Below are positions 1 through 63,511 of a stretch of DNA of 63,511 nucleotides, piece by piece. Below the pieces are notes generated by a model that saw only the letters and a list, made by a program, of their open reading frames with translations, was not told where the DNA came from and did no database searches. Position 1 is the stretch's first letter. Each line of letters starts with the position of its first letter. The stretch spans positions 1 to 63,511 of the forward strand of contig JAVZMI010000008.1 of assembly GCA_038883335.1 (NCBI GenBank). Direction: 5' to 3'. Both the position numbers and the translations under genes were made by a program. This DNA comes from Candidatus Bathyarchaeia archaeon. GTDB taxonomy: Archaea; Thermoproteota; Bathyarchaeia; Hecatellales; Hecatellaceae.

Positions 1-1205
1 CTAGAAAGGTTGACCGAACCCAAATTACAACTCTCATAAGGGAGAAGAGGCTGCTCCCCACAAGGATTCGTTCCCTCTATAACTCCAACTTGAGGTGTAG
101 GGTTGTGTCGGTTTATCTCGTCTATGAAAAGCAACCCTGGGTCGCCTGTCCTCCACGCCCAGAAGGCTATCTCGTCGAAGACCTCTCTGGCGTTAAGCCG
201 CCCAACTTCTTCTCCAGTCCGAGGATTGATCAGACCGTAGGATTCACCTAACTCTACTGCCCTCATAAATTCATCCGTCACAGCCACTGAGAGGTTGAAG
301 TTTGTCATAACGCCTGGTCTCTCCTTCAGGGCTATAAACTCGCGGATGTCAGGGTGGTCCACTCTCAATATCCCCATGTTAGCCCCTCTCCTTCGCCCAC
401 CCTGTTTTATAACCTCAGTGGCGACATCGTATATCTTCATGAATGAAGTTGGGCCCGAAGCTATACCCTTAGTTGTACCCACGATGTCCCCTGCGGGTCT
501 GAGACGCGAGAATGAGAAACCTGTGCCACCCCCCGTTTTGTGGATGATAGCCATATTCTTCACGGACTCAAAAATTCCCTCCATTGAGTCCTCCACTGGA
601 AGCACGAAACATGCGGAGAGTTGGCCGATCTCGGTCCCTGCATTCATCAAAGTAGGTGAGTTTGGAAGAAACTCGAGGTCTGTCATAACTCTATAGAAGC
701 TCTTCTCCGTTTCCTCCACAGCCTGCTTTCCACGATATAAGGCGTCTACCGACGCCACCACCTTAGCTACTCTTTCGAACATCTGCTTTGGCGTCTCGAT
801 TATGTTGCCTTTGCAGTCTCTCCTGAGGTATCTCTTAGTGAGTACCCTAACAGCGTTTAAGGTCAGCTTCAAGTCGTCAGTGATGCCTAGGAGCTTTTTT
901 GCTTCCCGTAACTCTGCCCTCCTCTGTCGATAAAGGATGTAGAGCTTCGCGATCTCCGTGTGGCCGCTCCTGATTAAAGTCCTCTCTACGAGATCCTGAA
1001 TATCCTCAACAGTTGGAATCTGTGATTCACCGAAATGTGCCTCAGCCGCCGCCACAACTTGATGGGCTATCTCCTCCGCGAGCCTCCTATCCGGCTGGCC
1101 TGCTGCTACTGAGGCCTTATAGATGGCTTCAGTGATCTTATCCCTCTCGAAGGTAACGACTCTGCCGTCTCTCTTCCGGATCTGCGCGATCTTGACTGCC
1201 CCCAA
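1..1205 (-). CDS. nrdJ: Adenosylcobalamin-dependent (class II) ribonucleotide reductase, C-terminus cut by window edge
   Basis: This enzyme reduces ribonucleotides to deoxyribonucleotides with adenosylcobalamin as radical source. Only the first 401 codons are inside the window. Residues 1-90 look like an ATP-cone regulatory domain ([14 protein letters not shown]). The catalytic part follows, with the disulfide-forming Cys in [11 protein letters not shown] (about residue 199), a glycine-rich [13 protein letters not shown] stretch (about 225) and [18 protein letters not shown] near the edge. These are typical of NrdJ; NrdA of class I is less likely because of this motif spacing, although the missing C-terminus cannot be checked. 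I chose the TTG at 1205 because it is preceded by GGTGGTGA and an in-frame stop lies just upstream. It is divergent from the next gene. Confidence 0.9.
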
Positions 1206-1352
1206 TAATCACCACCTAAAATAATCAGGGATCGAAGTTGATTAGCTGTGAGGTCTGATTTAAATCAGCCGCCAAAAGGAGTACATAAACCATATAACCT
1301 CCAATCGAGCAATAACTTGCTACTTAGGGGCTTAGGGCAGAGGTAATTTGGT

Positions 1353-1910
1353 GTGTCCTCACCTTCAGGGAAGTTCATACCTCCAGAATTTATACCTAGG
1401 ATCGAGAAGTTCTTAGACAAGCTGATATCTAGAGAAATAGATGAGGCCAAGTTCATTGGTCTTATAGAGGCACTGATTAGACCAGCCTTGATGTGGAGCA
1501 ATGGTGACCCTGAGCTGAGAGCCGCACTCGAGAGGCAATGTAAGTTACTGTCTGGGGTGAGGATGTGGATAAATGCGAAGGGGCAGAACCCGATAATAAT
1601 AGAGGTAACTGAACTGCCGGAGTTACTTAAGTTCCACTTGGCATCAAAGGATGAAGTGAAGAAGTTAGACATACCAGGGGTCTCCTATGATCCTCTACTC
1701 CTAAAGGATGCATTAGCTGGAAAGTTTAATCCATTTATCGCCCTGGCCAGCGGTAGAATCGCGATCACAGGTCTTACAGAGCTCGTAAAAATTGGCGCCC
1801 CACTTTTCACTGCCCTTAAGCCCTTCAGGGAGAAAGAGAACGTGATAGGTGAGCTGAGAAGAGAGGTTCTATCCGCGCTCGACAAGCTATTAGTTGAAAC
1901 AGGGTGCTGA
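1353..1910 (+). CDS. SCP2 sterol-carrier-fold-like protein
   Basis: A 185-residue soluble protein without obvious membrane segments. The C-terminal half (about residues 70-160) has the layout of an SCP2 lipid-binding domain: two short hydrophobic strands, then a segment ending in GRIAITGLTELVKIGAPLF, which resembles the 'GKLKIKGDLALALKL' strand-helix of SCP2 proteins. The N-terminus is rich in charged helices. The function is inferred only as binding of a hydrophobic ligand; the similarity is weak and no catalytic motif is visible. GTG at 1353 is taken as the start because AGAGGTAAT lies about eight bases upstream. It stands alone between a divergent ribonucleotide reductase and a downstream rhomboid gene. 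Confidence 0.6.
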   Translation: MSSPSGKFIPPEFIPRIEKFLDKLISREIDEAKFIGLIEALIRPALMWSNGDPELRAALERQCKLLSGVRMWINAKGQNPIIIEVTELPELLKFHLASKDEVKKLDIPGVSYDPLLLKDALAGKFNPFIALASGRIAITGLTELVKIGAPLFTALKPFREKENVIGELRREVLSALDKLLVETGC

Positions 1911-2080
1911 ACTGGACACTTGGCTATGTTAGAAATCGATCTTAAATACTGTGTGATTTGCAGCGTGATTTACTACCTCATGGACAGTTGTTCGAATATT
2001 GACAGGTTACGTGGGTGTGGCGCCAGAAACGTTATGAAATTTACCCTGCCCTCAGAGTTTCCCCACTCAAAGTGAGATAT

Positions 2081-2737
2081 ATGCTGCCTTTAAAAGACGA
2101 GAATCCAACTCACATCACGCCGTATGCGACATGGAGTCTGCTAACCATCAACATAGTTATATTCGTATGGGAGGTGATGGGCGGCGTCGAACGTTTTATT
2201 TACGTGACTACGACCTTCGGCTTCGTACCTTTGAGGGTGCTTATTGAAGGCGACTATTATACCCTCTTAACCTCGATGTTCCTTCATGGGGGGCTTTTAC
2301 ACCTCTTAGGGAATATGCTTTACCTCTACATCTTCGGTGACAATGTTGAAGACATGTGCGGTTCAGTGGTTTACCTGGTTTTCTACCTCCTCTGCGGAGT
2401 GGTTGCCTCTCTTATGCATATGCTCACAGCTTGGGGCTCAGCCATCCCTACAGTAGGCGCCTCAGGGGCCATCTCAGGCATCCTAGGTGCATACGTAGTT
2501 CTCTTCCCCAAAGTCAGAATAAGAACCATCATAATTTTAGGCTTCATCATTAGACCCATCCTCGTTCCCGCCTACTGGCTGATAGGGTTTTGGTTCATCT
2601 ACCAATTCTTGCTAGCGTTATCAGCCGTTGAGACAGGTATCGCCTATTGGGCCCATGTAGGCGGCTTTGTTGCCGGTGTCGTTTTAATAAAGCCCTTTGC
2701 TAGGCGGAAGCACCTTCACCCAATCCATCTAGTGTAG
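2081..2737 (+). CDS. Rhomboid family intramembrane serine protease
   Basis: A polytopic membrane protease that cleaves transmembrane substrates. The 218-residue protein has about six hydrophobic segments, the L1-loop-like HGGLLHLLGNMLYLYIFG (about 70-86), the catalytic serine motif GASGAISG (Ser128) and the catalytic histidine in AHVGGFVAG (His192), so the Ser-His dyad is complete. The open frame extends to 2015, but I prefer ATG 2081: the family typically begins with a sequence like MLPLKDENPT, and GTGAGA precedes it, while the extra 22 upstream residues look non-conserved. Substrates are unknown. It is a single gene, ending just before the convergent arsR. Confidence 0.92.
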   Translation: MLPLKDENPTHITPYATWSLLTINIVIFVWEVMGGVERFIYVTTTFGFVPLRVLIEGDYYTLLTSMFLHGGLLHLLGNMLYLYIFGDNVEDMCGSVVYLVFYLLCGVVASLMHMLTAWGSAIPTVGASGAISGILGAYVVLFPKVRIRTIIILGFIIRPILVPAYWLIGFWFIYQFLLALSAVETGIAYWAHVGGFVAGVVLIKPFARRKHLHPIHLV

Positions 2738-2789
2738 TGGCGCCGAAGCCTAGCGTGTATGTACCTAAACTGTGAAAAGTCAGATTCAC

Positions 2790-3218
2790 TTAATTTGAAT
2801 GTGAATCATAATCTTTTTTAGGGCAGATTCTAGAGTAGAGGTCTTCGATTGCCTCGAACGTCTTCTTGTTTTCGAGTTTAAAGAAAACCCATTTACCCTC
2901 ACGCTCGGACTTAATTAGCCCAGCCCTTTCAAGAATCCCGAGGTGGTGTGAGGCTGTCGGCTGTGTCAAACCGAATGCCGCCATGACCTCACATACGCAC
3001 ATCCTCCTACGGGTGAGTAGTCTGAGGATTTTCAGTCTAAGTGGGTCAGAGAGCGCCTTAAACAATCGACTCTGCTGTTCAACTAGTCCTTCGTCTTTTT
3101 CTCTTGCAAGTTCCCTAAGCTCGGCTATGTGTTTTGAAGCATCCTTCGCCGAGCAGAGCGAGGACGAGATTAACCTCTCAAGCCTCTCTTTAGCAGAGGA
3201 CTCAAGCTGATAATCCAT
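2790..3218 (-). CDS. arsR: ArsR-family metal(loid)-responsive repressor
   Basis: A 142-residue winged-helix regulator. After a charged, probably coiled N-terminal extension of about 48 residues comes the ArsR core: LFKALSDPLRLKILRLL, then MCVCEVMAAFGL (Cys74 and Cys76, the As(III)/Sb(III)-sensing CxC position of ArsR) and the recognition helix TQPTASHHLGILERAGL. In the family, metalloid binding releases the operator. It lies 44 bases downstream of and co-directional with the acr3 efflux gene, so the pair is probably one operon with autoregulation. The N-terminal extension is longer than in classic ArsR (about 100 residues). ATG at 3218 is the only good start. Confidence 0.9.
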   Translation of the reverse strand: MDYQLESSAKERLERLISSSLCSAKDASKHIAELRELAREKDEGLVEQQSRLFKALSDPLRLKILRLLTRRRMCVCEVMAAFGLTQPTASHHLGILERAGLIKSEREGKWVFFKLENKKTFEAIEDLYSRICPKKDYDSHSN

Positions 3219-3262
3219 AGACCTCGTTATTTAATTGTCAGTTTTGGTCTTATAGACTTGTC

Positions 3263-4339
3263 TCATTCAATAGAGGTCAGCATCTCTTGCCTTTTGAATA
3301 AGTGATCCCTCAATTTTAATGACACATTTACGAGGCTTATCATAACAGGTACTTCTATGAGCGGCCCTATTACTGTAGCGAACGCTTCTTTGGAAGCCAA
3401 GCCAAATACAGCTACAGCGACCGCTATAGCTAACTCAAAGTTGTTGCTTGCTGCAGTGAAGGCGAGGGTGGCTGTCTTTCTATAGTCTAGCTTGGAGTAA
3501 TACCCTGTAGCGAATGAGACAAAGAACATTATGGTAAAATAGGATATTAGGGGAGCCGCTACCATGGCTACATCAAAAGGTAGTCTTACTATGTATTCGC
3601 CTTTGAGGGAGAACATGACCACTATGGTGAACAGGAGCGCAAATAGTGAGGTAGGACTCAACTTTGGTATCAGGACACTCTCATACCAAGATTTTCCCTT
3701 AACCCTTAGGAAGTAGAACCTAGTCAGCATCCCCCCAAAGAAAGGAATTCCTAAATAGATGGCCACAGACTTGGCTATTTCCAATAGAGAGATACTAACA
3801 ACAGCGGCTTCCCCAGCAATCCATGAACTTAGAACAGTTATGTATAGATAGGCTAAAACTGAGTAGAGCATTACCTGGAAGATTGAGTTTAACGCCACAA
3901 GTATGGCAGCCCACTCGTTGTCACCTCTTGCTAGATTATTCCAAACTATCACCATTGCGATACATCTCGCTAAACCAACCAAAATTACTCCATTTCTAAA
4001 TGCCGGATAGTTAGCGAGGAAAAGCCAAGCTAGCATGAACATTAAAAGGGGCCCTATTACCCAATTCATGGTTAGCGAATTGGCAAGCATAACTTTGGAG
4101 CCCTTGGCACTTATTATTTTTTTCAACTCCTCATATCTAACCTTCGCTAATGGAGGGTACATCATCCATATTAATCCTATCGCAATGGGGATAGAAGTAG
4201 TTCCTACACTCATGGAACTGATAATGCTCGAGATTTCCGGAAAGACGTAACCGAATCCAACACCAGCAATCAATGCTAAAAACACCCAGACTGTGAGGAA
4301 TCTGCTGAGCAGCGGTAATCTACTATTGCCCTCTTTCAA
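3263..4339 (-). CDS. acr3: ACR3-family arsenite efflux transporter
   Basis: A membrane transporter of the bile/arsenite/riboflavin superfamily that exports arsenite or antimonite. Ten hydrophobic segments are visible, and the family signature [19 protein letters not shown] contains the conserved Cys needed for arsenite transport (Cys126 with the start used here). The frame is open to ATG 4408, but I prefer TTG 4339: it follows GTGAGGTAGACAA, gives a normal ACR3 length of 358 residues, and the upstream ATG lies inside an inverted repeat that also holds the TATA-like box. Followed by arsR on the same strand. Specificity for arsenite is inferred from the ArsR partner. Confidence 0.9.
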
Positions 4340-4404
4340 ATTGTCTACCTCACTAACTATCCAGCAAATACGCCTTTTAGTGTAGGGTATAGTATGCCAG
4401 AAAG

Positions 4405-4428
4405 ACATATTTAAAAATTTTAATATGT
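4405..4428 (-). promoter_or_regulatory. acr3 promoter with candidate ArsR operator
   Basis: Seven-base arms ACATATT and AATATGT are perfect inverted repeats separated by ten A/T bases that contain the TATA-like element of the minus-strand acr3 promoter. Binding of a dimeric repressor here would block TBP. Initiation about 25 bases downstream would fall after ATG 4408, which supports the TTG start at 4339. That ArsR is the binder is inference from the neighbouring arsR gene. Confidence 0.5.
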
Positions 4429-4528
4429 TCGCCGATCTGCCGCCGGCGACGCCTATGTCTTGACAATATTTAACTCTAACTGTGGCTTCATTATTGGGTT
4501 AATAGTTAAACAACAAAATAATAAAAAC

Positions 4529-5176
4529 TCAGCGTCTCATCATCTTGATGGTCGCTAAGAGGGCGGCCTTTGCCCCCAATTCCGCCGACTTTGCGTCGTT
4601 AGAGCTTCCAATAATAATGACGTCTCCTTCCCTAGGCTTGAGTTCCACTCTTAAGAGATTGCCGATCTCGGGTGAATCCTTAAAACAGTCCTCATCGGTC
4701 GGGGGCATGATAAATCTCCCCTTAGAGAAGATGAGAGTCGTAGCTCCAAGCGCTCCAGCCTTAACGGCGGCATCTCTTTGTTCAAGGCCGTATCTCAAAC
4801 CGTCAGAGGCGTTTCCGACTTGAACAGCTCTGTTATAGTTGCCCACTGTTACAGGGTTCTTTGGGATCTCAACTTCGCCTAGGATCATATCCTTAAGTGG
4901 GGCGAACATACGTTTACCATGACCGGTTAAGTGGCACCCCGCCCTTGAGACCTCAACAAGCCGCCACTTCCTGAGATGCTTTATAAGCGTTCTAACAGCA
5001 CCTTCTCCGATGCCCAACTCACTAGATAGTTTAGAGCGGCCGATAAATCCTCGATCAGCCATGAGTTCCAAGGCTTTGAAAACGTGAGCTTCCATGAAAG
5101 TCAAGCTAGGCCCAGGCGCCATATTGCTAGCGACTTTTTCGATAATCCTTAAAGTCTCCAACTCAAACAATCCCAT
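4529..5176 (-). CDS. DUF4443 protein with N-terminal winged helix (putative regulator)
   Basis: A 215-residue protein. Residues 25-95 form a helix-turn-helix (SKLSSELGIGEGAVRTLIKHLRKW followed by a short wing), and the C-terminal 120 residues match the archaeal DUF4443 type: repeated small-residue strands (NRAVQVGNASDGLRYGLEQRD, GATTLIFSKGRF, GDVIIIGSSNDAKSAELGAKAA) that look like a ligand-binding domain. The function is unknown; a small-molecule-responsive regulator is an inference. The frame is open to 5296 and would overlap the ppdK 3' end. I prefer ATG 5176 (MGLFELETL), which places it 55 bases after ppdK on the same strand; GTG 5200 is an alternative. A regulatory link to ppdK is possible. 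Confidence 0.7.
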   Translation of the reverse strand: MGLFELETLRIIEKVASNMAPGPSLTFMEAHVFKALELMADRGFIGRSKLSSELGIGEGAVRTLIKHLRKWRLVEVSRAGCHLTGHGKRMFAPLKDMILGEVEIPKNPVTVGNYNRAVQVGNASDGLRYGLEQRDAAVKAGALGATTLIFSKGRFIMPPTDEDCFKDSPEIGNLLRVELKPREGDVIIIGSSNDAKSAELGAKAALLATIKMMRR

Positions 5177-5231
5177 TCGTCTTAATTCCGTGTATCTCAC
5201 ACCTACGAGAGTTACATGGCCGTAAATGACG

Positions 5232-7898
5232 CTATATGGTTGTATCCCTAGGGGCGACCTCAATCTTCTCTCTGATCTTGGCTTGAGCGGCGGCAAGTCT
5301 CGCTACCGGTACTCTGAAGGGTGAGCAGCTTACATAGTCTAGCTTAATCTTGTGGAAGAATTCTATCGAGCTCGGTTCGCCGCCATGCTCTCCACAGACT
5401 CCTACCTTGAGGTTCTTCCTTACGCTCCTACCTTTCTCTGTAGCAATCCTCACAAGCTCCCCAACCCCAGCGCGATCCAAGACCTCGAAAGGATTTACCG
5501 TTAAGATCTTCTTCTCCAAGTAGTCGTGGAGGAACTTTGCTTCAGCGTCGTCACGACTGTAGCCGAATGTCGTTTGCGTAAGGTCATTCGTGCCGAATGA
5601 GAAGAACTCCGCGTGCTTCGCTATTTCGTCTGCAGTTAAAGCTGCCCGTGGAATCTCGATCATCGTGCCTATGAGGTATGGGATCTTCACGCCTGCCGCC
5701 TCCATAAGCCTGTTCGCCACCTCAACAATTCGGTTTCGATGAAAGATGAACTCATTCACCTCCCCAACCAGCGGGAGCATAATCTCAAGCTCAACTTTGA
5801 CTCCCTCCTCCTTCAAGAGTTCTATTGCAGCCTCAAATATAGCTTGGATCTGCATCTCATAGATCTCTGGGTAGCGGATACTTAACCTACAGCCCCGATG
5901 ACCCAGCATGGGGTTCCGTTCATTCAATGCGAGGGCGCGCTTCAGAATCCGTTCTTTAGTCTCAAGTTCCTTTCCCTCTTCACCCTTACATTTGAGGGTA
6001 GTCACTTCTACTAGTAGATCCTCAAGCCTTGGGAGAAACTCGTGAAGTGGAAGATCTAGAAGCCTTATAGTTACAGGCTGATCGTGGCATACTCTAAAGA
6101 TCTCTTTAAAGTCCTTTTTCTGCATTGGGCGGAGCTTTTCCAGCGCCGCTCGTCTCTCTTCTTCAGTGTCAGCTAAAATCATCTCCTGAACTATCGGTAG
6201 CCTATCTTTGGCGTTGAACATGCGTTCAGTGCGGCAGAGGCCGATTCCCTCAGCGCCGAAGGTTCTCGCCCTTGCTGCATTTTCTGGCGTGTCAGCGTTG
6301 GCCCGAACGCCTAAGGTTCTAATTTCATCAGCCAACTCTAGTAGTCTCTTCAACTCAGGCCTGACTTCTGGATCTATCATCGGCACTTCTCCAAGTATCA
6401 CAGAGCCGGTGGAGCCATCCAAGGTGATGACATCGCCCTTTTTGATGATAATGTTTCTCGTCTTGAAGAACTCAGCCTCAACGTCAACATTGAGTTCCTC
6501 GCAGCCGACCACAGCAGGTTTCCCCATCCCTCGCGCAACTACAGCTGCGTGGCAGGTCATCCCTCCCCGACTGGTGAGGACCCCTTGAGCTTGGACCATC
6601 CCATGTATGTCTTCCGGTGTAGTCTCAGGTCTTACGAGGATAACCTTCTCCCCGGCTGCACCACGCCTAGCGGCTTCATCGACGTCGAAGATGACCATAC
6701 CGGAGGCTGCACCTGGTGATGCAGGCAGCCCTTTCGCTATAACGTTCACTTTGGCGTTGGGGTCTATATGGCGGTGGAGCAACTGCTCCAGGTGGCTGGG
6801 TTGAACCCTCAGAAGTGCCTCCTCTTTGGTGATTAGTCCTTCATCGGCCATGTCTATCGCTATCTTGACTGCCGCTTGGGCGGTGCGTTTCCCAGTCCGT
6901 GTCTGGAGCATGTAGAGTTTACCCTCTTCGATAGTGAACTCTATATCCTGCATATCCCTATAGTGACGCTCAAGCGTATGACAGACTTTCTCAAGTTGTT
7001 CGTAAAGTTGCGGGGCTTCCAGCCTTAATTCGTCTATGTGTTTGGGAGTTCGGATGCCTGCGACCACCTCCTCCCCCTGGGCGTTCATGAGATATTCTCC
7101 ATAAATCTTCGCCTCTCCTGTTGATGGATTTCGTGTGAAGGCTACCCCAGTGCCTGAGTTAGGCCCGATGTTACCGAAAACCATGGCTTGTATGTTCACG
7201 GCAGTTCCTAGGTCGGAGGGAATCTTGTAGAAGCGTCTGTATTCTACAGCCCTCTTACCGTTCCACGACTTGAAGACAGCCTTAACGGCCATTAGGAGTT
7301 GCTCCTTAGGGTCTTGGGGGAGGTCTCTGCCAGTCTCCTGCCTGAAGATCTCTTTATAGCGGTTCACCAGAGTCTTTAGTGACTCAGCGTCAAGTTCTGT
7401 GTCGAGTTTGACTTTGCATTTTTCTTTAAGAGAGTTGAGAACATCATCGAACTTACTGCGGGGGATATGCAATACAATGCTTCCAAACATCTGGATGAAG
7501 CGCCTATAACAATCATAAGCGAAGCGTTCATCGCCCGTCCTCTTAGCCAGCCCCTCCACCGTTACATCGTTTAAACCTAAATTTAGAACCGTGTCCATCA
7601 TCCCTGGCATAGAGACGGGCGCCCCAGATCTAACGGATACTAGGAGTGGGTTAAAGGGGTCTCCAAACTTTTTGCCAGTCTTCTCTTCCAGCCACCTCAG
7701 AGCCTGTGAGATTTCATCCTCGAGACCTTCTGGGAGGCGGTTCCCAGATGCGAAGTAGGCTCTGCAAGCCTCCGTGGTGACAGTCATCCCTGGTGGAACT
7801 GGGAGACCTAGCCTAGTCATCTCGGCTATACCTGCCCCTTTCCCCCCTAGTAGCGAGACTAGCTTAGCGCTTCCTTCCTCGAACCGATATACCCACAT
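5232..7898 (-). CDS. ppdK: Pyruvate, phosphate dikinase
   Basis: Interconverts pyruvate + ATP + Pi and phosphoenolpyruvate + AMP + PPi, linking glycolysis and gluconeogenesis in the cytoplasm. The 888-residue length is normal. The N-terminal ATP-grasp part starts MWVYRFEEGSAKLVSLLGGKGAGIAEM. The phosphohistidine domain has TSRGGMTCHAAVVARGMGKPAV with the swivelling His at 450. The C-terminal TIM barrel has GTNDLTQTTFGYSRDD and GVCGEHGGEP with the catalytic Cys near 835. These distinguish it from PEP synthase. It is the first gene of a minus-strand pair with the DUF4443 regulator. The 175 bases upstream, shared with divergent amrS, are A/T-rich and probably hold both promoters. Confidence 0.97.
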   Translation of the reverse strand: MWVYRFEEGSAKLVSLLGGKGAGIAEMTRLGLPVPPGMTVTTEACRAYFASGNRLPEGLEDEISQALRWLEEKTGKKFGDPFNPLLVSVRSGAPVSMPGMMDTVLNLGLNDVTVEGLAKRTGDERFAYDCYRRFIQMFGSIVLHIPRSKFDDVLNSLKEKCKVKLDTELDAESLKTLVNRYKEIFRQETGRDLPQDPKEQLLMAVKAVFKSWNGKRAVEYRRFYKIPSDLGTAVNIQAMVFGNIGPNSGTGVAFTRNPSTGEAKIYGEYLMNAQGEEVVAGIRTPKHIDELRLEAPQLYEQLEKVCHTLERHYRDMQDIEFTIEEGKLYMLQTRTGKRTAQAAVKIAIDMADEGLITKEEALLRVQPSHLEQLLHRHIDPNAKVNVIAKGLPASPGAASGMVIFDVDEAARRGAAGEKVILVRPETTPEDIHGMVQAQGVLTSRGGMTCHAAVVARGMGKPAVVGCEELNVDVEAEFFKTRNIIIKKGDVITLDGSTGSVILGEVPMIDPEVRPELKRLLELADEIRTLGVRANADTPENAARARTFGAEGIGLCRTERMFNAKDRLPIVQEMILADTEEERRAALEKLRPMQKKDFKEIFRVCHDQPVTIRLLDLPLHEFLPRLEDLLVEVTTLKCKGEEGKELETKERILKRALALNERNPMLGHRGCRLSIRYPEIYEMQIQAIFEAAIELLKEEGVKVELEIMLPLVGEVNEFIFHRNRIVEVANRLMEAAGVKIPYLIGTMIEIPRAALTADEIAKHAEFFSFGTNDLTQTTFGYSRDDAEAKFLHDYLEKKILTVNPFEVLDRAGVGELVRIATEKGRSVRKNLKVGVCGEHGGEPSSIEFFHKIKLDYVSCSPFRVPVARLAAAQAKIREKIEVAPRDTTI

Positions 7899-8073
7899 AA
7901 ACCCCTCAACCTCATTCTAGAAGCATGCATCTAAAGTTTATAAAAACTCCATCGGCACATGTTTAAATTTTTTCAAGCAGTTAACCTCGCTGTAAGTTAA
8001 ATATTAACGCGTTCGTTCAAGGCGTGAACAGAGAAGTTAAAACTTGGTCTGCTGAATAACCATTTGAACTAGG

Positions 8074-9111
8074 TTGCCCTTAAAGCTCAAGGAGGAACTT
8101 CTAAGCTTTCCAACCGTTAGAGAAGCTCTCCTTTTCACCCCCTCTAATGGTAGAGTGGTCTGTAACCTTTGTGAAAGGAGGTGTAAGATTCCAGACGGTT
8201 CTCTAGGGTTCTGTAAAGCTAGAGGCAATATTGGAGGTAGACTATACACCCTAGTCTATGGTGACATATCCAGCATCTCAGCTAACCCCATCGAGAAGAA
8301 GCCATTCTTCCACTTCTACCCAGGTACTACAGCCTTGACTGTTGGTACTTGGGGGTGCAACTTTACGTGCCCTTGGTGTCAAAACTGGGAGATCTCAAAA
8401 TTTGAGGCTAACCCCGCGAAGGCGAACTACATTCCTCCCGAGAGGCTGATTGAGCTCACATTGAAGTGCCACTGTAGAGGGATATCTATCTCTTTCAACG
8501 AGCCCACCCTCCTATTTGAGTATAGTTTAGACCTGTTCAAGTTGGCGAGAGAGAAGGGTCTTTACACAAACTATGTTTCCAACGGCTATATGACCTCAGA
8601 GGCTCTGAAGATGCTCGAGGCTGGGATGGATGCAATCAAAATTGATGTGAAGGGGGATACCCAAACCGTTCGGAGGTATTGCGGGGCTGAGGTGGATAAG
8701 GTCTGGAGCCGGGCTGAGGAGGCTAAGAAGATGGAAGTCCATGTGGAGATAGTTGCACTCCTCATCCCCGGCGTAAACGACTCTGAAGCATCAATAAAGG
8801 GAGTGGCTTGGAATGTTCTAGAGCGTCTGGGCCGGGATACCCCCCTCCACTTCACACGCTACTGGCCCAGCTACAAGTTTAATAACATGCCCACGCCAAT
8901 CGAAACCGTCGAGAGAGCCTGTAAACTAGCCAGGGAAATAGGCCTCAATTACGTATATGTAGGGAACGTAGCAGGCCATAGATATGAGAACACCTACTGC
9001 CCAAGATGTGATGTGTTGCTCATCGAGAGGAGGGGGATACAGTTGCTACGGAATATGTTGACAAACGGAGCCTGCTGGAATTGCGGTCTGAAGATCCCTA
9101 TAGTTCGCTAG
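8074..9111 (+). CDS. amrS: AmmeMemoRadiSam-type radical SAM enzyme (AmrS-like)
   Basis: A radical SAM protein of the pyruvate-formate-lyase-activase-like branch called AmrS. The cluster motif is GTWGCNFTCPWCQNWE (Cys95, Cys99, Cys102), and the family's N-terminal Cys set is present (Cys30, 33, 37, 47 in VVCNLCERRCKIPDGSLGFC). A C-terminal CPRC...CWNC pair (about 309-336) looks like a zinc ribbon. The 345-residue length is normal. Its substrate is unsettled; the Memo and AMMECR1 partners that name the family are not in this window. TTG at 8074 is the likely start. Divergent from ppdK and convergent with the M20 peptidase gene. Confidence 0.85.
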   Translation: MPLKLKEELLSFPTVREALLFTPSNGRVVCNLCERRCKIPDGSLGFCKARGNIGGRLYTLVYGDISSISANPIEKKPFFHFYPGTTALTVGTWGCNFTCPWCQNWEISKFEANPAKANYIPPERLIELTLKCHCRGISISFNEPTLLFEYSLDLFKLAREKGLYTNYVSNGYMTSEALKMLEAGMDAIKIDVKGDTQTVRRYCGAEVDKVWSRAEEAKKMEVHVEIVALLIPGVNDSEASIKGVAWNVLERLGRDTPLHFTRYWPSYKFNNMPTPIETVERACKLAREIGLNYVYVGNVAGHRYENTYCPRCDVLLIERRGIQLLRNMLTNGACWNCGLKIPIVR

Positions 9112-9118
9112 AGGCTAG

Positions 9119-10399
9119 CTACTTGCAGAGCCTCTGCATCCATCTGGCAGCTATCACCGCATAAATCTTGGCAAAGTTGACTACATCTTCAGCCTTTACA
9201 TACTCGTCCCGGACATGGGCTAGATCCGAGTATCCTGGGCCGAACGATAGGACAGGTATGCCTAACTTCTCTCTGATGATATGAGCGTCACTACATGCGG
9301 GGATAATTATCGCCGGTGGAGGGTAGCCTAGGAAGGTTTCTGCTACGCCCTTTACAATTTCAACGAGTTCACTTTTGGAGGGTGTGTAAGAGGGTGGAGC
9401 GAAGTTCTTCACCTCATACTCAAAGTCTTCAGGGAGGCAACTGGCCAGGTAGCGCTCCACTTGATCTCGTGATCCTCCTAGGGGGATTCGAATGTCGAGA
9501 TCCGCTTCGCAACTCTCAGGAACCACGTTAGTCTTCGTGCCTCCCCGGATGGTTCCAACGTTCATAGAGTAGTGATCGAGTAGTCTCTCTAAGCCTACAA
9601 CGCCATTCCGGCAATCTCCCACCCCCTTAGCAAAAAATTTACATCCTGCTATGACAAGCTCTTCAGCCTCTGATGGCATAACTACCTTTAATTCATCTAT
9701 TCCTCGCAGCCTTGAGAGTGCCTCCATCATCATTAGAATAGCATTCTTGCCGAGCATGGGCGTACTTCCATGGGCAGGCTTGCCTCGAGCCTTCAGGTGA
9801 ATCCATAGAATACCCCGCTCCCCAGCTTCAATGGCGTAACCAGTTTTCTCACGTCCAGTGCACTCGGCTATCAGACAGGCGTCACCCTTCAACAAATCCT
9901 CGTCGGCTAGCCATCTTGTACCCTTCACGCCACCGGTCTCCTCGTCGCAGACCAGTGTTACAAGCACTCGACCGGGCATTTCGTCCTCGAACTTGGAGAG
10001 AGCGCTTACTGCTCCTACGATGCTAGCTACCCCTGACTTCATATCCGAGGTGCCGCGACCCAGTATCCTGCCCTCTCTTATCTCGCCGAGCAGCGGCGGG
10101 AAGCTCCACTCAGCAGCATCCCCGGTCGGGACTACGTCGATATGGCCGTTTAGGATTAGTGTCCGTTTCCCTTCACCCACCGTAGCAAGTAAGTTCAAGC
10201 GGCCCTTCTCCGGTTCATAAACCTCAACTTTGAGGCCCTCATTCCTAAGATATTCCTCAGCTACAGACGCGGCCTCGGAGACGTCTCCTGGTGGGTTCTC
10301 GCTCCTTGCCTTAACAAGATTGCAGCAAAGTTTGAGAAGTTCCTCTCTCTTCCTATCTATAATATGGACTAGCTCCTCTTCAATGTCAAAGTCGCCCAT
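9119..10399 (-). CDS. M20 family metallopeptidase (ArgE/DapE type)
   Basis: A zinc amidohydrolase of 426 residues related to acetylornithine deacetylase and succinyl-diaminopimelate desuccinylase. Metal ligands are visible: NGHIDVVPTG (His86, Asp88 region), GRGTSDMKSG (Asp119), and CDEETGG with the general-base/ligand glutamates at 153-154. A dimerisation lid spans roughly 190-310, and a final metal histidine sits in SFGPGYSDLAHVRDEYV. The substrate cannot be decided: deacetylase, desuccinylase, carboxypeptidase or LysK-like are all possible, and no arg, lys or dap gene is adjacent. It is divergent from the nitroreductase gene with only about 60 bases between starts. Confidence 0.85.
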   Translation of the reverse strand: MGDFDIEEELVHIIDRKREELLKLCCNLVKARSENPPGDVSEAASVAEEYLRNEGLKVEVYEPEKGRLNLLATVGEGKRTLILNGHIDVVPTGDAAEWSFPPLLGEIREGRILGRGTSDMKSGVASIVGAVSALSKFEDEMPGRVLVTLVCDEETGGVKGTRWLADEDLLKGDACLIAECTGREKTGYAIEAGERGILWIHLKARGKPAHGSTPMLGKNAILMMMEALSRLRGIDELKVVMPSEAEELVIAGCKFFAKGVGDCRNGVVGLERLLDHYSMNVGTIRGGTKTNVVPESCEADLDIRIPLGGSRDQVERYLASCLPEDFEYEVKNFAPPSYTPSKSELVEIVKGVAETFLGYPPPAIIIPACSDAHIIREKLGIPVLSFGPGYSDLAHVRDEYVKAEDVVNFAKIYAVIAARWMQRLCK

Positions 10400-10461
10400 A
10401 GAATATTTTTATTATTTCATAGCTTTAAACATCGATGTAAGGGACGAGGGCGGGAGTAAGT

Positions 10462-10998
10462 ATGGATCTTTTTGAGGCTATTCAAGGTAGGCGGAGCATC
10501 AGAGCCTTTACCGCCAAGGATGTGCCAGACGATATGGTGTTGAAGCTCATAGACGCGGCAAGGATGGCTCCCTCCGCTGGAAATGTACAGCCATGGGAAT
10601 TCATCGTGGTTAGAGACAACCGTTATAAGGATAGCTTAGCCACGGCGGCCTTGGGTCAATCATTCATCAGTGAAGCCCCAGTGGTAGTCGTGGTCTGCGC
10701 CGATCTCGAGAGAGCGAGCTGGGCTTACGGTCAGAGAGGAAAAACTCTCTACTGCATACAAGATACAGCCGCTGCTACGCAGAACCTTCTACTGGCGGCT
10801 TACGGTTTGGGCCTCGGAGCCTGCTGGGTTGGAGCATTTGATGAGAATCTTACGAAGAAGATTTTGACTATACCTGACCGTTATAGGCCTGTAGCTATCA
10901 TACCGATAGGCTACCCTGCGAGGAGTCCTCACCCCACTGACAGGCGTAGCCTAAAAGAGATAGTTCACTATGAGCGATTCCAGCCTCGGCAAGTTTAG
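10462..10998 (+). CDS. Nitroreductase-family flavoprotein
   Basis: A compact 178-residue FMN-dependent oxidoreductase of the nitroreductase fold. The phosphate-binding arginines RRSIRAF (10-16), the PSAGNVQPWEFIVV segment and the C-terminal glycine-rich GLGACWVGAF and IIPIGYP are typical. Homologues reduce nitro compounds, quinones, enones or F420-related substrates, so the physiological substrate is open. No signal peptide. It sits alone, divergent from the M20 peptidase; the shared 60-base spacer is short and A/T-rich, and transcripts must start close to both start codons. Confidence 0.88.
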   Translation: MDLFEAIQGRRSIRAFTAKDVPDDMVLKLIDAARMAPSAGNVQPWEFIVVRDNRYKDSLATAALGQSFISEAPVVVVVCADLERASWAYGQRGKTLYCIQDTAAATQNLLLAAYGLGLGACWVGAFDENLTKKILTIPDRYRPVAIIPIGYPARSPHPTDRRSLKEIVHYERFQPRQV

Positions 10999-11074
10999 AT
11001 ATTCTAAACATGCCGCTAGAGTCATCCCGAGGTGATATACAAAATTGCGTGCTAGGGGCATGTAGCGGTCGTTA

Positions 11075-11095
11075 CTGGTTAAAAACTTTTACCAG
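11075..11095. terminator. Candidate bidirectional terminator hairpin
   Basis: CTGGT and ACCAG form a 5-bp stem around an A-run followed by a T-run, in the spacer between the convergent 3' ends of the nitroreductase and thrS genes. The symmetrical A/T tract would give a T-rich tail in either direction. Short stem, so only a candidate. Confidence 0.3.
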
Positions 11096-11148
11096 ATAGT
11101 TCCTGCAAGGCTGGGCGAATAGTATTCAGCGGCTTGGTGTTGAATTCT

Positions 11149-13008
11149 TCAGTTGCCGCTCTGGTATATGGGTCGTCTACTCAGGTGAGAAGGCACGGCT
11201 ATGGGCTTCCAAGGATAACCTGAGGTCGTTCGTCTCACTTCTGCAACTACCTCTTCCAGCGTCATCTGTCTCCGCTCTCCCGTTTCCCTTACCCTCACAT
11301 CCAAGATGCCTGAGGCTGCCTCCTTCTCGCCTAAGACTACTGTGTATGGCACCCAATTTGTCTCGGCTTTCCTTATCTTTTTGGAGAGAGTTTCGCTGGT
11401 GTCGTCGATGTCCGCTCTTACTCTCTCAACCTCCAGCCTCTTAAGGGTCTCCTCAGCGAGGTTGAGGTAATCTCTTGAAACCGGTATGACTCTAACTTGG
11501 GTTGGTGAAAGCCAGACTGGCAGCATCGTCGGCTTGCCGTCTTTCTCTTTCTGAGCAATGCAGTCAAAGATGGCGAAAAGGTAGCGCTCCAAAGTTCCGA
11601 TTAGCGCTGTATGGATGATTATTGGGTACCGTGTGGCTCCATTCTCATCGGTATAGGTTATCCCGAATCGCTTCGAGTTTCCAACGTCGATTTGGAAGGT
11701 GCCAATCTCGCGTGGACGGCCTAGTTCGTCGATGATGTTATATTCTATGTTTATCACCCAGTAGTAACGTTCAGGGACGAAGTTTAGTAGTACAGGTTTT
11801 GCCTCAACCTCGAGGAGCTGCTGGAACAAGTCGCGGTGTTGCTGGAAGTAGGTCTCAGTCGTATTATAAACTGAGACATAATCCCGCCCAAGCTTCCTAA
11901 TCTCTTCGTATATCTTCTTATGAACAATTAACGCATAATTGTGGGCCTCTTCTAAGTCACGGCAAAAGATGTGTAGGTCGGGCATGTGAAGTTTCCTAAC
12001 TCTGAAACAGAGGAGGAGTTCTCCCTCCTGTTCGAGCCTATAGCTGTCAGCCACTTCATAGGCTGCGAAAGGTAGGTCGCGGTAACTGATTATCCAGTCC
12101 TTTACCATGGCGAACTGTTGATGGCAAGCTGCGTAACGTAGGACGAAGCTTCTGTCTTCAACCTTCAACTGGTATAGGCGATCACCGAAGAGGTCGGCAT
12201 GCTCCTTGACAGCTGGAACTGCCAAGTTAAAGAGGTTAGTTCCCCTAACTTGGAATACCGGTACGCCCAAAGAGTTCACTAACCCAAGGGAGTATTCGCT
12301 TATTAAATCGAGGATGAGAGTGGCCTCGGGGCCATACCGCATGTGCCCTAAGTCCGAGTATGGCTCCCACTCTAAACCGAACTTCTTGCAATACCTAATA
12401 TATCTCGGCTCCCTACCACCCACCATCTCTCTCTTCAAAGCTTCCTTCTCGACGAGGGATCTGAAAGCCTCCTCTCCAGCCTTGAAAGGATACTCCGCAG
12501 GGTCATACAGCTCCATACGCTGTGTGAGCACCTTATAAATCGTGGCTGAGGGGGCCGGCGTAGAAGCTACACTCTCCCTCTTCATCGGAGCAATAGTCCT
12601 TGAGAGTTCGGAGAGGGGATGGCCCTTACAGCTTATCGTGAAACTCTTATACCAGCCGAAGGGTGCACGGGTAACACTGTAACCTCTCCTCTCCAACTCT
12701 TCTGCAAGTTGCTTTAAGAGTGGCATGGCAACCTCCGGCGACCCTAACTCAGTAGATAGATGAGCGTAAGGGTATACCACAACATTGGAAACCTTCACTG
12801 AGCGTGCAACCTCATCAACGGAGTTGGCGGCATCCTTTGCTACTTGTATGGGGTCATCCCCATCGGTCTTTTCAACGGCGCAGAAGACTACTAGTGCCTC
12901 TTCGGTAGATCCCTTCCGTCTCTCTGCGGTGACTTCTTCGGGCTCTTTTAACGCCTTACTCTTAACCTCATACTCGAAGTGGTCTGCGTGGATTAATAGA
13001 ATCTTCAT
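11149..13008 (-). CDS. thrS: Threonyl-tRNA synthetase (archaeal type with D-aminoacyl-tRNA deacylase-like editing domain)
   Basis: Charges tRNA-Thr. The 619-residue protein begins with the archaeal editing domain (about 1-140, MKILLIHADHFEYEVKSKA and VVVYPYAHLS), which is related to D-tyrosyl-tRNA deacylase and replaces the bacterial N2 domain. The class II catalytic core follows, with motif 2 VRKLHMPDLHIFCRD and motif 3 IIHTALIGTLERYLFAIF, then an anticodon-binding domain near 500-600 (LPVWLSPTQVRVIPVS). It is complete and of typical length. It lies 29 bases downstream of a small zinc-finger gene in the same direction, so the two are probably co-transcribed. Confidence 0.96.
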   Translation of the reverse strand: MKILLIHADHFEYEVKSKALKEPEEVTAERRKGSTEEALVVFCAVEKTDGDDPIQVAKDAANSVDEVARSVKVSNVVVYPYAHLSTELGSPEVAMPLLKQLAEELERRGYSVTRAPFGWYKSFTISCKGHPLSELSRTIAPMKRESVASTPAPSATIYKVLTQRMELYDPAEYPFKAGEEAFRSLVEKEALKREMVGGREPRYIRYCKKFGLEWEPYSDLGHMRYGPEATLILDLISEYSLGLVNSLGVPVFQVRGTNLFNLAVPAVKEHADLFGDRLYQLKVEDRSFVLRYAACHQQFAMVKDWIISYRDLPFAAYEVADSYRLEQEGELLLCFRVRKLHMPDLHIFCRDLEEAHNYALIVHKKIYEEIRKLGRDYVSVYNTTETYFQQHRDLFQQLLEVEAKPVLLNFVPERYYWVINIEYNIIDELGRPREIGTFQIDVGNSKRFGITYTDENGATRYPIIIHTALIGTLERYLFAIFDCIAQKEKDGKPTMLPVWLSPTQVRVIPVSRDYLNLAEETLKRLEVERVRADIDDTSETLSKKIRKAETNWVPYTVVLGEKEAASGILDVRVRETGERRQMTLEEVVAEVRRTTSGYPWKPIAVPSHLSRRPIYQSGN

Positions 13009-13037
13009 AGCTACACCTCAAACATGCGGGGGTCCGC

Positions 13038-13259
13038 CTACGACTTATACCTCCACCTCTCAATGGACCTCTCTTTTTTAGTCAGCTTCTTCAGAGCCTT
13101 GTAATGTTCTCTACAAAGGTATGCTCTCTTGTCGCCTGCAATCTTGAATCCAGCAGCTTTGGCTTTCTCGGTTGAGAGTGATCTAACAGCCGGTTCGCTG
13201 CAGCCCTCAACACTACAGTTTATCCCGGAGCTTATCCTACCCAATATCCGCAGCCTCAC
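13038..13259 (-). CDS. Small zinc-finger-like protein upstream of thrS
   Basis: A 73-residue basic protein. A probable zinc site is formed by CSVEGC near residue 15-20 and CREH near residue 49-52, separated by a basic region; a lysine/arginine-rich tail follows (KALKKLTKKERSIERWRYKS). This suggests RNA or ribosome binding, but no family name is recognised. GTG 13259 is the start in the track frame. It is co-directional with thrS (29 bases apart) and divergent from the CDP-alcohol transferase gene, which supports it being a real leader gene of the thrS operon. Confidence 0.65.
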   Translation of the reverse strand: MRLRILGRISSGINCSVEGCSEPAVRSLSTEKAKAAGFKIAGDKRAYLCREHYKALKKLTKKERSIERWRYKS

Positions 13260-13382
13260 TCTAAGTCTTTAAACTGAACACCATAAGCCTGAGCCACGCT
13301 ATGCTTTAGGCTTTCATTCAGCCCAGCTTGGTAATATATTTAACTCTCAATTCGGCTAAAATAGGTCGTCTCAACTTCAGGT

Positions 13383-14027
13383 GTGGAAAGAGTTTCCTTG
13401 TCCTCTAAGCTTAAGGTTCAAGCAAAGCTCAAAAGTAAGGTAGACTGGCTTGCAGTCGGCTTGCTAAGGTTGGGGGTCTCTCCAAACATCGTAACTGCTG
13501 TAGGTCTTATCTTATCCTTCGCAGCTGCATACCTATACTACATCGCAACCTCTACGACGATCTGGGCTTACTACTCTGGAGCTACTTTACTCTCATTATC
13601 TGGTCTCTGCGATGCGGTGGACGGGACTATGGCTAGGCTGAGCAATAGAGTTACCTCATTTGGGAGCTACTTAGATTCAGTTTTGGACAGATATTCAGAT
13701 TCTGTGGTGATAATGGGGATAACCCTCGGAGCTGCGCACGTTGTAATCCTCGGCGTCGATGTTCTCGTCTGGGGGTTTCTCGCTCTAGTGGGCTCGCTGC
13801 TTGTAAGCTACTCTAGGGCGAAGGCTGAGAGTCTAGGAACTAAGCTGGAGGGGGTGGGAATCGCGGAAAGGGCTGAGCGGGTTGCTATAATAATAGTCAC
13901 CAGTGTCATACTTCGGCCTGAACTCGGTTTGTTCCTCATCGCTATAGTAGCTAACTTAACTGTCATACAGAGAGGAATCCATACTTATAGAAAACTGAAG
14001 GCAGGGGTGTCCAAGGCGGAGAGGTAG
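13383..14027 (+). CDS. CDP-alcohol phosphatidyltransferase (archaetidylinositol-phosphate synthase-like)
   Basis: An integral membrane enzyme of archaeal phospholipid synthesis that exchanges CMP of a CDP-archaeol donor for an alcohol such as inositol 1-phosphate. The full catalytic signature D-x2-D-G-x2-A-R-x8-G-x3-D-x3-D is present: Asp77, Asp80, Gly81, Ala84, Arg85, Gly94, Asp98, Asp102. About six membrane segments fill the 214 residues. The alcohol acceptor is inferred from the archaeal context; glycerol or serine cannot be excluded. A TATA-like AATATATTTAA lies about 45 bases upstream. It ends facing the rps26e gene, 39 bases away. Confidence 0.88.
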   Translation: MERVSLSSKLKVQAKLKSKVDWLAVGLLRLGVSPNIVTAVGLILSFAAAYLYYIATSTTIWAYYSGATLLSLSGLCDAVDGTMARLSNRVTSFGSYLDSVLDRYSDSVVIMGITLGAAHVVILGVDVLVWGFLALVGSLLVSYSRAKAESLGTKLEGVGIAERAERVAIIIVTSVILRPELGLFLIAIVANLTVIQRGIHTYRKLKAGVSKAER

Positions 14028-14066
14028 CCTGCAATCTAGAAGTGGGGCATTAGTTTCAAACTTCAG

Positions 14067-14351
14067 CTAGATAGTTCGGGTAGTTCTTCTCAAGTCTCTC
14101 GCCCTAACTTTGACTACACCGCGGTGAACAGCACAGGACACGCAGTAATATTTCGTTACACTCTCTCTGGGGATGAAGGCTCCTTGAGATCTGAGTTCCT
14201 TAGCTAGAGCTTGATCCACAAAGGTGACCCATTTGGTCACTTTCTTGGCTTTATCCCTAGGAACTAGAGAGCCGCAACTGGAGCATTGGACCGGCTCACT
14301 CCTACCTTTCCCGCCTTTGGCTCTACCCCTGCTCTTCCTCTTCTTACCCAA
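14067..14351 (-). CDS. rps26e: Ribosomal protein S26e
   Basis: A small-subunit ribosomal protein of 94 residues placed near the mRNA exit channel. It begins MGKKRKSRGRAKGGKGR and carries the zinc-binding pairs CSSC (23-26) and CVSC (about 75-78), matching the S26e pattern 'RCxxC...YCVSCAIHxxVV' (here YYCVSCAVHRGVV). S26e occurs in eukaryotes and in TACK/Asgard archaea, which is a useful lineage hint. It lies 68 bases downstream of proS on the same strand, probably one transcript. Confidence 0.93.
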   Translation of the reverse strand: MGKKRKSRGRAKGGKGRSEPVQCSSCGSLVPRDKAKKVTKWVTFVDQALAKELRSQGAFIPRESVTKYYCVSCAVHRGVVKVRARDLRRTTRTI

Positions 14352-14419
14352 AGATTACTCACCAAGCTTGGCTTCGGAGTCTGTTACACCTTAGCTACAT
14401 CTAGTAATATAGCTTTTAC

Positions 14420-15874
14420 CTAATACGTTCGAGCTACCCTCAGCGAACTGTTAGCAACCTGGCCGCACACAACACACCGCCATGCTCGCTTTCCAGAGGC
14501 TTTGTTGAGGGCAGTACCCAAAACCTTCGCGTCCACCTTCTCCTCAACCGCCAAGCCACAACTTGTGCTGCCACACCAGCCTAACTCGACAATTCCGCCT
14601 CTCTCCTCAATCAGCCTCTTAGTCTCTTCCAAGTCTTCGGCGATTGAGAGGTGGTCTCTCAGCCAGAGTGCAGCTCTATCCTTCAGAAATCTCCCTACGT
14701 CTGAGAGAATATGACTGATTGAAGCCAAGGCGTCTATTTCATTAACCCTCATCCTCTCCAAAGTGTCCCTTCTGACAACAGTTAACTGGGACTCTTGGAG
14801 CTCTCTTTCCCCTATCTCAACTCTCACAGGGACACCTTTCCTCTCCCACTCGTAATATTTTGCGCCAGGGGTTAACTTTTCCCTGAGATCAACCTCAGTC
14901 CTCAGTCCAGTCCTCCTGAGTACCTCCCCAACTTCTTTACACTTCTCCACTAAGCCGCCGCCTCCCCCCTTCTTTGGGATCGGTATCACGACGACTTGAA
15001 CTGGGGCGATCTTGGGAGGTAGAACTAGGCCACGGTCGTCGCCGTGAATCGCTATAACAGCCGCGACCACTCGCTCGGAGACACCGTAACTTGTCTGGTA
15101 GACAAATTCTCGTTTACCTCCCTCCGTCTCGAAGGATACGTCGAAGGCTTTCGAGAAGTTCTGTCCCAAGTTATGAGCCGTCCCAATTTGGAGAACTCTC
15201 CCGTCCGGCAATATTGTGTCAAAGGCGATAGAGTAGATGGCCCCTGCGAATTTGTCCCACTCTGGCCTACGTGAAACAATGTAAGGCAGCCCCAGTTCAT
15301 CAAAGAATTGACTGTAAAGTCTCACAGCAATCCTCACCTGCTCTTCTGCTTCCTCTAAGCTTTGGTGGCATGTGTGTGCCTCTTTGAACGTGGTAACCTC
15401 TCTCACCCTCATCAATGGTTTGGTAGCCCTGGTCTCATACCTGAAGACGCTGACTATCTGGTAGAACTTCTTCGGCAGGTCTGCATGAGAGCGTATCCAT
15501 AGCTTTAACATAGGGGCTATTGCAGTCTCGCTGGTAGGGCGAAGCGCCATCTCTTCGTCAAGCTTTCGATCTCCAGCGCGAGTAACCCAAAATGTTTGGC
15601 TCTCGAAGCTTCCTATATGTTCAGACTCCGTCCTCAACATCTTATCGGTAATAAGAAGTGGGAAGAGCACCTCTTCATGTCCTGTCTCATTTAGGATTCT
15701 CCTCAGGATGGTGAGGATACCTTCGCGAAGCTTAAATCCGTAGGGGAGCCAGACGCCGCAGCCTTTGATGGGGTACCTGTAATCAGCTATTGAGGCTCCG
15801 TCCAATATCTCATGGAACCACTCACTGAAGTTGCTTTTCCACCTCTCTCTTCCAGCATCCAATATGCATCCCAA
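14420..15874 (-). CDS. proS: Prolyl-tRNA synthetase, archaeal/eukaryote-like
   Basis: Charges tRNA-Pro. The 484-residue protein lacks the bacterial insertion editing domain and has the archaeal/eukaryotic C-terminal zinc domain (CGSTSCG... CVVCGQ near 440-475). The class II core shows DYRYPIKGCGVWLPYGFKLR (motif 1 region), FRYETRATKPLMRVREVTTFKE (motif 2) and a TSYGVSERVVAAVIAIHGDDRG segment (motif 3). TTG 15874 is the first in-frame start; the TATA-like palindrome at 15896-15911 is placed for transcription starting right there, so translation may be leaderless or begin slightly later. Co-directional with rps26e. Confidence 0.95.
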   Translation of the reverse strand: MGCILDAGRERWKSNFSEWFHEILDGASIADYRYPIKGCGVWLPYGFKLREGILTILRRILNETGHEEVLFPLLITDKMLRTESEHIGSFESQTFWVTRAGDRKLDEEMALRPTSETAIAPMLKLWIRSHADLPKKFYQIVSVFRYETRATKPLMRVREVTTFKEAHTCHQSLEEAEEQVRIAVRLYSQFFDELGLPYIVSRRPEWDKFAGAIYSIAFDTILPDGRVLQIGTAHNLGQNFSKAFDVSFETEGGKREFVYQTSYGVSERVVAAVIAIHGDDRGLVLPPKIAPVQVVVIPIPKKGGGGGLVEKCKEVGEVLRRTGLRTEVDLREKLTPGAKYYEWERKGVPVRVEIGERELQESQLTVVRRDTLERMRVNEIDALASISHILSDVGRFLKDRAALWLRDHLSIAEDLEETKRLIEERGGIVELGWCGSTSCGLAVEEKVDAKVLGTALNKASGKRAWRCVVCGQVANSSLRVARTY

Positions 15875-16304
15875 CCATTTGCCCTCTATACGGGTATAAA
15901 TTATAATTTATTATGATTCTCACTCATGTGGCGTATCAACCCTCAGCTAGGCACTTCACTCCAGTTTAAGAAGCAAGGCTTTAACCTTTTTCAATAACAA
16001 TCTTGATGGAATATGAAAATGGTGGCTCTCATTACGGAGCCATAAACTCCTAAAAAGTAAAACATGTTAGCAGTGAGTCGTAGTAATGGAAGCCGCCGCG
16101 ACCGTTTTGGGCTGAGGATACTTTTTTCCTCAAACGCATGAGGGTGGTAAGGCGTTCTGCCCTGCCAGTTACTTTCTAGAATTTGTATTCTCATAGTTGC
16201 TAGCGGCTTTATCGTCAGGGCAACAGAATAAAATAGCCCTTAACAGTTATGAAGTTATAAACGCTTGCTGAATGATTACAGCCTGAGGCCTAGAGGTGTA
16301 ATGC
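15875..16304. other. Intergenic region between divergent proS and apgM
   Basis: No convincing gene in about 430 bases. It holds a perfect A/T palindrome at 15896-15911 (ATAAATTATAATTTAT) acting as the probable proS TATA region; a 5-bp hairpin GGCTC/GAGCC near 16023-16040; GAGG-T-rich-CCTC near 16118-16132; an AGGGC/GCCCT inverted repeat at about 16217-16240; and TTATAAAC at 16255-16262 with GAGGTG shortly before the apgM start. A 67-codon minus-strand frame at 15991-16194 has no recognisable features and is not called. Confidence 0.5.
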
Positions 16305-17546
16305 GTGAAGGCGATATTAATTATCTGCGATGGCATGGCTGATAGACCATTAAAAGAGCTGCGGTGGAGAACCCCATTGGAGGCAACAAAAAAACCGGCA
16401 ATGAACCGGTTGGCCCGGCTGGGCGTAAGTGGAATAATGGACACAATCTCTCCTGGCGTTCCGCCAGGGAGCGATACGGCACATCTTGCATTGTTAGGGT
16501 ATGACCCGTACAAGACTTACAGGGGGCGGGGGGCTTTCGAGGCAGTGGGAGCTGGGCTCGATGTGAAGCCTGGAGACGTTGCCTTTAGGTTCAACTTCGC
16601 CTCCATGAATGAGGATATGGTGGTGATTGATCGGAGAGCTGGGAGGATTGGTGGCGATGAGGCGGCGAGGCTCGCTAAATCTCTGGAGACTGTCTGCTCA
16701 AACTATTCAGGCGTCCAGGTAATCTGTAAGCATACAGTTGAGCATAGGGGCGCCTTGTTGTTGAGGGGCGAAGGTCTCTCGCCTGAAGTGAGTGACTCTG
16801 ACCCAGAGGAGGAGGGTGGCAAACTTAGGAGAGTTGAACCCTTAAGGGATACTCCAGAAGCGCGTAGAACTGCTGAAATCCTCAACGACCTCTCCCTGAG
16901 CATCTATAAAGCTTTGAAGAACCACCCAGTTAACGAGGAGAGAGCTCAGAGGGGTCTTCACCCAGCTAACGTCATTCTCCTCCGGGGGGCTGGGACTCTT
17001 CCCCAGATAACCCCTATCTCACAGCTATATGGCATCAAGGCTGCCTGCATAGTTCCAAGCGCCCTCGTCAGAGGGGTCGCCATATCAGCGGGCATGAAAG
17101 CTCTTCCGCTGCCGCCATGCGCGGATGGAACGACCGGCACAGATGCAAAGGCAAAAGCCAAAGTAGCTGTGGAGAATCTCCGAGACTACGATTTTATCTT
17201 AATTCACGTTAAGGGTGCCGATAACGCTAGCCATGATGGCAACCTACGGCAGAAGCAGGTGATGATCAGGAAGATTGAAGGGATGGTTGGGTTCTTACTG
17301 AGAGAGGTCAACCTTAGGGACACCTATATCGCCTTGACTGCCGACCACGCCACACCCATCACGGTGAGAGGCCACGCGGGAGACCCGGTACCTGTAACCA
17401 TCGCGGGGCCGGAGGTCGTAAAGGATGGTCTCACCGGATATTCTGAGAGGCACTGCGCAAAGGGAGGGTTAGGACGTATCCGCGGTTTAGACTTGATGCC
17501 CATACTTATGAACCTCTTGGGTATGACCCGCAAATTTGGCGCCTAA
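16305..17546 (+). CDS. apgM: 2,3-bisphosphoglycerate-independent phosphoglycerate mutase, archaeal type
   Basis: Interconverts 3- and 2-phosphoglycerate without cofactor. The 413-residue length and the alkaline-phosphatase-superfamily motifs are right: the first metal aspartate in IICDGMADRP, the catalytic serine in GVPPGSDTAHLALLGYDP, later metal sites in HVKGADNASHDGN and ALTADHATPITVRGHAGDPVP. This is the archaeal ApgM branch, shorter than bacterial GpmI. GTG 16305 follows GAGGTGTAAT. With ppdK in the same window it fits a gluconeogenic or glycolytic set, though the two are not in one operon. Confidence 0.95.
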   Translation: MKAILIICDGMADRPLKELRWRTPLEATKKPAMNRLARLGVSGIMDTISPGVPPGSDTAHLALLGYDPYKTYRGRGAFEAVGAGLDVKPGDVAFRFNFASMNEDMVVIDRRAGRIGGDEAARLAKSLETVCSNYSGVQVICKHTVEHRGALLLRGEGLSPEVSDSDPEEEGGKLRRVEPLRDTPEARRTAEILNDLSLSIYKALKNHPVNEERAQRGLHPANVILLRGAGTLPQITPISQLYGIKAACIVPSALVRGVAISAGMKALPLPPCADGTTGTDAKAKAKVAVENLRDYDFILIHVKGADNASHDGNLRQKQVMIRKIEGMVGFLLREVNLRDTYIALTADHATPITVRGHAGDPVPVTIAGPEVVKDGLTGYSERHCAKGGLGRIRGLDLMPILMNLLGMTRKFGA

Positions 17547-17561
17547 TACACTTAAGTGTAT
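17546..17561. repeat. 16-base perfect palindrome
   Basis: ATACACTTAAGTGTAT is a perfect palindrome starting on the last base of the apgM stop codon and followed directly by AGTGTA. It could be a terminator stem for apgM or an operator for the damaged downstream gene; the sequence does not decide between these. Confidence 0.5.
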
Positions 17562-17635
17562 AGTGTAGAACCATACCACGTTATAGATTGAGTATTCTAA
17601 TGCCCACGGTGAGTAGGCGAACCTTGGGTGGTTTA

Positions 17636-17816
17636 GTGGAGGATAAACAGAAGATCAGAACACACACATCTGGCAGCTCATCGAGGGAAAGGGTGTAGTT
17701 CTACTACCTAACCCCATTTACGGGCGTATCCCCAATTTTATAGGCGCCGAGAAAGCAGCTCAGCTCATGAGAATGCTCCCCAGCTATACTGCCTCTATTA
17801 GACTGGGATCTCTCTA
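17636..17816 (+). pseudogene. Remnant of a 5-formyltetrahydrofolate cyclo-ligase-like gene
   Basis: Reading from GTG 17636 (preceded by GGGTGG) gives EDKQKIRTH, then a frame change in an ACACACAC tract near 17660-17668, after which the reading IWQLIEGKGVVLLPNP and IYGRIPNFIGAEKAAQLM follows. This is the conserved N-terminus of archaeal 5-FCL-like (MTHFS superfamily, COG0212) proteins, where 'GRIPNFxGAExAA' is characteristic. The match stops after about 60 residues at TAA 17814-17816, where the usual 180-240 residues should continue. The fragment's end overlaps the 3' end of the opposite HTH gene. A promoter-like TTATAG and ribosome site remain upstream, so this was once an expressed gene. Dead by frameshift plus loss of the C-terminal two thirds. 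Confidence 0.75.
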
Positions 17817-18244
17817 AGGGCTTTTAGTGTTTCATACCAGAGGATTGCTGAGGTTGTAAATCCGAATATGAGGGCTATCAGGTTATGTGCGGTTAAGGTC
17901 TGATTGTAAAGTGTCACGTAGGCTACAAGAAGTGAGGTGGTGAACACGGCATATAGTAGAAACCTGGGAAACCTGAATCTCCCAATCTTCACGAAGAGCT
18001 TCAAGAAGCCTACTTTAACCTCTCTGGATACCACATACTCGCCGTCGGTGGTCTTCTCAACTAGACCTAAACTCTTGAGTTTCTCTAGATGGTGGAAGAC
18101 GGCGCTAGGTCTCTTGTAGCCTAATGCCCGTTGGAGGCTTCTAACACCTACACTCCCACCCCCTGATTTGAGGAGGCACCAGTAGACTTGGAGGGTTCTC
18201 CCCCGAAGCTCAGCCTCCAACCGGTTATCTCCTTCTCCTGCCAC
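17798..18244 (-). CDS. Winged-helix protein with two C-terminal membrane segments
   Basis: A 148-residue protein. Residues 12-75 are a winged helix (LQVYWCLLKSGGGSVGVRSL and GYKRPSAVFHHLEKLKSLGL, then a wing with EYVVSREVKVG). Two hydrophobic helices follow at about 93-113 (FLLYAVFTTSLLVAYVTL) and 118-138 (NLIALIFGFTTSAILWYETL). Membrane-anchored HTH proteins of this layout are frequent in TACK archaea, with unknown signals. GTG or ATG choice is uncertain: the frame starts at 18244 just after a short spacer from the SIMPL gene, which runs in the same direction. It likely regulates a nearby envelope gene, as an inference. Confidence 0.75.
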   Translation of the reverse strand: MAGEGDNRLEAELRGRTLQVYWCLLKSGGGSVGVRSLQRALGYKRPSAVFHHLEKLKSLGLVEKTTDGEYVVSREVKVGFLKLFVKIGRFRFPRFLLYAVFTTSLLVAYVTLYNQTLTAHNLIALIFGFTTSAILWYETLKALREIPV

Positions 18245-18296
18245 GCCGTCCAGTCCTCACCTTGCATATAGAAAATAGGGGATGAAAGATTTAGGC

Positions 18297-19118
18297 TTAA
18301 GCGATCTCGTAGACCATGGTGACGGTCGCGGTCACGCTGAGTTCGCTTGGAGGAAGCACCGGTGTGCTGGTCATACCAGCTTCAAGTTTGTAGATCGGTG
18401 ATGGATATGGAATGTAACCTTCGCCTATGGTTATTGAGACAGGGCCTGAGAGCGTTATTCCCGCCCCCTCAGCCACCACGTCAGCTCTGCTCTTGGCTTC
18501 TCTGACCGCTAGGGCTAGGGCTTCAAGTTGTAGTCTTTCGGTGGCTTCTTCTGAGAGTGTGAAGCTCACATATGAGACACTGTTGGCTCCAGCTGAGACG
18601 GCTGCGTCGATGACCGTACCAGCCATATCAAGCCTTTCAAGGGTTAACTTTAAGTTGTTGTGGCTCTCGTAGCCGGCGATTATTGGAATTCCATACTCAG
18701 GGTACTGCCATACAGGGCTCAACCCTACGTCGGTTGTCTCCATCTGGTCCTCCTCCACTCCAACACTCTTCAAAGCCTCGATGATGTTGCTCATCTTCTC
18801 GCTGTTGAGCTTTTGAGCGTCGGCGGCAGTGTCACTCCTAGTTGTCACACCCAAGACTACGATTACTCTGTCTGGGCTGGCTTTAGCCACACCTGTACCA
18901 GTAACAGTTAGTGTTCTGTCTTCTTCTTCCTCCCCTAAGGTCCTCGAGAGTGTTGCCGCGCTTGTGTCGCCTCCAAAAATTTTAGCGGCCAAGGCTTCAT
19001 CAGCATTTTGCGTTGCCGTGTATAATGGCACGACTATAACCAAGTTTACAGCCAACAGAACCACGGCGATTACAGACATGGCTAAACCAAAATTTCTCAA
19101 AGTGCTCTCTTCATTCAA
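18297..19118 (-). CDS. SIMPL-domain (DUF541) secreted or membrane-anchored protein
   Basis: A 273-residue protein with one N-terminal membrane helix (about 9-34, LAMSVIAVVLLAVNLVIVV) and an external SIMPL domain: RTLTVTGTGVAKASPDRVIV (the typical start of the domain), repeated helical segments, and ending in LSVTATVTMVYEI. The family is found across prokaryotes, named after a mouse signalling protein, and implicated in envelope or oxidative stress, without a known enzymatic activity. It is followed 52 bases later by the membrane HTH gene. Three overlapping GAACA/TGTTC repeats lie just upstream of its TATA region and suggest dedicated regulation. Confidence 0.88.
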   Translation of the reverse strand: MNEESTLRNFGLAMSVIAVVLLAVNLVIVVPLYTATQNADEALAAKIFGGDTSAATLSRTLGEEEEDRTLTVTGTGVAKASPDRVIVVLGVTTRSDTAADAQKLNSEKMSNIIEALKSVGVEEDQMETTDVGLSPVWQYPEYGIPIIAGYESHNNLKLTLERLDMAGTVIDAAVSAGANSVSYVSFTLSEEATERLQLEALALAVREAKSRADVVAEGAGITLSGPVSITIGEGYIPYPSPIYKLEAGMTSTPVLPPSELSVTATVTMVYEIA

Positions 19119-19172
19119 ACTATTTCACCTTAAACAGGATAATGTGCTTGGAGGGTTTAATTGTATACTTCC

Positions 19173-19210
19173 GAACAGTTGTTCTAGGTTTTAGAACACT
19201 TATATTGTTC
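19173..19210. promoter_or_regulatory. Overlapping GAACA/TGTTC inverted repeats upstream of the SIMPL gene
   Basis: Within 38 bases: GAACA-gt-TGTTC (19173-19184), GTTCTA-ggttt-TAGAAC (19181-19197) and GAACA-cttatat-TGTTC (19194-19210). They sit between the polB stop and the minus-strand TATA-like ATACAATTAAA (about 19155-19165) of the SIMPL gene, exactly where an archaeal regulator acting at the BRE/TATA would bind. The identity of the regulator is unknown. Confidence 0.45.
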
Positions 19211-19241
19211 CGAGGGTTGTTTGGTGGGCTAAGTCACTATT

Positions 19242-21857
19242 TTACACCCACCGCTCCAGCCTTGAGATGCCGATGATCTCGTTGAAGTCTATGCCTAAAG
19301 CGTCGAGAACCTGCTCGAAGGTAGCCTGAATGTGCTCAACATACTTCTCAGTGTCAACTTCGTCCAGTGACGCGAGGTGGACTGGCTTCACGCTTGGATC
19401 CTTTCTCACCTTCACGTAACGTATTACTGATCCAGCCCCAACCTTCTCACGATCCTCCCCCGAGAGGAACCTCATAGCTTTTATGTGCTGGGGGGTGGTC
19501 TTCTCATACTCTTCCAGATTCTTACCTAGGACAACGGTGAAGGCCAGCTCGTCGAGACCGTAACCCTTACTCTTCAGCTTTATGTAACACTCCTTAACTA
19601 TGCCCTTGATCCGTTCCTTTGCAGTTTTAAACTCCTCCTCACTTCTGACTTCGCTAAGGATACGGATCATCTGAGCGAAGGCGCTCTTCAGGAACTCGGG
19701 CGTATTTCGTTTCTTACCAATCAGCCCCTTTATATCGACACTGCCGTCAGGGTAGACGCCAATGTAATTCTTCTTCCGCGTGGAGAACGCTGAGTAGCGA
19801 TAGACCTTCTCCACATCCAGCTCCATCCCGAGACTCTCCTTAGACCAATTAACGAGCTGACGGATCTGGTCTGGTGATGGATTCTTTAGGAAGACCGAGT
19901 CAGTGTCGCCATAGATTACTTCTATACCTAACTCTTGAGCTTTGGCTATTGTGGAGGTTATGGCATATCGCCCGATTGCAGAGGTAGCCTCCGCTACTGG
20001 AGGGCAGTATAGTGCGAAATGTTCAGCCCCGAAGACACCGTATGAAGCGTTCAATAACACTTTAAGTGTTCTCTGAACTATCGAGTACCATGCTCTGACC
20101 TCCTGTTTGAGAGTTTTATCTTTAGCCTTGGTCTTATACCATTTGACGCGGACATCCCTCAGCGAGCCTATTAGTAGGCTTGTCAGTCCTTGGCGTTTAG
20201 TGCAGACCCAGTGTGGGGTTCCGGGGATAAGGTTCGATTTACAGTCTTCATGGGGGCACAGTATCGTTTCATATGACAGATTCCACCTTTTGATTATGCT
20301 TGGGTATAGGCTGCTGAAGTCTAGTACGTAAACATTGAAGTTCACTCCTGGCTTAGGTTCTATGACGATTGCGCCACGGTACTTCTTACCTTTGATCACA
20401 GCCTCCGTCGTCATGACACCTTTTCTAGCCAGTATCTCTTCTGAGGTTGGGATGAGGAAGCCCCGCTGTCTATGCTCAGCATACATCATGCTCCTAATCC
20501 AGTTCGAGACCCCTTGCCGTGTTACATCCTCTAGAGGCATCTTCGATATCCTCGCCAAGGCGAGAGCCAGTTTAAGGGTTAGATTGCCGTCGAGAGACGC
20601 TAATCCGTAGGTCAACTCAGAATCCCTGAGGCAATATGCCATCAGCTCCCTATTAGTGAGGGCTGAAATATTCCGCTCCAACTTTATCTTGCCAACGCCG
20701 AGAAGGGCGAAGGCTATATCGTGAAGAGTAGTCTCCCGGTACTTTTGGTCAAAAGCGTAGACTTGGATCGACCGGTTGTAGAAGAACTTGTAGAGGTCGA
20801 TGTGGACTCCGTATGTGAGGAGGGCAGTCTCCTTACCCAGTTCTATTGGAACTTCACTATCTGGCACCCCTAAACGCTGGGCTCGATGCCAGATATACCG
20901 TAGGTCAAAATCATCGCCGTTGAATGTGACCACGATAGGGTATTCTCGGAGAATCTGACAAAGCTCCACTATGAGCTTCCTCTCTTCATCAAAACGTAAT
21001 ACTTGCGCCCTCTCTGGAAGGAGCTCAGTTCCCTCCTCCACCCCAAGTCTCTCAAGCAGTAGAACACGCCTATTCCCGTCGGAGTCAACAGCTGAGGCGC
21101 AGATTACAGGATAGAGAGCTTCCCTGGGATCTGGGATCCGGTTTAGGGCTGGTGATTCAACTTCTATGTCCAGTGCTACAAATCTCAGATCTGGAACCGG
21201 GCACTCGAGGAGCCTGATCCAATTTTTCACATAATTCATAAACTCCGTAGGTTCTCCTCTAAAGGTGGCATCGATCTGCTGAAGGAGTTGATGTGAAAGT
21301 TCTGCCTCCGCAACGAGGTTGCTTCCCTCTAAACGGTATGGCATCCCAATCTCGAGCTGCGTGTCGTATAGGTAGCTCTCATAATATTTTATGTTAGCCT
21401 CCCATACGCGGAGGTCAGAGTCTTGAGGGCGTTCGCTGGGGATAATGTCCCTTATCGAGCCTGAGGGCTTCCCCCCGATCGAGAGAGGATCCTTGGCCAC
21501 TATCTTGGTTACCTGAACCTCTTCTCCCGTGAATGGGTCTATTTTCGTGGTTCGTTCTATGTGGTCTAATCCCTCATGTGTCTTGATTGCTGGAATTTCC
21601 ATTAGAGCCTCGGGTGAGAGGTTGCACAGACAGTAAGGCTTGTGTCCAGTGTTGTCATACCAGTGAGATATCTTCTTGGCATATGGCTCATAGAATTTCA
21701 GTAGGGCTAGGCCCTTCTTGCCATCGTAAGTTGCGGAGAGCAGATACGCTCTAGTTGAGCTAGCACATGCCTCCAGCCTCGACCTAGGCGTCTCAGCAGT
21801 TTTCCTTCCCACCACATCTTCTTGATCTAGGAAGTCTTCTAGAGTTTTCTCGATCAT
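19242..21857 (-). CDS. polB: Family B DNA polymerase
   Basis: A replicative or repair DNA polymerase of 871 residues with both activities intact. The 3'-5' exonuclease is shown by FVALDIEVES (Exo I, about 228) and VTFNGDDFDLRYIWHRA (Exo II). The polymerase has motif A DFSSLYPSIIKRWNLS (about 510), motif B KVLLNASYGVFGAEHF and motif C YGDTDSVFLKNP (about 650, two catalytic aspartates). The N-terminal YDNTGHKPYCLCNLSPE segment is typical of crenarchaeal/thaumarchaeal PolB. It follows purM by 43 bases in the same direction, so it may be read through from the purine operon. No intein or truncation. Confidence 0.95.
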   Translation of the reverse strand: MIEKTLEDFLDQEDVVGRKTAETPRSRLEACASSTRAYLLSATYDGKKGLALLKFYEPYAKKISHWYDNTGHKPYCLCNLSPEALMEIPAIKTHEGLDHIERTTKIDPFTGEEVQVTKIVAKDPLSIGGKPSGSIRDIIPSERPQDSDLRVWEANIKYYESYLYDTQLEIGMPYRLEGSNLVAEAELSHQLLQQIDATFRGEPTEFMNYVKNWIRLLECPVPDLRFVALDIEVESPALNRIPDPREALYPVICASAVDSDGNRRVLLLERLGVEEGTELLPERAQVLRFDEERKLIVELCQILREYPIVVTFNGDDFDLRYIWHRAQRLGVPDSEVPIELGKETALLTYGVHIDLYKFFYNRSIQVYAFDQKYRETTLHDIAFALLGVGKIKLERNISALTNRELMAYCLRDSELTYGLASLDGNLTLKLALALARISKMPLEDVTRQGVSNWIRSMMYAEHRQRGFLIPTSEEILARKGVMTTEAVIKGKKYRGAIVIEPKPGVNFNVYVLDFSSLYPSIIKRWNLSYETILCPHEDCKSNLIPGTPHWVCTKRQGLTSLLIGSLRDVRVKWYKTKAKDKTLKQEVRAWYSIVQRTLKVLLNASYGVFGAEHFALYCPPVAEATSAIGRYAITSTIAKAQELGIEVIYGDTDSVFLKNPSPDQIRQLVNWSKESLGMELDVEKVYRYSAFSTRKKNYIGVYPDGSVDIKGLIGKKRNTPEFLKSAFAQMIRILSEVRSEEEFKTAKERIKGIVKECYIKLKSKGYGLDELAFTVVLGKNLEEYEKTTPQHIKAMRFLSGEDREKVGAGSVIRYVKVRKDPSVKPVHLASLDEVDTEKYVEHIQATFEQVLDALGIDFNEIIGISRLERWV

Positions 21858-21900
21858 TGAAAGCTCTCCACTAAGTTTAGAATATCGTTAATGATAAATC

Positions 21901-22974
21901 TCACTGAAACGAGATCTCCCCGTCTCGTGTGGAGATCAGGATCTTCTTCTCCTCAATTACTCGACCAATTAAGCGAGCCTTGACTCTGTGCCTACGACAC
22001 ACAGAATATATCTTCGTAAGCTCTCTTCTTGGGGCAATAACAACGAAGCCCACACCCATATTAAAGGTTCTATACATCTCCTTCAAAGGGATCCTCCCAA
22101 GTCGCTGGATGAGGCTAAATATAGGGTGAGGTTTCGGCATATTATAGAAGTGGAACCCTGACTTGGTATAATCCCAAAACCTCTCCAACTTCGTGAAGCC
22201 TCCTCCGGTTATATGAGCTAAGCCGTGAACTATTGCAGCTTGGGTAATCTCAAGTATAGGCTTCACATATATCTTTGTAGGCGTCAACAACTCCTCCCCC
22301 AAGGTTTTCCCTCCTAGCCCCCGGGGTTTCTCTTCCAGCTTCAAACTAGCCTCATCGAGCAGCACGCGCCTAGCTAGTGTGAGCCCATTGCTGTGAACCC
22401 CGCTACTCTCCAAACCAACTATTATGTCCCCCGGCTTTATTGCCTCACCCGTGATGATCTTCCTCTTATCGACCACCCCTACACCTAACGCCGCCAGATC
22501 GAAGCCACGTCCATCCCCCACACCGTGTATCACGTCGGGCATCACGGCGGTTTCCCCACCCACAACCGCGACACCAGCCTCTTCCGCCCCCACCGTTAAG
22601 CTCCCAATTATGGATCTCACAACTTCGCCGTCTAGCCTCTCTACGGCAAGATAATCTACAAGTGCCAAAGGCTCAGCCCCCACACATATCAGATCGTTTA
22701 CACACATCGCAACACAATCGATGCCGATGGTATCGTACCGACCTAGGAGTTGAGCGATAAGCACCTTAGTTCCGCAGCCATCAACATGGAGCGCGAGAGC
22801 CTGCCCACCTCCTATATCGATGAGGGAGGCATAATGGCCGAATCCTGTAATGACCTCGCCGAACCTGCCAGCCCGCAGCCGGAACGTCTCCTCAACTAGC
22901 CTACCAATCTCAGCTTGAGTCTTTCTGACTTGAGCGATATTAACGCCTGCCTTGGCATAGGTCCACTTTTTCAT
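21901..22974 (-). CDS. purM: Phosphoribosylformylglycinamidine cyclo-ligase (AIR synthetase)
   Basis: Closes the imidazole ring of AIR from FGAM with ATP, the fifth step of purine synthesis. The 357-residue protein has the PurM/SelD-type ATP-binding loop around IDIGGGQALALHVDGCGTK and IGIDCVAMCVNDLICVGAEPLA, and the C-terminal domain with LAHITGGGFTKLERF. Its start codon overlaps the purE stop by four bases, so it is the last pur gene of the run. The related purL, purQ and purS are not in the window and must be elsewhere. Confidence 0.95.
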   Translation of the reverse strand: MKKWTYAKAGVNIAQVRKTQAEIGRLVEETFRLRAGRFGEVITGFGHYASLIDIGGGQALALHVDGCGTKVLIAQLLGRYDTIGIDCVAMCVNDLICVGAEPLALVDYLAVERLDGEVVRSIIGSLTVGAEEAGVAVVGGETAVMPDVIHGVGDGRGFDLAALGVGVVDKRKIITGEAIKPGDIIVGLESSGVHSNGLTLARRVLLDEASLKLEEKPRGLGGKTLGEELLTPTKIYVKPILEITQAAIVHGLAHITGGGFTKLERFWDYTKSGFHFYNMPKPHPIFSLIQRLGRIPLKEMYRTFNMGVGFVVIAPRRELTKIYSVCRRHRVKARLIGRVIEEKKILISTRDGEISFQ

Positions 22975-23399
22975 CTAGACTCCGCCAGTCTTTTCTGGAG
23001 TTCAGGGTCTTTTAGTGCTAGAATCCTAGCTGCGAGCCATGCAGCATTCTCTCCATTATCAACCCCAACCGTACCGACGGGTACACCGCGGGGCATCTGA
23101 ACCATTGAGAGGAACGCATCGATCCCCTCTAGTTTGACGTTTAGGGGGACCCCGATTACCGGTTTGGTGGTCCGCGAAGCTATATAGCCGGGGAGATGGG
23201 CAGCTAATCCAGCCATCCCTATGAAGACATCGGCGTCCGTCTCCTTAAGATATCTGTCAAGTAACTCAGGCGTCCGGTGGGCTGATAACACCTTGACCTC
23301 ATACGGTATACTGAGCTTATCCAAGACCTCGGTACACCTCTTTGCCACCAGCATATCTCTCTCGCTTCCAATTATTATGGCGACACGCATGCCTCCCAA
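22971..23399 (-). CDS. purE: PurE-type N5-CAIR mutase / AIR carboxylase
   Basis: Catalyses carboxyl transfer to C4 of the imidazole to give CAIR. The 142-residue protein shows VAIIIGSERDMLVAK, KVLSAHRTPELLDRY (the AHR signature) and FIGMAGLAAHLPGYIASRT. The first loop is SERD rather than the common SxSD, and the second loop is GMAGLAAHLP rather than GAGGAAHLPG, so assignment to class I (N5-CAIR mutase) or class II (CO2-using carboxylase) is uncertain. No purK is adjacent, which leans toward direct carboxylation, as inference. Overlaps purM by four bases. Confidence 0.9.
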   Translation of the reverse strand: MGGMRVAIIIGSERDMLVAKRCTEVLDKLSIPYEVKVLSAHRTPELLDRYLKETDADVFIGMAGLAAHLPGYIASRTTKPVIGVPLNVKLEGIDAFLSMVQMPRGVPVGTVGVDNGENAAWLAARILALKDPELQKRLAESR

Positions 23400-23407
23400 C
23401 CTCTAAA

Positions 23408-24319
23408 TCAAGCAAATCTCAACCTCCGCAGGTCTGCGAGTTTAGGAAGCCCAGCGCGGGCGCCCACTCTCATTATGCAACGTGACGCAACGAAGTTCCC
23501 TATTCTCCCGCATGTGTGGAGATCTTTATTATTGAGTAATCCATAAAGGAAGCCGGCGCAAAAAGCATCCCCCGCACCAGTAGTGTCCACCACTTTCACC
23601 TCATTGGGCTCCACCAAGTAGGCTTCTTTCCCGTCGGTGACATAGCATCCCCGCTCAGCCAGCTTCACCGCGACTATATCTGCCCCCTCGTTCAACAGGA
23701 TCCGCGAGCCTTCCACGTAGCCCGCCCCTGTGAGAAGCTTCAACTCGTTCTCGTTTGGAAAGATGACTCGGCTTCGCTTCACTAGCGGTTTTAATGCTCT
23801 CAGTCCTTTCCTCGCATAGATCTCTCCAGGATCGAAGCTTACTTCGATGTTTGGCAGAATTTTGACAAGCTTCTTCTGGGCTTCGAAGGGAATCGTACCG
23901 ACGAATGATGTCAAGTGTAAAAGCTTCGCTGAACCCGCATAATCTAAGGATATCTCTTCAAACCTAAGTGTGTCGTTGACACCCGGGTCTACGTAGAGGG
24001 CTCGCTCCCCCTTCTTGTCTATGTAGCCTGTGACAGTGCCGCTCCTTCCACTCTTCGAGACTATAACACCGCCGGTGTCCACTCCCTCATCCCTGAAGCT
24101 CTTCAGAAGTATCTCACCTTCGCGGTCACTGGCAACTTTACCTATATACCCCGTCTTTAACTCCAATCTCGCCATGCCCACGGCTGTGTTTGCAGCTGAG
24201 CCTCCAGGTGTCTCTTCACAGTCTAGAATAAAACTCTCCTCTCCTCCACCGGCTATCCTCTCTACACGATAGAGTCTATCAAGGTTCAAGGCGCCGAAAC
24301 AGATGGCTTCAGGGCTCAT
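23408..24319 (-). CDS. PfkB-family carbohydrate/nucleoside kinase
   Basis: A ribokinase-fold kinase of 303 residues. It has the N-terminal GALNLDR start, the substrate-binding ETPGGSAANTAVGMARL glycine motif and the C-terminal anion-hole/catalytic base motif VVDTTGAGDAFCAGFLYGL (catalytic Asp near 249). The phosphate acceptor may be a sugar or nucleoside; archaeal relatives include nucleoside kinases. Its start overlaps the ftr stop (ATGA), and purE follows eight bases after it, so it is an integral member of the purine operon, which favours a role in nucleoside or phosphoribosyl metabolism. That role is inference. Confidence 0.87.
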   Translation of the reverse strand: MSPEAICFGALNLDRLYRVERIAGGGEESFILDCEETPGGSAANTAVGMARLELKTGYIGKVASDREGEILLKSFRDEGVDTGGVIVSKSGRSGTVTGYIDKKGERALYVDPGVNDTLRFEEISLDYAGSAKLLHLTSFVGTIPFEAQKKLVKILPNIEVSFDPGEIYARKGLRALKPLVKRSRVIFPNENELKLLTGAGYVEGSRILLNEGADIVAVKLAERGCYVTDGKEAYLVEPNEVKVVDTTGAGDAFCAGFLYGLLNNKDLHTCGRIGNFVASRCIMRVGARAGLPKLADLRRLRFA

Positions 24320-25215
24320 ATTATCTGCCTTAGTGGAATCTTATACTTGCCAAGTCTTCCCCCGTAATTTCCCGCAGAGATCTTAACCACTCCATTCACA
24401 CTTTTAGCCGCATTTATAGCTTCTCGCATTGCTTTCTTCACGGCGTCAAGTGTTATACCGTTGATCACGATCTCAGGAATCGAGCCCACCCCGTTCGGAA
24501 CCTTTGAATCTTTTATTTTGTGTCTCAGGGTTGGGCAGTAAGGGTGGTTGGTTGTTGGGCCTATTTCGGGATATTTGGTCTCAGGTTTTGATCCAGCTGA
24601 GCAGATATCGAAAGGTGTGATTACCCCATCAACTCTGCTTATAGCGTCTAATGCCACATAACCCGCCTCCAAAGCCGACTTTTCATCCGCGCAAAGGAAC
24701 CAAACGTTTCCCCCCATTACGCCCCGTCCATAGCCTATATTACGCTCTATAATGAAGTCCCCCATCATTAACGGTATCCTGATGACTCGGCGCCCCATGT
24801 AATTTTCCTCCCACTCGTAGCCGTCTCCACAATGCCCTATTCTTCTCATAGTATCGATCTTAAACTCGGAATCTGTGGCGTTGAATAGGGCAGTGGTGGG
24901 TGTGACGAGTATCCCTTGGCGTATTCGGTAAGAGATCTCCTTGTAGAAAGTCTCAACTGAACCCTCAAACCTATTCTCGTCGAGTCTACCCCAGAACTGC
25001 ACAACTGCGCCCTTCCGCCCGTCCGGGGTTTCCCCTTCCCCCAACCACTTCTCGACACCGCCCTCGGTTCGATTGATGACCACGGAAGGTAATGCTGTGG
25101 AGTTATAGGCTGCTCTCTTTAGGAGCTTCTCTGTTGCGGCGGTGATTATTAGCCGCGAGTATAATCCCTCAAATGCCTCCGCATATGTGTCTTCAATCTC
25201 GACCATATTTTTCAC
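24316..25215 (-). CDS. ftr: Formylmethanofuran--tetrahydromethanopterin formyltransferase
   Basis: Transfers the formyl group between formylmethanofuran and H4MPT in archaeal C1 metabolism (methanogenesis, the archaeal Wood-Ljungdahl branch or formyl oxidation). The 299-residue length equals known Ftr proteins, and conserved segments line up throughout: VEIEDTYAEAFEGLYSR at the start, GDGYEWEENYMGRRVIRIP, GVMGGNVWFLCADE, TTNHPYCPTLRHK, VPNGVGSIPEIVINGITLD, and the C-terminal GVVKISAGNYGGRLGKYKI. GTG 25215 overlaps the stop of the HAD gene; ATG 25206 is an alternative. It is co-transcribed with purine genes and not with fmd, mch or mtd, which is unusual. Confidence 0.93.
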   Translation of the reverse strand: MKNMVEIEDTYAEAFEGLYSRLIITAATEKLLKRAAYNSTALPSVVINRTEGGVEKWLGEGETPDGRKGAVVQFWGRLDENRFEGSVETFYKEISYRIRQGILVTPTTALFNATDSEFKIDTMRRIGHCGDGYEWEENYMGRRVIRIPLMMGDFIIERNIGYGRGVMGGNVWFLCADEKSALEAGYVALDAISRVDGVITPFDICSAGSKPETKYPEIGPTTNHPYCPTLRHKIKDSKVPNGVGSIPEIVINGITLDAVKKAMREAINAAKSVNGVVKISAGNYGGRLGKYKIPLRQII

Positions 25216-26312
25216 CCCAAACTCCCAATCTTTTCGCCTCTCACAATCTTTCTGAAGCGTTTACTCTTTTCTGTCAACCTGTCTTTATCACTTTCCTCTA
25301 TGACCTCGACTGTGGGCAACTGGTCAGGAAATAGCTCACGTACGCGTCTACATAGCTGAAGGTCGCCAGCGCAGTAGCGTTCTAATCCTAAATTCAGCTC
25401 TTTAACCATCTTTATAGTAGTTTCCTTGCCGAATCTCGAGAAGCAGTACGCGATAGGAGCGATTATCATTGCATTATTCGAGATTACGGCGATGTCAGCC
25501 TCTCGAATGGCGTAATCGTTTCCGTTAAAGGAGATGGCCAACCCTTTTCCCTCTCTCACCAGTCTAAGAGGTGGTGCGTCGGTTATGCTATCACCTACGT
25601 AGACAACATCACACAACTCAGCGTCAAGCTTCTCAACTATCTGCCTCACCGCCTTCGCCTTCTCGTGGCCCCCTACTGGGTTGATGTCTCTCAACATGTC
25701 TCCAGCCGCCATCCTTGAGATTTCGTCCCAGAAGATCGTGTCCAGCCTACTAATTGTCCTCTGGTCTCGGGGTGAGAAGTCTTGCAGGGAGTTAGGGTGC
25801 TCGGGGAGTTCTATCATGGGGTAAGTGGCCATCTCCTCGCGGAGCCGCATCAACGCTTTGACCTCTTCGTCAGTCAACTCGAATTGATCTAGGTTCAGCT
25901 TGGTGCAGTAGGTGTTCTCATATGGGAATCGAATAAGTGAACAGAGGGGTGAGATGTAGTGCTCGTAGCTTGTGCTCACGATGAAGGATGGCATTTGCTC
26001 ATTCACGTAGCGGAGCATCTCCGCAGCGCCAGGAATTAAAACGATATTCTTAGATGAGAACTCTCTAATCTTCGCGTCAGTGGCTCCGTAGGCCTTAAGG
26101 AAGGGGAGGATGAGCTTCAGCGTGTCGCCTGCTTTGTAGCCTGGTTTCTTAACCACATCGGCAAGGACATCGTCATATCTGCTTAGTAAAGTGAAAAACT
26201 CAGCCCCATTAGGTATAAAGTGGCTGGCTAATTCAAAGGCATTATCATTCTTTGAGATAGGTCCTTCACAATCTGTGATGAATATTCGATTACCATTCCG
26301 AAGGGTAGTCAT
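25212..26312 (-). CDS. HAD-superfamily hydrolase, archaeal EhaR-like family
   Basis: A 366-residue haloacid-dehalogenase-fold protein. Motif I is RIFITDCEGPIS (nucleophile Asp14, with Glu in place of the second Asp), motif II lies near SFIVSTSYEHY, and motif IV in VVYVGDSITDAPPLRLV. This DCEGP variant is what I recall from the archaeal group annotated as energy-converting hydrogenase subunit R in methanogens; no hydrogenase gene is nearby, so that name should not imply function. The frame is open to 26375 but ATG 26312 overlaps the purD stop (ATGA) and begins MTTLRNGNRIFITD, the natural start. A phosphatase acting on a phosphorylated intermediate of nucleotide or cofactor synthesis is a guess. 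Confidence 0.78.
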   Translation of the reverse strand: MTTLRNGNRIFITDCEGPISKNDNAFELASHFIPNGAEFFTLLSRYDDVLADVVKKPGYKAGDTLKLILPFLKAYGATDAKIREFSSKNIVLIPGAAEMLRYVNEQMPSFIVSTSYEHYISPLCSLIRFPYENTYCTKLNLDQFELTDEEVKALMRLREEMATYPMIELPEHPNSLQDFSPRDQRTISRLDTIFWDEISRMAAGDMLRDINPVGGHEKAKAVRQIVEKLDAELCDVVYVGDSITDAPPLRLVREGKGLAISFNGNDYAIREADIAVISNNAMIIAPIAYCFSRFGKETTIKMVKELNLGLERYCAGDLQLCRRVRELFPDQLPTVEVIEESDKDRLTEKSKRFRKIVRGEKIGSLG

Positions 26313-27715
26313 CGCCTTAGTCTTTCCATATGATTTATGCTCATGGCGATATGTTTTGCGCTGCCGATATCCCACCTGTTCCAGAGAGCCCCATCAATAT
26401 TTGTCACGCCTTCCAGAGAGATTGCTCTCGCAGACTGGATGTCCTCCCCTAAACCTACAACACACACAGCCCTAGACCTAAGAGCGTAGGATTTTCCGTC
26501 GTCCCTCATCTCCATAGAGCCTGGATAGATCCGGATCCTATCTCCATACTTCGCACTTAGTTTATACACCTCTGTGAGGTCGACGGGCACTTCTCCGGAA
26601 AACCTCCTCCTATAGCCGCCGTAGGTGAGTGGCATTGCGTAGGTTACCACGGACGCCTCCGGCTCGACGTCAACGCTTTTCAAAGTTCCATGAATCATTT
26701 CATAACATAAGTCGATGAAGTCTTCCTTGAAGAGGGGTAGTAAATTTATTATCTCAGGATCGCCTGGCCTGCTGTTTATTTCCAGAATTTTCAGCCCCTT
26801 CCCAGTGTGAATAAATGCTATGTAAAAAGGCATCCCCCTAAGTTCGGAACCCTCTATCCCCTTGCGTAGTCTCTCGAAGATACGTTGCGAAATCTTGACT
26901 TCTTCCTCTCGGTCGGCCTGAGTCATGAAGGGCAGATGCTCCGATCTCGCCTTGTACGATCCGGTTCCTCCCGTGTTAGGCCCCCAGTCCCCATCGAAGG
27001 CTCTCTTGTAGTCGCGAGTATCGGGCAGCGCCACCAAACTCTTCCCGTCGCACCAAGCCTGAAAACTGGACTCCTCACCTTCAACTCTCTCTTCAACTAT
27101 GACCCGCTCATTTGAGTCACCGCTGCAGATTGAGAAGAAATGTTGTAAAGCTTCCTCCATGGTTGTGAAGTGCTCACCTCCAACACCCACACCCTTACCG
27201 AAGCCAGGCTTATCAGGCTTAATTACAACGCTATTGACACCGCCGAGTTCGGCTATCCACTCTTTAACGTCACTTACAAGCTCCCCTCTGCCCCTATCGG
27301 CGTAATCGCCGGGGGTGAATACCTTGAAGCTAGGATTAGCCTCAGGAATAACGTCCCGAATTAGAAGGCGTTGTTCAACCTTGCTGGCCTCCAACGCATA
27401 GCGCCTATTAGGGCAGATCATAGGTATGCCCGTCTTTTCTTCGACCATTTCTCTGACTCCGTCTATTATTGGGCCCTCAGGCCCAACGATCCCAAAATCA
27501 ATTTTGTCCTTATGCTTCTCGGCAAACTCGCAAATTTTCTCTACTCTCAGGTCAGGGATAACGGCATGCTCTTTAGCCCGCTCAGCGTTGAAGGGATTCC
27601 TCTGCCTATCCGCTATGTATAACTCCACATTATACTTCCTGCTCCGACAGAAGCTGTCGACCATAGCTGCCTCCCGTGAACCGTAAGAAACTATTAAAAC
27701 GCCGACTTTTTCCAT
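26309..27715 (-). CDS. purD: Phosphoribosylamine--glycine ligase
   Basis: An ATP-grasp enzyme making GAR from phosphoribosylamine, glycine and ATP. The 468 residues show the N-terminal fold with FGIVGPEGPIIDGVREM, the ATP-grasp lysine region SVVIKPDKPGFGKGVGVG, EERVEGEESSFQAWCDG, GPNTGGTGSY and the metal-binding LKILEINSRPGDPEIINLLP. The N-terminus (VGVLIVSYGSREAAMVDSF) is divergent from bacterial PurD, as usual in this archaeal branch. It starts 19 bases after purF and overlaps the HAD gene by four bases. Confidence 0.95.
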   Translation of the reverse strand: MEKVGVLIVSYGSREAAMVDSFCRSRKYNVELYIADRQRNPFNAERAKEHAVIPDLRVEKICEFAEKHKDKIDFGIVGPEGPIIDGVREMVEEKTGIPMICPNRRYALEASKVEQRLLIRDVIPEANPSFKVFTPGDYADRGRGELVSDVKEWIAELGGVNSVVIKPDKPGFGKGVGVGGEHFTTMEEALQHFFSICSGDSNERVIVEERVEGEESSFQAWCDGKSLVALPDTRDYKRAFDGDWGPNTGGTGSYKARSEHLPFMTQADREEEVKISQRIFERLRKGIEGSELRGMPFYIAFIHTGKGLKILEINSRPGDPEIINLLPLFKEDFIDLCYEMIHGTLKSVDVEPEASVVTYAMPLTYGGYRRRFSGEVPVDLTEVYKLSAKYGDRIRIYPGSMEMRDDGKSYALRSRAVCVVGLGEDIQSARAISLEGVTNIDGALWNRWDIGSAKHIAMSINHMERLRR

Positions 27716-27734
27716 CCGTCGGAACTCCCCTACC

Positions 27735-29291
27735 CTAAACTGCCTCTATATACCTATAATCACTCACGGCGGCTATATCTTTCATCCGAGTAGCTATCTG
27801 TTGAGCCTTGGGGGTTGGGTAGTCGCCGGTGATACATGCCATGCAGAGATCGTCCCTACTGATTTTGATGGCGTCCACTAAGCCGTCAATTGTCTGGTAA
27901 CACAGCGAATCAGCACCCACTTGCCTACAGATTTCATCTATGTCTTTGCCAGCTGCGATGAGCTCCTTATGCGTGGACATGTCTACGCCGTAGAAGCAAG
28001 GAGAGATTATTGGAGGGCATGTTATGCCGACATGGACTTTCCGTGCACCGGCCTGCCTGACCATTTTGACAATGTTCTTTAGGGTCGTTCCTCTAACTAT
28101 GCTGTCGTCTATTAGCATAACTCTCTTTCCATTAAGGACGGATTTGAGTGGGTTTAACTTTGCCTTCACAGCGTCCTCACGCTTGCTCTGTTTAGGCATG
28201 ATGAAGGTTCTATGTATGTAACGATTCTTTATGAGACCTTCAGCGGTAGGTATACCACTTATCCTCGAGGCTCCTTCGCTAGCCGGCCTTGAAGTGTCTG
28301 GGACAGGAATTATAACGTCGGCTTCGTGGCTAAAGTTTTTAGCCAAGTTCATTCCAAGCCGCATTCTTACTTCGTAAACTGATTGTCCCTCTATTATGGA
28401 GTCAGGTCTGCTGAAGTATACATACTCGAACATGCAATGGGCTCTACGAGGGGACGGCAGAAACTGCTTTCTCACCACTTTAGAGCCATCGACGAGGACA
28501 GCTTCCCCCGGCTTAATATCGCCCTCCAACTTTCCGCCACACATATCTATGGCTACGCTCTCCGAGGCACTAATGAAGGAGCCGGCGACGGTTCCGTAGC
28601 ATAGAGGTTTAAAGCCAAATGGGTCCCTAAAAGCAAGTAGTGAGCCATCTCCGGTTACTAGAACAGCAGAGTAACCGCCTTCAACTACATGTAAAGCATC
28701 ACCAAGAGCTCCTAACACATCGCCCGTCTCATTTATTCCATCTATCAGCAGATGCAATAGAATTTCAGCGTCAGACTTTGAAGTCAGCATCTTTCCCTGA
28801 CGAAGTACCAGATCTCTCAGTTCAAGATAGTTTACCAATGTGCCGTTGTATGCTAGAGCTAGGCCGTGCCTCGGGCCATTGAGGTGGCAAGGCTGTGCCT
28901 CCGCGAGTGTTGAACTCCCGACGGTTGAGTATCTAACATGCCCTATCCCCACAGTGCCTTCTAACTGGGCTAGGTCTTCCTTGGTGAAGCCTTCCCCTGC
29001 CAGGCCAAGAACCTTCTTACAGAGAAGTTTACAGTCTCTCCCACCAACGGCAATACCGGCGGACTCTTGGCCTCTATGTTGTAGGGCAATAAGGCCGAAG
29101 AGAATCTTCTCAGCTACAGGGCCTGTACCGTTGCACCCTATAACGCCGCAGGCTTCCCTCAAACCTCGTCTCTCAACCTCCCTAAAATTTGCTCTAGGGT
29201 GCTGCCCCACCTTGAGAGTCCCCAAACTCCAGCAGCCAACTTGTGAGATCTTTGAGGTTGCCCCAGTTTTACCATCTCTGGTGGCAGGCAT
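27735..29291 (-). CDS. purF: Amidophosphoribosyltransferase
   Basis: Commits PRPP to purine synthesis: glutamine + PRPP give phosphoribosylamine. The glutaminase nucleophile is the Cys in ACGVIGCNG (residue 48 from ATG 29291), followed by GLIALQHRGQESAGIAV. The phosphoribosyltransferase domain has the PRPP loop VMLIDDSIVRGTTLKNIV, and CPPIISPCFYGVDM with CMACITGDYPT Cys residues may bind a 4Fe-4S cluster as in Bacillus PurF. From ATG 29291 a 47-residue leader would have to be removed to expose the Cys, longer than usual; TTG 29162 (four residues before the Cys) is an alternative start, preceded by GGGAGGTT. ATG 29291 lies 16 bases after purC. Confidence 0.95.
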   Translation of the reverse strand: MPATRDGKTGATSKISQVGCWSLGTLKVGQHPRANFREVERRGLREACGVIGCNGTGPVAEKILFGLIALQHRGQESAGIAVGGRDCKLLCKKVLGLAGEGFTKEDLAQLEGTVGIGHVRYSTVGSSTLAEAQPCHLNGPRHGLALAYNGTLVNYLELRDLVLRQGKMLTSKSDAEILLHLLIDGINETGDVLGALGDALHVVEGGYSAVLVTGDGSLLAFRDPFGFKPLCYGTVAGSFISASESVAIDMCGGKLEGDIKPGEAVLVDGSKVVRKQFLPSPRRAHCMFEYVYFSRPDSIIEGQSVYEVRMRLGMNLAKNFSHEADVIIPVPDTSRPASEGASRISGIPTAEGLIKNRYIHRTFIMPKQSKREDAVKAKLNPLKSVLNGKRVMLIDDSIVRGTTLKNIVKMVRQAGARKVHVGITCPPIISPCFYGVDMSTHKELIAAGKDIDEICRQVGADSLCYQTIDGLVDAIKISRDDLCMACITGDYPTPKAQQIATRMKDIAAVSDYRYIEAV

Positions 29292-29307
29292 TTAGCAAAG
29301 AAATTTT

Positions 29308-30045
29308 TCACTTTAACTCCTCACCTACAATATATCTGTAACCTTTGAGGTAGGTTTCCTCCACAGAGTCTAGAGGTGCCCCCTGCCTGTAGACATCCTT
29401 ATCCACACTCGCCCCAGTCTCCAAATCCCAAAGTCTCATAGAGTCTAGATTTAACTCGTCACCTACTCTTAGGGCGCCCTCCACGTCCCTACCAAACTCC
29501 AATTTGAAGTCTACAAGCACCAATCCACGTTCTACCATAAACTTCTTAAGGATTTTATTGACTCTCCTAGTTAAAGCCTTCATCCGGGCTATCTCCCGCC
29601 GGTTTGCTAACCCTAAGGCAACAATATGGTCGTCAACCAGCATTGGGTCGTGAAGTGCATCATTCTTTAGGTAGAATTCAACTATAGGCTCCTTCAATCT
29701 CTCACCCCTCTTAAATATGGGTAGATTCTCCACGAGATGGCCGGCCGCAATGTTACGGCAGACCACCTCGATAGGTATCATCTTCAACCTTCGGACCTCC
29801 ATTAGGTGTGAGCCACAAAGTCTGATATAGTGTGTGGGGATACCGCTATCATTTAGTAACTGGAAGATTTTTGCCGATATACCGGCGTTGATGGCGCCTT
29901 TGCGTGGTAAGAGGGCATGTTTCTTGCCGTCGAGAGCTGTGAGGTCGTCCTTGAACTTGAGTAGGACCCTATCTATCTCTGAGCTTCGGTAGACGATCTT
30001 CGTCTTCCCCTCGGAGATCTTTCCTTCCACTGGTTCTTGTTCCAC
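29308..30045 (-). CDS. purC: SAICAR synthetase
   Basis: Joins CAIR and aspartate with ATP to form SAICAR. The 245-residue protein begins VEGKISEGKTKIVYRSSEID and contains GAINAGISAKIFQLLNDSGIPTHYI, the signature IPIEVVCRNIAAGHLVENLPIF and KLEFGRDVEGALRVGDELNLDSMRLWD. It is the promoter-proximal gene of the purine run. GTG 30045 lies about 26 bases from the TATA-like box, so the mRNA is probably leaderless. Confidence 0.96.
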   Translation of the reverse strand: MEQEPVEGKISEGKTKIVYRSSEIDRVLLKFKDDLTALDGKKHALLPRKGAINAGISAKIFQLLNDSGIPTHYIRLCGSHLMEVRRLKMIPIEVVCRNIAAGHLVENLPIFKRGERLKEPIVEFYLKNDALHDPMLVDDHIVALGLANRREIARMKALTRRVNKILKKFMVERGLVLVDFKLEFGRDVEGALRVGDELNLDSMRLWDLETGASVDKDVYRQGAPLDSVEETYLKGYRYIVGEELK

Positions 30046-30360
30046 GTAGAGGGGGTCTTCTCCTTTTCATATAAACATTTTTGTCAAAAATTATAGACAT
30101 AAATGAAAAATTAACGTAGAAATGTCAATAAGCCTCGTTTTACCCGCGCCTTAACGTGTAACTCATTTAAAAAGGATGTATCGAATCTCTTTAGCGGTAT
30201 TAAAGCAGACGTCAAACGCGTAGCAGTCACTCCTCGAACATTGCTCTCCCGCGAGGCAGCTTTGCTGAGCATCTCAAGTCGTTCGATTGTAGGATAGAAG
30301 CTCCCAGCCGAAAGAGTAATTATTCATACGCACCCATTTGAGATCAGGAGCAGATGCTTT
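30046..30360. other. Intergenic region between divergent purC and the phosphotransferase gene
   Basis: About 315 bases. The purC-side 90 bases are A/T-rich and hold the purC promoter. The remaining stretch is balanced in composition with no open frame, tRNA or repeat that I could support. CAGGAGCAG lies shortly before ATG 30361 as the ribosome site of the next gene. Confidence 0.5.
30068..30075 (-). promoter_or_regulatory. TATA box of the purine operon
   Basis: TTTATATG on the minus strand, preceded by an A-rich BRE-like tract. Its centre is about 26 bases from the purC GTG at 30045, the distance expected for transcription beginning at the start codon. No other promoter-like element is visible within the tightly spaced run down to purM. 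Confidence 0.6.
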
Positions 30361-31470
30361 ATGGGATTAGATCTACGCTCATCAATGGTGGAAGATTATC
30401 TCTCCAAGCTATTCGGGTCAAGGGCAGAGATACGTGAAATTAGGCCCCTAGGCGTCGAGAAGAAACTCGGCGGAGGGCTGAAGGAGATAAAAGGCTTCGG
30501 CTACGGTATCCCCTACCTGATAGATCTCGAGGTGGGCGGCTCTATGAAGAGTGTTGTCCTCGAGACTATGCGTCCAAGCGGCGGCTTCGGCCACGACTAT
30601 CCTGCAGATAGAGCCCAGTGTCTCCTTCTTGCTCATTCAACTTATAACAAGCTACCGAGGCATGTTAAATCCCTAGACGTAGGCGCTCTCACCGTAGGCG
30701 GTTCACTAAAGTCTATTGGAGACTGGACGGAGTTTTACATACTCTTAGAGAAGGTGGAAGGTGAGGAGTATAGTAAGGATCTAGAAAGGATCGCTGTTAG
30801 TGGGTCCATGACTGAGCTTGATTCTGCAAGATGTAAAGCTCTCTCTGCATACTTGGCCCACATTCACGCGGTGAGAAGGTCAGATCCTCAACTTTACCGA
30901 CGCCGAATTAGAGACCTCATCGGCCACGGTGAGTGTATAATGGGCTTGATCGACAGTTATCCCCCTAACCTAGACTTCGTCGGCGAAGGTGAGCTGGCTG
31001 ACATAGAGGCGCGGTGTGTGGCTTGGAGGTGGAAGATAAAGAACAGGCATCATAGACTCTGCCAGGTTCATGGCGACTTCCATCCTTGGAACATTTTGTT
31101 CAGGGAAGGGATTGACTTCACAGTCCTCGACCGGAGTCGCGGGGAGTGGGGTGAGCCGGCGGACGATCTAGCCGCCCTCAGTATAAACTACATATTCTTC
31201 TCACTTCAGGTGTATGGAGCCTTGGAGGGATCCTTCAAAGACCTATTCCAGAAATTCATTAGAGGTTATTTGGACGAGACAGGGGACGAGGAGATCTTAG
31301 AAGTAGTCCAACCTTTCTTCGCTTGGAGGGCACTAGTTCTCGCAAGCCCAATGTGGTATCCAAACTTAAGCCTAGCAGTACGGAGGAAGATCTTAAACTT
31401 TATTCATAACATACTGGACATTGACCGGGTTGACATAGGTAACATTAACTCCTACCTCAGGCCACCGTGA
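30361..31470 (+). CDS. APH-family (aminoglycoside phosphotransferase-like) kinase
   Basis: A 369-residue protein with the eukaryotic-kinase-like APH fold. The Brenner loop is VHGDFHPWNILF (catalytic Asp near 239), and the metal loop is FTVLDRSRGEWGEPADDLAAL, where Asp replaces the usual IDWE spacing. The N-lobe has a glycine-rich segment with KKLGGGLKEIKGFGYG. The natural substrate in archaea is not known; sugars, choline-like alcohols or small metabolites are possible, and antibiotic resistance is unlikely. Its last 14 bases overlap the opposite small Cys-rich frame. Divergent from the purine operon. Confidence 0.82.
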   Translation: MGLDLRSSMVEDYLSKLFGSRAEIREIRPLGVEKKLGGGLKEIKGFGYGIPYLIDLEVGGSMKSVVLETMRPSGGFGHDYPADRAQCLLLAHSTYNKLPRHVKSLDVGALTVGGSLKSIGDWTEFYILLEKVEGEEYSKDLERIAVSGSMTELDSARCKALSAYLAHIHAVRRSDPQLYRRRIRDLIGHGECIMGLIDSYPPNLDFVGEGELADIEARCVAWRWKIKNRHHRLCQVHGDFHPWNILFREGIDFTVLDRSRGEWGEPADDLAALSINYIFFSLQVYGALEGSFKDLFQKFIRGYLDETGDEEILEVVQPFFAWRALVLASPMWYPNLSLAVRRKILNFIHNILDIDRVDIGNINSYLRPP

Positions 31471-31648
31471 TATTGCGCTTGCCTAACCCCCACGGGTCAC
31501 ACTTAATCCCCTCCCAAAGTCTCTCCTTCAACTTCTCTAGGCATGATAGATAGAGTTCATAGTCTCTATCGTAGCATTCTTTGCAGGAGATAAGTGTGCC
31601 ATCTTCAGACCTGCAGAGCCCCAACTCGGTGAAGGGTCTCTTTCTCAT
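31457..31648 (-). CDS. Small cysteine-rich hypothetical protein
   Basis: A 63-residue frame with five cysteines (LGLCRSEDGTLISCKECYDRDYELYLSCLEKL...IKCDPWGLGKR), the central CKEC plus flanking Cys suggesting a metal site. AGGGAG lies about a dozen bases before ATG 31648. It overlaps the 3' end of the convergent phosphotransferase gene by 14 bases. I do not recognise the family; the regular spacing of cysteines and acidic/aromatic helix favour a real gene, but an artefact is possible. Confidence 0.45.
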   Translation of the reverse strand: MRKRPFTELGLCRSEDGTLISCKECYDRDYELYLSCLEKLKERLWEGIKCDPWGLGKRNITVA

Positions 31649-31796
31649 AATCTACATAGCTCCCTGTAGCTAGCCCGTATTAAGTTTTCTGGCGAAGATT
31701 TTTGAGAAACTGGACAGGGTTCACATATCGTTCAGGGCGTCGGTTGAGTTAGAGAGGTCTGAGCATATATAGTGGAAAGGGTACACTCAACGGCTG

Positions 31797-32816
31797 ATGA
31801 AGCATATGGAAGGCTTAACTCCGGCCATCGCGTTGGCGTTAATCATTCCCGCAGTCTCTGGCTTCATTGTGGTAGATAGACTTACCAATCCTATAGGAAA
31901 CTTCATGAAGAGTAGAGGAATAGTGGGGGTTGATGTTCACAAACTGGATAAGACAGTCATACCTGAGATGTGCGGGCTCGTGATAATATTAGGGGTCACA
32001 ACCTCGGCTGGTCTCTTATGTTGGTTTCTCCCCAAATATTGGAGCAAGTTTCTAGCATTAATCCTCGTAGTCGCCATAGCCGCGGTCGTAGGTTACATTG
32101 ACTATTTGAGTCATTGGAGGGCTAAAGTGAAGGTAGCTGCCTGTGCGGCGGCTTGTATACCCATCCTCCTGACTCCAGGAACTTACGTGTCTCATCCTTC
32201 TGCACCTTTCATCGGGGAGTTGAGGTTAACGATTCTTTACCCCCTCATACTGGTTCCAGTGTTTACCACTCTAATGGCAAATGCCGCAAACATGATCGAT
32301 GTCCTTAATGGGGCTATGCCCATCACCTCAGCTATTGCCGGCATCTTCCTCTTCCTCACTGCGCTCTTATTCGGGCGGTTAGAGGCTGCCGCCATGTATC
32401 TGTCGCTCGTAGCGTGCCTCCTAGCTTACTACCGATTTAACCGTTATCCTGCGAAAGTGTTCACCGGGGATATAGGGAGTTTAGGGGTTGGCGCCGCGTT
32501 TGGAGCTATCGCAGTCATGGGAGGACTTGAGATCCTAACCCTCATAGCCTTCCTTCCAGCCATGATAAATGGTTCCCTGAACTTGTCGAGCGTTGGGAGG
32601 CTCTTCGAGCGTAGAGAGATCTCTCAACGCCCAATAGTCCTGCTCCCTGATGGTAGGCTCTCCGCAAGTCAGATGAGAGAGGCGCCGATAACCTTAACTA
32701 GGCTCCTCTTGGCTTCAGGGCCCCTTAGAGAGAGTGAAATTGTCAGACGTTTCATGGTTTTAGCCACCTTTGCGGGTGTCTTAGAGATGTTGACAGCAGT
32801 GTTGATGGTGTTGTGA
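31797..32816 (+). CDS. Glycosyl-phosphate transferase (WecA/MraY/AglH-like)
   Basis: A polytopic membrane enzyme (339 residues, about ten membrane helices) of the polyprenyl-phosphate N-acetylhexosamine-1-phosphate transferase superfamily, which starts lipid-linked oligosaccharides. Diagnostic motifs are GVDVHKLDKTVIPEM near 43, NAANMIDVLNGAMPI (the Mg-binding N-x2-N-x2-D region) and VFTGDIGSLGVGAAFG. The archaeal counterpart AglH/Alg7 loads UDP-GlcNAc on dolichyl phosphate, so a role in protein N-glycosylation is likely. CATATATAG about 30 bases upstream implies a short leader. The next membrane gene follows after one base. Confidence 0.88.
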   Translation: MKHMEGLTPAIALALIIPAVSGFIVVDRLTNPIGNFMKSRGIVGVDVHKLDKTVIPEMCGLVIILGVTTSAGLLCWFLPKYWSKFLALILVVAIAAVVGYIDYLSHWRAKVKVAACAAACIPILLTPGTYVSHPSAPFIGELRLTILYPLILVPVFTTLMANAANMIDVLNGAMPITSAIAGIFLFLTALLFGRLEAAAMYLSLVACLLAYYRFNRYPAKVFTGDIGSLGVGAAFGAIAVMGGLEILTLIAFLPAMINGSLNLSSVGRLFERREISQRPIVLLPDGRLSASQMREAPITLTRLLLASGPLRESEIVRRFMVLATFAGVLEMLTAVLMVL

Positions 32817-32817
32817 G

Positions 32818-33075
32818 ATGTTGAGGAATCTTAGGCTGCTTTTACTGGTTATGGTTTCCTTTTGGGGTGTCTTCATGGCGGGATCATGGATCGTCGCAAA
32901 TATTTATCTACCTTGGGTCAAAGCAATCTCGGGTGCAAGCGAGTCTCTTCTGGTGGACTTCTTGGCGTGGTCTGTGGTCGTAGTGTTGATCGCCGTAATT
33001 CTCTTAGCTTTCAAGCATCTGCTTCACGCTATCTTCTGGCGGGAGATGGCATATACTCAAAGACGGTATTCTTGA
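32818..33075 (+). CDS. Small membrane protein co-transcribed with the glycosyl-phosphate transferase
   Basis: An 85-residue protein with two membrane helices (about 5-27 and 47-67) and a basic tail. It starts one base after the stop of the preceding transferase gene, so the two are translationally coupled, and its last 47 bases overlap the 3' end of the convergent DUF354 gene. No family is recognised. It may be an accessory subunit of the membrane glycosylation enzyme, an inference from coupling only. Confidence 0.6.
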   Translation: MLRNLRLLLLVMVSFWGVFMAGSWIVANIYLPWVKAISGASESLLVDFLAWSVVVVLIAVILLAFKHLLHAIFWREMAYTQRRYS

Positions 33076-34117
33076 TCTTCTCAACAGGGTCCTCCATCTG
33101 CGAGATCAACCTCTCAGCTTTTGCCTTGCTCCTCTCCTTATAACGAGTGAGATCTCTCAGGACGTCTCTCACCATCTTAACCATAACTCCGGCATTCGTC
33201 GGGTGCCAGATGAGTCCCTTCTTCACCAGGAAGCTTTCTACACTCGTCGGCTCACTGGGATAACAAGAGAAAGAAGGCACACCCATTAAGGCTGCCTCTG
33301 CCGTCATAGTTCCTCCACCCCCGATAAATATGGAGGTGAAGGCTAAGAGGCTCGGGCCGTCCACCGTTCCTTCAGGAATGATAATATCTCCTCCAAATCT
33401 TTCTTTCAATATTGGGGCGTGATCGTCATATCTGGGGATGACTACCATCTGGGCTTCTCCTTTAAGTTCTCTCCTCAAGCCTTCAATGATCGCGAATGTT
33501 TGGGTCTTCTTAGATTCTGATAGTAGATAAGACGCGTAGGTCTCCTCCGTTCGAAGGGTTATAATCGGTCTATCTGCACGAAGATTTAGCTTCTCTAGAA
33601 CTGTAGGGTCAACCTTGTAGCTCCTCAACCAAGCGATAGGGTCTAACGCCTTATATCTTACAATCATATCTCTGGATGCTCCAAGCTTTAACCAGAGGCG
33701 TAACGGTATCACGTAGGGGGTTAGAAGCTTCCTCGATAGGGGTATGGTAAGCTTCGCTACAGCCTCTGAATGGGGTGAATCGTTGACAACTATGTGAGGG
33801 ACCCCTAGACCGAAATTTGTCCTAGCAGCCTCAGGGGATGAGAATGACAGTGAAACTTCAGGTCTCCTATTTTCAAGCAGCTTTGCAAGACTTAGCGTAC
33901 GCTTGAGGCTAGCCTCTAGTTTTCCTTCGAGAGTCGCCCCCCCATACTCTCCAACAGTTATGGCTCTCCTCCGCCTCATCCTGAGCAAGTCTTCAACTTC
34001 ACGGTAGCGCCGGGTGGTAGCTAGAATCTCGTGGCCTGAGGCTTCAAGTCTCTTCGCAACCTCGTCGAAGAGTAGCGCCTGTTTAGGAGTCAAGATGTCT
34101 ATGTGAATCAGGGCCAA
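33029..34117 (-). CDS. DUF354 protein (glycosyltransferase-B-like)
   Basis: A 362-residue protein of the archaeal DUF354 family, which shares the two-Rossmann GT-B layout with MurG and UDP-GlcNAc 2-epimerase-like proteins. It begins with IHIDILTPKQALLFDEVAKRL and has the donor-site-like IFIGGGGTMTAEAALMGVPSF (about 265-285), equivalent to the UDP-sugar binding region of GT-B enzymes. A role in making a surface glycan is inferred from neighbouring glycosyl-phosphate transferase and UDP-sugar dehydrogenase genes. Divergent from the latter. Confidence 0.8.
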   Translation of the reverse strand: MALIHIDILTPKQALLFDEVAKRLEASGHEILATTRRYREVEDLLRMRRRRAITVGEYGGATLEGKLEASLKRTLSLAKLLENRRPEVSLSFSSPEAARTNFGLGVPHIVVNDSPHSEAVAKLTIPLSRKLLTPYVIPLRLWLKLGASRDMIVRYKALDPIAWLRSYKVDPTVLEKLNLRADRPIITLRTEETYASYLLSESKKTQTFAIIEGLRRELKGEAQMVVIPRYDDHAPILKERFGGDIIIPEGTVDGPSLLAFTSIFIGGGGTMTAEAALMGVPSFSCYPSEPTSVESFLVKKGLIWHPTNAGVMVKMVRDVLRDLTRYKERSKAKAERLISQMEDPVEKIKNTVFEYMPSPARR

Positions 34118-34342
34118 GCGGAGTTACCTCACATGATAAACTGTTACTTGGTGGCTGGAGGCTTGGCATAGTCATCAATATTCTACGCCTTCGTTCAACT
34201 ATTAACTATAACCATTTGATAAAATGTTCCTCTCCGTTTCTTCGTGTTAGATCTGGTAAACCTCACAGCTTTTAAAGCTAATATTTCAAAGCTGCATAGC
34301 AGTTTCATTACGGCTTGGCTGTTGTGTAGGAGTTGAAAATAG

Positions 34343-35677
34343 ATGGGAGACGATAAACAGCAAGTTTGCGTGGTGGGTTTAGGGAGAGTTGGGCTTCCTA
34401 CAGCTTGCCTACTCGTTGAGGCTGGCTTCGAAGTTATCGGTGTAGACTCTAACCCTAAACTCCTAGAAAAGATCAAGGAAGGTACGCTGCCATTTCTGGA
34501 ACCTGACCTAGATGTACTCCTCAAAAATTCGATTGAAAGTGGAAAGTTTAAGGTCACAGTAGACCTGAAAGACGCGGTAAGGCAGTCTAATGACATAATG
34601 ATAACAGTACCAACCCTCATCGACAGGAGGAAGAACCCGAATTACTCAATTTTGAAGAACGTCTGCAAAGATATAGGCTCATCTATGAAGAGAGGTACCC
34701 TGCTCATAGTTGCGAGCACCACCGGCCCCGGCGTGACTGAGTCGATCGTAAAGAAGACCTTAGAGAAGGAGTCAGGACTAAAAGCTGGAACCGATTTCGC
34801 TTTGGCCTACAGTCCTGTAAGGGCTTCTGTAGGTCAGGTTGTCAGAGACTTAAAAAGCTATAGACGGTTAGTTAGCGGGATTGACAAGAATAGCCTCAAG
34901 AGAGCGGCAACCATAATTTCCGCAATCTCCGAAGGCGCCCCTATTGAGGTGGGTAGTATTAAAATGGCTGAGGCAGCCAAGGTCTTCGAGAATACATATA
35001 GAGCTGTGAACATCGCCTTAGCGAATGAATTAGCAGCTTTCTGCGAGATGGAGGGTCTGGACTATTATGAGATCTCTGCTGCCTCTAACACTCAACCCTT
35101 CTGCCACCTACACAGACCAGGCATTGTGGGCGGCGAGTGTATTCCCGTGAATCCTTACTTCCTGATAGCTGAGGCAGAGAACACAGGTACATGCCTGTCA
35201 ATAGTGACCTCCGCTCTTAGACGGAATGAAGCTATGCCTAGAAAGGTTGCCTCTCACGTTGCAAAAGTATTGAAACAGTGCGGAAAGAAGTTGAAGCGAG
35301 CCAAGGTGTTGATACTCGGGGTCTCCTTCAAGGCTAATGTGGATGACTCGCGAAACTCAGCCGCAAGGGTGCTGTTCAGGCTTTTAAAGGGAAAGGGGGC
35401 GGTTGTCTATGTTTGGGACCCCCTATTCAAGACGAGTGAACTTGAATCCTTAGGCTTCGAGACCACGCCCTCGCCGGATGCAACCTTGGAGAATGTTGAC
35501 TGCGTAATTGTAAGCGTGGGTCACGACCTATTCAGGCAGCAGAAGGACATGATTCTACATAAGCTCTCGCAGAGAGCCAAGGTGGCAGTGGTGGACTGTA
35601 GCGGCTCAAAAATCTTCAGCCCCAGAGATTCTACAGAGAATATCATCTGCTCTTGCATTGGAGTCGGTCCGACCTAG
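34343..35677 (+). CDS. Nucleotide-sugar dehydrogenase (UDP-ManNAc/UDP-glucose dehydrogenase family)
   Basis: Oxidises a UDP-sugar to the uronate with two NAD, feeding acidic sugars into surface glycans. The Rossmann NAD loop VVGLGRVGLPTACLLVEAGFE is at 9-29, the catalytic thiol in GIVGGECIPVNPYFL (about 255), and the C-terminal NAD/UDP domain begins near KVLILGVSFKANVDDSRNS. The 444-residue length and GGECIPVNPYF motif lean toward UDP-N-acetyl-mannosamine dehydrogenase (WecC-like), but UDP-Glc or UDP-GlcNAc dehydrogenase is possible. ATG 34343 follows TAGGAGTTG. Confidence 0.88.
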   Translation: MGDDKQQVCVVGLGRVGLPTACLLVEAGFEVIGVDSNPKLLEKIKEGTLPFLEPDLDVLLKNSIESGKFKVTVDLKDAVRQSNDIMITVPTLIDRRKNPNYSILKNVCKDIGSSMKRGTLLIVASTTGPGVTESIVKKTLEKESGLKAGTDFALAYSPVRASVGQVVRDLKSYRRLVSGIDKNSLKRAATIISAISEGAPIEVGSIKMAEAAKVFENTYRAVNIALANELAAFCEMEGLDYYEISAASNTQPFCHLHRPGIVGGECIPVNPYFLIAEAENTGTCLSIVTSALRRNEAMPRKVASHVAKVLKQCGKKLKRAKVLILGVSFKANVDDSRNSAARVLFRLLKGKGAVVYVWDPLFKTSELESLGFETTPSPDATLENVDCVIVSVGHDLFRQQKDMILHKLSQRAKVAVVDCSGSKIFSPRDSTENIICSCIGVGPT

Positions 35678-35775
35678 TCCCTTCGCCTATGGTCTCAAGA
35701 ATTTGCAGGTAACCCCAACGCTCCACAGACAGTTGCCTTTCTAGTGTAACCCGAGTCAAGCTACTCTGAAGTTCA

Positions 35776-35787
35776 GGTATATATACC
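35776..35787. promoter_or_regulatory. Palindromic TATA-like element
   Basis: GGTATATATACC is a perfect 12-base palindrome in the spacer between the 3' ends of the UDP-sugar dehydrogenase and MoaD-like genes. As a TATA box it could drive either strand, yet no gene begins on either side at the expected distance; it may serve an unseen small RNA or be a chance match. Confidence 0.25.
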
Positions 35788-35810
35788 ACTCTGTCTCAGC
35801 GCTACCGCTT

Positions 35811-36104
35811 CTACCCACCGTGAACCACCGGTATGATAACGAGTGTATCCCCGCTCTCAACTCGTGTCCGCAACCCCTCTAGCACTCCTATCTCCCTCCC
35901 ATTCTTGAGTATTAGCGCACGCCCCCGTGGATTTTTCAGTTCTTTATCAAAGATCGCATCCTCAAACTCCGATCCAAATCTCTCTACAAGTTTCATAAGG
36001 ACAGCGGCTACATCGTTTACTTCAGAGTCAGACAGCTCTAAGGAATCTAGACGTGTGAGAGCCTTAAATCCGCCGATGAACTTTACAATGACCATAGTTT
36101 TCAC
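35811..36104 (-). CDS. MoaD/ThiS-like ubiquitin-fold small protein
   Basis: A 97-residue beta-grasp protein ending in the di-glycine tail VVHGG, the site that is adenylated and thiocarboxylated in MoaD/ThiS or conjugated to lysines in archaeal SAMPs. VKFIGGFKALTRLDSLELS opens the fold and GDTLVIIPVVHGG closes it. It may give sulfur for molybdopterin or tRNA thiolation or act as a protein modifier; no moaE, E1-like or thi gene is adjacent to decide. It is about 94 bases downstream of rpl38e on the same strand. Confidence 0.88.
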   Translation of the reverse strand: MKTMVIVKFIGGFKALTRLDSLELSDSEVNDVAAVLMKLVERFGSEFEDAIFDKELKNPRGRALILKNGREIGVLEGLRTRVESGDTLVIIPVVHGG

Positions 36105-36197
36105 CGGAGCACATGTGGATAGCCGCTACCGCCGAGCTTTGCGGGTGGGGGTTAAGAGTATGTAACGTCGAGTTACAATTAAGAATAATGGCTGTCT

Positions 36198-36392
36198 CTA
36201 GATCTCCTCGGTCTTACATTTAATCCGCTTTAAGATTTCCTCAACTTTATCTTGCGGCACTTTATAGGTGTAGAGGCATCGGGCTGTTCTAAGCTTTAAC
36301 TTCACTATCCCACCCACTCTCTTAATTTTACAGAGATCTGTCTTCTCTGAGAGTTTAAGAAACTTCTCCAAGTCTTTGATCTCCCTAGGCAT
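36198..36392 (-). CDS. rpl38e: Ribosomal protein L38e
   Basis: A 64-residue large-subunit protein. From ATG 36392 it reads MPREIKDLEKFLKLSEKTDL, then an IKRVGGIVKLKLRTARCLYT segment, which matches L38e of eukaryotes and TACK/Asgard archaea (MPREIxxxxxFLxxARRxDxxxVKIKK...KFKVRxSRYLYTL). The frame is open to 36506, but the upstream part is the intron-containing tRNA-Glu gene and is not coding. The tRNA 3' end lies only 30 bases upstream, so tRNA and L38e may be transcribed together. L38e supports a TACK assignment, like S26e. Confidence 0.87.
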   Translation of the reverse strand: MPREIKDLEKFLKLSEKTDLCKIKRVGGIVKLKLRTARCLYTYKVPQDKVEEILKRIKCKTEEI

Positions 36393-36422
36393 CTCTGTAC
36401 ACCGTTTAGTTTGCACTGTTAG

Positions 36423-36593
36423 TGCTCCGGGCGGGATTCTCCCGTAGATTTGCTCTACGTTTTGAACCCGCGACCACCGACTCGATTGGCCTCTCTCGGC
36501 GATCACCGCGGAGATAAGGCCGGTATACTTGACCGGGTTTTACGGCGGGCTTAAGCCTTTACGGCTCGCAACCGTCCTCTATACTACCGGAGC
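36423..36593 (-). tRNA. tRNA-Glu (UUC) interrupted by three introns
   Basis: The 171-base minus-strand segment starts GCTCCGG and ends CCGGAGC-A, a perfect 7-bp acceptor with discriminator A. Removing three segments gives an exact 76-nt tRNA: D-arm GTAT-AGCCCGGTCAA-GTAT, anticodon arm CCGGC-CTTTCGA-GTCGG with anticodon UUC, five variable bases, T-arm GCGGG-TTCAAAT-CCCGC. The intron in the D-loop is 41 bases (36539-36579 approximately, with ACGG/CCGT and GGC/GCC hairpins), the one after position 34 about 30 bases, the one in the T-loop (59/60) 24 bases and built around the hairpin CGTAGA-GCAAA-TCTACG. Body sequence agrees with archaeal tRNA-Glu. No CCA is encoded. Exact splice points may shift by a few bases. 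Confidence 0.8.
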
Positions 36594-36615
36594 ACTTCTA
36601 TTCCTAATCACGAGA

Positions 36616-36627
36616 ATAATAATAAAC
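36616..36627 (-). promoter_or_regulatory. TATA box of the tRNA-Glu gene
   Basis: GTTTATTATTAT on the minus strand, centred about 29 bases before the first tRNA base at 36593, in an otherwise A/T-rich stretch. This fits the archaeal TATA-to-start distance and supports the tRNA call. Confidence 0.5.
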
Positions 36628-36749
36628 TTTGTGAAGTTGATTCACTAAGAGTTTATATGGCGGAGTAAGATTCCTACTCTATAGGTGGCCTTATACCTTA
36701 TCTCTTATATGCTACGCTTTAGTAATTATACCGACCGAGCGGATCTTTC

Positions 36750-37736
36750 ATGACTGTTCTCAAGCAAGAGTCGGAGGAGGTAGCTTCGAACTTTAGGGGG
36801 GTGTGCCCTCTTTGTGACACTAAAGTAAACTTTGCTGTAGAGAAGCTTGGAAGATTTGACACGCCTAAATTCTCTTGCAGTAACTGTGGGGCGGCATGGG
36901 AGTACTGGGAGGATTGGGAGAACCCACCTAAGATGAAGGGCGCCAGACTGGTGAAGGTTGACAAAGACTTGAAAGGAGTTAAACTCCGAGGCATCTACTT
37001 GGAATCGTCATTCTGGCAGAAGGTAATAGAAGATAAAACCAACCTCGAAAAATTTGAATCCAAAACTAGAAGGATCCCCGAAGCACAACTAGAGCAGGCA
37101 GAACCCAAACAGTCACCAACAGCAGAGTTGTCTTCCGAGTCTCCAAAACCTGAGGAGAAGGGGCGCAAGTGGGGGTTCGGTGGGCTAGGCTTCAAACGCT
37201 TGAAATCCTCTGGAAAAGCCAATGCCGCGGTTAGGCTTAAGGGGCCTGGAACCTACTCTGGTTATGGTTTGAAGCTAGGCTATCAGCAGGGTTGGGTGGT
37301 TATGAAGGATCTTCGTTGCAAAGACAAATTGGGGCGGTTGGAGCTTAGAGGCCCAAGCAACTTCAAGATAAACATAGACTGGGGGCCACTTGCAGATATG
37401 AAAGAAAAGGCTCCTACTCCTTCAAAATATATAGATACAGCACTCATGTCGCTTGGAGCGAATAAAATAGTAGTTAGCCTAGATGTTAAAGCGAAGAGGA
37501 CAATTATGGTACGTCAGCATGAGGGTGTCTTCGTTCATTGCGTGGTAGACATTTCTAGATACGGGCTCCTCCAGAAGATCACGGAAAGGTTAGATCTCCG
37601 ATACGCGATCATCTACTGTGAAGAGAGTCAGAGGTACTTCGTGATCCGTGGACAGACTCCACCTGAGACGTCTATGGAATATGGTGAGGCGTTCGAGAAC
37701 CTTATACGATCTTTCGACTGCCACCCACAAACCTGA
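36750..37736 (+). CDS. Uncharacterised zinc-ribbon protein
   Basis: A 328-residue protein not recognised. Residues 17-47 form a zinc ribbon (CPLC at 19-22, CSNC at 43-46, then GAAWEYWEDW). A low-complexity linker rich in Pro, Glu and Ser (about 95-140) follows, then a basic GRKWGFGGLGFKRLK patch and a C-terminal domain of about 170 residues with alternating strands (YGLKLGYQQGWVVMKDLRCK, GANKIVVSLDVKAKRTIMVR, DLRYAIIYCEESQRYFVIRG). No membrane segment or enzyme motif. It stands alone between the tRNA-Glu/rpl38e block and cysS. Ribbon plus flexible linker suggests a nucleic acid or protein-binding adaptor, a guess. Confidence 0.75.
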   Translation: MTVLKQESEEVASNFRGVCPLCDTKVNFAVEKLGRFDTPKFSCSNCGAAWEYWEDWENPPKMKGARLVKVDKDLKGVKLRGIYLESSFWQKVIEDKTNLEKFESKTRRIPEAQLEQAEPKQSPTAELSSESPKPEEKGRKWGFGGLGFKRLKSSGKANAAVRLKGPGTYSGYGLKLGYQQGWVVMKDLRCKDKLGRLELRGPSNFKINIDWGPLADMKEKAPTPSKYIDTALMSLGANKIVVSLDVKAKRTIMVRQHEGVFVHCVVDISRYGLLQKITERLDLRYAIIYCEESQRYFVIRGQTPPETSMEYGEAFENLIRSFDCHPQT

Positions 37737-37940
37737 ACCTTCGAGGTGATATGTTTGAAGCCTCAACACAGTCTAGTGGAACTTATTTATGGGTAGACAT
37801 ATTTCGAGGTAAGTACCGTACGTATCAACCCCATAAAAGGCATTATTCTGTCGGTGGATGTTGGTTTGGTCGCACGCCCTTCTGCAAGTGTTAATTTCTA
37901 GTTGGTAAATGCTATAAACACGGATTTCTTTGTGAGGTTT

Positions 37941-39347
37941 ATGGCGTTGCGATTCTTCAACACCTTATCTAAGAGAAAAGAGGAGTTTAAACCTCTGAGG
38001 CAGGGGGAAGTCAGAGTTTACACCTGTGGCCCTACCGTATACGACTACGCACACATCGGAAACTTTAGAACCTACGTCTTCCAAGACCTTCTGAGGCGGT
38101 GGCTGGAGTATAGAGGATACAGAGTCTACCAGGTAATGAATCTTACCGACGTAGACGATAAGACGATAAAAAAATCGAGAATGGAGGGTCTCCCTCTTAG
38201 ACAGTTTACTCAGAAATACATAGACGCCTTTTTTGAAGATTTAGAAAAGTTGAAGATAAAGAAGGCAGAAGTCTATCCGAGGGCAACCGAGCATTTAGCC
38301 GATATGGTTAACCTCATCAAGAGTCTCCTTCAAAGTGGATACGCTTACATGGGTGATGATCGCTCCATATACTTCGATGTATCGAAGTTCAAGGGGTATG
38401 GAAAACTTTCGGGGCTGAAAGTTGGAGGTCTCAAAGCTGGCGCTAGGGTCAAGAATGATTTGTATGGTAAGGGAGAGCCGCGAGACTTCGCGCTGTGGAA
38501 AGCTTGGAGTGAAGAAGACGGTGATGTATACTGGGAAACAGAGTTGGGGAAGGGTAGACCTGGGTGGCACATTGAGTGCTCGGCTATGTCCATGAAATAT
38601 TTGGGGGAGACCTTCGATATCCATAGCGGAGGTATCGACCTCATCTTCCCACACCACGAGAATGAGATCGCTCAGAGTGAGGCCGCTACCGGTAAGCCCC
38701 TCGCCAACTACTGGCTCCACTGCGAGCACCTCTTGGTAGATGGGAGAAAGATGTCAAAGTCTCTCGGCAACTTCTACACTCTAAGAGATCTTCTAGATAA
38801 GGGCTACAGCCCGGCTGCTATACGTTACGTCTTACTCTCCACACACTACAGACGCTATCTCAACTTCACCTTCCAAAGCTTAGATGCTGCCACTAGCACT
38901 CTGGAAAGGGTGGGAGAATTTTTCACAAAGTTAAGGGAGGCAAGTGGTGGAGGAAGAAGTAGGGAGATTAATGGTCTATTGGAGGCTGTTGAACGTGGCT
39001 TCTGTGAAGCTATGGACGACGACCTTGACATAAACACAGCCCTTGCACACCTCTTCAAGTTCATACGGAGGGTAAATGTGCTCCTTAGAGAGGGTACGGT
39101 AAGTAAGGGCGATGCGGAAAAGATCCACAGTTTGATGATGTCTCTCAATAGAGTCCTCGGCATAATAGATGGAGTGCCAGTTGCCGAGAGCCTTCCGGAG
39201 GAGATTCTAGACATGATTAAAAGAAGGGAGGAGGCACGGCGGCGTAAAGATTGGGCTACGGCAGACCAGCTCAGATCGCTGCTGCAAGGTAGAGGCATCA
39301 TCCTTGAGGACACTCCAACAGGAGTGAAAGTAAAGAAGAAGTTTTAA
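37941..39347 (+). CDS. cysS: Cysteinyl-tRNA synthetase
   Basis: Charges tRNA-Cys. A class I synthetase of 468 residues from ATG 37941: the zinc/ATP site VYTCGPTVYDYAHIGNFRTY carries the HIGN (HIGH) motif, GRPGWHIECSAMSMKYLG and IFPHHENEIAQSEA supply the zinc ligands, and HLLVDGRKMSKSLGNFYTLRDLL the KMSKS loop. A DALR-type helical C-terminal domain follows. The frame opens at 37902, but ATG 37941 is preceded by GTGAGGTTT and starts at the conserved MALRFFNTLSKRKEEF. Having CysRS means the SepRS/SepCysS route is not required. Confidence 0.95.
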   Translation: MALRFFNTLSKRKEEFKPLRQGEVRVYTCGPTVYDYAHIGNFRTYVFQDLLRRWLEYRGYRVYQVMNLTDVDDKTIKKSRMEGLPLRQFTQKYIDAFFEDLEKLKIKKAEVYPRATEHLADMVNLIKSLLQSGYAYMGDDRSIYFDVSKFKGYGKLSGLKVGGLKAGARVKNDLYGKGEPRDFALWKAWSEEDGDVYWETELGKGRPGWHIECSAMSMKYLGETFDIHSGGIDLIFPHHENEIAQSEAATGKPLANYWLHCEHLLVDGRKMSKSLGNFYTLRDLLDKGYSPAAIRYVLLSTHYRRYLNFTFQSLDAATSTLERVGEFFTKLREASGGGRSREINGLLEAVERGFCEAMDDDLDINTALAHLFKFIRRVNVLLREGTVSKGDAEKIHSLMMSLNRVLGIIDGVPVAESLPEEILDMIKRREEARRRKDWATADQLRSLLQGRGIILEDTPTGVKVKKKF

Positions 39348-39366
39348 CCAGTTCAGGTCATACAGC

Positions 39367-40629
39367 TTAGAACTCAACTCCCAACACCTGCTCGTAAAGC
39401 TCTATGTTATCTCTTACGCCCCTCTCCAGGCTGAAGAGCGAGTTAAAGATCTGTAACGCCTTCTTACCCATTTTCTGGCTTAACTTCTTATCTGTGAGGA
39501 TCTTGAGTATGGCTTCAGAAAGTTGCTTCACGTTGCCTGGCTCCACGAGGAATCCATTGACTCCCGGCCAAATCTGCATCATAATTCCACCAGTGGCAGT
39601 TCCCACGACTGGTTTCCCGAAAGCCATCCCCTCTGCTACGGCTAAGCCGAAACCCTCCATGATTGAGGGCAAGACGACTACATCTGCCGCGGCGTATGCC
39701 GTCATAAGATCCCTTCTTGAGATATGACCTGTGAAGATCACATGAGCTTCAAGTTTTAACTCTGCCACCAAACTTTTAAGTTCCTCCTCATATCGCCTCT
39801 TCCCCTCAGCTTTCAGGATCTCTTTCGTCATAGACCCGTCACCCACAAAGACACATCTGACGTTCGGTATCTCTTTCAGGATTATAGGTAACGCCTTAAT
39901 TAGCCGGTCTTGGCCTTTAAGTGGGTCGATTCTAGCTACGCATAGAATTACACGTTCATCAGGTTTAATCCCGTAGTTACTACGGAAGTCACCTTTGACT
40001 CTCTCGACGGTGACGAAGGGACTTATGCAAACGGCTTTATCCCAAGAGAGCCCGTCTTGTATAGCCACAGCTACGTAGGGCCTCGTTGAGAATACTACTC
40101 TATCGTAATGCGTCATGTATTGGACGACAAACTTCCTCCACTGTGGTGAAGGTTTATCGGTGTATGGTATATGCCATGTGAAGATTTTAGGCACGGTCAG
40201 ATCGTTGAGGAGTGATCCTAAAGGGAGCAGTTGGAAATCGTGGACATGTAATAGGTCGAAGTGTTCTTTCTCGTAGACTTCTCTCACCTGCCCACTAAAG
40301 AACTTGTTGATAGTAAAGTAATCGTTGAAGCCGTAAAGGTGTTTGTTTATCAGTTTATCCTCTGATAGCTCTCCCCCATGGAATATTTTCAAGATCAACT
40401 CCTTAAACTGTGTATATCCTGAAAGGATCCTCGAATCTAAACTGGTCTTCGGGACTCTATAGACTTTAATGCTTTCTACTACCTCCTCCGGCGGCGCCTT
40501 AGCAGGTTTCAGGTGGATCACACAGAGTTCATGGTTTAACTCGCGACACTTTCGCCCTAGCCATAAAAGATAATATGACACACCTCCAGTGTGGGGGAAA
40601 AAGGACTGGCTTACGGCGCAGATCTTCAC
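39367..40629 (-). CDS. Family 4 glycosyltransferase
   Basis: A GT-B-fold retaining glycosyltransferase of 420 residues. It opens with VKICAVSQSFFPHTGGVSYYL (the acceptor-side loop with GGV), has VARIDPLKGQDRLIKALPII (hinge and donor domain start) and the EX7E donor motif PSIMEGFGLAVAEGMAFGKPVVG. Likely adds a hexose to a lipid-linked or surface glycan. GTG 40629, preceded by GGTGGG, is preferred over ATG 40656 because the upstream nine residues are not part of the fold. Separated by about 69 bases from the upstream coiled-coil gene on the same strand. Confidence 0.88.
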   Translation of the reverse strand: MKICAVSQSFFPHTGGVSYYLLWLGRKCRELNHELCVIHLKPAKAPPEEVVESIKVYRVPKTSLDSRILSGYTQFKELILKIFHGGELSEDKLINKHLYGFNDYFTINKFFSGQVREVYEKEHFDLLHVHDFQLLPLGSLLNDLTVPKIFTWHIPYTDKPSPQWRKFVVQYMTHYDRVVFSTRPYVAVAIQDGLSWDKAVCISPFVTVERVKGDFRSNYGIKPDERVILCVARIDPLKGQDRLIKALPIILKEIPNVRCVFVGDGSMTKEILKAEGKRRYEEELKSLVAELKLEAHVIFTGHISRRDLMTAYAAADVVVLPSIMEGFGLAVAEGMAFGKPVVGTATGGIMMQIWPGVNGFLVEPGNVKQLSEAILKILTDKKLSQKMGKKALQIFNSLFSLERGVRDNIELYEQVLGVEF

Positions 40630-40697
40630 AGACCCACCACAGAAGAGTTGATACACGCCAAATCTAAAATGTTTATGGGGGCGTTAAATGCCACAGT

Positions 40698-42641
40698 TCA
40701 CTCTCTGGGTCTCCTTTGGAAGTATTCAGTGGAGAACAGTTTAATCTGCCTAACCCTACGGCCCGACATGATGCGGGAGGTCCTTAAGCTCTCGAGACCC
40801 TTGTAGAGGACTTCGCATGTTAAGGTGGTTTGAAGTAGATCGAAGACTGTTCTGCCTCTCTGTATTTCCTCCTCGAAGGTTGTATCCCACTTTATAGCCT
40901 CTAAGAGCTTCTCCTTGAGGATGTCATCGAAGCTTTCTCGGAGCGGAGTTGTATTCACTTCCTCGGAGAGAAGACTTTGAGTTGGCGCAATAATCGCCGG
41001 CGAATATAGCTGAGGTTCAACCTGAGTGTCCTCTAAGCTTGCGAGGTAGAAAGGGATCTGGAGCAAAGCAACTTCTGGAATCTGTAATTCTTTAGGCACT
41101 ACGGCTGTCAATTCCTCTACGTGGTTAATGAACTCTTGCTTCTTCTGGATTAGGTTGTCTATCTGGGAGCATATATCCTCAGTTCTTCTGTCTAGCTCGT
41201 TGAGTGTTCTCTCCGCCACTCTTAACATCCTACTCATTTGATCCTTCAACTCTTTCGTCTTCATCTGGTAGATTCGAACCTTTGACTTGTATTCCTCGTC
41301 TAAAGCCTCTCTCTCCTGCGCAGCTTTTCTGCGAATGTTCTCAATCTGGAGCACTATAGCCTTCAGCCTGCCCTGAACCTCTAATCTAGACGCCTCTAAA
41401 CCTTTCAGCTTGCCAGTCAAGTCTTCTATCTGCCTATCAGTTTGTGCAAGTTTCTTTTGGATGTCTGTTTGCGCCTTGTCTGCTTCCTCGGCCTTCCTCT
41501 CCTTAAGCTGCCGGGTTCTTTGGATGCTATCAAGCTTCTGCTCGAGCTTTTGGAGCTGTTTCGCCCTTTCTTCTTCATCTGTTTCGCCCAAGGCTTCAGC
41601 CAAGCCTTTCAACCGTAGCATATCCATCTTAAGATTCTCTATCTCCAAGATCAAAGCTGAGAGCTCCTTCCTCAAACTCTCGCCGAGTCGTCTCGCTGAA
41701 GCGAAGTCGGCATCTAGCCTCTCTCGCTGAGTGGCAAGCCCCTTCAACTTTCCTACTATTTCTTGTTCGCTTTGCACCAGCTCGTGCAGCCTCATCTCCA
41801 GCTCGCCCCTCTCATTCTCGAGGGCCTTGACTTCCTCAATCTCACCTCTAGTTAACTCTGAGATCTTGGAGGGGTATTGTTCCTGGAGTTTCAAGATTTC
41901 AATCTTTGAGGCAGCTTCAGCTTCGTTTATTTTAGATGCGAACTCCGACTTTAGGGCTTCTAATTGCCCAATCTGAGCGTGGCGCCAGTAACCACTCTGT
42001 TTAACGAGTTTTTCCTTTACAGAGGCGAGCGAGGCTATATCGTCAGCTGCCTCCTTCTCAAGCCTCCCAAGGATTTTAGCAATCTCACACACTTCTTCCC
42101 GGCACAGCCTTGGGCTTAAGGAGACGCCATCAACTACCCTACCCCTCTGGAAGAGAGTTAGGCACTCTTGGATGTCGGCGTTTAACTCCTTATCGATGAG
42201 CCCTTCAAGGATGACTGTCTTGGAGCCCTTGAATGAGGCGAAGAAGTTGCGTTGTCTCCTAATCGCACTAAGATATTCGCCCACCGACTTGGCTTCCGCT
42301 ATGTTTTCGATGAATTTTTCGCAGTCTGGGAGTTCCTCGTAGCTAAGGATTTGTTGAAAGAGATTCAACCCATCCACGAGGACGCATCGGCCAGGCCTCA
42401 TACAGACAATCCACATCGAATAGTAGATCTTAACTAAAGACTTCAGTCTGCGGTCTTCTGTACGTCGTAGTCTACTTTTAATCCAGCTCCCAAAGGGGTG
42501 AAGGGCGGTTGTTACCTTCATATCGCGTTCAACTTTGGAGACAAGCAGAGCTAACTCGGACTCCTTCGGGAGGCTTACCGTTCGTCCCTGTTCGTCAACT
42601 TCGAAAATGTAAGCCAGTACGAGTGGGCCAGCTTCTTCCAT
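40698..42641 (-). CDS. Large coiled-coil protein of unknown function
   Basis: A 647-residue protein not recognised. Residues 1-200 form a globular region with few features (ALHPFGSWIKSRLRR; GRCVLVDGLNLFQQIL). Residues about 205-510 are almost pure heptad repeats rich in Glu, Lys, Leu and Ala (for example KALENERGELEMRLHELVQ), an SMC-like coiled coil without Walker motifs. The last 130 residues are mixed and end in a basic tail RRVRQIKLFSTEYFQRRPRE. No membrane segment. It is co-directional with the GT4 gene. A structural or scaffold role is plausible; nothing in the sequence defines it further. Confidence 0.75.
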   Translation of the reverse strand: MEEAGPLVLAYIFEVDEQGRTVSLPKESELALLVSKVERDMKVTTALHPFGSWIKSRLRRTEDRRLKSLVKIYYSMWIVCMRPGRCVLVDGLNLFQQILSYEELPDCEKFIENIAEAKSVGEYLSAIRRQRNFFASFKGSKTVILEGLIDKELNADIQECLTLFQRGRVVDGVSLSPRLCREEVCEIAKILGRLEKEAADDIASLASVKEKLVKQSGYWRHAQIGQLEALKSEFASKINEAEAASKIEILKLQEQYPSKISELTRGEIEEVKALENERGELEMRLHELVQSEQEIVGKLKGLATQRERLDADFASARRLGESLRKELSALILEIENLKMDMLRLKGLAEALGETDEEERAKQLQKLEQKLDSIQRTRQLKERKAEEADKAQTDIQKKLAQTDRQIEDLTGKLKGLEASRLEVQGRLKAIVLQIENIRRKAAQEREALDEEYKSKVRIYQMKTKELKDQMSRMLRVAERTLNELDRRTEDICSQIDNLIQKKQEFINHVEELTAVVPKELQIPEVALLQIPFYLASLEDTQVEPQLYSPAIIAPTQSLLSEEVNTTPLRESFDDILKEKLLEAIKWDTTFEEEIQRGRTVFDLLQTTLTCEVLYKGLESLRTSRIMSGRRVRQIKLFSTEYFQRRPRE

Positions 42642-42802
42642 CTATATCCTCTCGACCTCGAACGTTTAACAGGCGAGATTTGTAGACCTCATTTATGCCA
42701 GATTGTAAGGTCTAGTTAGGCGATAAATGGGGCATTAGCAACTAATTCTATGCTTGTATTTCAACTTCTTCTAATCCTCTACTAATATTTCTCGAGTTTA
42801 CC

Positions 42803-43876
42803 TCATAGATTAAATTTCCTCTCAGCCGCCGTGACCAGCCCCATCGGGCCAGTCATCATCACATCTCCTGCCGGTGCTGGAAAACACACATCAAGCCCTA
42901 CGCCGTACAGGAGACCCCTATTAGGCCCGGTTGCCGCTATCTTCTCAGCATTGAACGGTTCAGCTTTCGCGTCGAGGTATACTACACCGTGGCCTCCCTC
43001 GCTGAAGACCTCCTCATCTTTTGCAAGTTTAGCCTCAAAGTCGAGGATCAGCTTCTTAGCCGTGGCAGGTGTCAACAGCCTAGTGTGGTGTTCTAGCAGT
43101 CCCTTCACCTCCCCATCGTTGAGGAGTGCCATCACTGTATGCCCATTGCCTACATTCACAGCCAAAAGGGAGCCTACGCGTTCTACTCTGGGATCTTTAC
43201 GGCATCCAACCAATGCAGCCGGCCCCGTATCCATGACTAGGACTTTCGCGTGAGGCAGTTGCCTTTTTGCGGCTTTGGCTGCAGCTTTCATCCTCAAATA
43301 GTATGGGGGTATTTCTCCTTCAGAGAAGGCTAAGGCGTCAGCTCTATTGTTCCTCTCTAACTGCACCCTAATAGTCTCCATCCTGAACTTGCGGTTGCTT
43401 ACCCCTTTAGGGGCAGCGCCGTGGTCCTGAACCGCCACCGCGACGATGTCTACATCGGAGAGAGATTCTCCCAGGCTTCCAAGAAAGCCCTTTAGTGAAT
43501 TGATATTAACCTCTGATATCTCAATAGTTTCGCCCTTGAAGCTTCCGAGTTCCGCTTCATCGCGAATTACATCGACTCCCATTTCCAGAACTTCTTCAAG
43601 GTTACTCCTGACCGTGTAAGCTGCCTCTTCCGTCATGACTACTTTTAAACGTCTACTCAAATGTTGCATCAGAGCGGAAACTATGGGTCCTCCTCCTATT
43701 GTCTCACCCGTCAAGAATATCCCAACCCCCCTCCTAGTGGCATCCCTGACTTTCTCGGCTAGAACTGTTGTGGGGCTGGGCAGAACCATTTTGATGCAGT
43801 TCTCAAGGTTTTTATCTTCATCGTAAAGTAGGATATCTGAAGTTCCCATCCCAATGTCGATCGTTAGGATCTTCAT
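42803..43876 (-). CDS. DUF1786 protein (ASKHA-like fold)
   Basis: A 357-residue protein of the DUF1786 family, sometimes mislabelled as pyruvate formate-lyase activating enzyme. It has two phosphate-loop-like motifs of the acetate/sugar kinase-Hsp70-actin fold: MKILTIDIGMGTSDILLYDED at the N-terminus and LLAVNVGNGHTVMALLND near 237, with VLVMDTGPAALVG between. That argues for ATP binding or a sugar/acyl kinase activity, but the function is unknown. Divergent from ilvD, with a 108-base A/T-rich promoter region between. Confidence 0.8.
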   Translation of the reverse strand: MKILTIDIGMGTSDILLYDEDKNLENCIKMVLPSPTTVLAEKVRDATRRGVGIFLTGETIGGGPIVSALMQHLSRRLKVVMTEEAAYTVRSNLEEVLEMGVDVIRDEAELGSFKGETIEISEVNINSLKGFLGSLGESLSDVDIVAVAVQDHGAAPKGVSNRKFRMETIRVQLERNNRADALAFSEGEIPPYYLRMKAAAKAAKRQLPHAKVLVMDTGPAALVGCRKDPRVERVGSLLAVNVGNGHTVMALLNDGEVKGLLEHHTRLLTPATAKKLILDFEAKLAKDEEVFSEGGHGVVYLDAKAEPFNAEKIAATGPNRGLLYGVGLDVCFPAPAGDVMMTGPMGLVTAAERKFNL

Positions 43877-43941
43877 CCTGTAAATAATTACTTTAATTAT
43901 TATTAAGAGTTAGTGGAACAGCCATCCCCAGCTCCAAAATG

Positions 43942-43960
43942 TTATAAACATAAAAATAAA
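43942..43960 (+). promoter_or_regulatory. ilvD promoter (TATA region)
   Basis: TTATAAACATAAAAATAAA holds one or two overlapping TATA boxes 25-45 bases before the ilvD start codons (TTG 43985, ATG 43988), so the leader must be very short. The opposite side of the spacer has the A/T-rich CTTAATAATAATTAAAG of the DUF1786 promoter. Confidence 0.5.
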
Positions 43961-43984
43961 ACTCAAAGGTTGGCGTGATTTAGT

Positions 43985-45646
43985 TTGATGAGGTTAAGGA
44001 GTAGGGAAGTTATTGAGGGGGTCGATCGAGCTCCTCACAGGGCGTTATTGAAGGCTTTCGGGCTTACTGACGAGGAGCTCAGAAAACCCTTGGTCGGTAT
44101 AGCAAACTCTTGGAATGATATAGTCCCTGGCCACCACCACCTCAAACTCTTAGCGGACCGTGTTAGATCCGGGATACTAGAAGGAGGGGGGGTGCCCCTA
44201 GAATTCAACACGATAGCCATCTGTGACGGTATCGCGATGGGACATGAGGGCATGAAAGCCCCGCTCCCAAGCCGTGAGGTTATTGCAGCCTCGGTGGAGC
44301 TAATGGCTCTGGCCCACGGCTTCGACGCTCTTGTTCTAATATGTTCCTGCGACAAGATCGTTCCAGGGATGCTCATGGCAGCCTGCCGCTTGGATCTCCC
44401 AGCCATAATGGTAACGGGCGGATGCTCACTCCCAGGACAGTTAAACGGTGAGAAGGTTACAATCAACAAAATCTTCGAGGCAGTGGGCGCGGCGAAGGCT
44501 GGCAAGATAACCCATGAGAAGTTAACTCTATTAGAGAACCTCGCCTGCCCAACCTGTGGTTCATGCCAAGGTATGTATACAGCAAACACGATGCAGTGTC
44601 TGGTTGAAGCTATGGGTTTCTCTCTTCCCTACTCCGGGACTACCCCAGCAGTATACACCGCGAAGTATAGGCTAGCCGCTTTGAGTGGGAGGCAAGTCAT
44701 GGAGCTCTTGGCAAGGGGGCTTACGCCCTCGAGGATACTCGGCAGAAAATCCTTTGAGAACGCCATCATAGTTGATCAAGCCCTCGGTGGCTCCACGAAT
44801 ACCGCGCTCCACCTTCCAGCCATAGCTCACGAGTTGGGAATAGAGTTGACACTCGACGACTTCGACCGGCTGGGCAAGGTAACACCTCACATCTGCAATA
44901 TAGAACCTTCTGGTGAAGCTACCGTTGTCGACCTTCACAATGCCGGTGGTGTTCCAGGCGTGTTAAAGACGCTTAGTCCACTACTCCACCTTGACGCATT
45001 GACGGTTACAGGTATGACTGTTGGAGAGAACATTCGCGCCGTCGAAGTAAGAAACAGACAGATAATTCGAACACTCGAGAACCCATTCCATAAAGAAGGC
45101 GGGATAGCTGTTCTTAAAGGTAATCTGGCACCTGATGGCGCTGTTGTGAAACAGAGCGCTGTAGATGAGAGCATGCTAAGGTTTGAGGGCGAGGCGAAAG
45201 TTTGCAACTCCGAGGAAGAGGCTTTGAAGGCTATTTATGATGGCGAAGTTAAGGCGGGCTGTGTTCTCATCATACGCTACGAGGGGCCACGGGGCGGCCC
45301 CGGCATGAAGGAGATGTTGGCTGCAACAGCGGCTCTGGCGGGTATGGGCTTAAATAAAGGTGTAGCCTTGTTGACAGATGGGCGTTTCTCCGGCGCCACT
45401 CGAGGGCCTTGCGTTGGGCACATCTCGCCTGAGGCAATGGCGGGGGGTCCTATAGCTGTTGTGGAGGAGGGCGACATGATAGAAATAGACATACCGCAGC
45501 GTAGGCTTGAACTTAAGATCTCAAGCGACGAGATTGATAGCCGACTTAGAAGGTGGAAACCCCCACCTCTAAAGATTAGGAAGGGCTGGCTTGCCACCTA
45601 CGGTAGGATAGCCCAGTCGGCTAGTAGCGGAGCTATATTCGAGTAA
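43985..45646 (+). CDS. ilvD: Dihydroxy-acid dehydratase
   Basis: An Fe-S dehydratase converting 2,3-dihydroxy-isovalerate and -methylvalerate to the 2-keto acids, the third common step of Val/Ile/Leu synthesis. The 553-residue protein has cluster cysteines in [20 protein letters not shown] and [40 protein letters not shown] near the C-terminus, and [19 protein letters not shown] early on. TTG 43985 is immediately followed by ATG 43988; either may be used. It belongs functionally with leuA/cimA and ilvE further downstream, although other genes intervene. Confidence 0.96.
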
Positions 45647-45754
45647 CCTCCCATACAAACGTAGGTGCAGGTTTTGAGGGCTAGTGTTTACTTTAGGAAA
45701 TATAAGATAAATAAACATGTACTGCACTCATTAGTTCTGTTGGGGTTTGGGTAG

Positions 45755-47152
45755 GTGACGGTGAAGACTGACATAGCCGTCATAGGTGCTGGGCCGGCCG
45801 GACTATTCGCAGCCCTCGAGCTGGCTGAGAGGTGTAATCTCAAAGTTTTGGTTATAGACCAAGGCAATGAGCCTCTCAAGAGGGTCTGCCCGGAGCAAAC
45901 CAGTTATAGAGGCTGCAGCAAATGCATACCTTGCAATGTTCTTTGTGGCGCCGGCGGGGCTGGTACCCTCTCGAGTGGTAGACTGAACCTGCGCCCTGAC
46001 ATTGGTGGTGACCTTGTATCGTTAGTGAGAAGTGAGGAGGAAGCCCGCAATCTAATAGCTGAAGTTGACAAGGTCTTCCTCAAATATGGTTGCCCTGAGA
46101 AGCTTTACAACCCTAAGACTGAAGAGGTTGCTGAACTGGAGAGAAGGGCAGCAGCATTCGGGGTTAAATTCATCTCGATACCACAACGTGAAATCGGAAC
46201 CGATAGGGCACCAATGGTGATACAAAACTTTATGGACGACCTCCGCAGCAAGGGTGTGGAGTTCCTCCTTCGGAAGAAGGTAACTCACCTAGACAAGGGC
46301 GTAGTTCAACTTAACGGCGGCGAGGTGGTTGAGTGTAAATACATCTTGGCTGCCCCAGGGCGGAGTGGCCAGAATTGGCTTGCGGAGGAAGCTAGAAGGC
46401 TTAAGATTCCCACTAAGTATGAGCCCATAGATATCGGAGTGAGGGTTGAGGTTCCATCAGTTATCATGGAGCCTATTACCAGGATAAACCGTGACCCAAA
46501 GTTCCACATCTACACCGAGACTTATGATGACTTCCTCAGGACCTTCTGCGTGAACCATGAAGGCTTCGTATGCTTAGAGGTCTATGATGAAGGATATGTG
46601 GGTGTGAATGGTCACTGCATGTCCAGCAGCAAATCCTCCAATACAAATTTCGCCTTCCTAGTGCGCGTGGCTCTGACGGAGCCCCTCGAAGACAGTTCAG
46701 CTTACGGTCGAACGATAGCTACCCAGACTACGACTCTAGGCGGTGGTCGTCCCATCATTCAAAGGCTGGGTGACCTTGTAAAAGGTCGCAGGTCTACTTG
46801 GGATAGGATTGAGAGGGGTAACGTGAAGCCGACATTGAGGAGTGTGACTCCTGGCGACATAGCTATGGCTATGCCCCACCGGTTAGTGACCGATATAGTT
46901 GAAGGATTGAGGAAACTGGATCACGTAATCCCAGGTGTAGCATCAGCCTCAACACTCCTATATGCGCCAGAGGTTAAATTCTCTGCGCACAGAATATACA
47001 CTAATAAGTATCTTGAAACAACTATAGAGAACATTTTCGTAGCTGGAGATGGTGCGGGTTTATCGAGGGGGATAGCCACAGCCGCCGCGACAGGCATCCT
47101 AGCGGCTCGGGGCATTCTTAGAAAGGAAGGCATTACGATAAAGAATCAGTAA
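45755..47152 (+). CDS. FAD-dependent dehydrogenase (COG2509 family)
   Basis: A 465-residue flavoprotein. The N-terminal dinucleotide fold is IAVIGAGPAGLFAALELAE (7-25), and a cysteine cluster CSKCIPCNVLCGAGGAGTLSSG (about 54-75), characteristic of COG2509 proteins, may bind a cofactor or serve in redox chemistry. The C-terminal FAD signature is NIFVAGDGAGLSRGIATAAATGILAARGI. The reaction is unknown. GTG 45755 follows GGGTAGGTGAC-like sequence. It is 108 bases after ilvD and 75 before the HDAC-like gene, all on the plus strand. Confidence 0.83.
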   Translation: MTVKTDIAVIGAGPAGLFAALELAERCNLKVLVIDQGNEPLKRVCPEQTSYRGCSKCIPCNVLCGAGGAGTLSSGRLNLRPDIGGDLVSLVRSEEEARNLIAEVDKVFLKYGCPEKLYNPKTEEVAELERRAAAFGVKFISIPQREIGTDRAPMVIQNFMDDLRSKGVEFLLRKKVTHLDKGVVQLNGGEVVECKYILAAPGRSGQNWLAEEARRLKIPTKYEPIDIGVRVEVPSVIMEPITRINRDPKFHIYTETYDDFLRTFCVNHEGFVCLEVYDEGYVGVNGHCMSSSKSSNTNFAFLVRVALTEPLEDSSAYGRTIATQTTTLGGGRPIIQRLGDLVKGRRSTWDRIERGNVKPTLRSVTPGDIAMAMPHRLVTDIVEGLRKLDHVIPGVASASTLLYAPEVKFSAHRIYTNKYLETTIENIFVAGDGAGLSRGIATAAATGILAARGILRKEGITIKNQ

Positions 47153-47227
47153 CCCCACAAATGGGAAAAGAGGCAGCTTAAATGGGCATTAGGTAAATAC
47201 ACCATAAATAAGATGTCGGGTTGAGAT

Positions 47228-47968
47228 GTGAAGATAGTCTACCATGAAAATTTTTGCGTAGTTTATACAGATGACCCTGCAGCCAAGCCTGGCAGAATCG
47301 AGAGCATTCGCGACGCGTTGCAGGGTGTGTTTGATTTCGTTGAGCCCAGCCCAGCAAGCGAAGAAGACTTGTGTCTAGTGCACACGCCCGCTCACATAGA
47401 ACTGGTTAAACATCAAAGGCTCGTCTACGAGGTTGCACTCTTGGCAGTTGGAGGTGCAGTAAAGGCTGGTGAGCTAGCTGCGGGTGGTGAGCCAGCCTTC
47501 GCGTTGGTTAGACCTCCAGGTCATCACGCTGGGAAAGATATGCGATGGGGTTTCTGCTATTTCAACAACATAGCTATATCGGTGCAGAGATTACTTCGGC
47601 GTGGGGTTGTAAAAAAAGCAGTCATAGTTGACTTCGACCTCCACTTCGGGGATGGAACCGACAACATATTCCGGAATGTGTCTGAGGTATCATATTTTCA
47701 CCTCCCAGAAAATAACAGCCTGGAGGCGTTGGGCGGTTATCTTGACTCTAGGGAAGGCTACGAGATAATCGCTGTTTCAGCAGGATTCGATAGACATCGC
47801 GATGATTGGGGAGGCATACTCAGCACTGAGGATTACAAGTCTATAGGCGAAATTTTAAAAGAATATTCCAAGAAATGTTGGGGGCGTGTCTTCGCGGTGC
47901 TTGAAGGAGGATACAACAATGAGGTTCTCGGCAAGAATGTCAGGGCATTCCTGGAAGGTTTAGGATAG
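47228..47968 (+). CDS. Histone deacetylase / AcuC-family hydrolase, compact form
   Basis: A zinc-dependent amidohydrolase of the arginase-deacetylase fold. The active site is intact: LVRPPGHHAGKDMRWGFCYFNN (His-His pair and FCYFNN), VIVDFDLHFGDGTDNIF (zinc Asp and His), VSAGFDRHRDDWGG (second zinc Asp region) and VLEGGYNNEVLG (GGY). At 246 residues it is about 100 shorter than usual bacterial or archaeal members, lacking part of the N-terminal helices and some loops. Substrates in archaea may be acetyl-lysine of chromatin proteins, acetylpolyamines or acetoin-related compounds. GTG 47228. Confidence 0.85.
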   Translation: MKIVYHENFCVVYTDDPAAKPGRIESIRDALQGVFDFVEPSPASEEDLCLVHTPAHIELVKHQRLVYEVALLAVGGAVKAGELAAGGEPAFALVRPPGHHAGKDMRWGFCYFNNIAISVQRLLRRGVVKKAVIVDFDLHFGDGTDNIFRNVSEVSYFHLPENNSLEALGGYLDSREGYEIIAVSAGFDRHRDDWGGILSTEDYKSIGEILKEYSKKCWGRVFAVLEGGYNNEVLGKNVRAFLEGLG

Positions 47969-48213
47969 ACACAGCATAGTCACCAAAAACAGGGTATATT
48001 GCAGATCCCAGTTTAAGGTATACTCCACCATGAGTGGGGCTTCTACAACTCAGATATCGAGCAGAAGCTGAGGCTCTCCATCTTGGACATCGAATACGTC
48101 TGGCCTAGGCATCTGACTGTTTGGAGTTGCAAATTACACGTAATCCTTAATTAGCAGCTCCTTTTACTAGGAGCAGTAAAGTGGCGAATAAACCAGAAAA
48201 CCTCCACTATGCT
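47969..48213. other. Gap before tRNA-Pro with a decayed coding-like stretch
   Basis: No complete gene. The plus-strand frame from 48017 to the stop at 48154 reads like coding sequence (HEWGFYNSDIEQKLRLSI, EYVWPRHLTVWS) but has no start codon and no family I know, so it may be a gene remnant. GCTCCT-tttact-AGGAGC at 48157-48174 is a perfect 6-bp hairpin, perhaps a terminator, and ATAAAC at about 48189 is a possible tRNA promoter element. Confidence 0.35.
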
Positions 48214-48308
48214 GGGGCTGTGGGCTAGTTTGGTCTACGCTTGGTGGCTTGGGCCCACCAGATCGCCGGTTCAAAAGGTGCAACCTGGAAGTCCGGCCAG
48301 CCCCACCA
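48214..48308 (+). tRNA. tRNA-Pro (UGG) with a 16-base T-loop intron and encoded CCA
   Basis: GGGGCTG pairs with CAGCCCC, followed by discriminator A and an encoded CCA (48306-48308). D-arm GGC...GCT, anticodon arm GGTGG-CTTGGGC-CCACC with anticodon UGG, variable AGATC, T-arm GCCGG-TTCAAA[intron]T-CCGGC. The intron at 48276-48291 (AGGT-GCA-ACCT hairpin plus GGAAG) lies between T-loop positions 59 and 60. Without it the body is exactly 76 bases with all stems paired. A TATA-like ATAAAC lies about 25 bases upstream, and a T-run follows at 48330-48336. Confidence 0.88.
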
Positions 48309-48329
48309 TACTATTGTATCCTGAGAAAG

Positions 48330-48336
48330 TTTTTTA
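48330..48336 (+). terminator. T-run downstream of tRNA-Pro
   Basis: GTTTTTTA lies 22-30 bases after the tRNA end, flanked by the inverted repeat ATCCT/AGGAT. It can end the tRNA transcript; the adjoining TTTTTTATTTA could also be the TATA region of the following leuA-like gene. Confidence 0.4.
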
Positions 48337-48383
48337 TTTAGGATGCCGCATTAAGCGGGCTGAGAGATGTAAAATGGGGTATC

Positions 48384-49916
48384 ATTTTATTTGCGAGTAA
48401 ATTTGCGGACAGAATAAGACTTTTTGACACTACGCTGAGGGATGGCGAGCAGACGCCAGGTGTCTCATTAAGCCCAGAGGATAAGTTAAGGATAGCGAAG
48501 GCGCTAGACGAGTTTGGAGTGGACGTCATAGAGGGCGGCTTCGCGAGAGTTTCTAAAGGAGATTTCTTAGCGCTTCAAATGATGGCGAGAGAAGGTCTCA
48601 GGGCGGAGGTCTGTAGTATGAGCCGCGGTGTTGAGGAAGACATAAAAGCTGCCGCTGATTGTGGAGCTCAAAGTATACATTTGGTACTTCCTACCTCAGA
48701 ACTCCACCTCAAACACAAGCTTAAAAAAAGCACGGGAGAACTCCTCCAGCTGGCAACCGAGTGCGTGAAGTATGCAAAGAAGCTGGGGTTAATAGTTGAG
48801 CTTTCCGCCGAGGACGGCTCAAGATCTGATATGGCGTTTCTCAAAGAGTTCTTTTCAACAGGTCTTTCCGCGGGCGCAGATAGACTTTGCCTCTGCGATA
48901 CTGTGGGCTGTCTAACTCCTGAACGCTCCTACGAGATGGTCTCAGACCTCAAAGCGTCTTTAAAGGCGCCTCTAAGTATCCACTGTCACGATGACTTTGG
49001 GATGGCTGTTGCCAATTCCGTTGCGGCTTTAAAGGCTGGCGCAGATCAAGTGCATGTCACAGTAAACGGTCTAGGTGAGCGAGCCGGTAATGCTGCATTA
49101 GAGGAGGTTGTCATGAGTCTACTCTGCCTCTCAAATGTGAAATTAAATGTGGACACGGCGAAGCTTTACAGTCTATCCAGGCTAGTCTCCAGATTGACTG
49201 GTGTTGCTATACCGCCCAACAAGGCTATTGTAGGTGATAACGCGTTCGCCCACGAGTCTGGGATTCACACACACGGCGTCTTAGCTAATCCCCTAACCTA
49301 TGAACCGATCTCTCCAGAGATAGTGGGTGTGCGGAGGAGGTTGCTGGTAGGTAAACATGCCGGGCTTCACGGTGTGAGGGCTCTACTAGATCAAATGGGC
49401 CTACACCCGACACAGGAGCAATTACTTGAAATCTTCAAAAGAGTTAAGGATCTCGGTGACAGGGGCAAGAAGGTGAGTGAGCCTGACCTGCAGGCTATAG
49501 CCGAGACTGTAATGGGCATCCCCCCTCTCAGACCCATAAAACTGAAAGAGCTCACAGTCATAACTGGTGATAAGATAACTCCGACAGCGTCAGTCAAACT
49601 TGAAGTTTTTAATAAGGTATTTGTAGAGTCAGGTGTGGGGGTGGGCCCTGTGGACGCTGCTATAAACGCGATAAAGAAAGTTGGGGCAGCTGTCGCCGAG
49701 ATAGAACTGGACGACTATTATGTAAAATCGATCACAGGAGGTACCGATGCCGCTGTGGAGGTAGCTTTGAGGCTCAGGAAGAGAGATCGGACGGCCACGG
49801 CTATTGGAACGCGAAGTGACATAGTTATGGCTAGCGTAGAGGCATTCGTAAGTGGGATGAACTTCCTTATGGCCAACTATTCAGATCAAAGCGGCAAGAC
49901 AACCAATCAAACTTAA
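48384..49916 (+). CDS. leuA: 2-isopropylmalate synthase / citramalate synthase family
   Basis: A DRE-TIM acyltransferase condensing acetyl-CoA with 2-ketoisovalerate (leucine) or pyruvate (citramalate, isoleucine). RLFDTTLRDGEQTPGVSL is the catalytic and metal signature, SIHCHDDFGMAVANSVAAL supplies the His-x-His metal ligands, and AFAHESGIHTHGVL is the flap; the C-terminal 120 residues form the LeuA allosteric dimer domain. Substrate (LeuA or CimA) cannot be fixed. No ATG, GTG or TTG exists in frame between the stop at 48339 and the essential motif: ATT 48384 (behind GGGGT), ATA 48414 or CTG 48360 are the choices. A sequencing frameshift is the alternative. I used ATT 48384. Confidence 0.85.
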   Translation: MLFASKFADRIRLFDTTLRDGEQTPGVSLSPEDKLRIAKALDEFGVDVIEGGFARVSKGDFLALQMMAREGLRAEVCSMSRGVEEDIKAAADCGAQSIHLVLPTSELHLKHKLKKSTGELLQLATECVKYAKKLGLIVELSAEDGSRSDMAFLKEFFSTGLSAGADRLCLCDTVGCLTPERSYEMVSDLKASLKAPLSIHCHDDFGMAVANSVAALKAGADQVHVTVNGLGERAGNAALEEVVMSLLCLSNVKLNVDTAKLYSLSRLVSRLTGVAIPPNKAIVGDNAFAHESGIHTHGVLANPLTYEPISPEIVGVRRRLLVGKHAGLHGVRALLDQMGLHPTQEQLLEIFKRVKDLGDRGKKVSEPDLQAIAETVMGIPPLRPIKLKELTVITGDKITPTASVKLEVFNKVFVESGVGVGPVDAAINAIKKVGAAVAEIELDDYYVKSITGGTDAAVEVALRLRKRDRTATAIGTRSDIVMASVEAFVSGMNFLMANYSDQSGKTTNQT

Positions 49917-50071
49917 CCTTAACTCTCTTTTCCCCTCTAATTTTGGGTTTTTAGCCACTAGGTTTGCCGCGTCGCTTGGGTGACACACGGTTGCATAGAA
50001 TTTATTGGTAGCAGAGCGGTGGACGTTAAACTCATTTAAAATGGCGTAGCTTATTACTACTGGTTGGTGTT

Positions 50072-51565
50072 GTGTTCTTGGGCTCAATCGTAGGTCTTAT
50101 AGACAGAGAAGGGTTTGGTGTCGGCGAAAAAATCGTTGAGATGTTACGTATCTTACAACATAGAGGCCCAGACGCGTTTGGAGTAGCTTCGGAGGATACT
50201 TTTCAGGTGGAGAAGAGCCTTGAAGATTTAGATGTAAGAGAAGTGGATGCGCCGATAGCTGTCGGGTGCAATGCTCTGAATCTTACAGACAAACCTGGAG
50301 AGATGGAAATTCCTGTCTACAGCATAGATGGCATCGTGAAAGTGCAGGAGGGGGAAGTCTATAGCGAAGCCCCAGTCTTCAAGCAGAAAGACGATCTCTC
50401 CTCAGAGTGTGTGAAGGTTGCCAGAGATTTGAGAGGTGCGTATGCCTTCGCGCTTCTATGTGGAGATAAAATCTACCTTACTTGCGATTCTATTGGGGCC
50501 AAACCAATATTCCTCGGAGAGAACGATAGGTATGTTGGTTTCGCCTCGGAGAGGAAGGCACTCTGGAGAGTCGGAATCAACAACACCCGCATAATCCAAG
50601 CTGGCACCGTCGCCGTTTTGGGCGCTGGGGGGATATCAACCCTACCAGCTCCTCCGATAGTGGAGGGCGCTTTAAGATATTTTGACATGGAGAGCGCGGT
50701 CAAGGAAGTTCAGCCGGTGCTCAAGGCTGCCTGTAAAGTTAGAGTTTACCCCGAGGCTAAGAGAATTGGCGTACTCTTCTCAGGTGGGCTTGACAGTTCC
50801 CTCATAGCCTACGTGCTCCGTGAGTTAGGTTTGGAGGTCGTGCTCTATGTCGGTGGGCTTGATGGCTCCTGTGATGTTGAGGCAGCTCGCTGTTCAGCCG
50901 ATGAGTTAGGTTTCGAGTTACGTGAGGCTTCTATCTCTTTAGATGAATTCGAAGAGTGCATATGTAGGGTGGTGTATGCGATTGAAAGCTTCAACTCTGT
51001 AAATGTGGGTGTGGCTCTCCCTATCTACTTAGCCTCTCGAATGGCGCGGGAGGATGGGTTGAGGCTTTGCTTCTCAGGTCAGGGGTGTGATGAACTTTTT
51101 GGGGGCTACTCTCGATATCTTAATGTTCTAAGTGAGAGCGGCTACGAAGGTCTACAAGCCGTTTTGTGGCGCGATGTTGGAAGGCTGAGTGAGGGGGCGC
51201 AGAGAGATGGGGCTGCTGCTCTTGCAAACAGCGTCGAGTTGAGGAGTCCTTTCATAGATCGCGACCTAATCGATGTTGTAATGGGCATCTCACCGGAACT
51301 GAAGGTGGCAGGAACCAACGATAAACTTAGAAAACTGGTTCTGCGTAGGCTCGCAAAGGAGTTAGGTCTACCTGAATCAATCGTTGTAAGGGTTAAGAAA
51401 GCAGCGCAGTATGGCTCTGGGGCTGAGAAAGCATTAAAAATGCTAGCTAAAGAGAAAGGATTTAGTGTGGATTCTATGTTGCAGAAAATATATGTCAAAT
51501 TTAAATATATGGTTGAAAGATGCGTAAATGTTCCACAACTAAGGGATGCATGGTTGTTAACGTGA
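50072..51565 (+). CDS. Asparagine-synthetase-like protein lacking the glutaminase cysteine
   Basis: A 497-residue AsnB-type protein. The C-terminal synthetase domain is intact with the PP-loop VLFSGGLDSSLIAYVL (about 232) and CFSGQGCDELFGGYSRYLN. The N-terminal half keeps the class II glutaminase fold, including LQHRGPDAFGVAS, but the invariant Cys2 is missing: from GTG 50072 the start reads MFLGSIVGLIDREG, and from TTG 50078 it reads MGSIVG, so Gly stands where MCSIVG/MCGIVG is expected. It therefore probably uses free ammonia or another amine donor. The product may be asparagine or another amidated compound. Lies between leuA/cimA and ilvE on the same strand. Confidence 0.83.
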   Translation: MFLGSIVGLIDREGFGVGEKIVEMLRILQHRGPDAFGVASEDTFQVEKSLEDLDVREVDAPIAVGCNALNLTDKPGEMEIPVYSIDGIVKVQEGEVYSEAPVFKQKDDLSSECVKVARDLRGAYAFALLCGDKIYLTCDSIGAKPIFLGENDRYVGFASERKALWRVGINNTRIIQAGTVAVLGAGGISTLPAPPIVEGALRYFDMESAVKEVQPVLKAACKVRVYPEAKRIGVLFSGGLDSSLIAYVLRELGLEVVLYVGGLDGSCDVEAARCSADELGFELREASISLDEFEECICRVVYAIESFNSVNVGVALPIYLASRMAREDGLRLCFSGQGCDELFGGYSRYLNVLSESGYEGLQAVLWRDVGRLSEGAQRDGAAALANSVELRSPFIDRDLIDVVMGISPELKVAGTNDKLRKLVLRRLAKELGLPESIVVRVKKAAQYGSGAEKALKMLAKEKGFSVDSMLQKIYVKFKYMVERCVNVPQLRDAWLLT

Positions 51566-51590
51566 GTATACACTTCAGCAGGTGGGTTAA

Positions 51591-52511
51591 GTGCCCATAA
51601 TAGAGATGGATTACATCTGGTTGAACGGAAGGTTAGTTCCGTGGAAAGACGCAAAAATACATGTCCTCACTCATGCACTCCACTACGGCAGCGGAGTCTT
51701 TGAAGGCATAAGATGCTACGATACCAGTGAAGGGCCTGCAGTCTTCAGGCTTGACGACCATCTTAAGAGGCTGTGGAATTCAGCGGCAGCCTTCTTCATG
51801 AAGATCCCTTACACGATAGGTGAGCTACACGAGGCAGTCGTCTCGCTTATAAGAGCTAACAAACTCCATGAATGCTACATCAGACCAATAGCCTATTTTG
51901 GGTACAGTGAGATGGGTTTAAACCCCACCGGCAACCCTGTAGAAGTAGCTATAGCCGCTTGGCCTTGGGGGGCATACCTGGGCGATAAAGCTATGAGCAA
52001 AGGGGCTAGGGCGAAGATCTCCTCGTATAGGCGGATACCTCCATTCTCACTACCTCCAGGGGCGAAATCTACAGGCCAATACTTGAACTCGATACTTGCA
52101 AAACTTGAAGCTTTAAGGAACGGGTGCGATGAAGCTATAATGCTGGACTCACGAGGGTTTGTAGCTGAAGGCCCAGGAGAAAATATATTTATTGTCAAAG
52201 ATGGCGTCCTTTACACGCCGTCAGCCAAGGCTGGGATACTACTTGGAATAACCCGAGACAGTGTAATAAAAATGGCCAACGATCTCGGTTACCATGTCAG
52301 AGAAGACGATGTGACAGTGGATATGTTGCTGGCGGCTGATGAGGCGTTCTTCACGGGGACAGCCACAGAAGTAGCGCCAATATGTGAAGTCGACGGTAAG
52401 AGGGTTGGTAAAGGGATTCCAGGATCAATAACTGTGACGATTCAGAAATTGTATAAGGACGTCACTAAAGGTCTCAAAAAGGAGTATGATCATTGGCTTA
52501 CACACATCTAA
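51591..52511 (+). CDS. ilvE: Branched-chain amino acid aminotransferase
   Basis: A PLP fold-type IV transaminase for the last step of Val, Ile and Leu synthesis. The 306-residue protein begins MDYIWLNGRLVPWKDAKIHVLTHALHYGSGVFEGIRCY in the usual manner, with the Schiff-base lysine in PGAKSTGQYLNSILAKLEAL and the cofactor-phosphate region GILLGITRDSVIKMA plus EAFFTGTATEVAPI. GTG 51591 follows GCAGGTGGGTTAA, a good ribosome site. It is 25 bases downstream of the asparagine-synthetase-like gene and completes a Val/Leu/Ile set with ilvD and leuA. Confidence 0.95.
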   Translation: MPIIEMDYIWLNGRLVPWKDAKIHVLTHALHYGSGVFEGIRCYDTSEGPAVFRLDDHLKRLWNSAAAFFMKIPYTIGELHEAVVSLIRANKLHECYIRPIAYFGYSEMGLNPTGNPVEVAIAAWPWGAYLGDKAMSKGARAKISSYRRIPPFSLPPGAKSTGQYLNSILAKLEALRNGCDEAIMLDSRGFVAEGPGENIFIVKDGVLYTPSAKAGILLGITRDSVIKMANDLGYHVREDDVTVDMLLAADEAFFTGTATEVAPICEVDGKRVGKGIPGSITVTIQKLYKDVTKGLKKEYDHWLTHI

Positions 52512-52792
52512 TCGGCGGCGGGTTAGATGATGTCTGCCGTTGCTACATGATCTTGGTATGTGAGCCTCAAAGGTGCAAGGCTGGAAGTTTGCCGCTTTGG
52601 GTGAGCTTGGAAGTATAAATTGCGGTCAGAATTGTCACTGTCGGCTTATGAATGCGATTTTTTTATGTATATTTTGAAGGTTAAACCCGCCTGATTTTCT
52701 CGGAAAAATAATACGTTCTACCTCCACGTCTAAACATGTGTGGGCGGATATGGCTTATTTTTGGTAGAAAGACAAAAATCTGAGTTAGAAAC
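52512..52792. other. Spacer between ilvE and the pilus operon
   Basis: About 280 bases without a supported gene. TCAAAGGTGCAAGGCTGGAAG at 52567-52587 closely resembles the T-loop intron segment of tRNA-Pro, but no tRNA can be folded around it. TTTTTTATGTATATTTT near 52656-52672 and CTTATTTTTG near 52752-52761 are TATA-like; the second is at the right distance for the TTG start at 52793. Confidence 0.4.
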
Positions 52793-53608
52793 TTGAGTTT
52801 AGGGAGAAGGTTGTCTAAAACTTCAGAGTCTCCCAAGTCAGAGGATAAATTTTCACAGAGTTTGGTTAAGATAGGTAAAGAGGCGACTAAGCTTATAGAA
52901 ACAGGAATAGACGGCCTCGACAGTGCCCTCGGCGGAGGGCTGCCTGACAGTACTCTTTTCCTCGTCATAGGAGAGGCTGGATCTCATTATGAGACCTTCG
53001 TTCAGCAGATCCTATATAACCATGCCCTTCGAGGTGGAAAGGTTGCGTATTACACAATTGAGATCTCTAGTTTAGACATTAGAGATGATATGGCAATATA
53101 CGGGTGGGATGTAGATAAACTTCCTGATGATTCATGGATCTTCGTAAATGTCCAAACGCCTGACTTACAAGAGCTATCCCAGCTTGCAGCTATCCCAATC
53201 GAGGGCCACAGAATACCTCTATCCACAACTCTAACTTCATTGAAAAGCGACTTTTTGTCTAGGGCTAAAGGGGGTAGGTGGACAGCTATGCATATGTCTC
53301 ACCTCCTTCTCCGCTACGATTTTCGCGACGTCCTCGACACCGTGTTATACATGCGATTGGTTGTCCGGCACTATCACGGGCTACATTTTATAGTTGTGCC
53401 CAGAGGAATACATGAAGATCAGAAGATAAACGCCATTAAACATCTTGTTGACGGTGTGGTGGAGTTCTCCATGCAGGAGAGGGCTAGAGAGTATGAAGGC
53501 TCTTTGACCATTAGAAAATTGAGGAAAGTGCTCCATAGAACTAGAACATTCCCGTTCATAGTTTCAGAAAAGGGAATAGTTGTTGAACGGGCTGAGAGGA
53601 TTATCTAA
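52793..53608 (+). CDS. RecA/KaiC-like protein with degenerate P-loop (ArlH-like), first gene of the pilus operon
   Basis: A 271-residue RecA-fold protein. ETGIDGLDSALGGGLPDSTLFLVIGEAGSHYETFVQQILYN has the shape of KaiC/ArlH, but the Walker A site reads GEAGSHYET, with no Gly-Lys-Thr/Ser; the Walker B strand (LHFIVVPRG) lacks the Asp. It is thus very likely unable to hydrolyse ATP. In archaella, ArlH binds the ArlI ATPase; here a secretion ATPase gene follows 92 bases later, so the same partnership is likely. TTG 52793 is the start, with CTTATTTTTG as TATA about 35 bases upstream. Confidence 0.8.
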   Translation: MSLGRRLSKTSESPKSEDKFSQSLVKIGKEATKLIETGIDGLDSALGGGLPDSTLFLVIGEAGSHYETFVQQILYNHALRGGKVAYYTIEISSLDIRDDMAIYGWDVDKLPDDSWIFVNVQTPDLQELSQLAAIPIEGHRIPLSTTLTSLKSDFLSRAKGGRWTAMHMSHLLLRYDFRDVLDTVLYMRLVVRHYHGLHFIVVPRGIHEDQKINAIKHLVDGVVEFSMQERAREYEGSLTIRKLRKVLHRTRTFPFIVSEKGIVVERAERII

Positions 53609-53699
53609 TAGTAGCAGGAGGTCTATAAGGTAGCAGGGATAAATATTATCGAAACAGGGTCAATTGGGAGATTAAGGCGGATTCAGCTGGCGGTCTGAT

Positions 53700-55271
53700 T
53701 TGAAACGGCTATTAAAATTGGGAGAAAAGAAGGCTGAGAAGAAAATCGATGAGAGAAAGGAGAAAGCTGAATCTCCCGCCCCACCTTTACCACCGAACCT
53801 CAGAATAATTAGCATCAACAATGTTATCCCTCCATATACCCATGTAGCCGTCACAAGGGATGCAGAGGGCAAGCTAGGTTACGTGGTGATAGAGCCCCAC
53901 CTATCCGACTATGAACTAAACGTAATAAATAGAATCCGAGAGATCCTTGTTGAAGAGTTAGATTTAGCCGCAGGTGAGCTGGGCACTCCAGCGAAACGTG
54001 AAGAGTTCCTTAAAGGCAAAGTTCAGGACATCATCAATAGGTATAAGATAAAGCTCGACCCTGAATCGGTGGATAAAGTAATCTACTACCTGATACGGGA
54101 CTTTGTTTATTTGGGTAAGATCGAGCCATTCATGCGCGATCACATGATAGAAGACATCTCCTGCGATGCACCCAATGTGCCCATATACATCTGGCATCGC
54201 GAGTATGAGTCGTTGCCCACGAACATAACCTTCGAGCCTGAGGAGCTCAACAAATTCGTAGTGAAGTTGGCTTACCTAGCTGGTCGTCATATCTCGGTAG
54301 CCCAGCCGATTGTTGACGGATCCCTTCCAGATGGTAGCAGGATCAATTTAACCTTCGGGTCGGAGGTCACTAAGAAAGGTAGTAGCTTCACCATCCGCAA
54401 ATTCAGAGCTGACCCCTTGACGATAACCGACCTCATCGCTTTCAACACGATCTCCGCGGAGATAGGCGCCTATCTATGGTTTCTCATCGAGAACAAAGCT
54501 TCTATCATAGTCTCCGGCGGCACTGCTACCGGCAAGACTACCTTCCTAAACTGCTTGGCCATGTTCATCCGACCTGAGTTGAAGATAGTGACCATCGAAG
54601 ATACAGCTGAGTTAAACATACCACAGGAGAACTTGATCCAAGCTCTCACACGGAGCGGCTTCGGTATAGCTGGAAAAGCAGCGGAAATAACTCTGTTCGA
54701 TCTACTTAAAAACGCCATGAGGCAGAGGCCTGACTATATTATTGTGGGTGAGATCCGTGGGGAGGAAGCCTACACGCTTCTCCAAGCGATTACAACAGGT
54801 CACGGAGGGCTAAGTAGCATGCACGCTGACTCCGTACAATCAGCCATCTACCGTTTAGAGTCCGAGCCGATGAAGATTCCCCGAAACTTCATTGCCGCTA
54901 TAAACGCGATTATAATCTTGGGGAGACCTCACGCTGAGGAGAGGGCTGCTCGACGGTTGCTTACTTGCACGGAGATAATGGGTATGGATCCTGAGACCAA
55001 GCATCTATTAACCAATACGATCTACCAGTGGGACGCTGAGCGTGATGATTTTGTTCACACTGGTACCAGTAATTTTGTGAAGCGGGTTATGGCTAAGAAA
55101 AGCTTGACTGAGGCAGTGGTGAATGAGGATCTTGGGATGAAGTCCACAATCTTAAGGTGGATGGTTGAGAATAACATCAGACGACACAGCGAGGTAGCTG
55201 ACATCATTAGACAGTTCTATTTTAATCCTGAACGTTTATACTCCAAGGCAAAATTCGGTCTTAAGACATGA
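53700..55271 (+). CDS. Type IV pilus / archaellum-type secretion ATPase (GspE/TadA/ArlI family)
   Basis: A cytoplasmic hexameric ATPase powering pilus assembly. The 523-residue protein has an N-terminal basic, poorly conserved region (1-40), an N-domain, Walker A IIVSGGTATGKTTFLNCLA (about 272-280), the Asp box TIEDTAELNIPQENLIQALT, Walker B PDYIIVGEIRGEEAYTLLQA and the His box TTGHGGLSSMHADS. All catalytic motifs are intact, in contrast with the ArlH-like neighbour. The stop overlaps the first TadC gene start by four bases. TTG 53700 follows GGCGGTCTGA. Classification as ArlI or pilus ATPase needs phylogeny. Confidence 0.94.
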   Translation: MKRLLKLGEKKAEKKIDERKEKAESPAPPLPPNLRIISINNVIPPYTHVAVTRDAEGKLGYVVIEPHLSDYELNVINRIREILVEELDLAAGELGTPAKREEFLKGKVQDIINRYKIKLDPESVDKVIYYLIRDFVYLGKIEPFMRDHMIEDISCDAPNVPIYIWHREYESLPTNITFEPEELNKFVVKLAYLAGRHISVAQPIVDGSLPDGSRINLTFGSEVTKKGSSFTIRKFRADPLTITDLIAFNTISAEIGAYLWFLIENKASIIVSGGTATGKTTFLNCLAMFIRPELKIVTIEDTAELNIPQENLIQALTRSGFGIAGKAAEITLFDLLKNAMRQRPDYIIVGEIRGEEAYTLLQAITTGHGGLSSMHADSVQSAIYRLESEPMKIPRNFIAAINAIIILGRPHAEERAARRLLTCTEIMGMDPETKHLLTNTIYQWDAERDDFVHTGTSNFVKRVMAKKSLTEAVVNEDLGMKSTILRWMVENNIRRHSEVADIIRQFYFNPERLYSKAKFGLKT

Positions 55272-56248
55272 GCAATCCAACGAGTGGAGAGAAGCCGGCT
55301 TCAAAGAAGACAAACAAGGCGAAGTCGAGTGAGAAGGTTGACTCTCCGGCTCCCATCCTTGAGAAACCTTGGTATGCAGCATACGGTTTCCTAGGACCTA
55401 TAGCCGGACCTTTACTGCCACGGCTTAAAGCATTGAGGAGTAAGCTCGTCAAGGCTGGTCTCCCTGTAGACTTCAGAGCCTACGTCAGCTTCATGCTCTT
55501 CGGGACCATGGCGGCGTTCGTAGCGACATTTAGCTTCGTAGTATCTCTAGCTCTTTTTTTGCTCAAGCTGGAGAATCTTGTCTTTTTGGGTATACCGTTT
55601 ACTTTCCTAGCCTTCTCAGCTTTGTCAGCTGGTCTGGCAGCGGCGGCTAGCTTCATCTCAATTTATTGTTACCCTTCGATCATGGTGTATGTCCGTAAGA
55701 ACAAGATTGAACAGTCTCTCTTGGCTGCAGTGAATTACATGTCAATTCTCTCCACAGCAGGTATGTCTCCGGAGAGAATCTTCAGGTCTTTAGCGGGTAG
55801 GCCTGAGATTCCAGGCATATATGAAGATGCCAAATTGATTGTGAGGGACATAGACCTCTTCGGTAAAGACTTCGTCTCTGCCCTCCAAGATGCCCGTGAG
55901 AGATCGCCCTCTAGAATGTATTCGGAGGTCTTGGACGGTTTTATCTCCACCATCTATTCTGGTGGGGATCTCGAGAAATACCTAAAGGATAGATCCGTTG
56001 ATTTGATGAGAATTCAAGTGGACTCGGTTAAAACGTTCATCAACCGGTTAGGGTTATTAGCCGAGTCAGCTGTGGCTATAATCGCCGTGTTTCCGTTACT
56101 CTTTCTGGTAATCTTCACAATGTCCTCTATACTGCCCGGAGGGATGGCGGGCGAGCCTATATTTGTCTATATTGTGCTCTACCTCATACTGCCGGCAATC
56201 TCGGCTCTGTTCCTGCTCTTTATGAGCGCGGGGGCACCTAAGAGTTGA
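55268..56248 (+). CDS. TadC/ArlJ-type pilus membrane platform protein 1
   Basis: A 326-residue membrane protein of the type II secretion system F family. A basic Pro/Lys-rich cytoplasmic N-terminus (1-35) is followed by four or more membrane helices (about 80-105, 113-140, 267-290, 300-320) around a cytoplasmic loop with the family's helical bundle (NYMSILSTAGMSPERIFRSLAG; SGGDLEKYLKDRSVDLM). It forms the inner-membrane platform contacting the ATPase. It is translationally coupled to both neighbours by four-base overlaps. Confidence 0.9.
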   Translation: MSNPTSGEKPASKKTNKAKSSEKVDSPAPILEKPWYAAYGFLGPIAGPLLPRLKALRSKLVKAGLPVDFRAYVSFMLFGTMAAFVATFSFVVSLALFLLKLENLVFLGIPFTFLAFSALSAGLAAAASFISIYCYPSIMVYVRKNKIEQSLLAAVNYMSILSTAGMSPERIFRSLAGRPEIPGIYEDAKLIVRDIDLFGKDFVSALQDARERSPSRMYSEVLDGFISTIYSGGDLEKYLKDRSVDLMRIQVDSVKTFINRLGLLAESAVAIIAVFPLLFLVIFTMSSILPGGMAGEPIFVYIVLYLILPAISALFLLFMSAGAPKS

Positions 56249-57147
56249 TGTTGATAGATAAACGTGAGATCAGGATCGGGTGGGCAGTTTCAGGTGGGGT
56301 TGGCGTTTCGCTTCTCTACGTAGTTGTCTTGGCACCTGTATTAACGCCGGGGGTTTCAGCTATCCTTGCGGGCGTTATTGACCCGTTGCTTTCTTCTTTG
56401 GGAGAGTTTCCAGTTGATAAGTTTCTCATAATAGTTTCAGTCATTGTTATGGGTCCACCCTCGTTACTTTACCATATGAGGCGGAGGTGGAAGCTTGCTG
56501 TAGATAGGAATCTGCCTGAGCTTTTGAGGGATGTGGCTCTCTCTCAGGCTACAGGTATGACTTTCATACGAGCCTTAGAGGTTTCATCCAAAAAGGACTA
56601 TGGGCCGCTCTCGTTCTTCCTCAAGAGAGCCTTGGCGAAGATTTCTTGGGGAGTACCCTATGAGAAGGCGCTCATGGACATGGCTGACCGCATCGGTACG
56701 GTTCTGGTTAGGAGGGCGGTATTGTTGATCGTCGAGACTGGGCGGATTGGGGGTAACATCATGGAGATCATGGAGTCGATTGCGAGGCACATACGAAGTT
56801 TGGAGGCTTTGGAGAGAGAGAGGCTAACTGGGATGAGGCCTAACGTCTACATAATCTATCTGGGCTTCGTGGTATTAATGGTTACGGTCGTCTTGGTTTA
56901 TACCGCATTTATATCGGAGCTATTCAGTGGAGAGTTATCCGGCAGTCTTGGGGCCATAGTGCTTCGGAGGGGGCCCTTTACACAGTCGGAGTATCTGCGG
57001 ATATATCTTCACACCACAGCTATAGTGGCCTTTTTTGGGGGGTTGGTTGCTGGGCAGTTAGGGGAGGGCTCCATACAGGGAGGGTTGAAGCATACGGTGG
57101 CGATGCTGGTCGCGACCTTGATTATATTTGTGTTCTTTGTGGTTTGA
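56245..57147 (+). CDS. TadC/ArlJ-type pilus membrane platform protein 2
   Basis: A 300-residue paralogue of the preceding protein: two N-terminal membrane helices (about 13-50), a short conserved cytoplasmic loop ELLRDVALSQATGMTFIRALE, VETGRIGGNIMEIMESIARHIRSLE, and C-terminal helices (about 205-225, 255-275, 282-300). Single long ArlJ proteins contain two such halves; here two separate genes encode them, as in Tad systems and several archaeal pili. It ends the plus-strand pilus operon, 50 bases from the convergent surface-protein gene. Confidence 0.9.
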   Translation: MMLIDKREIRIGWAVSGGVGVSLLYVVVLAPVLTPGVSAILAGVIDPLLSSLGEFPVDKFLIIVSVIVMGPPSLLYHMRRRWKLAVDRNLPELLRDVALSQATGMTFIRALEVSSKKDYGPLSFFLKRALAKISWGVPYEKALMDMADRIGTVLVRRAVLLIVETGRIGGNIMEIMESIARHIRSLEALERERLTGMRPNVYIIYLGFVVLMVTVVLVYTAFISELFSGELSGSLGAIVLRRGPFTQSEYLRIYLHTTAIVAFFGGLVAGQLGEGSIQGGLKHTVAMLVATLIIFVFFVV

Positions 57148-57197
57148 TGCAGTCATATGGTTAGGGGGTTGCACGCTTTCGCCACGACCAAGTCACC

Positions 57198-58907
57198 CTA
57201 CCAGGTTACTCTGCCTATATAAATGACACGAGTTACAAAGTATCCAAGGGCATCATAGCCCTCGATATGGACTGAGAGGTCGTATGTACCTGAAGATATC
57301 GCTACCCCGGTGTCTCCAGACCTTGAAGGTATGCTCCGAGGTTGTTGGAAGTGTAGACTTATGGTTGCATTTGGCATTATTACGTTACTGTCTCTGTCCC
57401 TGTCAATCGTCTGCTCGGTGGGGTAGGATGCGTCCATGAAGCCTAGTACGAATGAGGCATAGCTCATATTTGTAGCAACATTACGCCATGTGGCTTTGGT
57501 AGCGTAGTTTACCCAGAAGGGTAAATTGCCCTGATTTCTAACATAAATATAGTAGTCGCCCCCCTCGAACTTGAAATATACTGGAAAAGTTGCGCTTGGA
57601 ACTGGTGTACGCAAGTAGCTGGGGTAACTTTGTGTATCAAAGTAGAGTCTGAAGGAGTAATCGCTTACCCAACTTATAGTGCATCTGAGCCGCTGGTTGG
57701 AATTGAGAGTCACCGCGCCGAGGTTGTCTGTTCTGGTTATGGATACAATGTTATAAGAGGTGGCTGGGAGATACCAGTTTGTATCTAGAAGCGTCGAATA
57801 GACTGTCTGTCCGTCAAGCGAGACTATTTGATACTTGACATTCGCCGTCGAGCTTCTCCAACTGTGCCATATTTGATAGTAAATAGATAAACGCCACCCC
57901 CCAGCCGGGATCGTTCGCGTCCTAGTGTCATTAACTGTATAGAACATTACTGGGTTACCGCTACTTACCGTAACATAATAGTTATCAGTAAGGATTGGAC
58001 TAGAGGGATCCATAACTTTCCCATTCACATAAGATGTTCGATGGAAATACAGGGTGCCATCAGTTGCAGGTATCCCACCGGACAACCCGCCTGCAACCAC
58101 GGAAGTACCACTCTGCTCCGCGTACTGTACGACTTCCACTGGTACGCTAGCTGTGACGTAGTTGCCTTTAGGTGCACCGACAAACGATCCGTTAAAAGTT
58201 ATCAGCGTACCTCTAGTTGCATTGATGTAAAATGTATACGTGAAAACTGCTGTCTGGTCTGGAGGTAACAATGCCAAGCTGGCGGGTGTAGGGCCTCGCA
58301 CCCTTGTAGCTCCCGTAGAAGTTGTCAAAACTGGTACAAGATCGTAGAGGTAGTTATTTGATGTGTCATTATTGGTGATAAATAAAGATGCGGTGACATT
58401 ATTGCCCTGAAGGACAAGGGATGAAACATGGATATGCAGCCTAGCCGTAACCCTGGGCACAAGGTTGCAGCTGACTATATTGCCCCTCTCTGTTACTACG
58501 CGTATGGCGTAATTCTTCCCAGTCGCCAAAGAAACTCGAGTAATGTTACCTACCGACTCTCCTGGTGCAAGATATAGGTTATTGAAATCGTAGCTTCTAT
58601 GGTCATTATCAGTCTGGTTAATTATCCATAACTTGGTCAGATGAGCCATGCCTGTCCCCTGGTTCGTCATGTTCAGGACAAGCCTCTTCTGTGCGTTCAA
58701 GTAGGCTCTGGTTATACGTACATCTTCCTGCACCCGGCTGAGTTCAGCCTCAGTAACCTCTTGAACTGCCTTGTTATACTCGTTAAGGTTGTTTATCACC
58801 AAGAAAACCACCGAGAAACCCACGGTAAGCAGTATAAGGAAGAAGACCATGCCTATGATGGTGGCTTGCCCGTTCCGTCCCCTAAGGAGACTTCCAGTAA
58901 CCACCAT
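57198..58907 (-). CDS. Large pilin-like surface protein rich in N-glycosylation sequons
   Basis: A 569-residue protein from ATG 58907 (behind AGGGGGAACATGT). The N-terminus MVVTGSLLRGRNGQATIIGM followed by a single hydrophobic helix (about 16-38) resembles a type IV pilin or TadE/TadG-like leader. The rest is external, beta-rich, with about a dozen N-x-S/T sequons (for example NMTNQ, NVTASL, NATRGT, NGSFVG, NATISL) and few charged patches, like an adhesin or minor pilin. The start overlaps the preceding pilin gene by 26 bases. The frame extends to 58940 but that start lacks a ribosome site. Confidence 0.72.
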   Translation of the reverse strand: MVVTGSLLRGRNGQATIIGMVFFLILLTVGFSVVFLVINNLNEYNKAVQEVTEAELSRVQEDVRITRAYLNAQKRLVLNMTNQGTGMAHLTKLWIINQTDNDHRSYDFNNLYLAPGESVGNITRVSLATGKNYAIRVVTERGNIVSCNLVPRVTARLHIHVSSLVLQGNNVTASLFITNNDTSNNYLYDLVPVLTTSTGATRVRGPTPASLALLPPDQTAVFTYTFYINATRGTLITFNGSFVGAPKGNYVTASVPVEVVQYAEQSGTSVVAGGLSGGIPATDGTLYFHRTSYVNGKVMDPSSPILTDNYYVTVSSGNPVMFYTVNDTRTRTIPAGGWRLSIYYQIWHSWRSSTANVKYQIVSLDGQTVYSTLLDTNWYLPATSYNIVSITRTDNLGAVTLNSNQRLRCTISWVSDYSFRLYFDTQSYPSYLRTPVPSATFPVYFKFEGGDYYIYVRNQGNLPFWVNYATKATWRNVATNMSYASFVLGFMDASYPTEQTIDRDRDSNVIMPNATISLHFQQPRSIPSRSGDTGVAISSGTYDLSVHIEGYDALGYFVTRVIYIGRVTW

Positions 58908-59385
58908 ACATGTTCCCCCTCTCAGTCTCAACGCCCACAAGGTAAACCTTACCGCTCAACCAGCTATAAGAGACAGAGACGACCACGGACTGATCCAGTC
59001 CCAGAATCACCTCCTTGGGAAGCGTAACATCTGTCTCGTTAAATGACACTCTAATAACCTTGACAGGGGTCAACCCCGTGTTAACGACGGAAACCTTTAC
59101 CTGTCCGGGAGTATAGAACCACACATCGTCAATTATGCACCGCTCTTGAATTTTCTCCTTACTTGCTCCAAGGCTTGTCTCAAAAGAAATGCTACTCTCC
59201 GCAAAGAACCTCAACCCACTCTGGAGCACCACCAAACCCGCAATAGTAACGATGCAGATCATGAGGAGCGTGGCGAAAATTGTGCTGACACCTCTCCTTC
59301 TATATCGACAAGCCTTAGACGAATACAGCTTCAGAAACCTCAAAATTCTCCCTAACCAAGACTCCAAGGCATCTGCTTGCGTCAT
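58882..59385 (-). CDS. Type IV pilin-like protein
   Basis: A 167-residue protein. After a 33-residue basic leader comes the class III signal peptide region CRYRRRGVSTIFATLLMICIV, with prepilin cleavage expected after the Gly of RRRG, followed by one membrane helix (about 35-57) and an external beta-rich domain (VWFYTPGQVKVSVVNTGLTP). The leader is long for an archaeal pilin. It begins seven bases downstream of the 151-residue gene and overlaps the large surface-protein gene, within the minus-strand operon. A minor pilin or assembly pilin. Confidence 0.78.
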   Translation of the reverse strand: MTQADALESWLGRILRFLKLYSSKACRYRRRGVSTIFATLLMICIVTIAGLVVLQSGLRFFAESSISFETSLGASKEKIQERCIIDDVWFYTPGQVKVSVVNTGLTPVKVIRVSFNETDVTLPKEVILGLDQSVVVSVSYSWLSGKVYLVGVETERGNMYGGYWKSP

Positions 59386-59391
59386 TTTAGA

Positions 59392-59847
59392 TTAAACTTT
59401 ACGTCTCTTCTCGAGCCCTGTCAGGCTCTCCTTTATAGTCTGGAGAGCCTCCAAATGTCTCTCATGGATCTTCCTCTGCTCAGCAACCGCCTTCCGCAGT
59501 ATAGGCATAACAATATTGAAGATACGGATAACCGCCTCAGGCTGATACTCTGAGAGATCGTGTAGTTTAACCTCTCCTTCCTTCAACCTAATCAGGATCA
59601 CGCCTGAGCGGTCGAGGACGGCTGACTCAACTGTTTTTCCTTTGAGCTTCGGAAACTCGCCGTAAGCCGAGGGTGGGAGTTCCACTGTGTCCAACTCTGC
59701 GTGGGTTACAACTATCCTTAAGAGATCAATTATGTCCGCCTTCAGCTTGTATATCATCTGTTTAACTGTGTGAACTTGTTCAATATCGTCAACAACAACC
59801 TTCAGGTGATCTAGAAGTGTCTCAAACTCACTCTCATACGCCGCCAT
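59392..59847 (-). CDS. Conserved-looking unknown protein of the MoxR-VWA-pilin operon
   Basis: A 151-residue soluble protein, not recognised. It has an N-terminal helix (ESEFETLLDHLKVVVDDIEQ), a segment with AYGEFPKLKGKTVESAVLDR and a SGVILIRLKEGEVKLHDLSE beta sheet, and a long C-terminal amphipathic helix with heptads (VMPILRKAVAEQRKIHERHL). It sits between the VWA gene (46 bases) and the pilin (seven bases), always on the same strand, so it is probably an adaptor between the remodelling module and the pilus. Confidence 0.7.
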   Translation of the reverse strand: MAAYESEFETLLDHLKVVVDDIEQVHTVKQMIYKLKADIIDLLRIVVTHAELDTVELPPSAYGEFPKLKGKTVESAVLDRSGVILIRLKEGEVKLHDLSEYQPEAVIRIFNIVMPILRKAVAEQRKIHERHLEALQTIKESLTGLEKRRKV

Positions 59848-59893
59848 CTACTTCCCTTCTAGAACTTTACACAGTTCATTATTCTTCTCTGGT

Positions 59894-61621
59894 TCACTTA
59901 TTAAAATATTCGCTGAGGGCTTTCTCCACAAGCGACTCGTAAAGGCTGACCTCATGAACTACAACACCAGAAGTAAGCGGTTTAGCTTTTTCGTGAAGGT
60001 ATTCAACCTTGTCCCCTATTAAGAAGAGGTAAACCTTCCCATACCTCACCAAGACGTCAAGAAGCCCCTGAGCGTTATCTCCATCCCAGACTCCACCGTC
60101 GGTAAAGATGTAGGTAATCTGAGCGCCTGGTCTCTCCGCAGCTCTAGCCGCCAATTGAAGAGCAGGGGTGATGTTTGTATAACCCGAAGGCTCGATACTG
60201 ATGATTAGGTCTTCTATAGTCTCATAATCTTTTGAATGCATTCTAACCCACTCATCATTCACTCCAGTGCTGAAGGGTATGAATGTGACGAGGTCAGACC
60301 CGTACCGGCATGCTTCAATAAGGCAGAATACAGCTTCCCTTATATTGTATATCTTATCCTGTACCGCCGTCGACCCAGAGACATCCATGATAACGCATAC
60401 GTTGGCGAATTCCCTCTTCTGCCACCACTCCCACTTCTTCATTGCGAAAACCCCTGGGATGAACATGCCATAGATCCTGAACGTGTCAGGTATCGAGAGA
60501 GCCTTGATATGGTCGCCAATATTCCAAGCCCCCATCGGAGGGGGTGTATGTTGTCTCCTGAACCCTTTGAGTTCATGGGCTGTTATGATGAATACGTTAT
60601 TGAAGTGAAGCTTTGTAGCAGTCTTCAGAATCTGTCTCTGTTCTCTGTCCGTCAGCTCAATATATGGTCCGCTCACGGACTCGAGGACGTCTTCTAGATA
60701 ATCTGAGTACACCGATCTGTCCATAGATGTCATTCCTTCTATCAACCCTCCCCTCCTGAGGTAGTCAATGAACTCTAATATTATCTGCTCAGCCTTCTCC
60801 GCTTTACCTAAGACTCTCTCTCGCAGCGCCACTTTTCGCAGGTAGGTAATACGCTCCTTTAGATACTCGTCAAACCTCCTCCTATTCTCATCAACCTCCA
60901 GTGACGAGGTTAAGCAGAGGTGGCTGTCTTTCCAGAAAGTCTTAAGCTTGTTTGGCGTTGCTCCCATAGGGAGCAGTGTCCTCAACAATCCATCCATCTC
61001 ATCTGAAGACATAGCAAAAGATGGCATTGACTCCGAGATTGAGCCGTAAACCAAGAGCTCTTGAGAGGTATCCACTGGTCGGTAAATAGCCTCTGGCGGC
61101 AGTTTATCGAGCAGGAGTCTCAGGCGAGTCGTTGGTTCAAGCGGCCGTTCGAAAAGTAGTTCGTGGAGCTCATCAGCTCTCTTAGAACCTATCTTATCCT
61201 CGCCCTCCAAGAAGGGTTTTTCTATCTCATAGAAAAGCCTAGTTAGAGGATGAGCAGTCTCTTTGAGACCTTTGAGTCTGTATCTGAAGAATTTTGGATA
61301 GATTTCAGGCTCCTCTGTGAGTAGTTTCTTGTCGACTAGGGCGTTCGAGAAGAGACCGACGAAAGTCCTACGGCCACGTAGACCGCGCTCCCACGCTAAA
61401 TAGACCCAGCTCATTAGTCTCTCTAAGGTTCCGGGATAAGAAGACCTAAGTTCAACTTCCGCGAGTAGCCAGCCTTTAAGGATGTCAGCGGGTTTCTCTC
61501 TTAGATCTCTCCTAAGTAATGTGACTGTACCCCACGGGTAGGGGTCTGGAATTTCATTAGCTATTTTCAGTTCTAGCTTAGGGTTTCTTTTCTGTGCTGC
61601 AGTCTTGAAGAAGTTTTCCAA
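59894..61621 (-). CDS. von Willebrand factor A domain protein (CoxE-like)
   Basis: A 575-residue cytoplasmic protein. Residues about 405-570 are a VWA domain with a complete metal-ion-dependent adhesion site: VCVIMDVSGSTAVQD (DxSxS, about 412), the Thr in PSGYTNITPALQL, and YIFTDGGVWDGD (third element). The N-terminal 400 residues are helical and resemble the non-VWA half of CoxE/YehL-partner proteins. Such proteins pair with MoxR AAA+ ATPases to assemble cofactors or complexes. TTG 61621 is 14 bases after the MoxR stop, so they are co-translated. Directly upstream of pilus genes. Confidence 0.85.
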   Translation of the reverse strand: MENFFKTAAQKRNPKLELKIANEIPDPYPWGTVTLLRRDLREKPADILKGWLLAEVELRSSYPGTLERLMSWVYLAWERGLRGRRTFVGLFSNALVDKKLLTEEPEIYPKFFRYRLKGLKETAHPLTRLFYEIEKPFLEGEDKIGSKRADELHELLFERPLEPTTRLRLLLDKLPPEAIYRPVDTSQELLVYGSISESMPSFAMSSDEMDGLLRTLLPMGATPNKLKTFWKDSHLCLTSSLEVDENRRRFDEYLKERITYLRKVALRERVLGKAEKAEQIILEFIDYLRRGGLIEGMTSMDRSVYSDYLEDVLESVSGPYIELTDREQRQILKTATKLHFNNVFIITAHELKGFRRQHTPPPMGAWNIGDHIKALSIPDTFRIYGMFIPGVFAMKKWEWWQKREFANVCVIMDVSGSTAVQDKIYNIREAVFCLIEACRYGSDLVTFIPFSTGVNDEWVRMHSKDYETIEDLIISIEPSGYTNITPALQLAARAAERPGAQITYIFTDGGVWDGDNAQGLLDVLVRYGKVYLFLIGDKVEYLHEKAKPLTSGVVVHEVSLYESLVEKALSEYFNK

Positions 61622-61635
61622 TTCCTGATTGGTGG

Positions 61636-62889
61636 TTATGGTGCCTCAACCTCTTGACTTTTACCCTCTTTCGGCTCAACCCACTCGCAGAGGTCGGCGA
61701 TAGCGAGGCACTTGGGCTTTAATTCTAGTAGCTTCTTTTTCGCATCCTCATCTCCACCTATCGCTAGCTTGAATAAACTTAGAGCTTCGTTCCATAGGTC
61801 TTCTTTGAGGGCTATGGTCTCTTTAATTCTGTGAGACACCCACTCACTCTCGTTGGCATATTTTGAGAAGACGCTTTGCTTCAATTCTAGGCGGTGTGGT
61901 AAAGTGTACTGTATAGCCCATAGGATGTCGTCGAAGGAGATCGAGTCTCTGCCCTGAATCCAAGCACGTGCCTTTGAAAGTTTCACTGCTGAATCTATCC
62001 ACCTGTGGGCTATGGGGCGTTCCATTTCTGAACAGATCTCTCCTACATATGGGCAGCCTGCACACGACATCCTATATCTAGCTGAAGTTATGGATCTGTC
62101 TGTTTTCAAACATCTCCTCAGCAGTGAGGCTATCATTGTAATTCTCAGGAAGGTCTCTGCTGGAACACCAACCTTCTCCACATCCCTCCAAATCTCCGCC
62201 ATCTGCTCAGTCGTCAAGACAGGCTCAGCCAAGCTTCTTAGGTCGTCGACATGCCGTTTATGGTATTTTGTGACCAACAGTCTATGTGTCTCTTTGATGC
62301 CGAGGAGTTTCACGTTGAGGAAGAAGTCTATCCTGTCCAGCAACGCTTTGACTAAGCCTACAGTGCCGATGTCGTGGGGGTTCATGTCAAGGAAACAGAC
62401 GTAGTCTGGGGATCTCGCTCTCACATCAGAGAATATGACGGTCTTCTCGGAGAGGAGTTCGAGGAGTGAGTTCTGGCATTGGACATTCAGTCTTTGAACT
62501 TCATTTATGAACTTGAAGGGGGCGGTGATTAGTGCGCGGGGTGTTATGGCGCCTATCTTTGACTGTATGAACTTCTGTATGTCTAGCGCCCAGAGGATGT
62601 CGAATGTTGTGAGTTCTTGATGGCAGCGGACGATGCCCAAGTCGTTGCTGTAGAACATCTTCGCCGCTATCTCAATGAAGGTTGTCTTCCCTGTACCATA
62701 ACCGCCTGATAGCAATGTCTTAGAGTCTCTACAGATAAGAGTGCAGGAGAGGAAGTTTCGGGAGTTTTCATCCGTCATAAAGAGTGAGAATATGCTGTTA
62801 ATCCCTTTCAGGTACTCATCTCTATACTTGAAGGTTGGTTTTGGGGCGGGTGTGTCACTCTTTTCAATGGCTAATAACTCACTCTCCAG
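61636..62889 (-). CDS. MoxR-family AAA+ ATPase
   Basis: A chaperone-like AAA+ ATPase expected to work with the VWA protein. Walker A is TLLSGGYGTGKTTFIEIAAK, Walker B is AFKFINEVQRLNVQCQNSLL (INE in place of the usual DE), the sensor-1 region FLDMNPHDIGTVG and a LLDRIDFFLNV arginine-finger-like motif. A Cys cluster CAGCPYVGEIC lies near residue 280, unusual for MoxR. From ATG 62778 the Walker A would lie only 25 residues in; upstream the frame continues with coding-like YRDEYLKGINSIFSLF to an in-frame stop at 62905-62907. CTG 62889 follows AAAGGAGG by nine bases and is taken as start. Confidence 0.85.
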   Translation of the reverse strand: MESELLAIEKSDTPAPKPTFKYRDEYLKGINSIFSLFMTDENSRNFLSCTLICRDSKTLLSGGYGTGKTTFIEIAAKMFYSNDLGIVRCHQELTTFDILWALDIQKFIQSKIGAITPRALITAPFKFINEVQRLNVQCQNSLLELLSEKTVIFSDVRARSPDYVCFLDMNPHDIGTVGLVKALLDRIDFFLNVKLLGIKETHRLLVTKYHKRHVDDLRSLAEPVLTTEQMAEIWRDVEKVGVPAETFLRITMIASLLRRCLKTDRSITSARYRMSCAGCPYVGEICSEMERPIAHRWIDSAVKLSKARAWIQGRDSISFDDILWAIQYTLPHRLELKQSVFSKYANESEWVSHRIKETIALKEDLWNEALSLFKLAIGGDEDAKKKLLELKPKCLAIADLCEWVEPKEGKSQEVEAP

Positions 62890-62899
62890 ATTATGATGC

Positions 62900-62956
62900 C
62901 TCCTTTAGCGGATTTCTCTTTAAAAGAAAGTTACTACGGGTAAAGTTATATTTTAG
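62900..62956 (-). promoter_or_regulatory. Promoter and strong ribosome binding site of the MoxR-VWA-pilin operon
   Basis: AAATATAAC (about 62946-62955) is a TATA box on the minus strand; AAAGGAGG at about 62900-62907 is a nearly perfect anti-16S match, nine bases before CTG 62889. The strength of the site is what makes the CTG the best start, since no ATG, GTG or TTG lies at the right distance in frame. Confidence 0.5.
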
Positions 62957-63268
62957 TATTTGGTTGCTAACTTTTGGTGAGAAACTACCCAACAACCTGA
63001 CCGATATTTCTCGTCTGGCTCTTTAGAGACGTATTTAGGTGGGCTTCTGTTGCTTACAAGCCTGTATGTCCGTGTAAAAATTGACGTTTTCATGGTAAAA
63101 ATATCTGTCCGTGATGGCTTTCTTTGCAAAAGAATACGCCTAAAGCACATTCACATCCTTCAAAAATTGGCTATTTTTTTGAGATAGAGGAAGTTTATGA
63201 GGCGAAAATGTAATATATTGAAATATAAATAAAAATGGCGTTAAAAGCAAGATAAAGGAAGAATCTTT
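62957..63268. other. A/T-rich divergent spacer in front of the terminal pilin
   Basis: About 310 bases with no supported gene. It is markedly A/T-rich toward 63180-63240. AAATATAAAT at 63221-63230 is a strong TATA box placed about 40 bases before the plus-strand pilin ATG, giving a leader of about 15-20 bases with AAAGGAAG as ribosome site. A 65-codon minus-strand frame (62953-63150) overlaps the promoter and is not called. Confidence 0.5.
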
Positions 63269-63511
63269 ATGCTAGAAGATTCTACTATGCAGTACAATTC
63301 TAACAGAAAATCCCTTAAAAAGTGGTTTAAGGACGCCAAAGCAGTCTCACCCATCGTCGCAACTCTGCTGATGATAGTCATATCAGTCGTTGCTGGTGTC
63401 ATGGTCTACGGTTGGATCTCCGGTTTCATATCTACTGGTGTCCCTGCAGCACCAACAGCCTACATCGTCAACATAGCATCAGTTACTGTTTATAGTGTTA
63501 ACTGGAACAGC
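63269..63511 (+). CDS. Archaeal type IV pilin / archaellin-like protein, C-terminus cut by window edge
   Basis: The first 81 residues of a pilin. After a short basic leader (NRKSLKKWFKDAKA) comes AVSPIVATLLMIVISVVAGV, the classic archaeal pilin N-terminal helix (DUF1628/Arch_pilin type, prepilin peptidase site before the SPI segment), then GWISGFISTGVPAAPTAYIV opening the external domain. ATG 63269 is preceded by AAAGGAAGAATCTTT and a strong TATA box, suggesting a highly expressed major subunit. Divergent from the MoxR-VWA-pilin operon. Confidence 0.88.
   Translation, partial: MLEDSTMQYNSNRKSLKKWFKDAKAVSPIVATLLMIVISVVAGVMVYGWISGFISTGVPAAPTAYIVNIASVTVYSVNWNS

What the first reader, a model, noticed from the sequence alone, without database searches (positions are those of the whole stretch)
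36423..36593. tRNA-Glu gene split by three introns, hidden under a false ORF
Seen: a perfect 7-bp acceptor brackets 171 bases, and removal of 41, 30 and 24 bases gives an exact 76-nt tRNA-Glu(UUC) with every stem paired. Known: multiple tRNA introns at non-canonical sites are mainly described in Thermoproteales and a few other archaea. Standard tRNA finders may miss a gene interrupted in the D-loop, at 34/35 and in the T-loop; the locus also carries an ORF that would be called as an N-terminal extension of L38e. The anticodon-loop site (34/35) is unusual and its bulge-helix-bulge could not be confirmed by eye.
Basis: partly seen in the sequence, partly recalled or inferred. Interest (0 to 1): 0.85.

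Follow-up and report, generated by a model that had tools for sequence, protein, structure and literature searches.

The report
Archaeal glutamate tRNA gene, three introns
This archaeon's only detected gene for the glutamate tRNA that reads GAA codons is cut by three short introns, so standard finders miss it; close relatives, some without introns, confirm the reading, but three-intron archaeal tRNAs, including this very one, are already known.

Summary
Confirmed, and mostly ordinary for its kind. On the minus strand (36593 to 36423) four exons of 15+22+25+14 nt, split by introns of 41, 30 and 24 nt, join into a 76-nt tRNA-Glu(UUC). Same-family genomes prove the exons: they carry this tRNA with no intron, with only the D-loop intron at the same site, or with only a 37/38 intron, differing by 2-5 nt. 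No intact copy was found in the 98.9%-complete genome, so it is not a decayed duplicate. All three introns fit archaeal splicing-endonuclease geometry (relaxed bulge-helix-bulge). The genome encodes a catalytic and a non-catalytic endonuclease subunit, the former with the lysine loop linked to relaxed substrates, plus RtcB. Three-intron pre-tRNA-Glu(UUC) is published for Pyrobaculum calidifontis, so this is a new member of a known kind, and 34/35 is not unusual in this lineage. A side finding is more novel: one relative (G095) appears to need four introns in this gene, against a published maximum of three. No RNA data were available; splicing itself is inferred.

The parts
36579..36593 (-). 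exon 1, tRNA positions 1-15 (GCTCCGGTAGTATAG)
   Evidence: identical in intronless G005/G003
36538..36578 (-). intron 1, 41 nt, D-loop 15/16; HBh'-like: U11-A, A12-U, U13-G helix, bulge AG|A, inner stem GG(A)CGG/CCGCC
   Evidence: same site in same-family G001 with a different inner stem; the inner stem with one bulged A was read by eye
36516..36537 (-). exon 2, positions 16-34, ending with U34, the first anticodon base
36486..36515 (-). intron 2, 30 nt, between anticodon bases 34 and 35; central helix GGCC(29-32):GGCC, bulges UU|A and AA|U, inner stem UCUC/GAGA
   Evidence: recurs in 8 families of the class
36461..36485 (-). exon 3, positions 35-59
36437..36460 (-). intron 3, 24 nt, T-loop 59/60; hBHBh' with T-stem, 3-bp central helix plus A57.G mismatch, bulges AA|A and AA|U, inner stem CGUAGA/UCUACG
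   Evidence: similar intron at the same site of tRNA-Glu(CUC), G000:C5
36423..36436 (-). exon 4, positions 60-73 (A73 at 36423; CCA not encoded)
36615..36630 (-). AT-rich AAAGTTTATTATTATT, probable BRE/TATA promoter element about 22-37 nt upstream
   Evidence: similar AT-rich element at a similar distance in several other tRNA genes of the genome, e.g. Val(UAC); promoter function inferred
36198..36392 (-). ribosomal protein L38e gene, true start ATG 36392, 30 bp after the tRNA
36198..36506 (-). false 102-aa GTG ORF that extends L38e back into the tRNA gene

Best explanation
A functional single-copy tRNA-Glu(UUC) gene. It is transcribed as a precursor holding the 171-nt interrupted tRNA. The heterotetrameric splicing endonuclease cuts three relaxed bulge-helix-bulge sites (D-loop 15/16, anticodon 34/35, T-loop 59/60) and RtcB joins the exons into the 76-nt tRNA that reads GAA. 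Gene structure and site geometry are shown; expression, cleavage, ligation and order of splicing are inferred.
For: Spliced alignment far above chance. The predicted product differs by 2-5 nt from the tRNA-Glu(UUC) of three same-family genera that have no intron, only the D-loop intron or only a 37/38 intron. No other tRNA-Glu(UUC) was found in the genome, while GAA is used 442 times in 37 window ORFs. All three introns fit cleavage two bases into each 3-nt bulge. The stem of the 34/35 intron shows compensatory changes in all 5 pairs; covariation score 0.484 against 0.148 in shuffles (0/500), and no slid version exceeds 0.096. The genome has one EndA subunit with catalytic Tyr, His and Lys and the crenarchaeal-loop Lys of A. 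pernix EndA, and one without the His, plus RtcB.
Against: No RNA evidence. The D-loop and T-loop central helices have only 3 pairs plus a mismatch. The minimum-energy fold of the whole precursor does not show all three sites at once; sequential splicing would be needed. 'No second copy' rests on a draft genome in 18 contigs. The helix GGCC:GGCC was fixed by the search pattern for most relatives, so its constancy there is not evidence.
Confidence: 0.95

Rival explanations
1. A decayed tRNA-Glu copy invaded by sequence, no longer spliced.
For: Three insertions and no detection by standard finders.
Against: All cloverleaf stems intact, product nearly identical to relatives, no replacement gene found, splice geometry kept at all sites.
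Confidence: 0.03
2. Anticodon intron shifted by one base, giving loop CUUACGA and tRNA-Val(UAC).
For: The same intron length also allows this register (sequence).
Against: The genome has an intronless tRNA-Val(UAC) (L010); the body matches tRNA-Glu in four genomes; the splice geometry places the cut after U34.
Confidence: 0.01
3. Part of the gene is trans-spliced or split rather than spliced in cis.
For: Split tRNA-Glu genes exist in N. equitans and C. maquilingensis (PMC4390854; PMC4090602).
Against: All four exons are contiguous, in order, and on one strand; introns are 24-41 nt with closed hairpins.
Confidence: 0.01

Closest known systems
Three-intron pre-tRNA-Glu(UUC) of Pyrobaculum calidifontis (Sugahara et al. 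2008, as reported in PMC4390854)
   Same: Same isoacceptor, three introns. A genome of another class of the phylum (G272, L184, unnamed by the tool) shows tRNA-Glu(UUC) with D-loop, 34/35 and T-loop introns.
   Different: Different lineage and intron sequences; the intron sites of the published gene could not be read here (paper not held). Whether G272 is that species is unknown.
Multi-intron tRNAs of Asgard Atabeyarchaeia and Freyarchaeia (PMC11291895)
   Same: Most tRNAs with introns, often at non-canonical sites, over half with several.
   Different: Another phylum; no comparison of sites was made here.
Canonical 37/38 BHB tRNA intron
   Same: Same endonuclease geometry; seen in the same gene of same-family genome G004 (L174).
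   Different: The window gene has none at 37/38.

Membership tests
Archaeal BHB-type tRNA introns | Removal restores a standard cloverleaf tRNA | tested here: met
Archaeal BHB-type tRNA introns | Splice sites in 3-nt bulges about a central helix (strict BHB: 4 bp; relaxed hBH/HBh' accepted) | tested here: met
   4 bp at 34/35 (HBh' type), 3 bp plus mismatch at 15/16 and 59/60; only 59/60 keeps the outer helix too
Archaeal BHB-type tRNA introns | Endonuclease able to cut relaxed motifs, (alpha-beta)2 or epsilon2 type | tested here: met
   two EndA paralogs, catalytic His only in one, crenarchaeal-loop Lys aligned to A. pernix K44; quaternary structure not tested
Archaeal BHB-type tRNA introns | Spliced in vivo | not testable with these tools
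   no RNA reads
Multi-intron archaeal tRNA genes (two or three introns) | More than one intron in one tRNA gene | tested here: met
   three introns
Split or permuted tRNA genes | Exons on separate transcripts or in changed order | tested here: not met
   exons contiguous and in order

The most novel reading that the evidence does not exclude
tRNA-Glu(UUC) is an intron hot spot in this archaeal class: an intron inside the anticodon (34/35) is kept across at least 8 families, and in one relative (G095, L153) the gene needs four introns (D-loop, 34/35, 53/54, 59/60), one more than the maximum reported in the literature read here.
Probability: 0.7. Interest if true: 0.4.

Novelty: new member of a known kind. 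Interest (0 to 1): 0.3.

Why it matters
It extends multi-intron tRNAs to another archaeal lineage and gives a family-level series (none, D-loop only, 37/38 only, three introns) in which gain and loss can be followed in one gene. It also warns that tRNA counts, completeness estimates and protein starts (here L38e) can be wrong in such genomes unless finders allow several introns.

Tried and rejected
Linkage of tRNA-Glu to L38e: not kept at other Glu loci. Pattern hits in the class and phylum that lie outside tRNAs were discarded by reading their context. The T-loop-intron pattern search found no further tRNAs; its other hits were a non-tRNA stretch and a CRISPR-like array. A Rfam DUF805b match at 36671-36699 is below the gathering score and ignored.

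Full report
Observation. The minus strand from 36593 to 36423 reads GCTCCGGTAGTATAG [41] CCCGGTCAAGTATACCGGCCTT [30] TCGAGTCGGTGGTCGCGGGTTCAAA [24] TCCCGCCCGGAGCA. ARAGORN and Rfam report no tRNA in the window, even at a permissive threshold. A spliced alignment with an independent reference scores 53.0 here, against -4.0 elsewhere in the window and at most 0.5 in 40 resampled windows.

Comparative proof. The window lies in G000 (1.22 Mb, 18 contigs, 98.9% complete). In the same family, G003 and G005 carry this tRNA without introns, G001 carries only the D-loop intron at the same site 15/16, and G004 carries only a 37/38 intron. The joined exons of the window differ from these by 2 to 5 nt.

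Only copy. The Rfam tRNA model finds 27 tRNAs in the genome; the ARAGORN reading of these loci gives none as Glu. DNA and pattern searches find one more tRNA-Glu, the CUC isoacceptor at C5:17602-17717, itself with a D-loop and a T-loop intron. GAA makes up 442 of 16,284 codons in 37 long window ORFs, so the gene should be needed (inference).

Splice sites. In the canonical case the central 4-bp helix includes the first two anticodon bases and the cut falls in 3-nt bulges (PMC4090602); for an intron at 37/38 this puts the cut two bases into the bulge (my derivation). The same rule applied here gives GGCC(29-32):GGCC with bulges UU|A and AA|U for 34/35, three pairs plus an A.G mismatch at 59/60 with the T-stem as outer helix, and three pairs plus a G.A mismatch at 15/16. 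In 16 distinct 34/35 introns the inner stem has compensatory changes in all five pairs; covariation 0.484 against 0.148 shuffled, and at most 0.096 when slid. Contiguous inner stem averages 5.1 bp against 0.66 in shuffles. The T-loop introns of Glu(UUC) and Glu(CUC) in this genome share site and layout, consistent with copying between tRNA genes (inference).

Distribution. The 34/35 intron occurs in genomes of families f1, f2, f4, f16, f17, f19, f20 and f24 of the class and in tRNA-Glu of G272 in another class, which also has D-loop and T-loop introns. The class search was by a fixed motif, so it undercounts.

Machinery. Two splicing endonuclease paralogs: one aligns with A. pernix EndA including Tyr, His, Lys and the loop Lys linked to relaxed-motif cleavage (loop role in PMC6379350); the other lacks the His. 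RtcB is present. This fits the (alpha-beta)2 type that PMC6379350 says cuts relaxed motifs efficiently.

Known context. Archaeal tRNAs with up to three introns are established (PMC8450103), P. calidifontis pre-tRNA-Glu(UUC) is named as a three-intron case (PMC4390854), and intron-rich tRNA sets at non-canonical sites are reported in Asgard archaea (PMC11291895). The finding is real and a new member of a known kind. The more novel leads are in relatives: a four-intron gene in G095 and f19 genes with two introns about 3 nt apart in the anticodon loop.

Noticed in passing
L153 (G095:C107, minus strand, around 155597-155630): tRNA-Glu(UUC) that needs four introns: D-loop about 17 nt (exact site unresolved), 34/35 24 nt, 53/54 30 nt, 59/60 22 nt. 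The two T-arm introns both have full 4-bp central helices; no single-intron solution exists for the T arm. Reported maximum is three.
   Followed up: partly
L141, L142, L144-L147, L165 (family f19): tRNA-Glu(UUC) with a 34/35 intron and a second intron near 37/38, leaving an exon of about 3 nt (UCG), plus a T-loop intron. The second intron does not fit the usual splice geometry; in some, its AGCGGC pairs with exon GCCGUU.
   Followed up: partly
L136 / L173 (G000:C5:17602-17717, minus strand): tRNA-Glu(CUC) of the same genome, also missed by Rfam, with a D-loop and a T-loop intron.
   Followed up: partly
G000, whole assembly: Rfam finds only 27 tRNAs in a 98.9% complete genome; many more tRNAs are probably hidden by non-canonical introns.
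   Followed up: no
L193 (G000:C3, near 487-526): CRISPR-like repeat GATGCAGAACGAAAATCCCAACAAAGGGAATTGAAAG with spacers.
   Followed up: no
window 37902-39347, plus strand: Cysteinyl-tRNA synthetase whose nearest relatives (61-63%) are mostly Hydrothermarchaeota-type archaea, followed by scattered archaea and bacteria; probably horizontally acquired.
   Followed up: no

What the first reader, a model, noticed from the sequence alone, without database searches (positions are those of the whole stretch)
57198..62889. MoxR AAA+ / VWA module fused by operon to pilins: candidate new pilus-remodelling system
Seen: MoxR, VWA (intact MIDAS), a 151-residue unknown, a class III-signal pilin and a sequon-rich pilin-like surface protein are consecutive, with gaps of 7-46 bases and one 26-base overlap. 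They face an operon with ArlH-like protein, secretion ATPase and two TadC proteins. Known: MoxR-VWA pairs insert cofactors or remodel complexes. Inference: here they may control assembly, gating or disassembly of a type IV pilus, an association I do not recall as described.
Basis: partly seen in the sequence, partly recalled or inferred. Interest (0 to 1): 0.8.

Follow-up and report, generated by a model that had tools for sequence, protein, structure and literature searches.

The report
Molecular remodeller recruited to archaeal pilus
A Bathyarchaeial type IV pilus locus carries an ATP-driven remodelling pair (MoxR plus a VWA partner) and a small helper protein, and relatives of the helper sit beside other remodelling pairs and other pili across a whole archaeal phylum, which suggests that archaea have repeatedly attached such a machine to their pili for a purpose nobody has tested.

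Summary
Confirmed. Five tightly packed minus-strand genes (MoxR, VWA, 151-aa protein, pilin, large ArlF-like surface protein) face a KaiC/ArlH-like–ArlI–TadC–TadC operon; the whole locus is syntenic in Candidatus Hecatella orcuttiae. MoxR–VWA next to archaeal pili is not new: Makarova et al. 2016 reported it for thaumarchaea. What is new is the third partner and the evolutionary pattern. The 151-aa protein belongs to an undescribed family. Of 55 loci, 43 carry a MoxR–VWA pair and 25 a T4P ATPase or platform gene (about 2.5% per locus expected by chance). Thaumarchaeal-type loci hold a CbbQ-type MoxR, VWA, p151, two further small proteins and the same ArlG/ArlF-like pair, on one ATPase clade (100/100). 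The window's MoxR and VWA belong to a different subfamily, which had no T4P machinery genes in 25 other loci inspected, and its ATPase lies in another clade whose other loci inspected lack the module. So p151 plus a MoxR–VWA pair appears to have been attached to pili at least twice. Most likely it is a pilus-dedicated AAA+ remodelling unit. The target, and whether it builds, gates or dismantles the pilus, are undetermined.

The parts
61636..62889 (-). MoxR AAA+ ATPase (417 aa, CTG start): Walker A GGYGTGKT at 62, atypical Walker B FINE (Asp to Asn), sensor-1 MNP, DRID arginine region, C-x2-C-x6-C motif at 276
   Evidence: Pfam AAA_5 1.1e-10 and AAA_lid_2 1.1e-7; motifs and alignment; 81% identical in Hecatella
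59894..61621 (-). VWA-domain protein (575 aa), intact MIDAS, ~400-residue N-terminal region of unknown fold
   Evidence: Pfam VWA_2 6.4e-7; MIDAS; 64% identical in Hecatella
59392..59847 (-). p151: 151-aa protein, long helix, small beta domain, long helix; member of a family next to MoxR-VWA pairs and T4P
   Evidence: Hit alone among window ORFs by three window-free profiles; AF2 model pLDDT 87.8
58882..59385 (-). Class III-signal pilin, ArlG-like position (pilG)
   Evidence: Homologues directly follow TadC2 in most of the Bathyarchaeial T4P loci inspected
57198..58940 (-). Large surface protein with class III signal RNGQATIIG and ArlF-like N-terminus; likely start ATG 58907
   Evidence: NCBIfam ArlF 6.5e-5; homologues in thaumarchaeal-type T4P loci up to 1e-39
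52793..53608 (+). KaiC/ArlH-like protein with degenerate Walker A (GEAGSHYE)
   Evidence: Pfam KaiC 2.7e-23; NCBIfam ArlH 3.2e-10
53700..55271 (+). ArlI/VirB11-type pilus ATPase (type I clade)
   Evidence: NCBIfam 1.8e-123; tree
55268..56248 (+). TadC-like platform protein 1
   Evidence: Pfam T2SSF 4.6e-13
56245..57147 (+). TadC-like platform protein 2
   Evidence: Pfam T2SSF 2.5e-17
63269..63511 (+). Pilin gene diverging from MoxR, truncated by the contig end
   Evidence: NCBIfam arch_flag_Nterm 8.4e-7; full-length homologue in Hecatella

Best explanation
The cluster is a type IV pilus locus with its own AAA+ remodelling unit. MoxR should form an ATP-driven ring; the VWA protein should couple the ring to a client through its metal site; p151 should be the adaptor that directs the pair to the pilus. 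The client is most likely the cytoplasmic or membrane base of the pilus machine (ATPase, TadC platform, or the ArlG/ArlF-like pair encoded in the same operon), and the most likely outcome is activation or maturation of that base. Shown by sequence: gene content, synteny, family relationships, repeated co-occurrence with pili. Inferred: ring formation, physical contact, client, and direction of the effect.
For: The five genes stay together in two genera. In most other Bathyarchaeial T4P loci inspected the pilG gene, often with the surface-protein gene after it, directly follows TadC2; here the pair has moved into the MoxR-VWA-p151 operon. p151 homology is confirmed by profiles built without the window (3e-11, 9e-10, and 3e-4 from thaumarchaeal-type sequences alone). 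Of 55 p151 loci, 43 have MoxR and VWA and 25 a T4P ATPase/TadC gene; 8 of 13 families are linked, 1.2 expected. In thaumarchaeal-type loci the usual order is pilG, surface protein, p151, next to MoxR and VWA. ATPases linked to CbbQ-type modules form one clade, and the window's ATPase lies elsewhere, so the linkage arose at least twice. CbbQ-type MoxR was not found in 8 genomes of the window's family. Known precedent for the pair: NorQ-NorD twists and stretches a linker to act on a membrane enzyme (PMC13036017).
Against: No expression, interaction or phenotype data. The window's version is seen in only two of 256 class genomes. Closest relatives of its MoxR-VWA pair lie without T4P machinery genes (0 of 25). 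In one large Bathyarchaeial family (f6) none of 15 p151 loci is beside T4P genes. The Walker B Asp-to-Asn change could weaken hydrolysis. The VWA model was unusable (pLDDT 33) and p151 has no fold match in the PDB.
Confidence: 0.6

Rival explanations
1. The module is a signal relay: p151 and VWA gate the pilus motor in response to a sensory input, with MoxR resetting the switch.
For: In family f6 a p151 gene lies beside CheA, CheB, CheW and MCP genes (L200), and in L198 p151, MoxR and VWA lie next to a chemotaxis operon; a p151-like domain is joined to a long tail in L199. KaiC-type genes accompany many T4P-linked copies.
Against: Full chemotaxis gene sets appeared in only a few f6 loci and in none of the T4P-linked copies; no chemotaxis gene was identified next to the cluster in the window.
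Confidence: 0.17
2. The module drives pilus disassembly or retraction in place of the missing PilT.
For: Archaea lack PilT yet Sulfolobus pili retract (PMC11178785); an AAA+ unit in a pilus operon would be a candidate.
Against: The abstract of the Sulfolobus study names no such module, so it is not shown to be needed for retraction; most of the type I T4P loci inspected here lack it. No direct evidence.
Confidence: 0.1
3. Bystander operon: the pair matures an unrelated metal-containing enzyme and merely shares the locus.
For: Known MoxR-VWA pairs insert metals or activate enzymes (PMC9976466, PMC13036017), and the window's subfamily is not T4P-linked elsewhere.
Against: The pilin pair is inside the MoxR operon, the arrangement is conserved, and p151 is found with pili in several families. 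No metalloenzyme gene lies within the cluster.
Confidence: 0.11
4. Anti-phage defence or another mobile function.
For: MoxR-type ATPases occur in some defence systems (general knowledge, not tested here).
Against: No meaningful PADLOC or PHROG match.
Confidence: 0.02

Closest known systems
Thaumarchaeal T4P loci with vWA (arCOG02900) and MoxR/GvpN ATPase (arCOG00441), Makarova et al. 2016
   Same: MoxR and VWA genes linked to a T4P; pilin pair and pilus ATPase nearby; p151 present in the loci of this kind fetched here
   Different: Those loci, as fetched here, have a CbbQ-type MoxR, another VWA, a different ATPase clade, a single long TadC and two extra small proteins; arCOG identity of the fetched proteins was not checked
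NorQ-NorD and CbbQ-CbbO (MoxR AAA+ with VWA partner)
   Same: Same two-protein architecture and expected working principle
   Different: Window MoxR has AAA_lid_2 rather than CbbQ_C; client is inferred to be a pilus, not an enzyme
MoxR with VWA protein (often HExxH-bearing) in Bathyarchaeial families f10/f24/f26 and other Thermoproteota
   Same: Closest MoxR relatives (profile E 1.5e-30), shared C-x2-C-x6-C motif
   Different: No T4P machinery genes nearby (0 of 25), VWA partner often carries HExxH that the window protein lacks
Archaellum
   Same: ArlH-like, ArlI-like, ArlJ-like and ArlF/ArlG-like components
   Different: Split TadC; ArlC/D/E not identified among the annotated proteins; MoxR-VWA-p151 added

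Membership tests
MoxR AAA+ / VWA pair | MoxR-type AAA domain with Walker A, sensor 1, arginine finger | tested here: met
   AAA_5 1.1e-10, AAA_lid_2; motifs; Walker B is atypical (FINE)
MoxR AAA+ / VWA pair | Adjacent VWA protein with intact MIDAS | tested here: met
   VWA_2 6.4e-7 and DVSGS...T...TDGG
MoxR AAA+ / VWA pair | Hexamer with ATPase activity stimulated by partner or client | not testable with these tools
   Needs purified proteins
CbbQ/NorQ-type pilus-linked module (thaumarchaeal kind) | MoxR of the CbbQ_C type | tested here: not met
   Window MoxR matches AAA_lid_2, and the CbbQ-type profile did not reach it at E up to 10; none found in 8 family genomes, a search without a positive control
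CbbQ/NorQ-type pilus-linked module (thaumarchaeal kind) | Pilus ATPase in the clade linked to that module | tested here: not met
   Tree, 22-row clade 100/100; window lies in a separate 39-row clade
CbbQ/NorQ-type pilus-linked module (thaumarchaeal kind) | p151 family protein | tested here: met
   Window-free profiles
Archaeal type IV pilus | Secretion ATPase, TadC platform, class III-signal pilins, prepilin peptidase | tested here: met
   ATPase, platform and the truncated pilin by profile, the other two pilin-like proteins by signal sequence; peptidase assigned from reading the Hecatella sequence only
Archaellum | ArlC/D/E and archaellin with single ArlJ | tested here: inconclusive
   TadC is split; ArlC/D/E not specifically searched
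Anti-phage defence | Match to known defence proteins | tested here: not met
   PADLOC gave only one weak AAA match, 0.0011, for the window MoxR and none for VWA or p151

The most novel reading that the evidence does not exclude
p151 defines a pilus-specific adaptor that lets unrelated MoxR-VWA pairs act on archaeal pili, forming a PilT-independent switch or retraction device, connected in some lineages to chemosensory signalling.
Probability: 0.15. Interest if true: 0.85.

Novelty: new variant of a known kind. Interest (0 to 1): 0.6.

Why it matters
How archaeal pili, which lack PilT, are regulated and retracted is open (PMC11178785). A recurring AAA+ module with a previously unnamed partner gives a concrete gene set to delete and pull down. 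That a MoxR–VWA pair of another subfamily occupies the same place beside p151 in another pilus type is evidence that the function, not one lucky arrangement, has been selected.

Tried and rejected
VWA structure prediction with two sequences gave pLDDT 33 and was discarded. The p151 fold search found nothing significant; PDB sequence searches gave nothing useful for p151 or VWA and only an uncharacterized protein for MoxR at 5.6e-4. The first genome-contig scan with VWA found no relative. Chance adjacency was rejected from conservation and the census. Defence was disfavoured. Orthology of the window MoxR with the CbbQ-type MoxR was rejected. Sequon enrichment was rejected.

Full report
What is there. 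The window is a whole contig of a 1.22-Mb, 98.9% complete genome, in the same family as Candidatus Hecatella orcuttiae of the Bathyarchaeia. On the minus strand, 57198-62889 holds MoxR, VWA, a 151-residue protein, a class III-signal pilin and a large surface protein. On the plus strand, 52793-57147 holds a KaiC/ArlH-like protein, an ArlI-type ATPase and two TadC-type platform proteins. A pilin gene diverges from MoxR and is cut by the contig end. Hecatella has the same order, with 81%, 64% and 69% identity for MoxR, VWA and p151.

How special it is in the class. The VWA orthologue was found in only 2 of 256 class genomes. Close MoxR relatives were confined to the same two; Hecatella has a second MoxR copy with no VWA beside it. 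Twenty T4P loci fetched around close relatives of the ATPase, including second T4P loci of the two genomes, showed no MoxR, VWA or p151 hit; some were cut by contig ends. In most of them the pilG gene directly follows the second TadC gene, often with a surface-protein gene after it. In the window that pair sits instead behind MoxR, VWA and p151.

The 151-residue protein. It has no Pfam, NCBIfam or PHROG match of note. The class search gave 15 of 256 genomes. Three profiles built without window or Hecatella sequences each pick it out alone among the window's ORFs, at 3e-11, 9e-10 and, from thaumarchaeal-type sequences only, 3e-4. The predicted structure is confident, two long helices flanking a small beta domain, without a PDB match.

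Where its relatives live. A profile of the family rings in 67 of 397 phylum genomes. Around 55 such loci, 43 have MoxR and VWA, 25 a T4P ATPase or TadC gene and 32 some T4P part; the pilin part of that last count rests partly on a sequence motif. About 2.5% of loci would carry a T4P ATPase by chance, an estimate from an approximate gene density; 8 of 13 families are linked against 1.2 expected, a count reached in none of two million simulated draws. The distribution is uneven: 17 of 17 in family f29 have T4P parts, 3 of 3 in f59, 5 of 6 in f22, none of 15 in f6. Some f6 copies sit by sulfur-cluster-type genes (named from reading the sequence) and some beside chemotaxis genes.

Two kinds of MoxR–VWA pair. 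The f29 loci carry a MoxR with a CbbQ_C domain and a VWA protein, p151 and two more conserved small proteins. The window's MoxR matches instead a subfamily in f10, f24 and f26 (profile E 1.5e-30), with the shared C-x2-C-x6-C motif, whose VWA partners often carry HExxH. Of 25 loci of that subfamily inspected, none has T4P machinery genes; a few show a motif-only pilin call. The CbbQ-type MoxR was not found in 8 genomes of the window's family (that search held no positive-control genome).

ATPase tree. In a 66-row tree, 22 ATPases from p151 loci form one clade (100/100). The window and Hecatella ATPases pair together inside a separate 39-row clade (100/100) whose other rows come from loci without the module; the label needs at least three changes on starred branches, one of them a second ATPase gene in locus L206. 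So the module was joined to pili more than once, or moved between pilus types.

What is known. Makarova et al. 2016 predicted vWA proteins with MoxR/GvpN ATPases as T4P regulators and reported strong linkage to thaumarchaeal loci (PMC4858521). I did not check arCOG numbers, so identity with the pair seen here is probable, not shown. The passages read in that paper, and the searches of PMC for MoxR with archaeal pili, did not reveal a description of p151; that is limited to this open-access library and a few searches.

Mechanism. NorQ–NorD shows how such pairs work: a VWA extension enters the ATPase pore and a linker is twisted and stretched (PMC13036017). By analogy the pair here would pull on a pilus component, with p151 as adaptor. 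The operon partners (pilG and the surface protein), the TadC platform and the ATPase are the candidate clients. Maturation or activation is my first choice because it is what characterised pairs do; gating and retraction remain open. The Walker B change (FINE instead of a DE motif) is present in the three Hecatellaceae-type sequences and might make the ring slow or switch-like.

Limits. No experiment was possible.

Noticed in passing
window 52793-53608; L004 8619-9347, L106 18488-19192, L121 174-890, L124 4402-5061, L134 9476-10213, L136 8401-9066: KaiC/ArlH-like proteins at or near type I T4P loci lack the GK[TS] of Walker A; they may be inactive as ATPases.
   Followed up: partly
window 62889; L004 18947: MoxR appears to start with CTG in both genomes, and Hecatella VWA may too.
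   Followed up: partly
L010 10001-11257: Hecatella has a second MoxR, 71% identical to the window's, near ribosomal-protein genes and without a VWA beside it.
   Followed up: no
L198 9420-13015; L199 9886-11472; L200 9556-10077: In family f6, p151 relatives lie next to MCP, CheA, CheB and CheW genes; one p151-like domain is joined to a long coiled-coil-like tail.
   Followed up: partly
window 61636-62889, residues 276-286: C-x2-C-x6-C motif shared with the f10/f24/f26 MoxR proteins; the first Cys is His in L010, as in some metal sites.
   Followed up: no
L062 3143-3733; L066 3500-4111: The p151 copies closest to the window's lie beside a predicted secreted, N-anchored protein of about 200 aa, with no MoxR in reach of the short contigs.
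   Followed up: no
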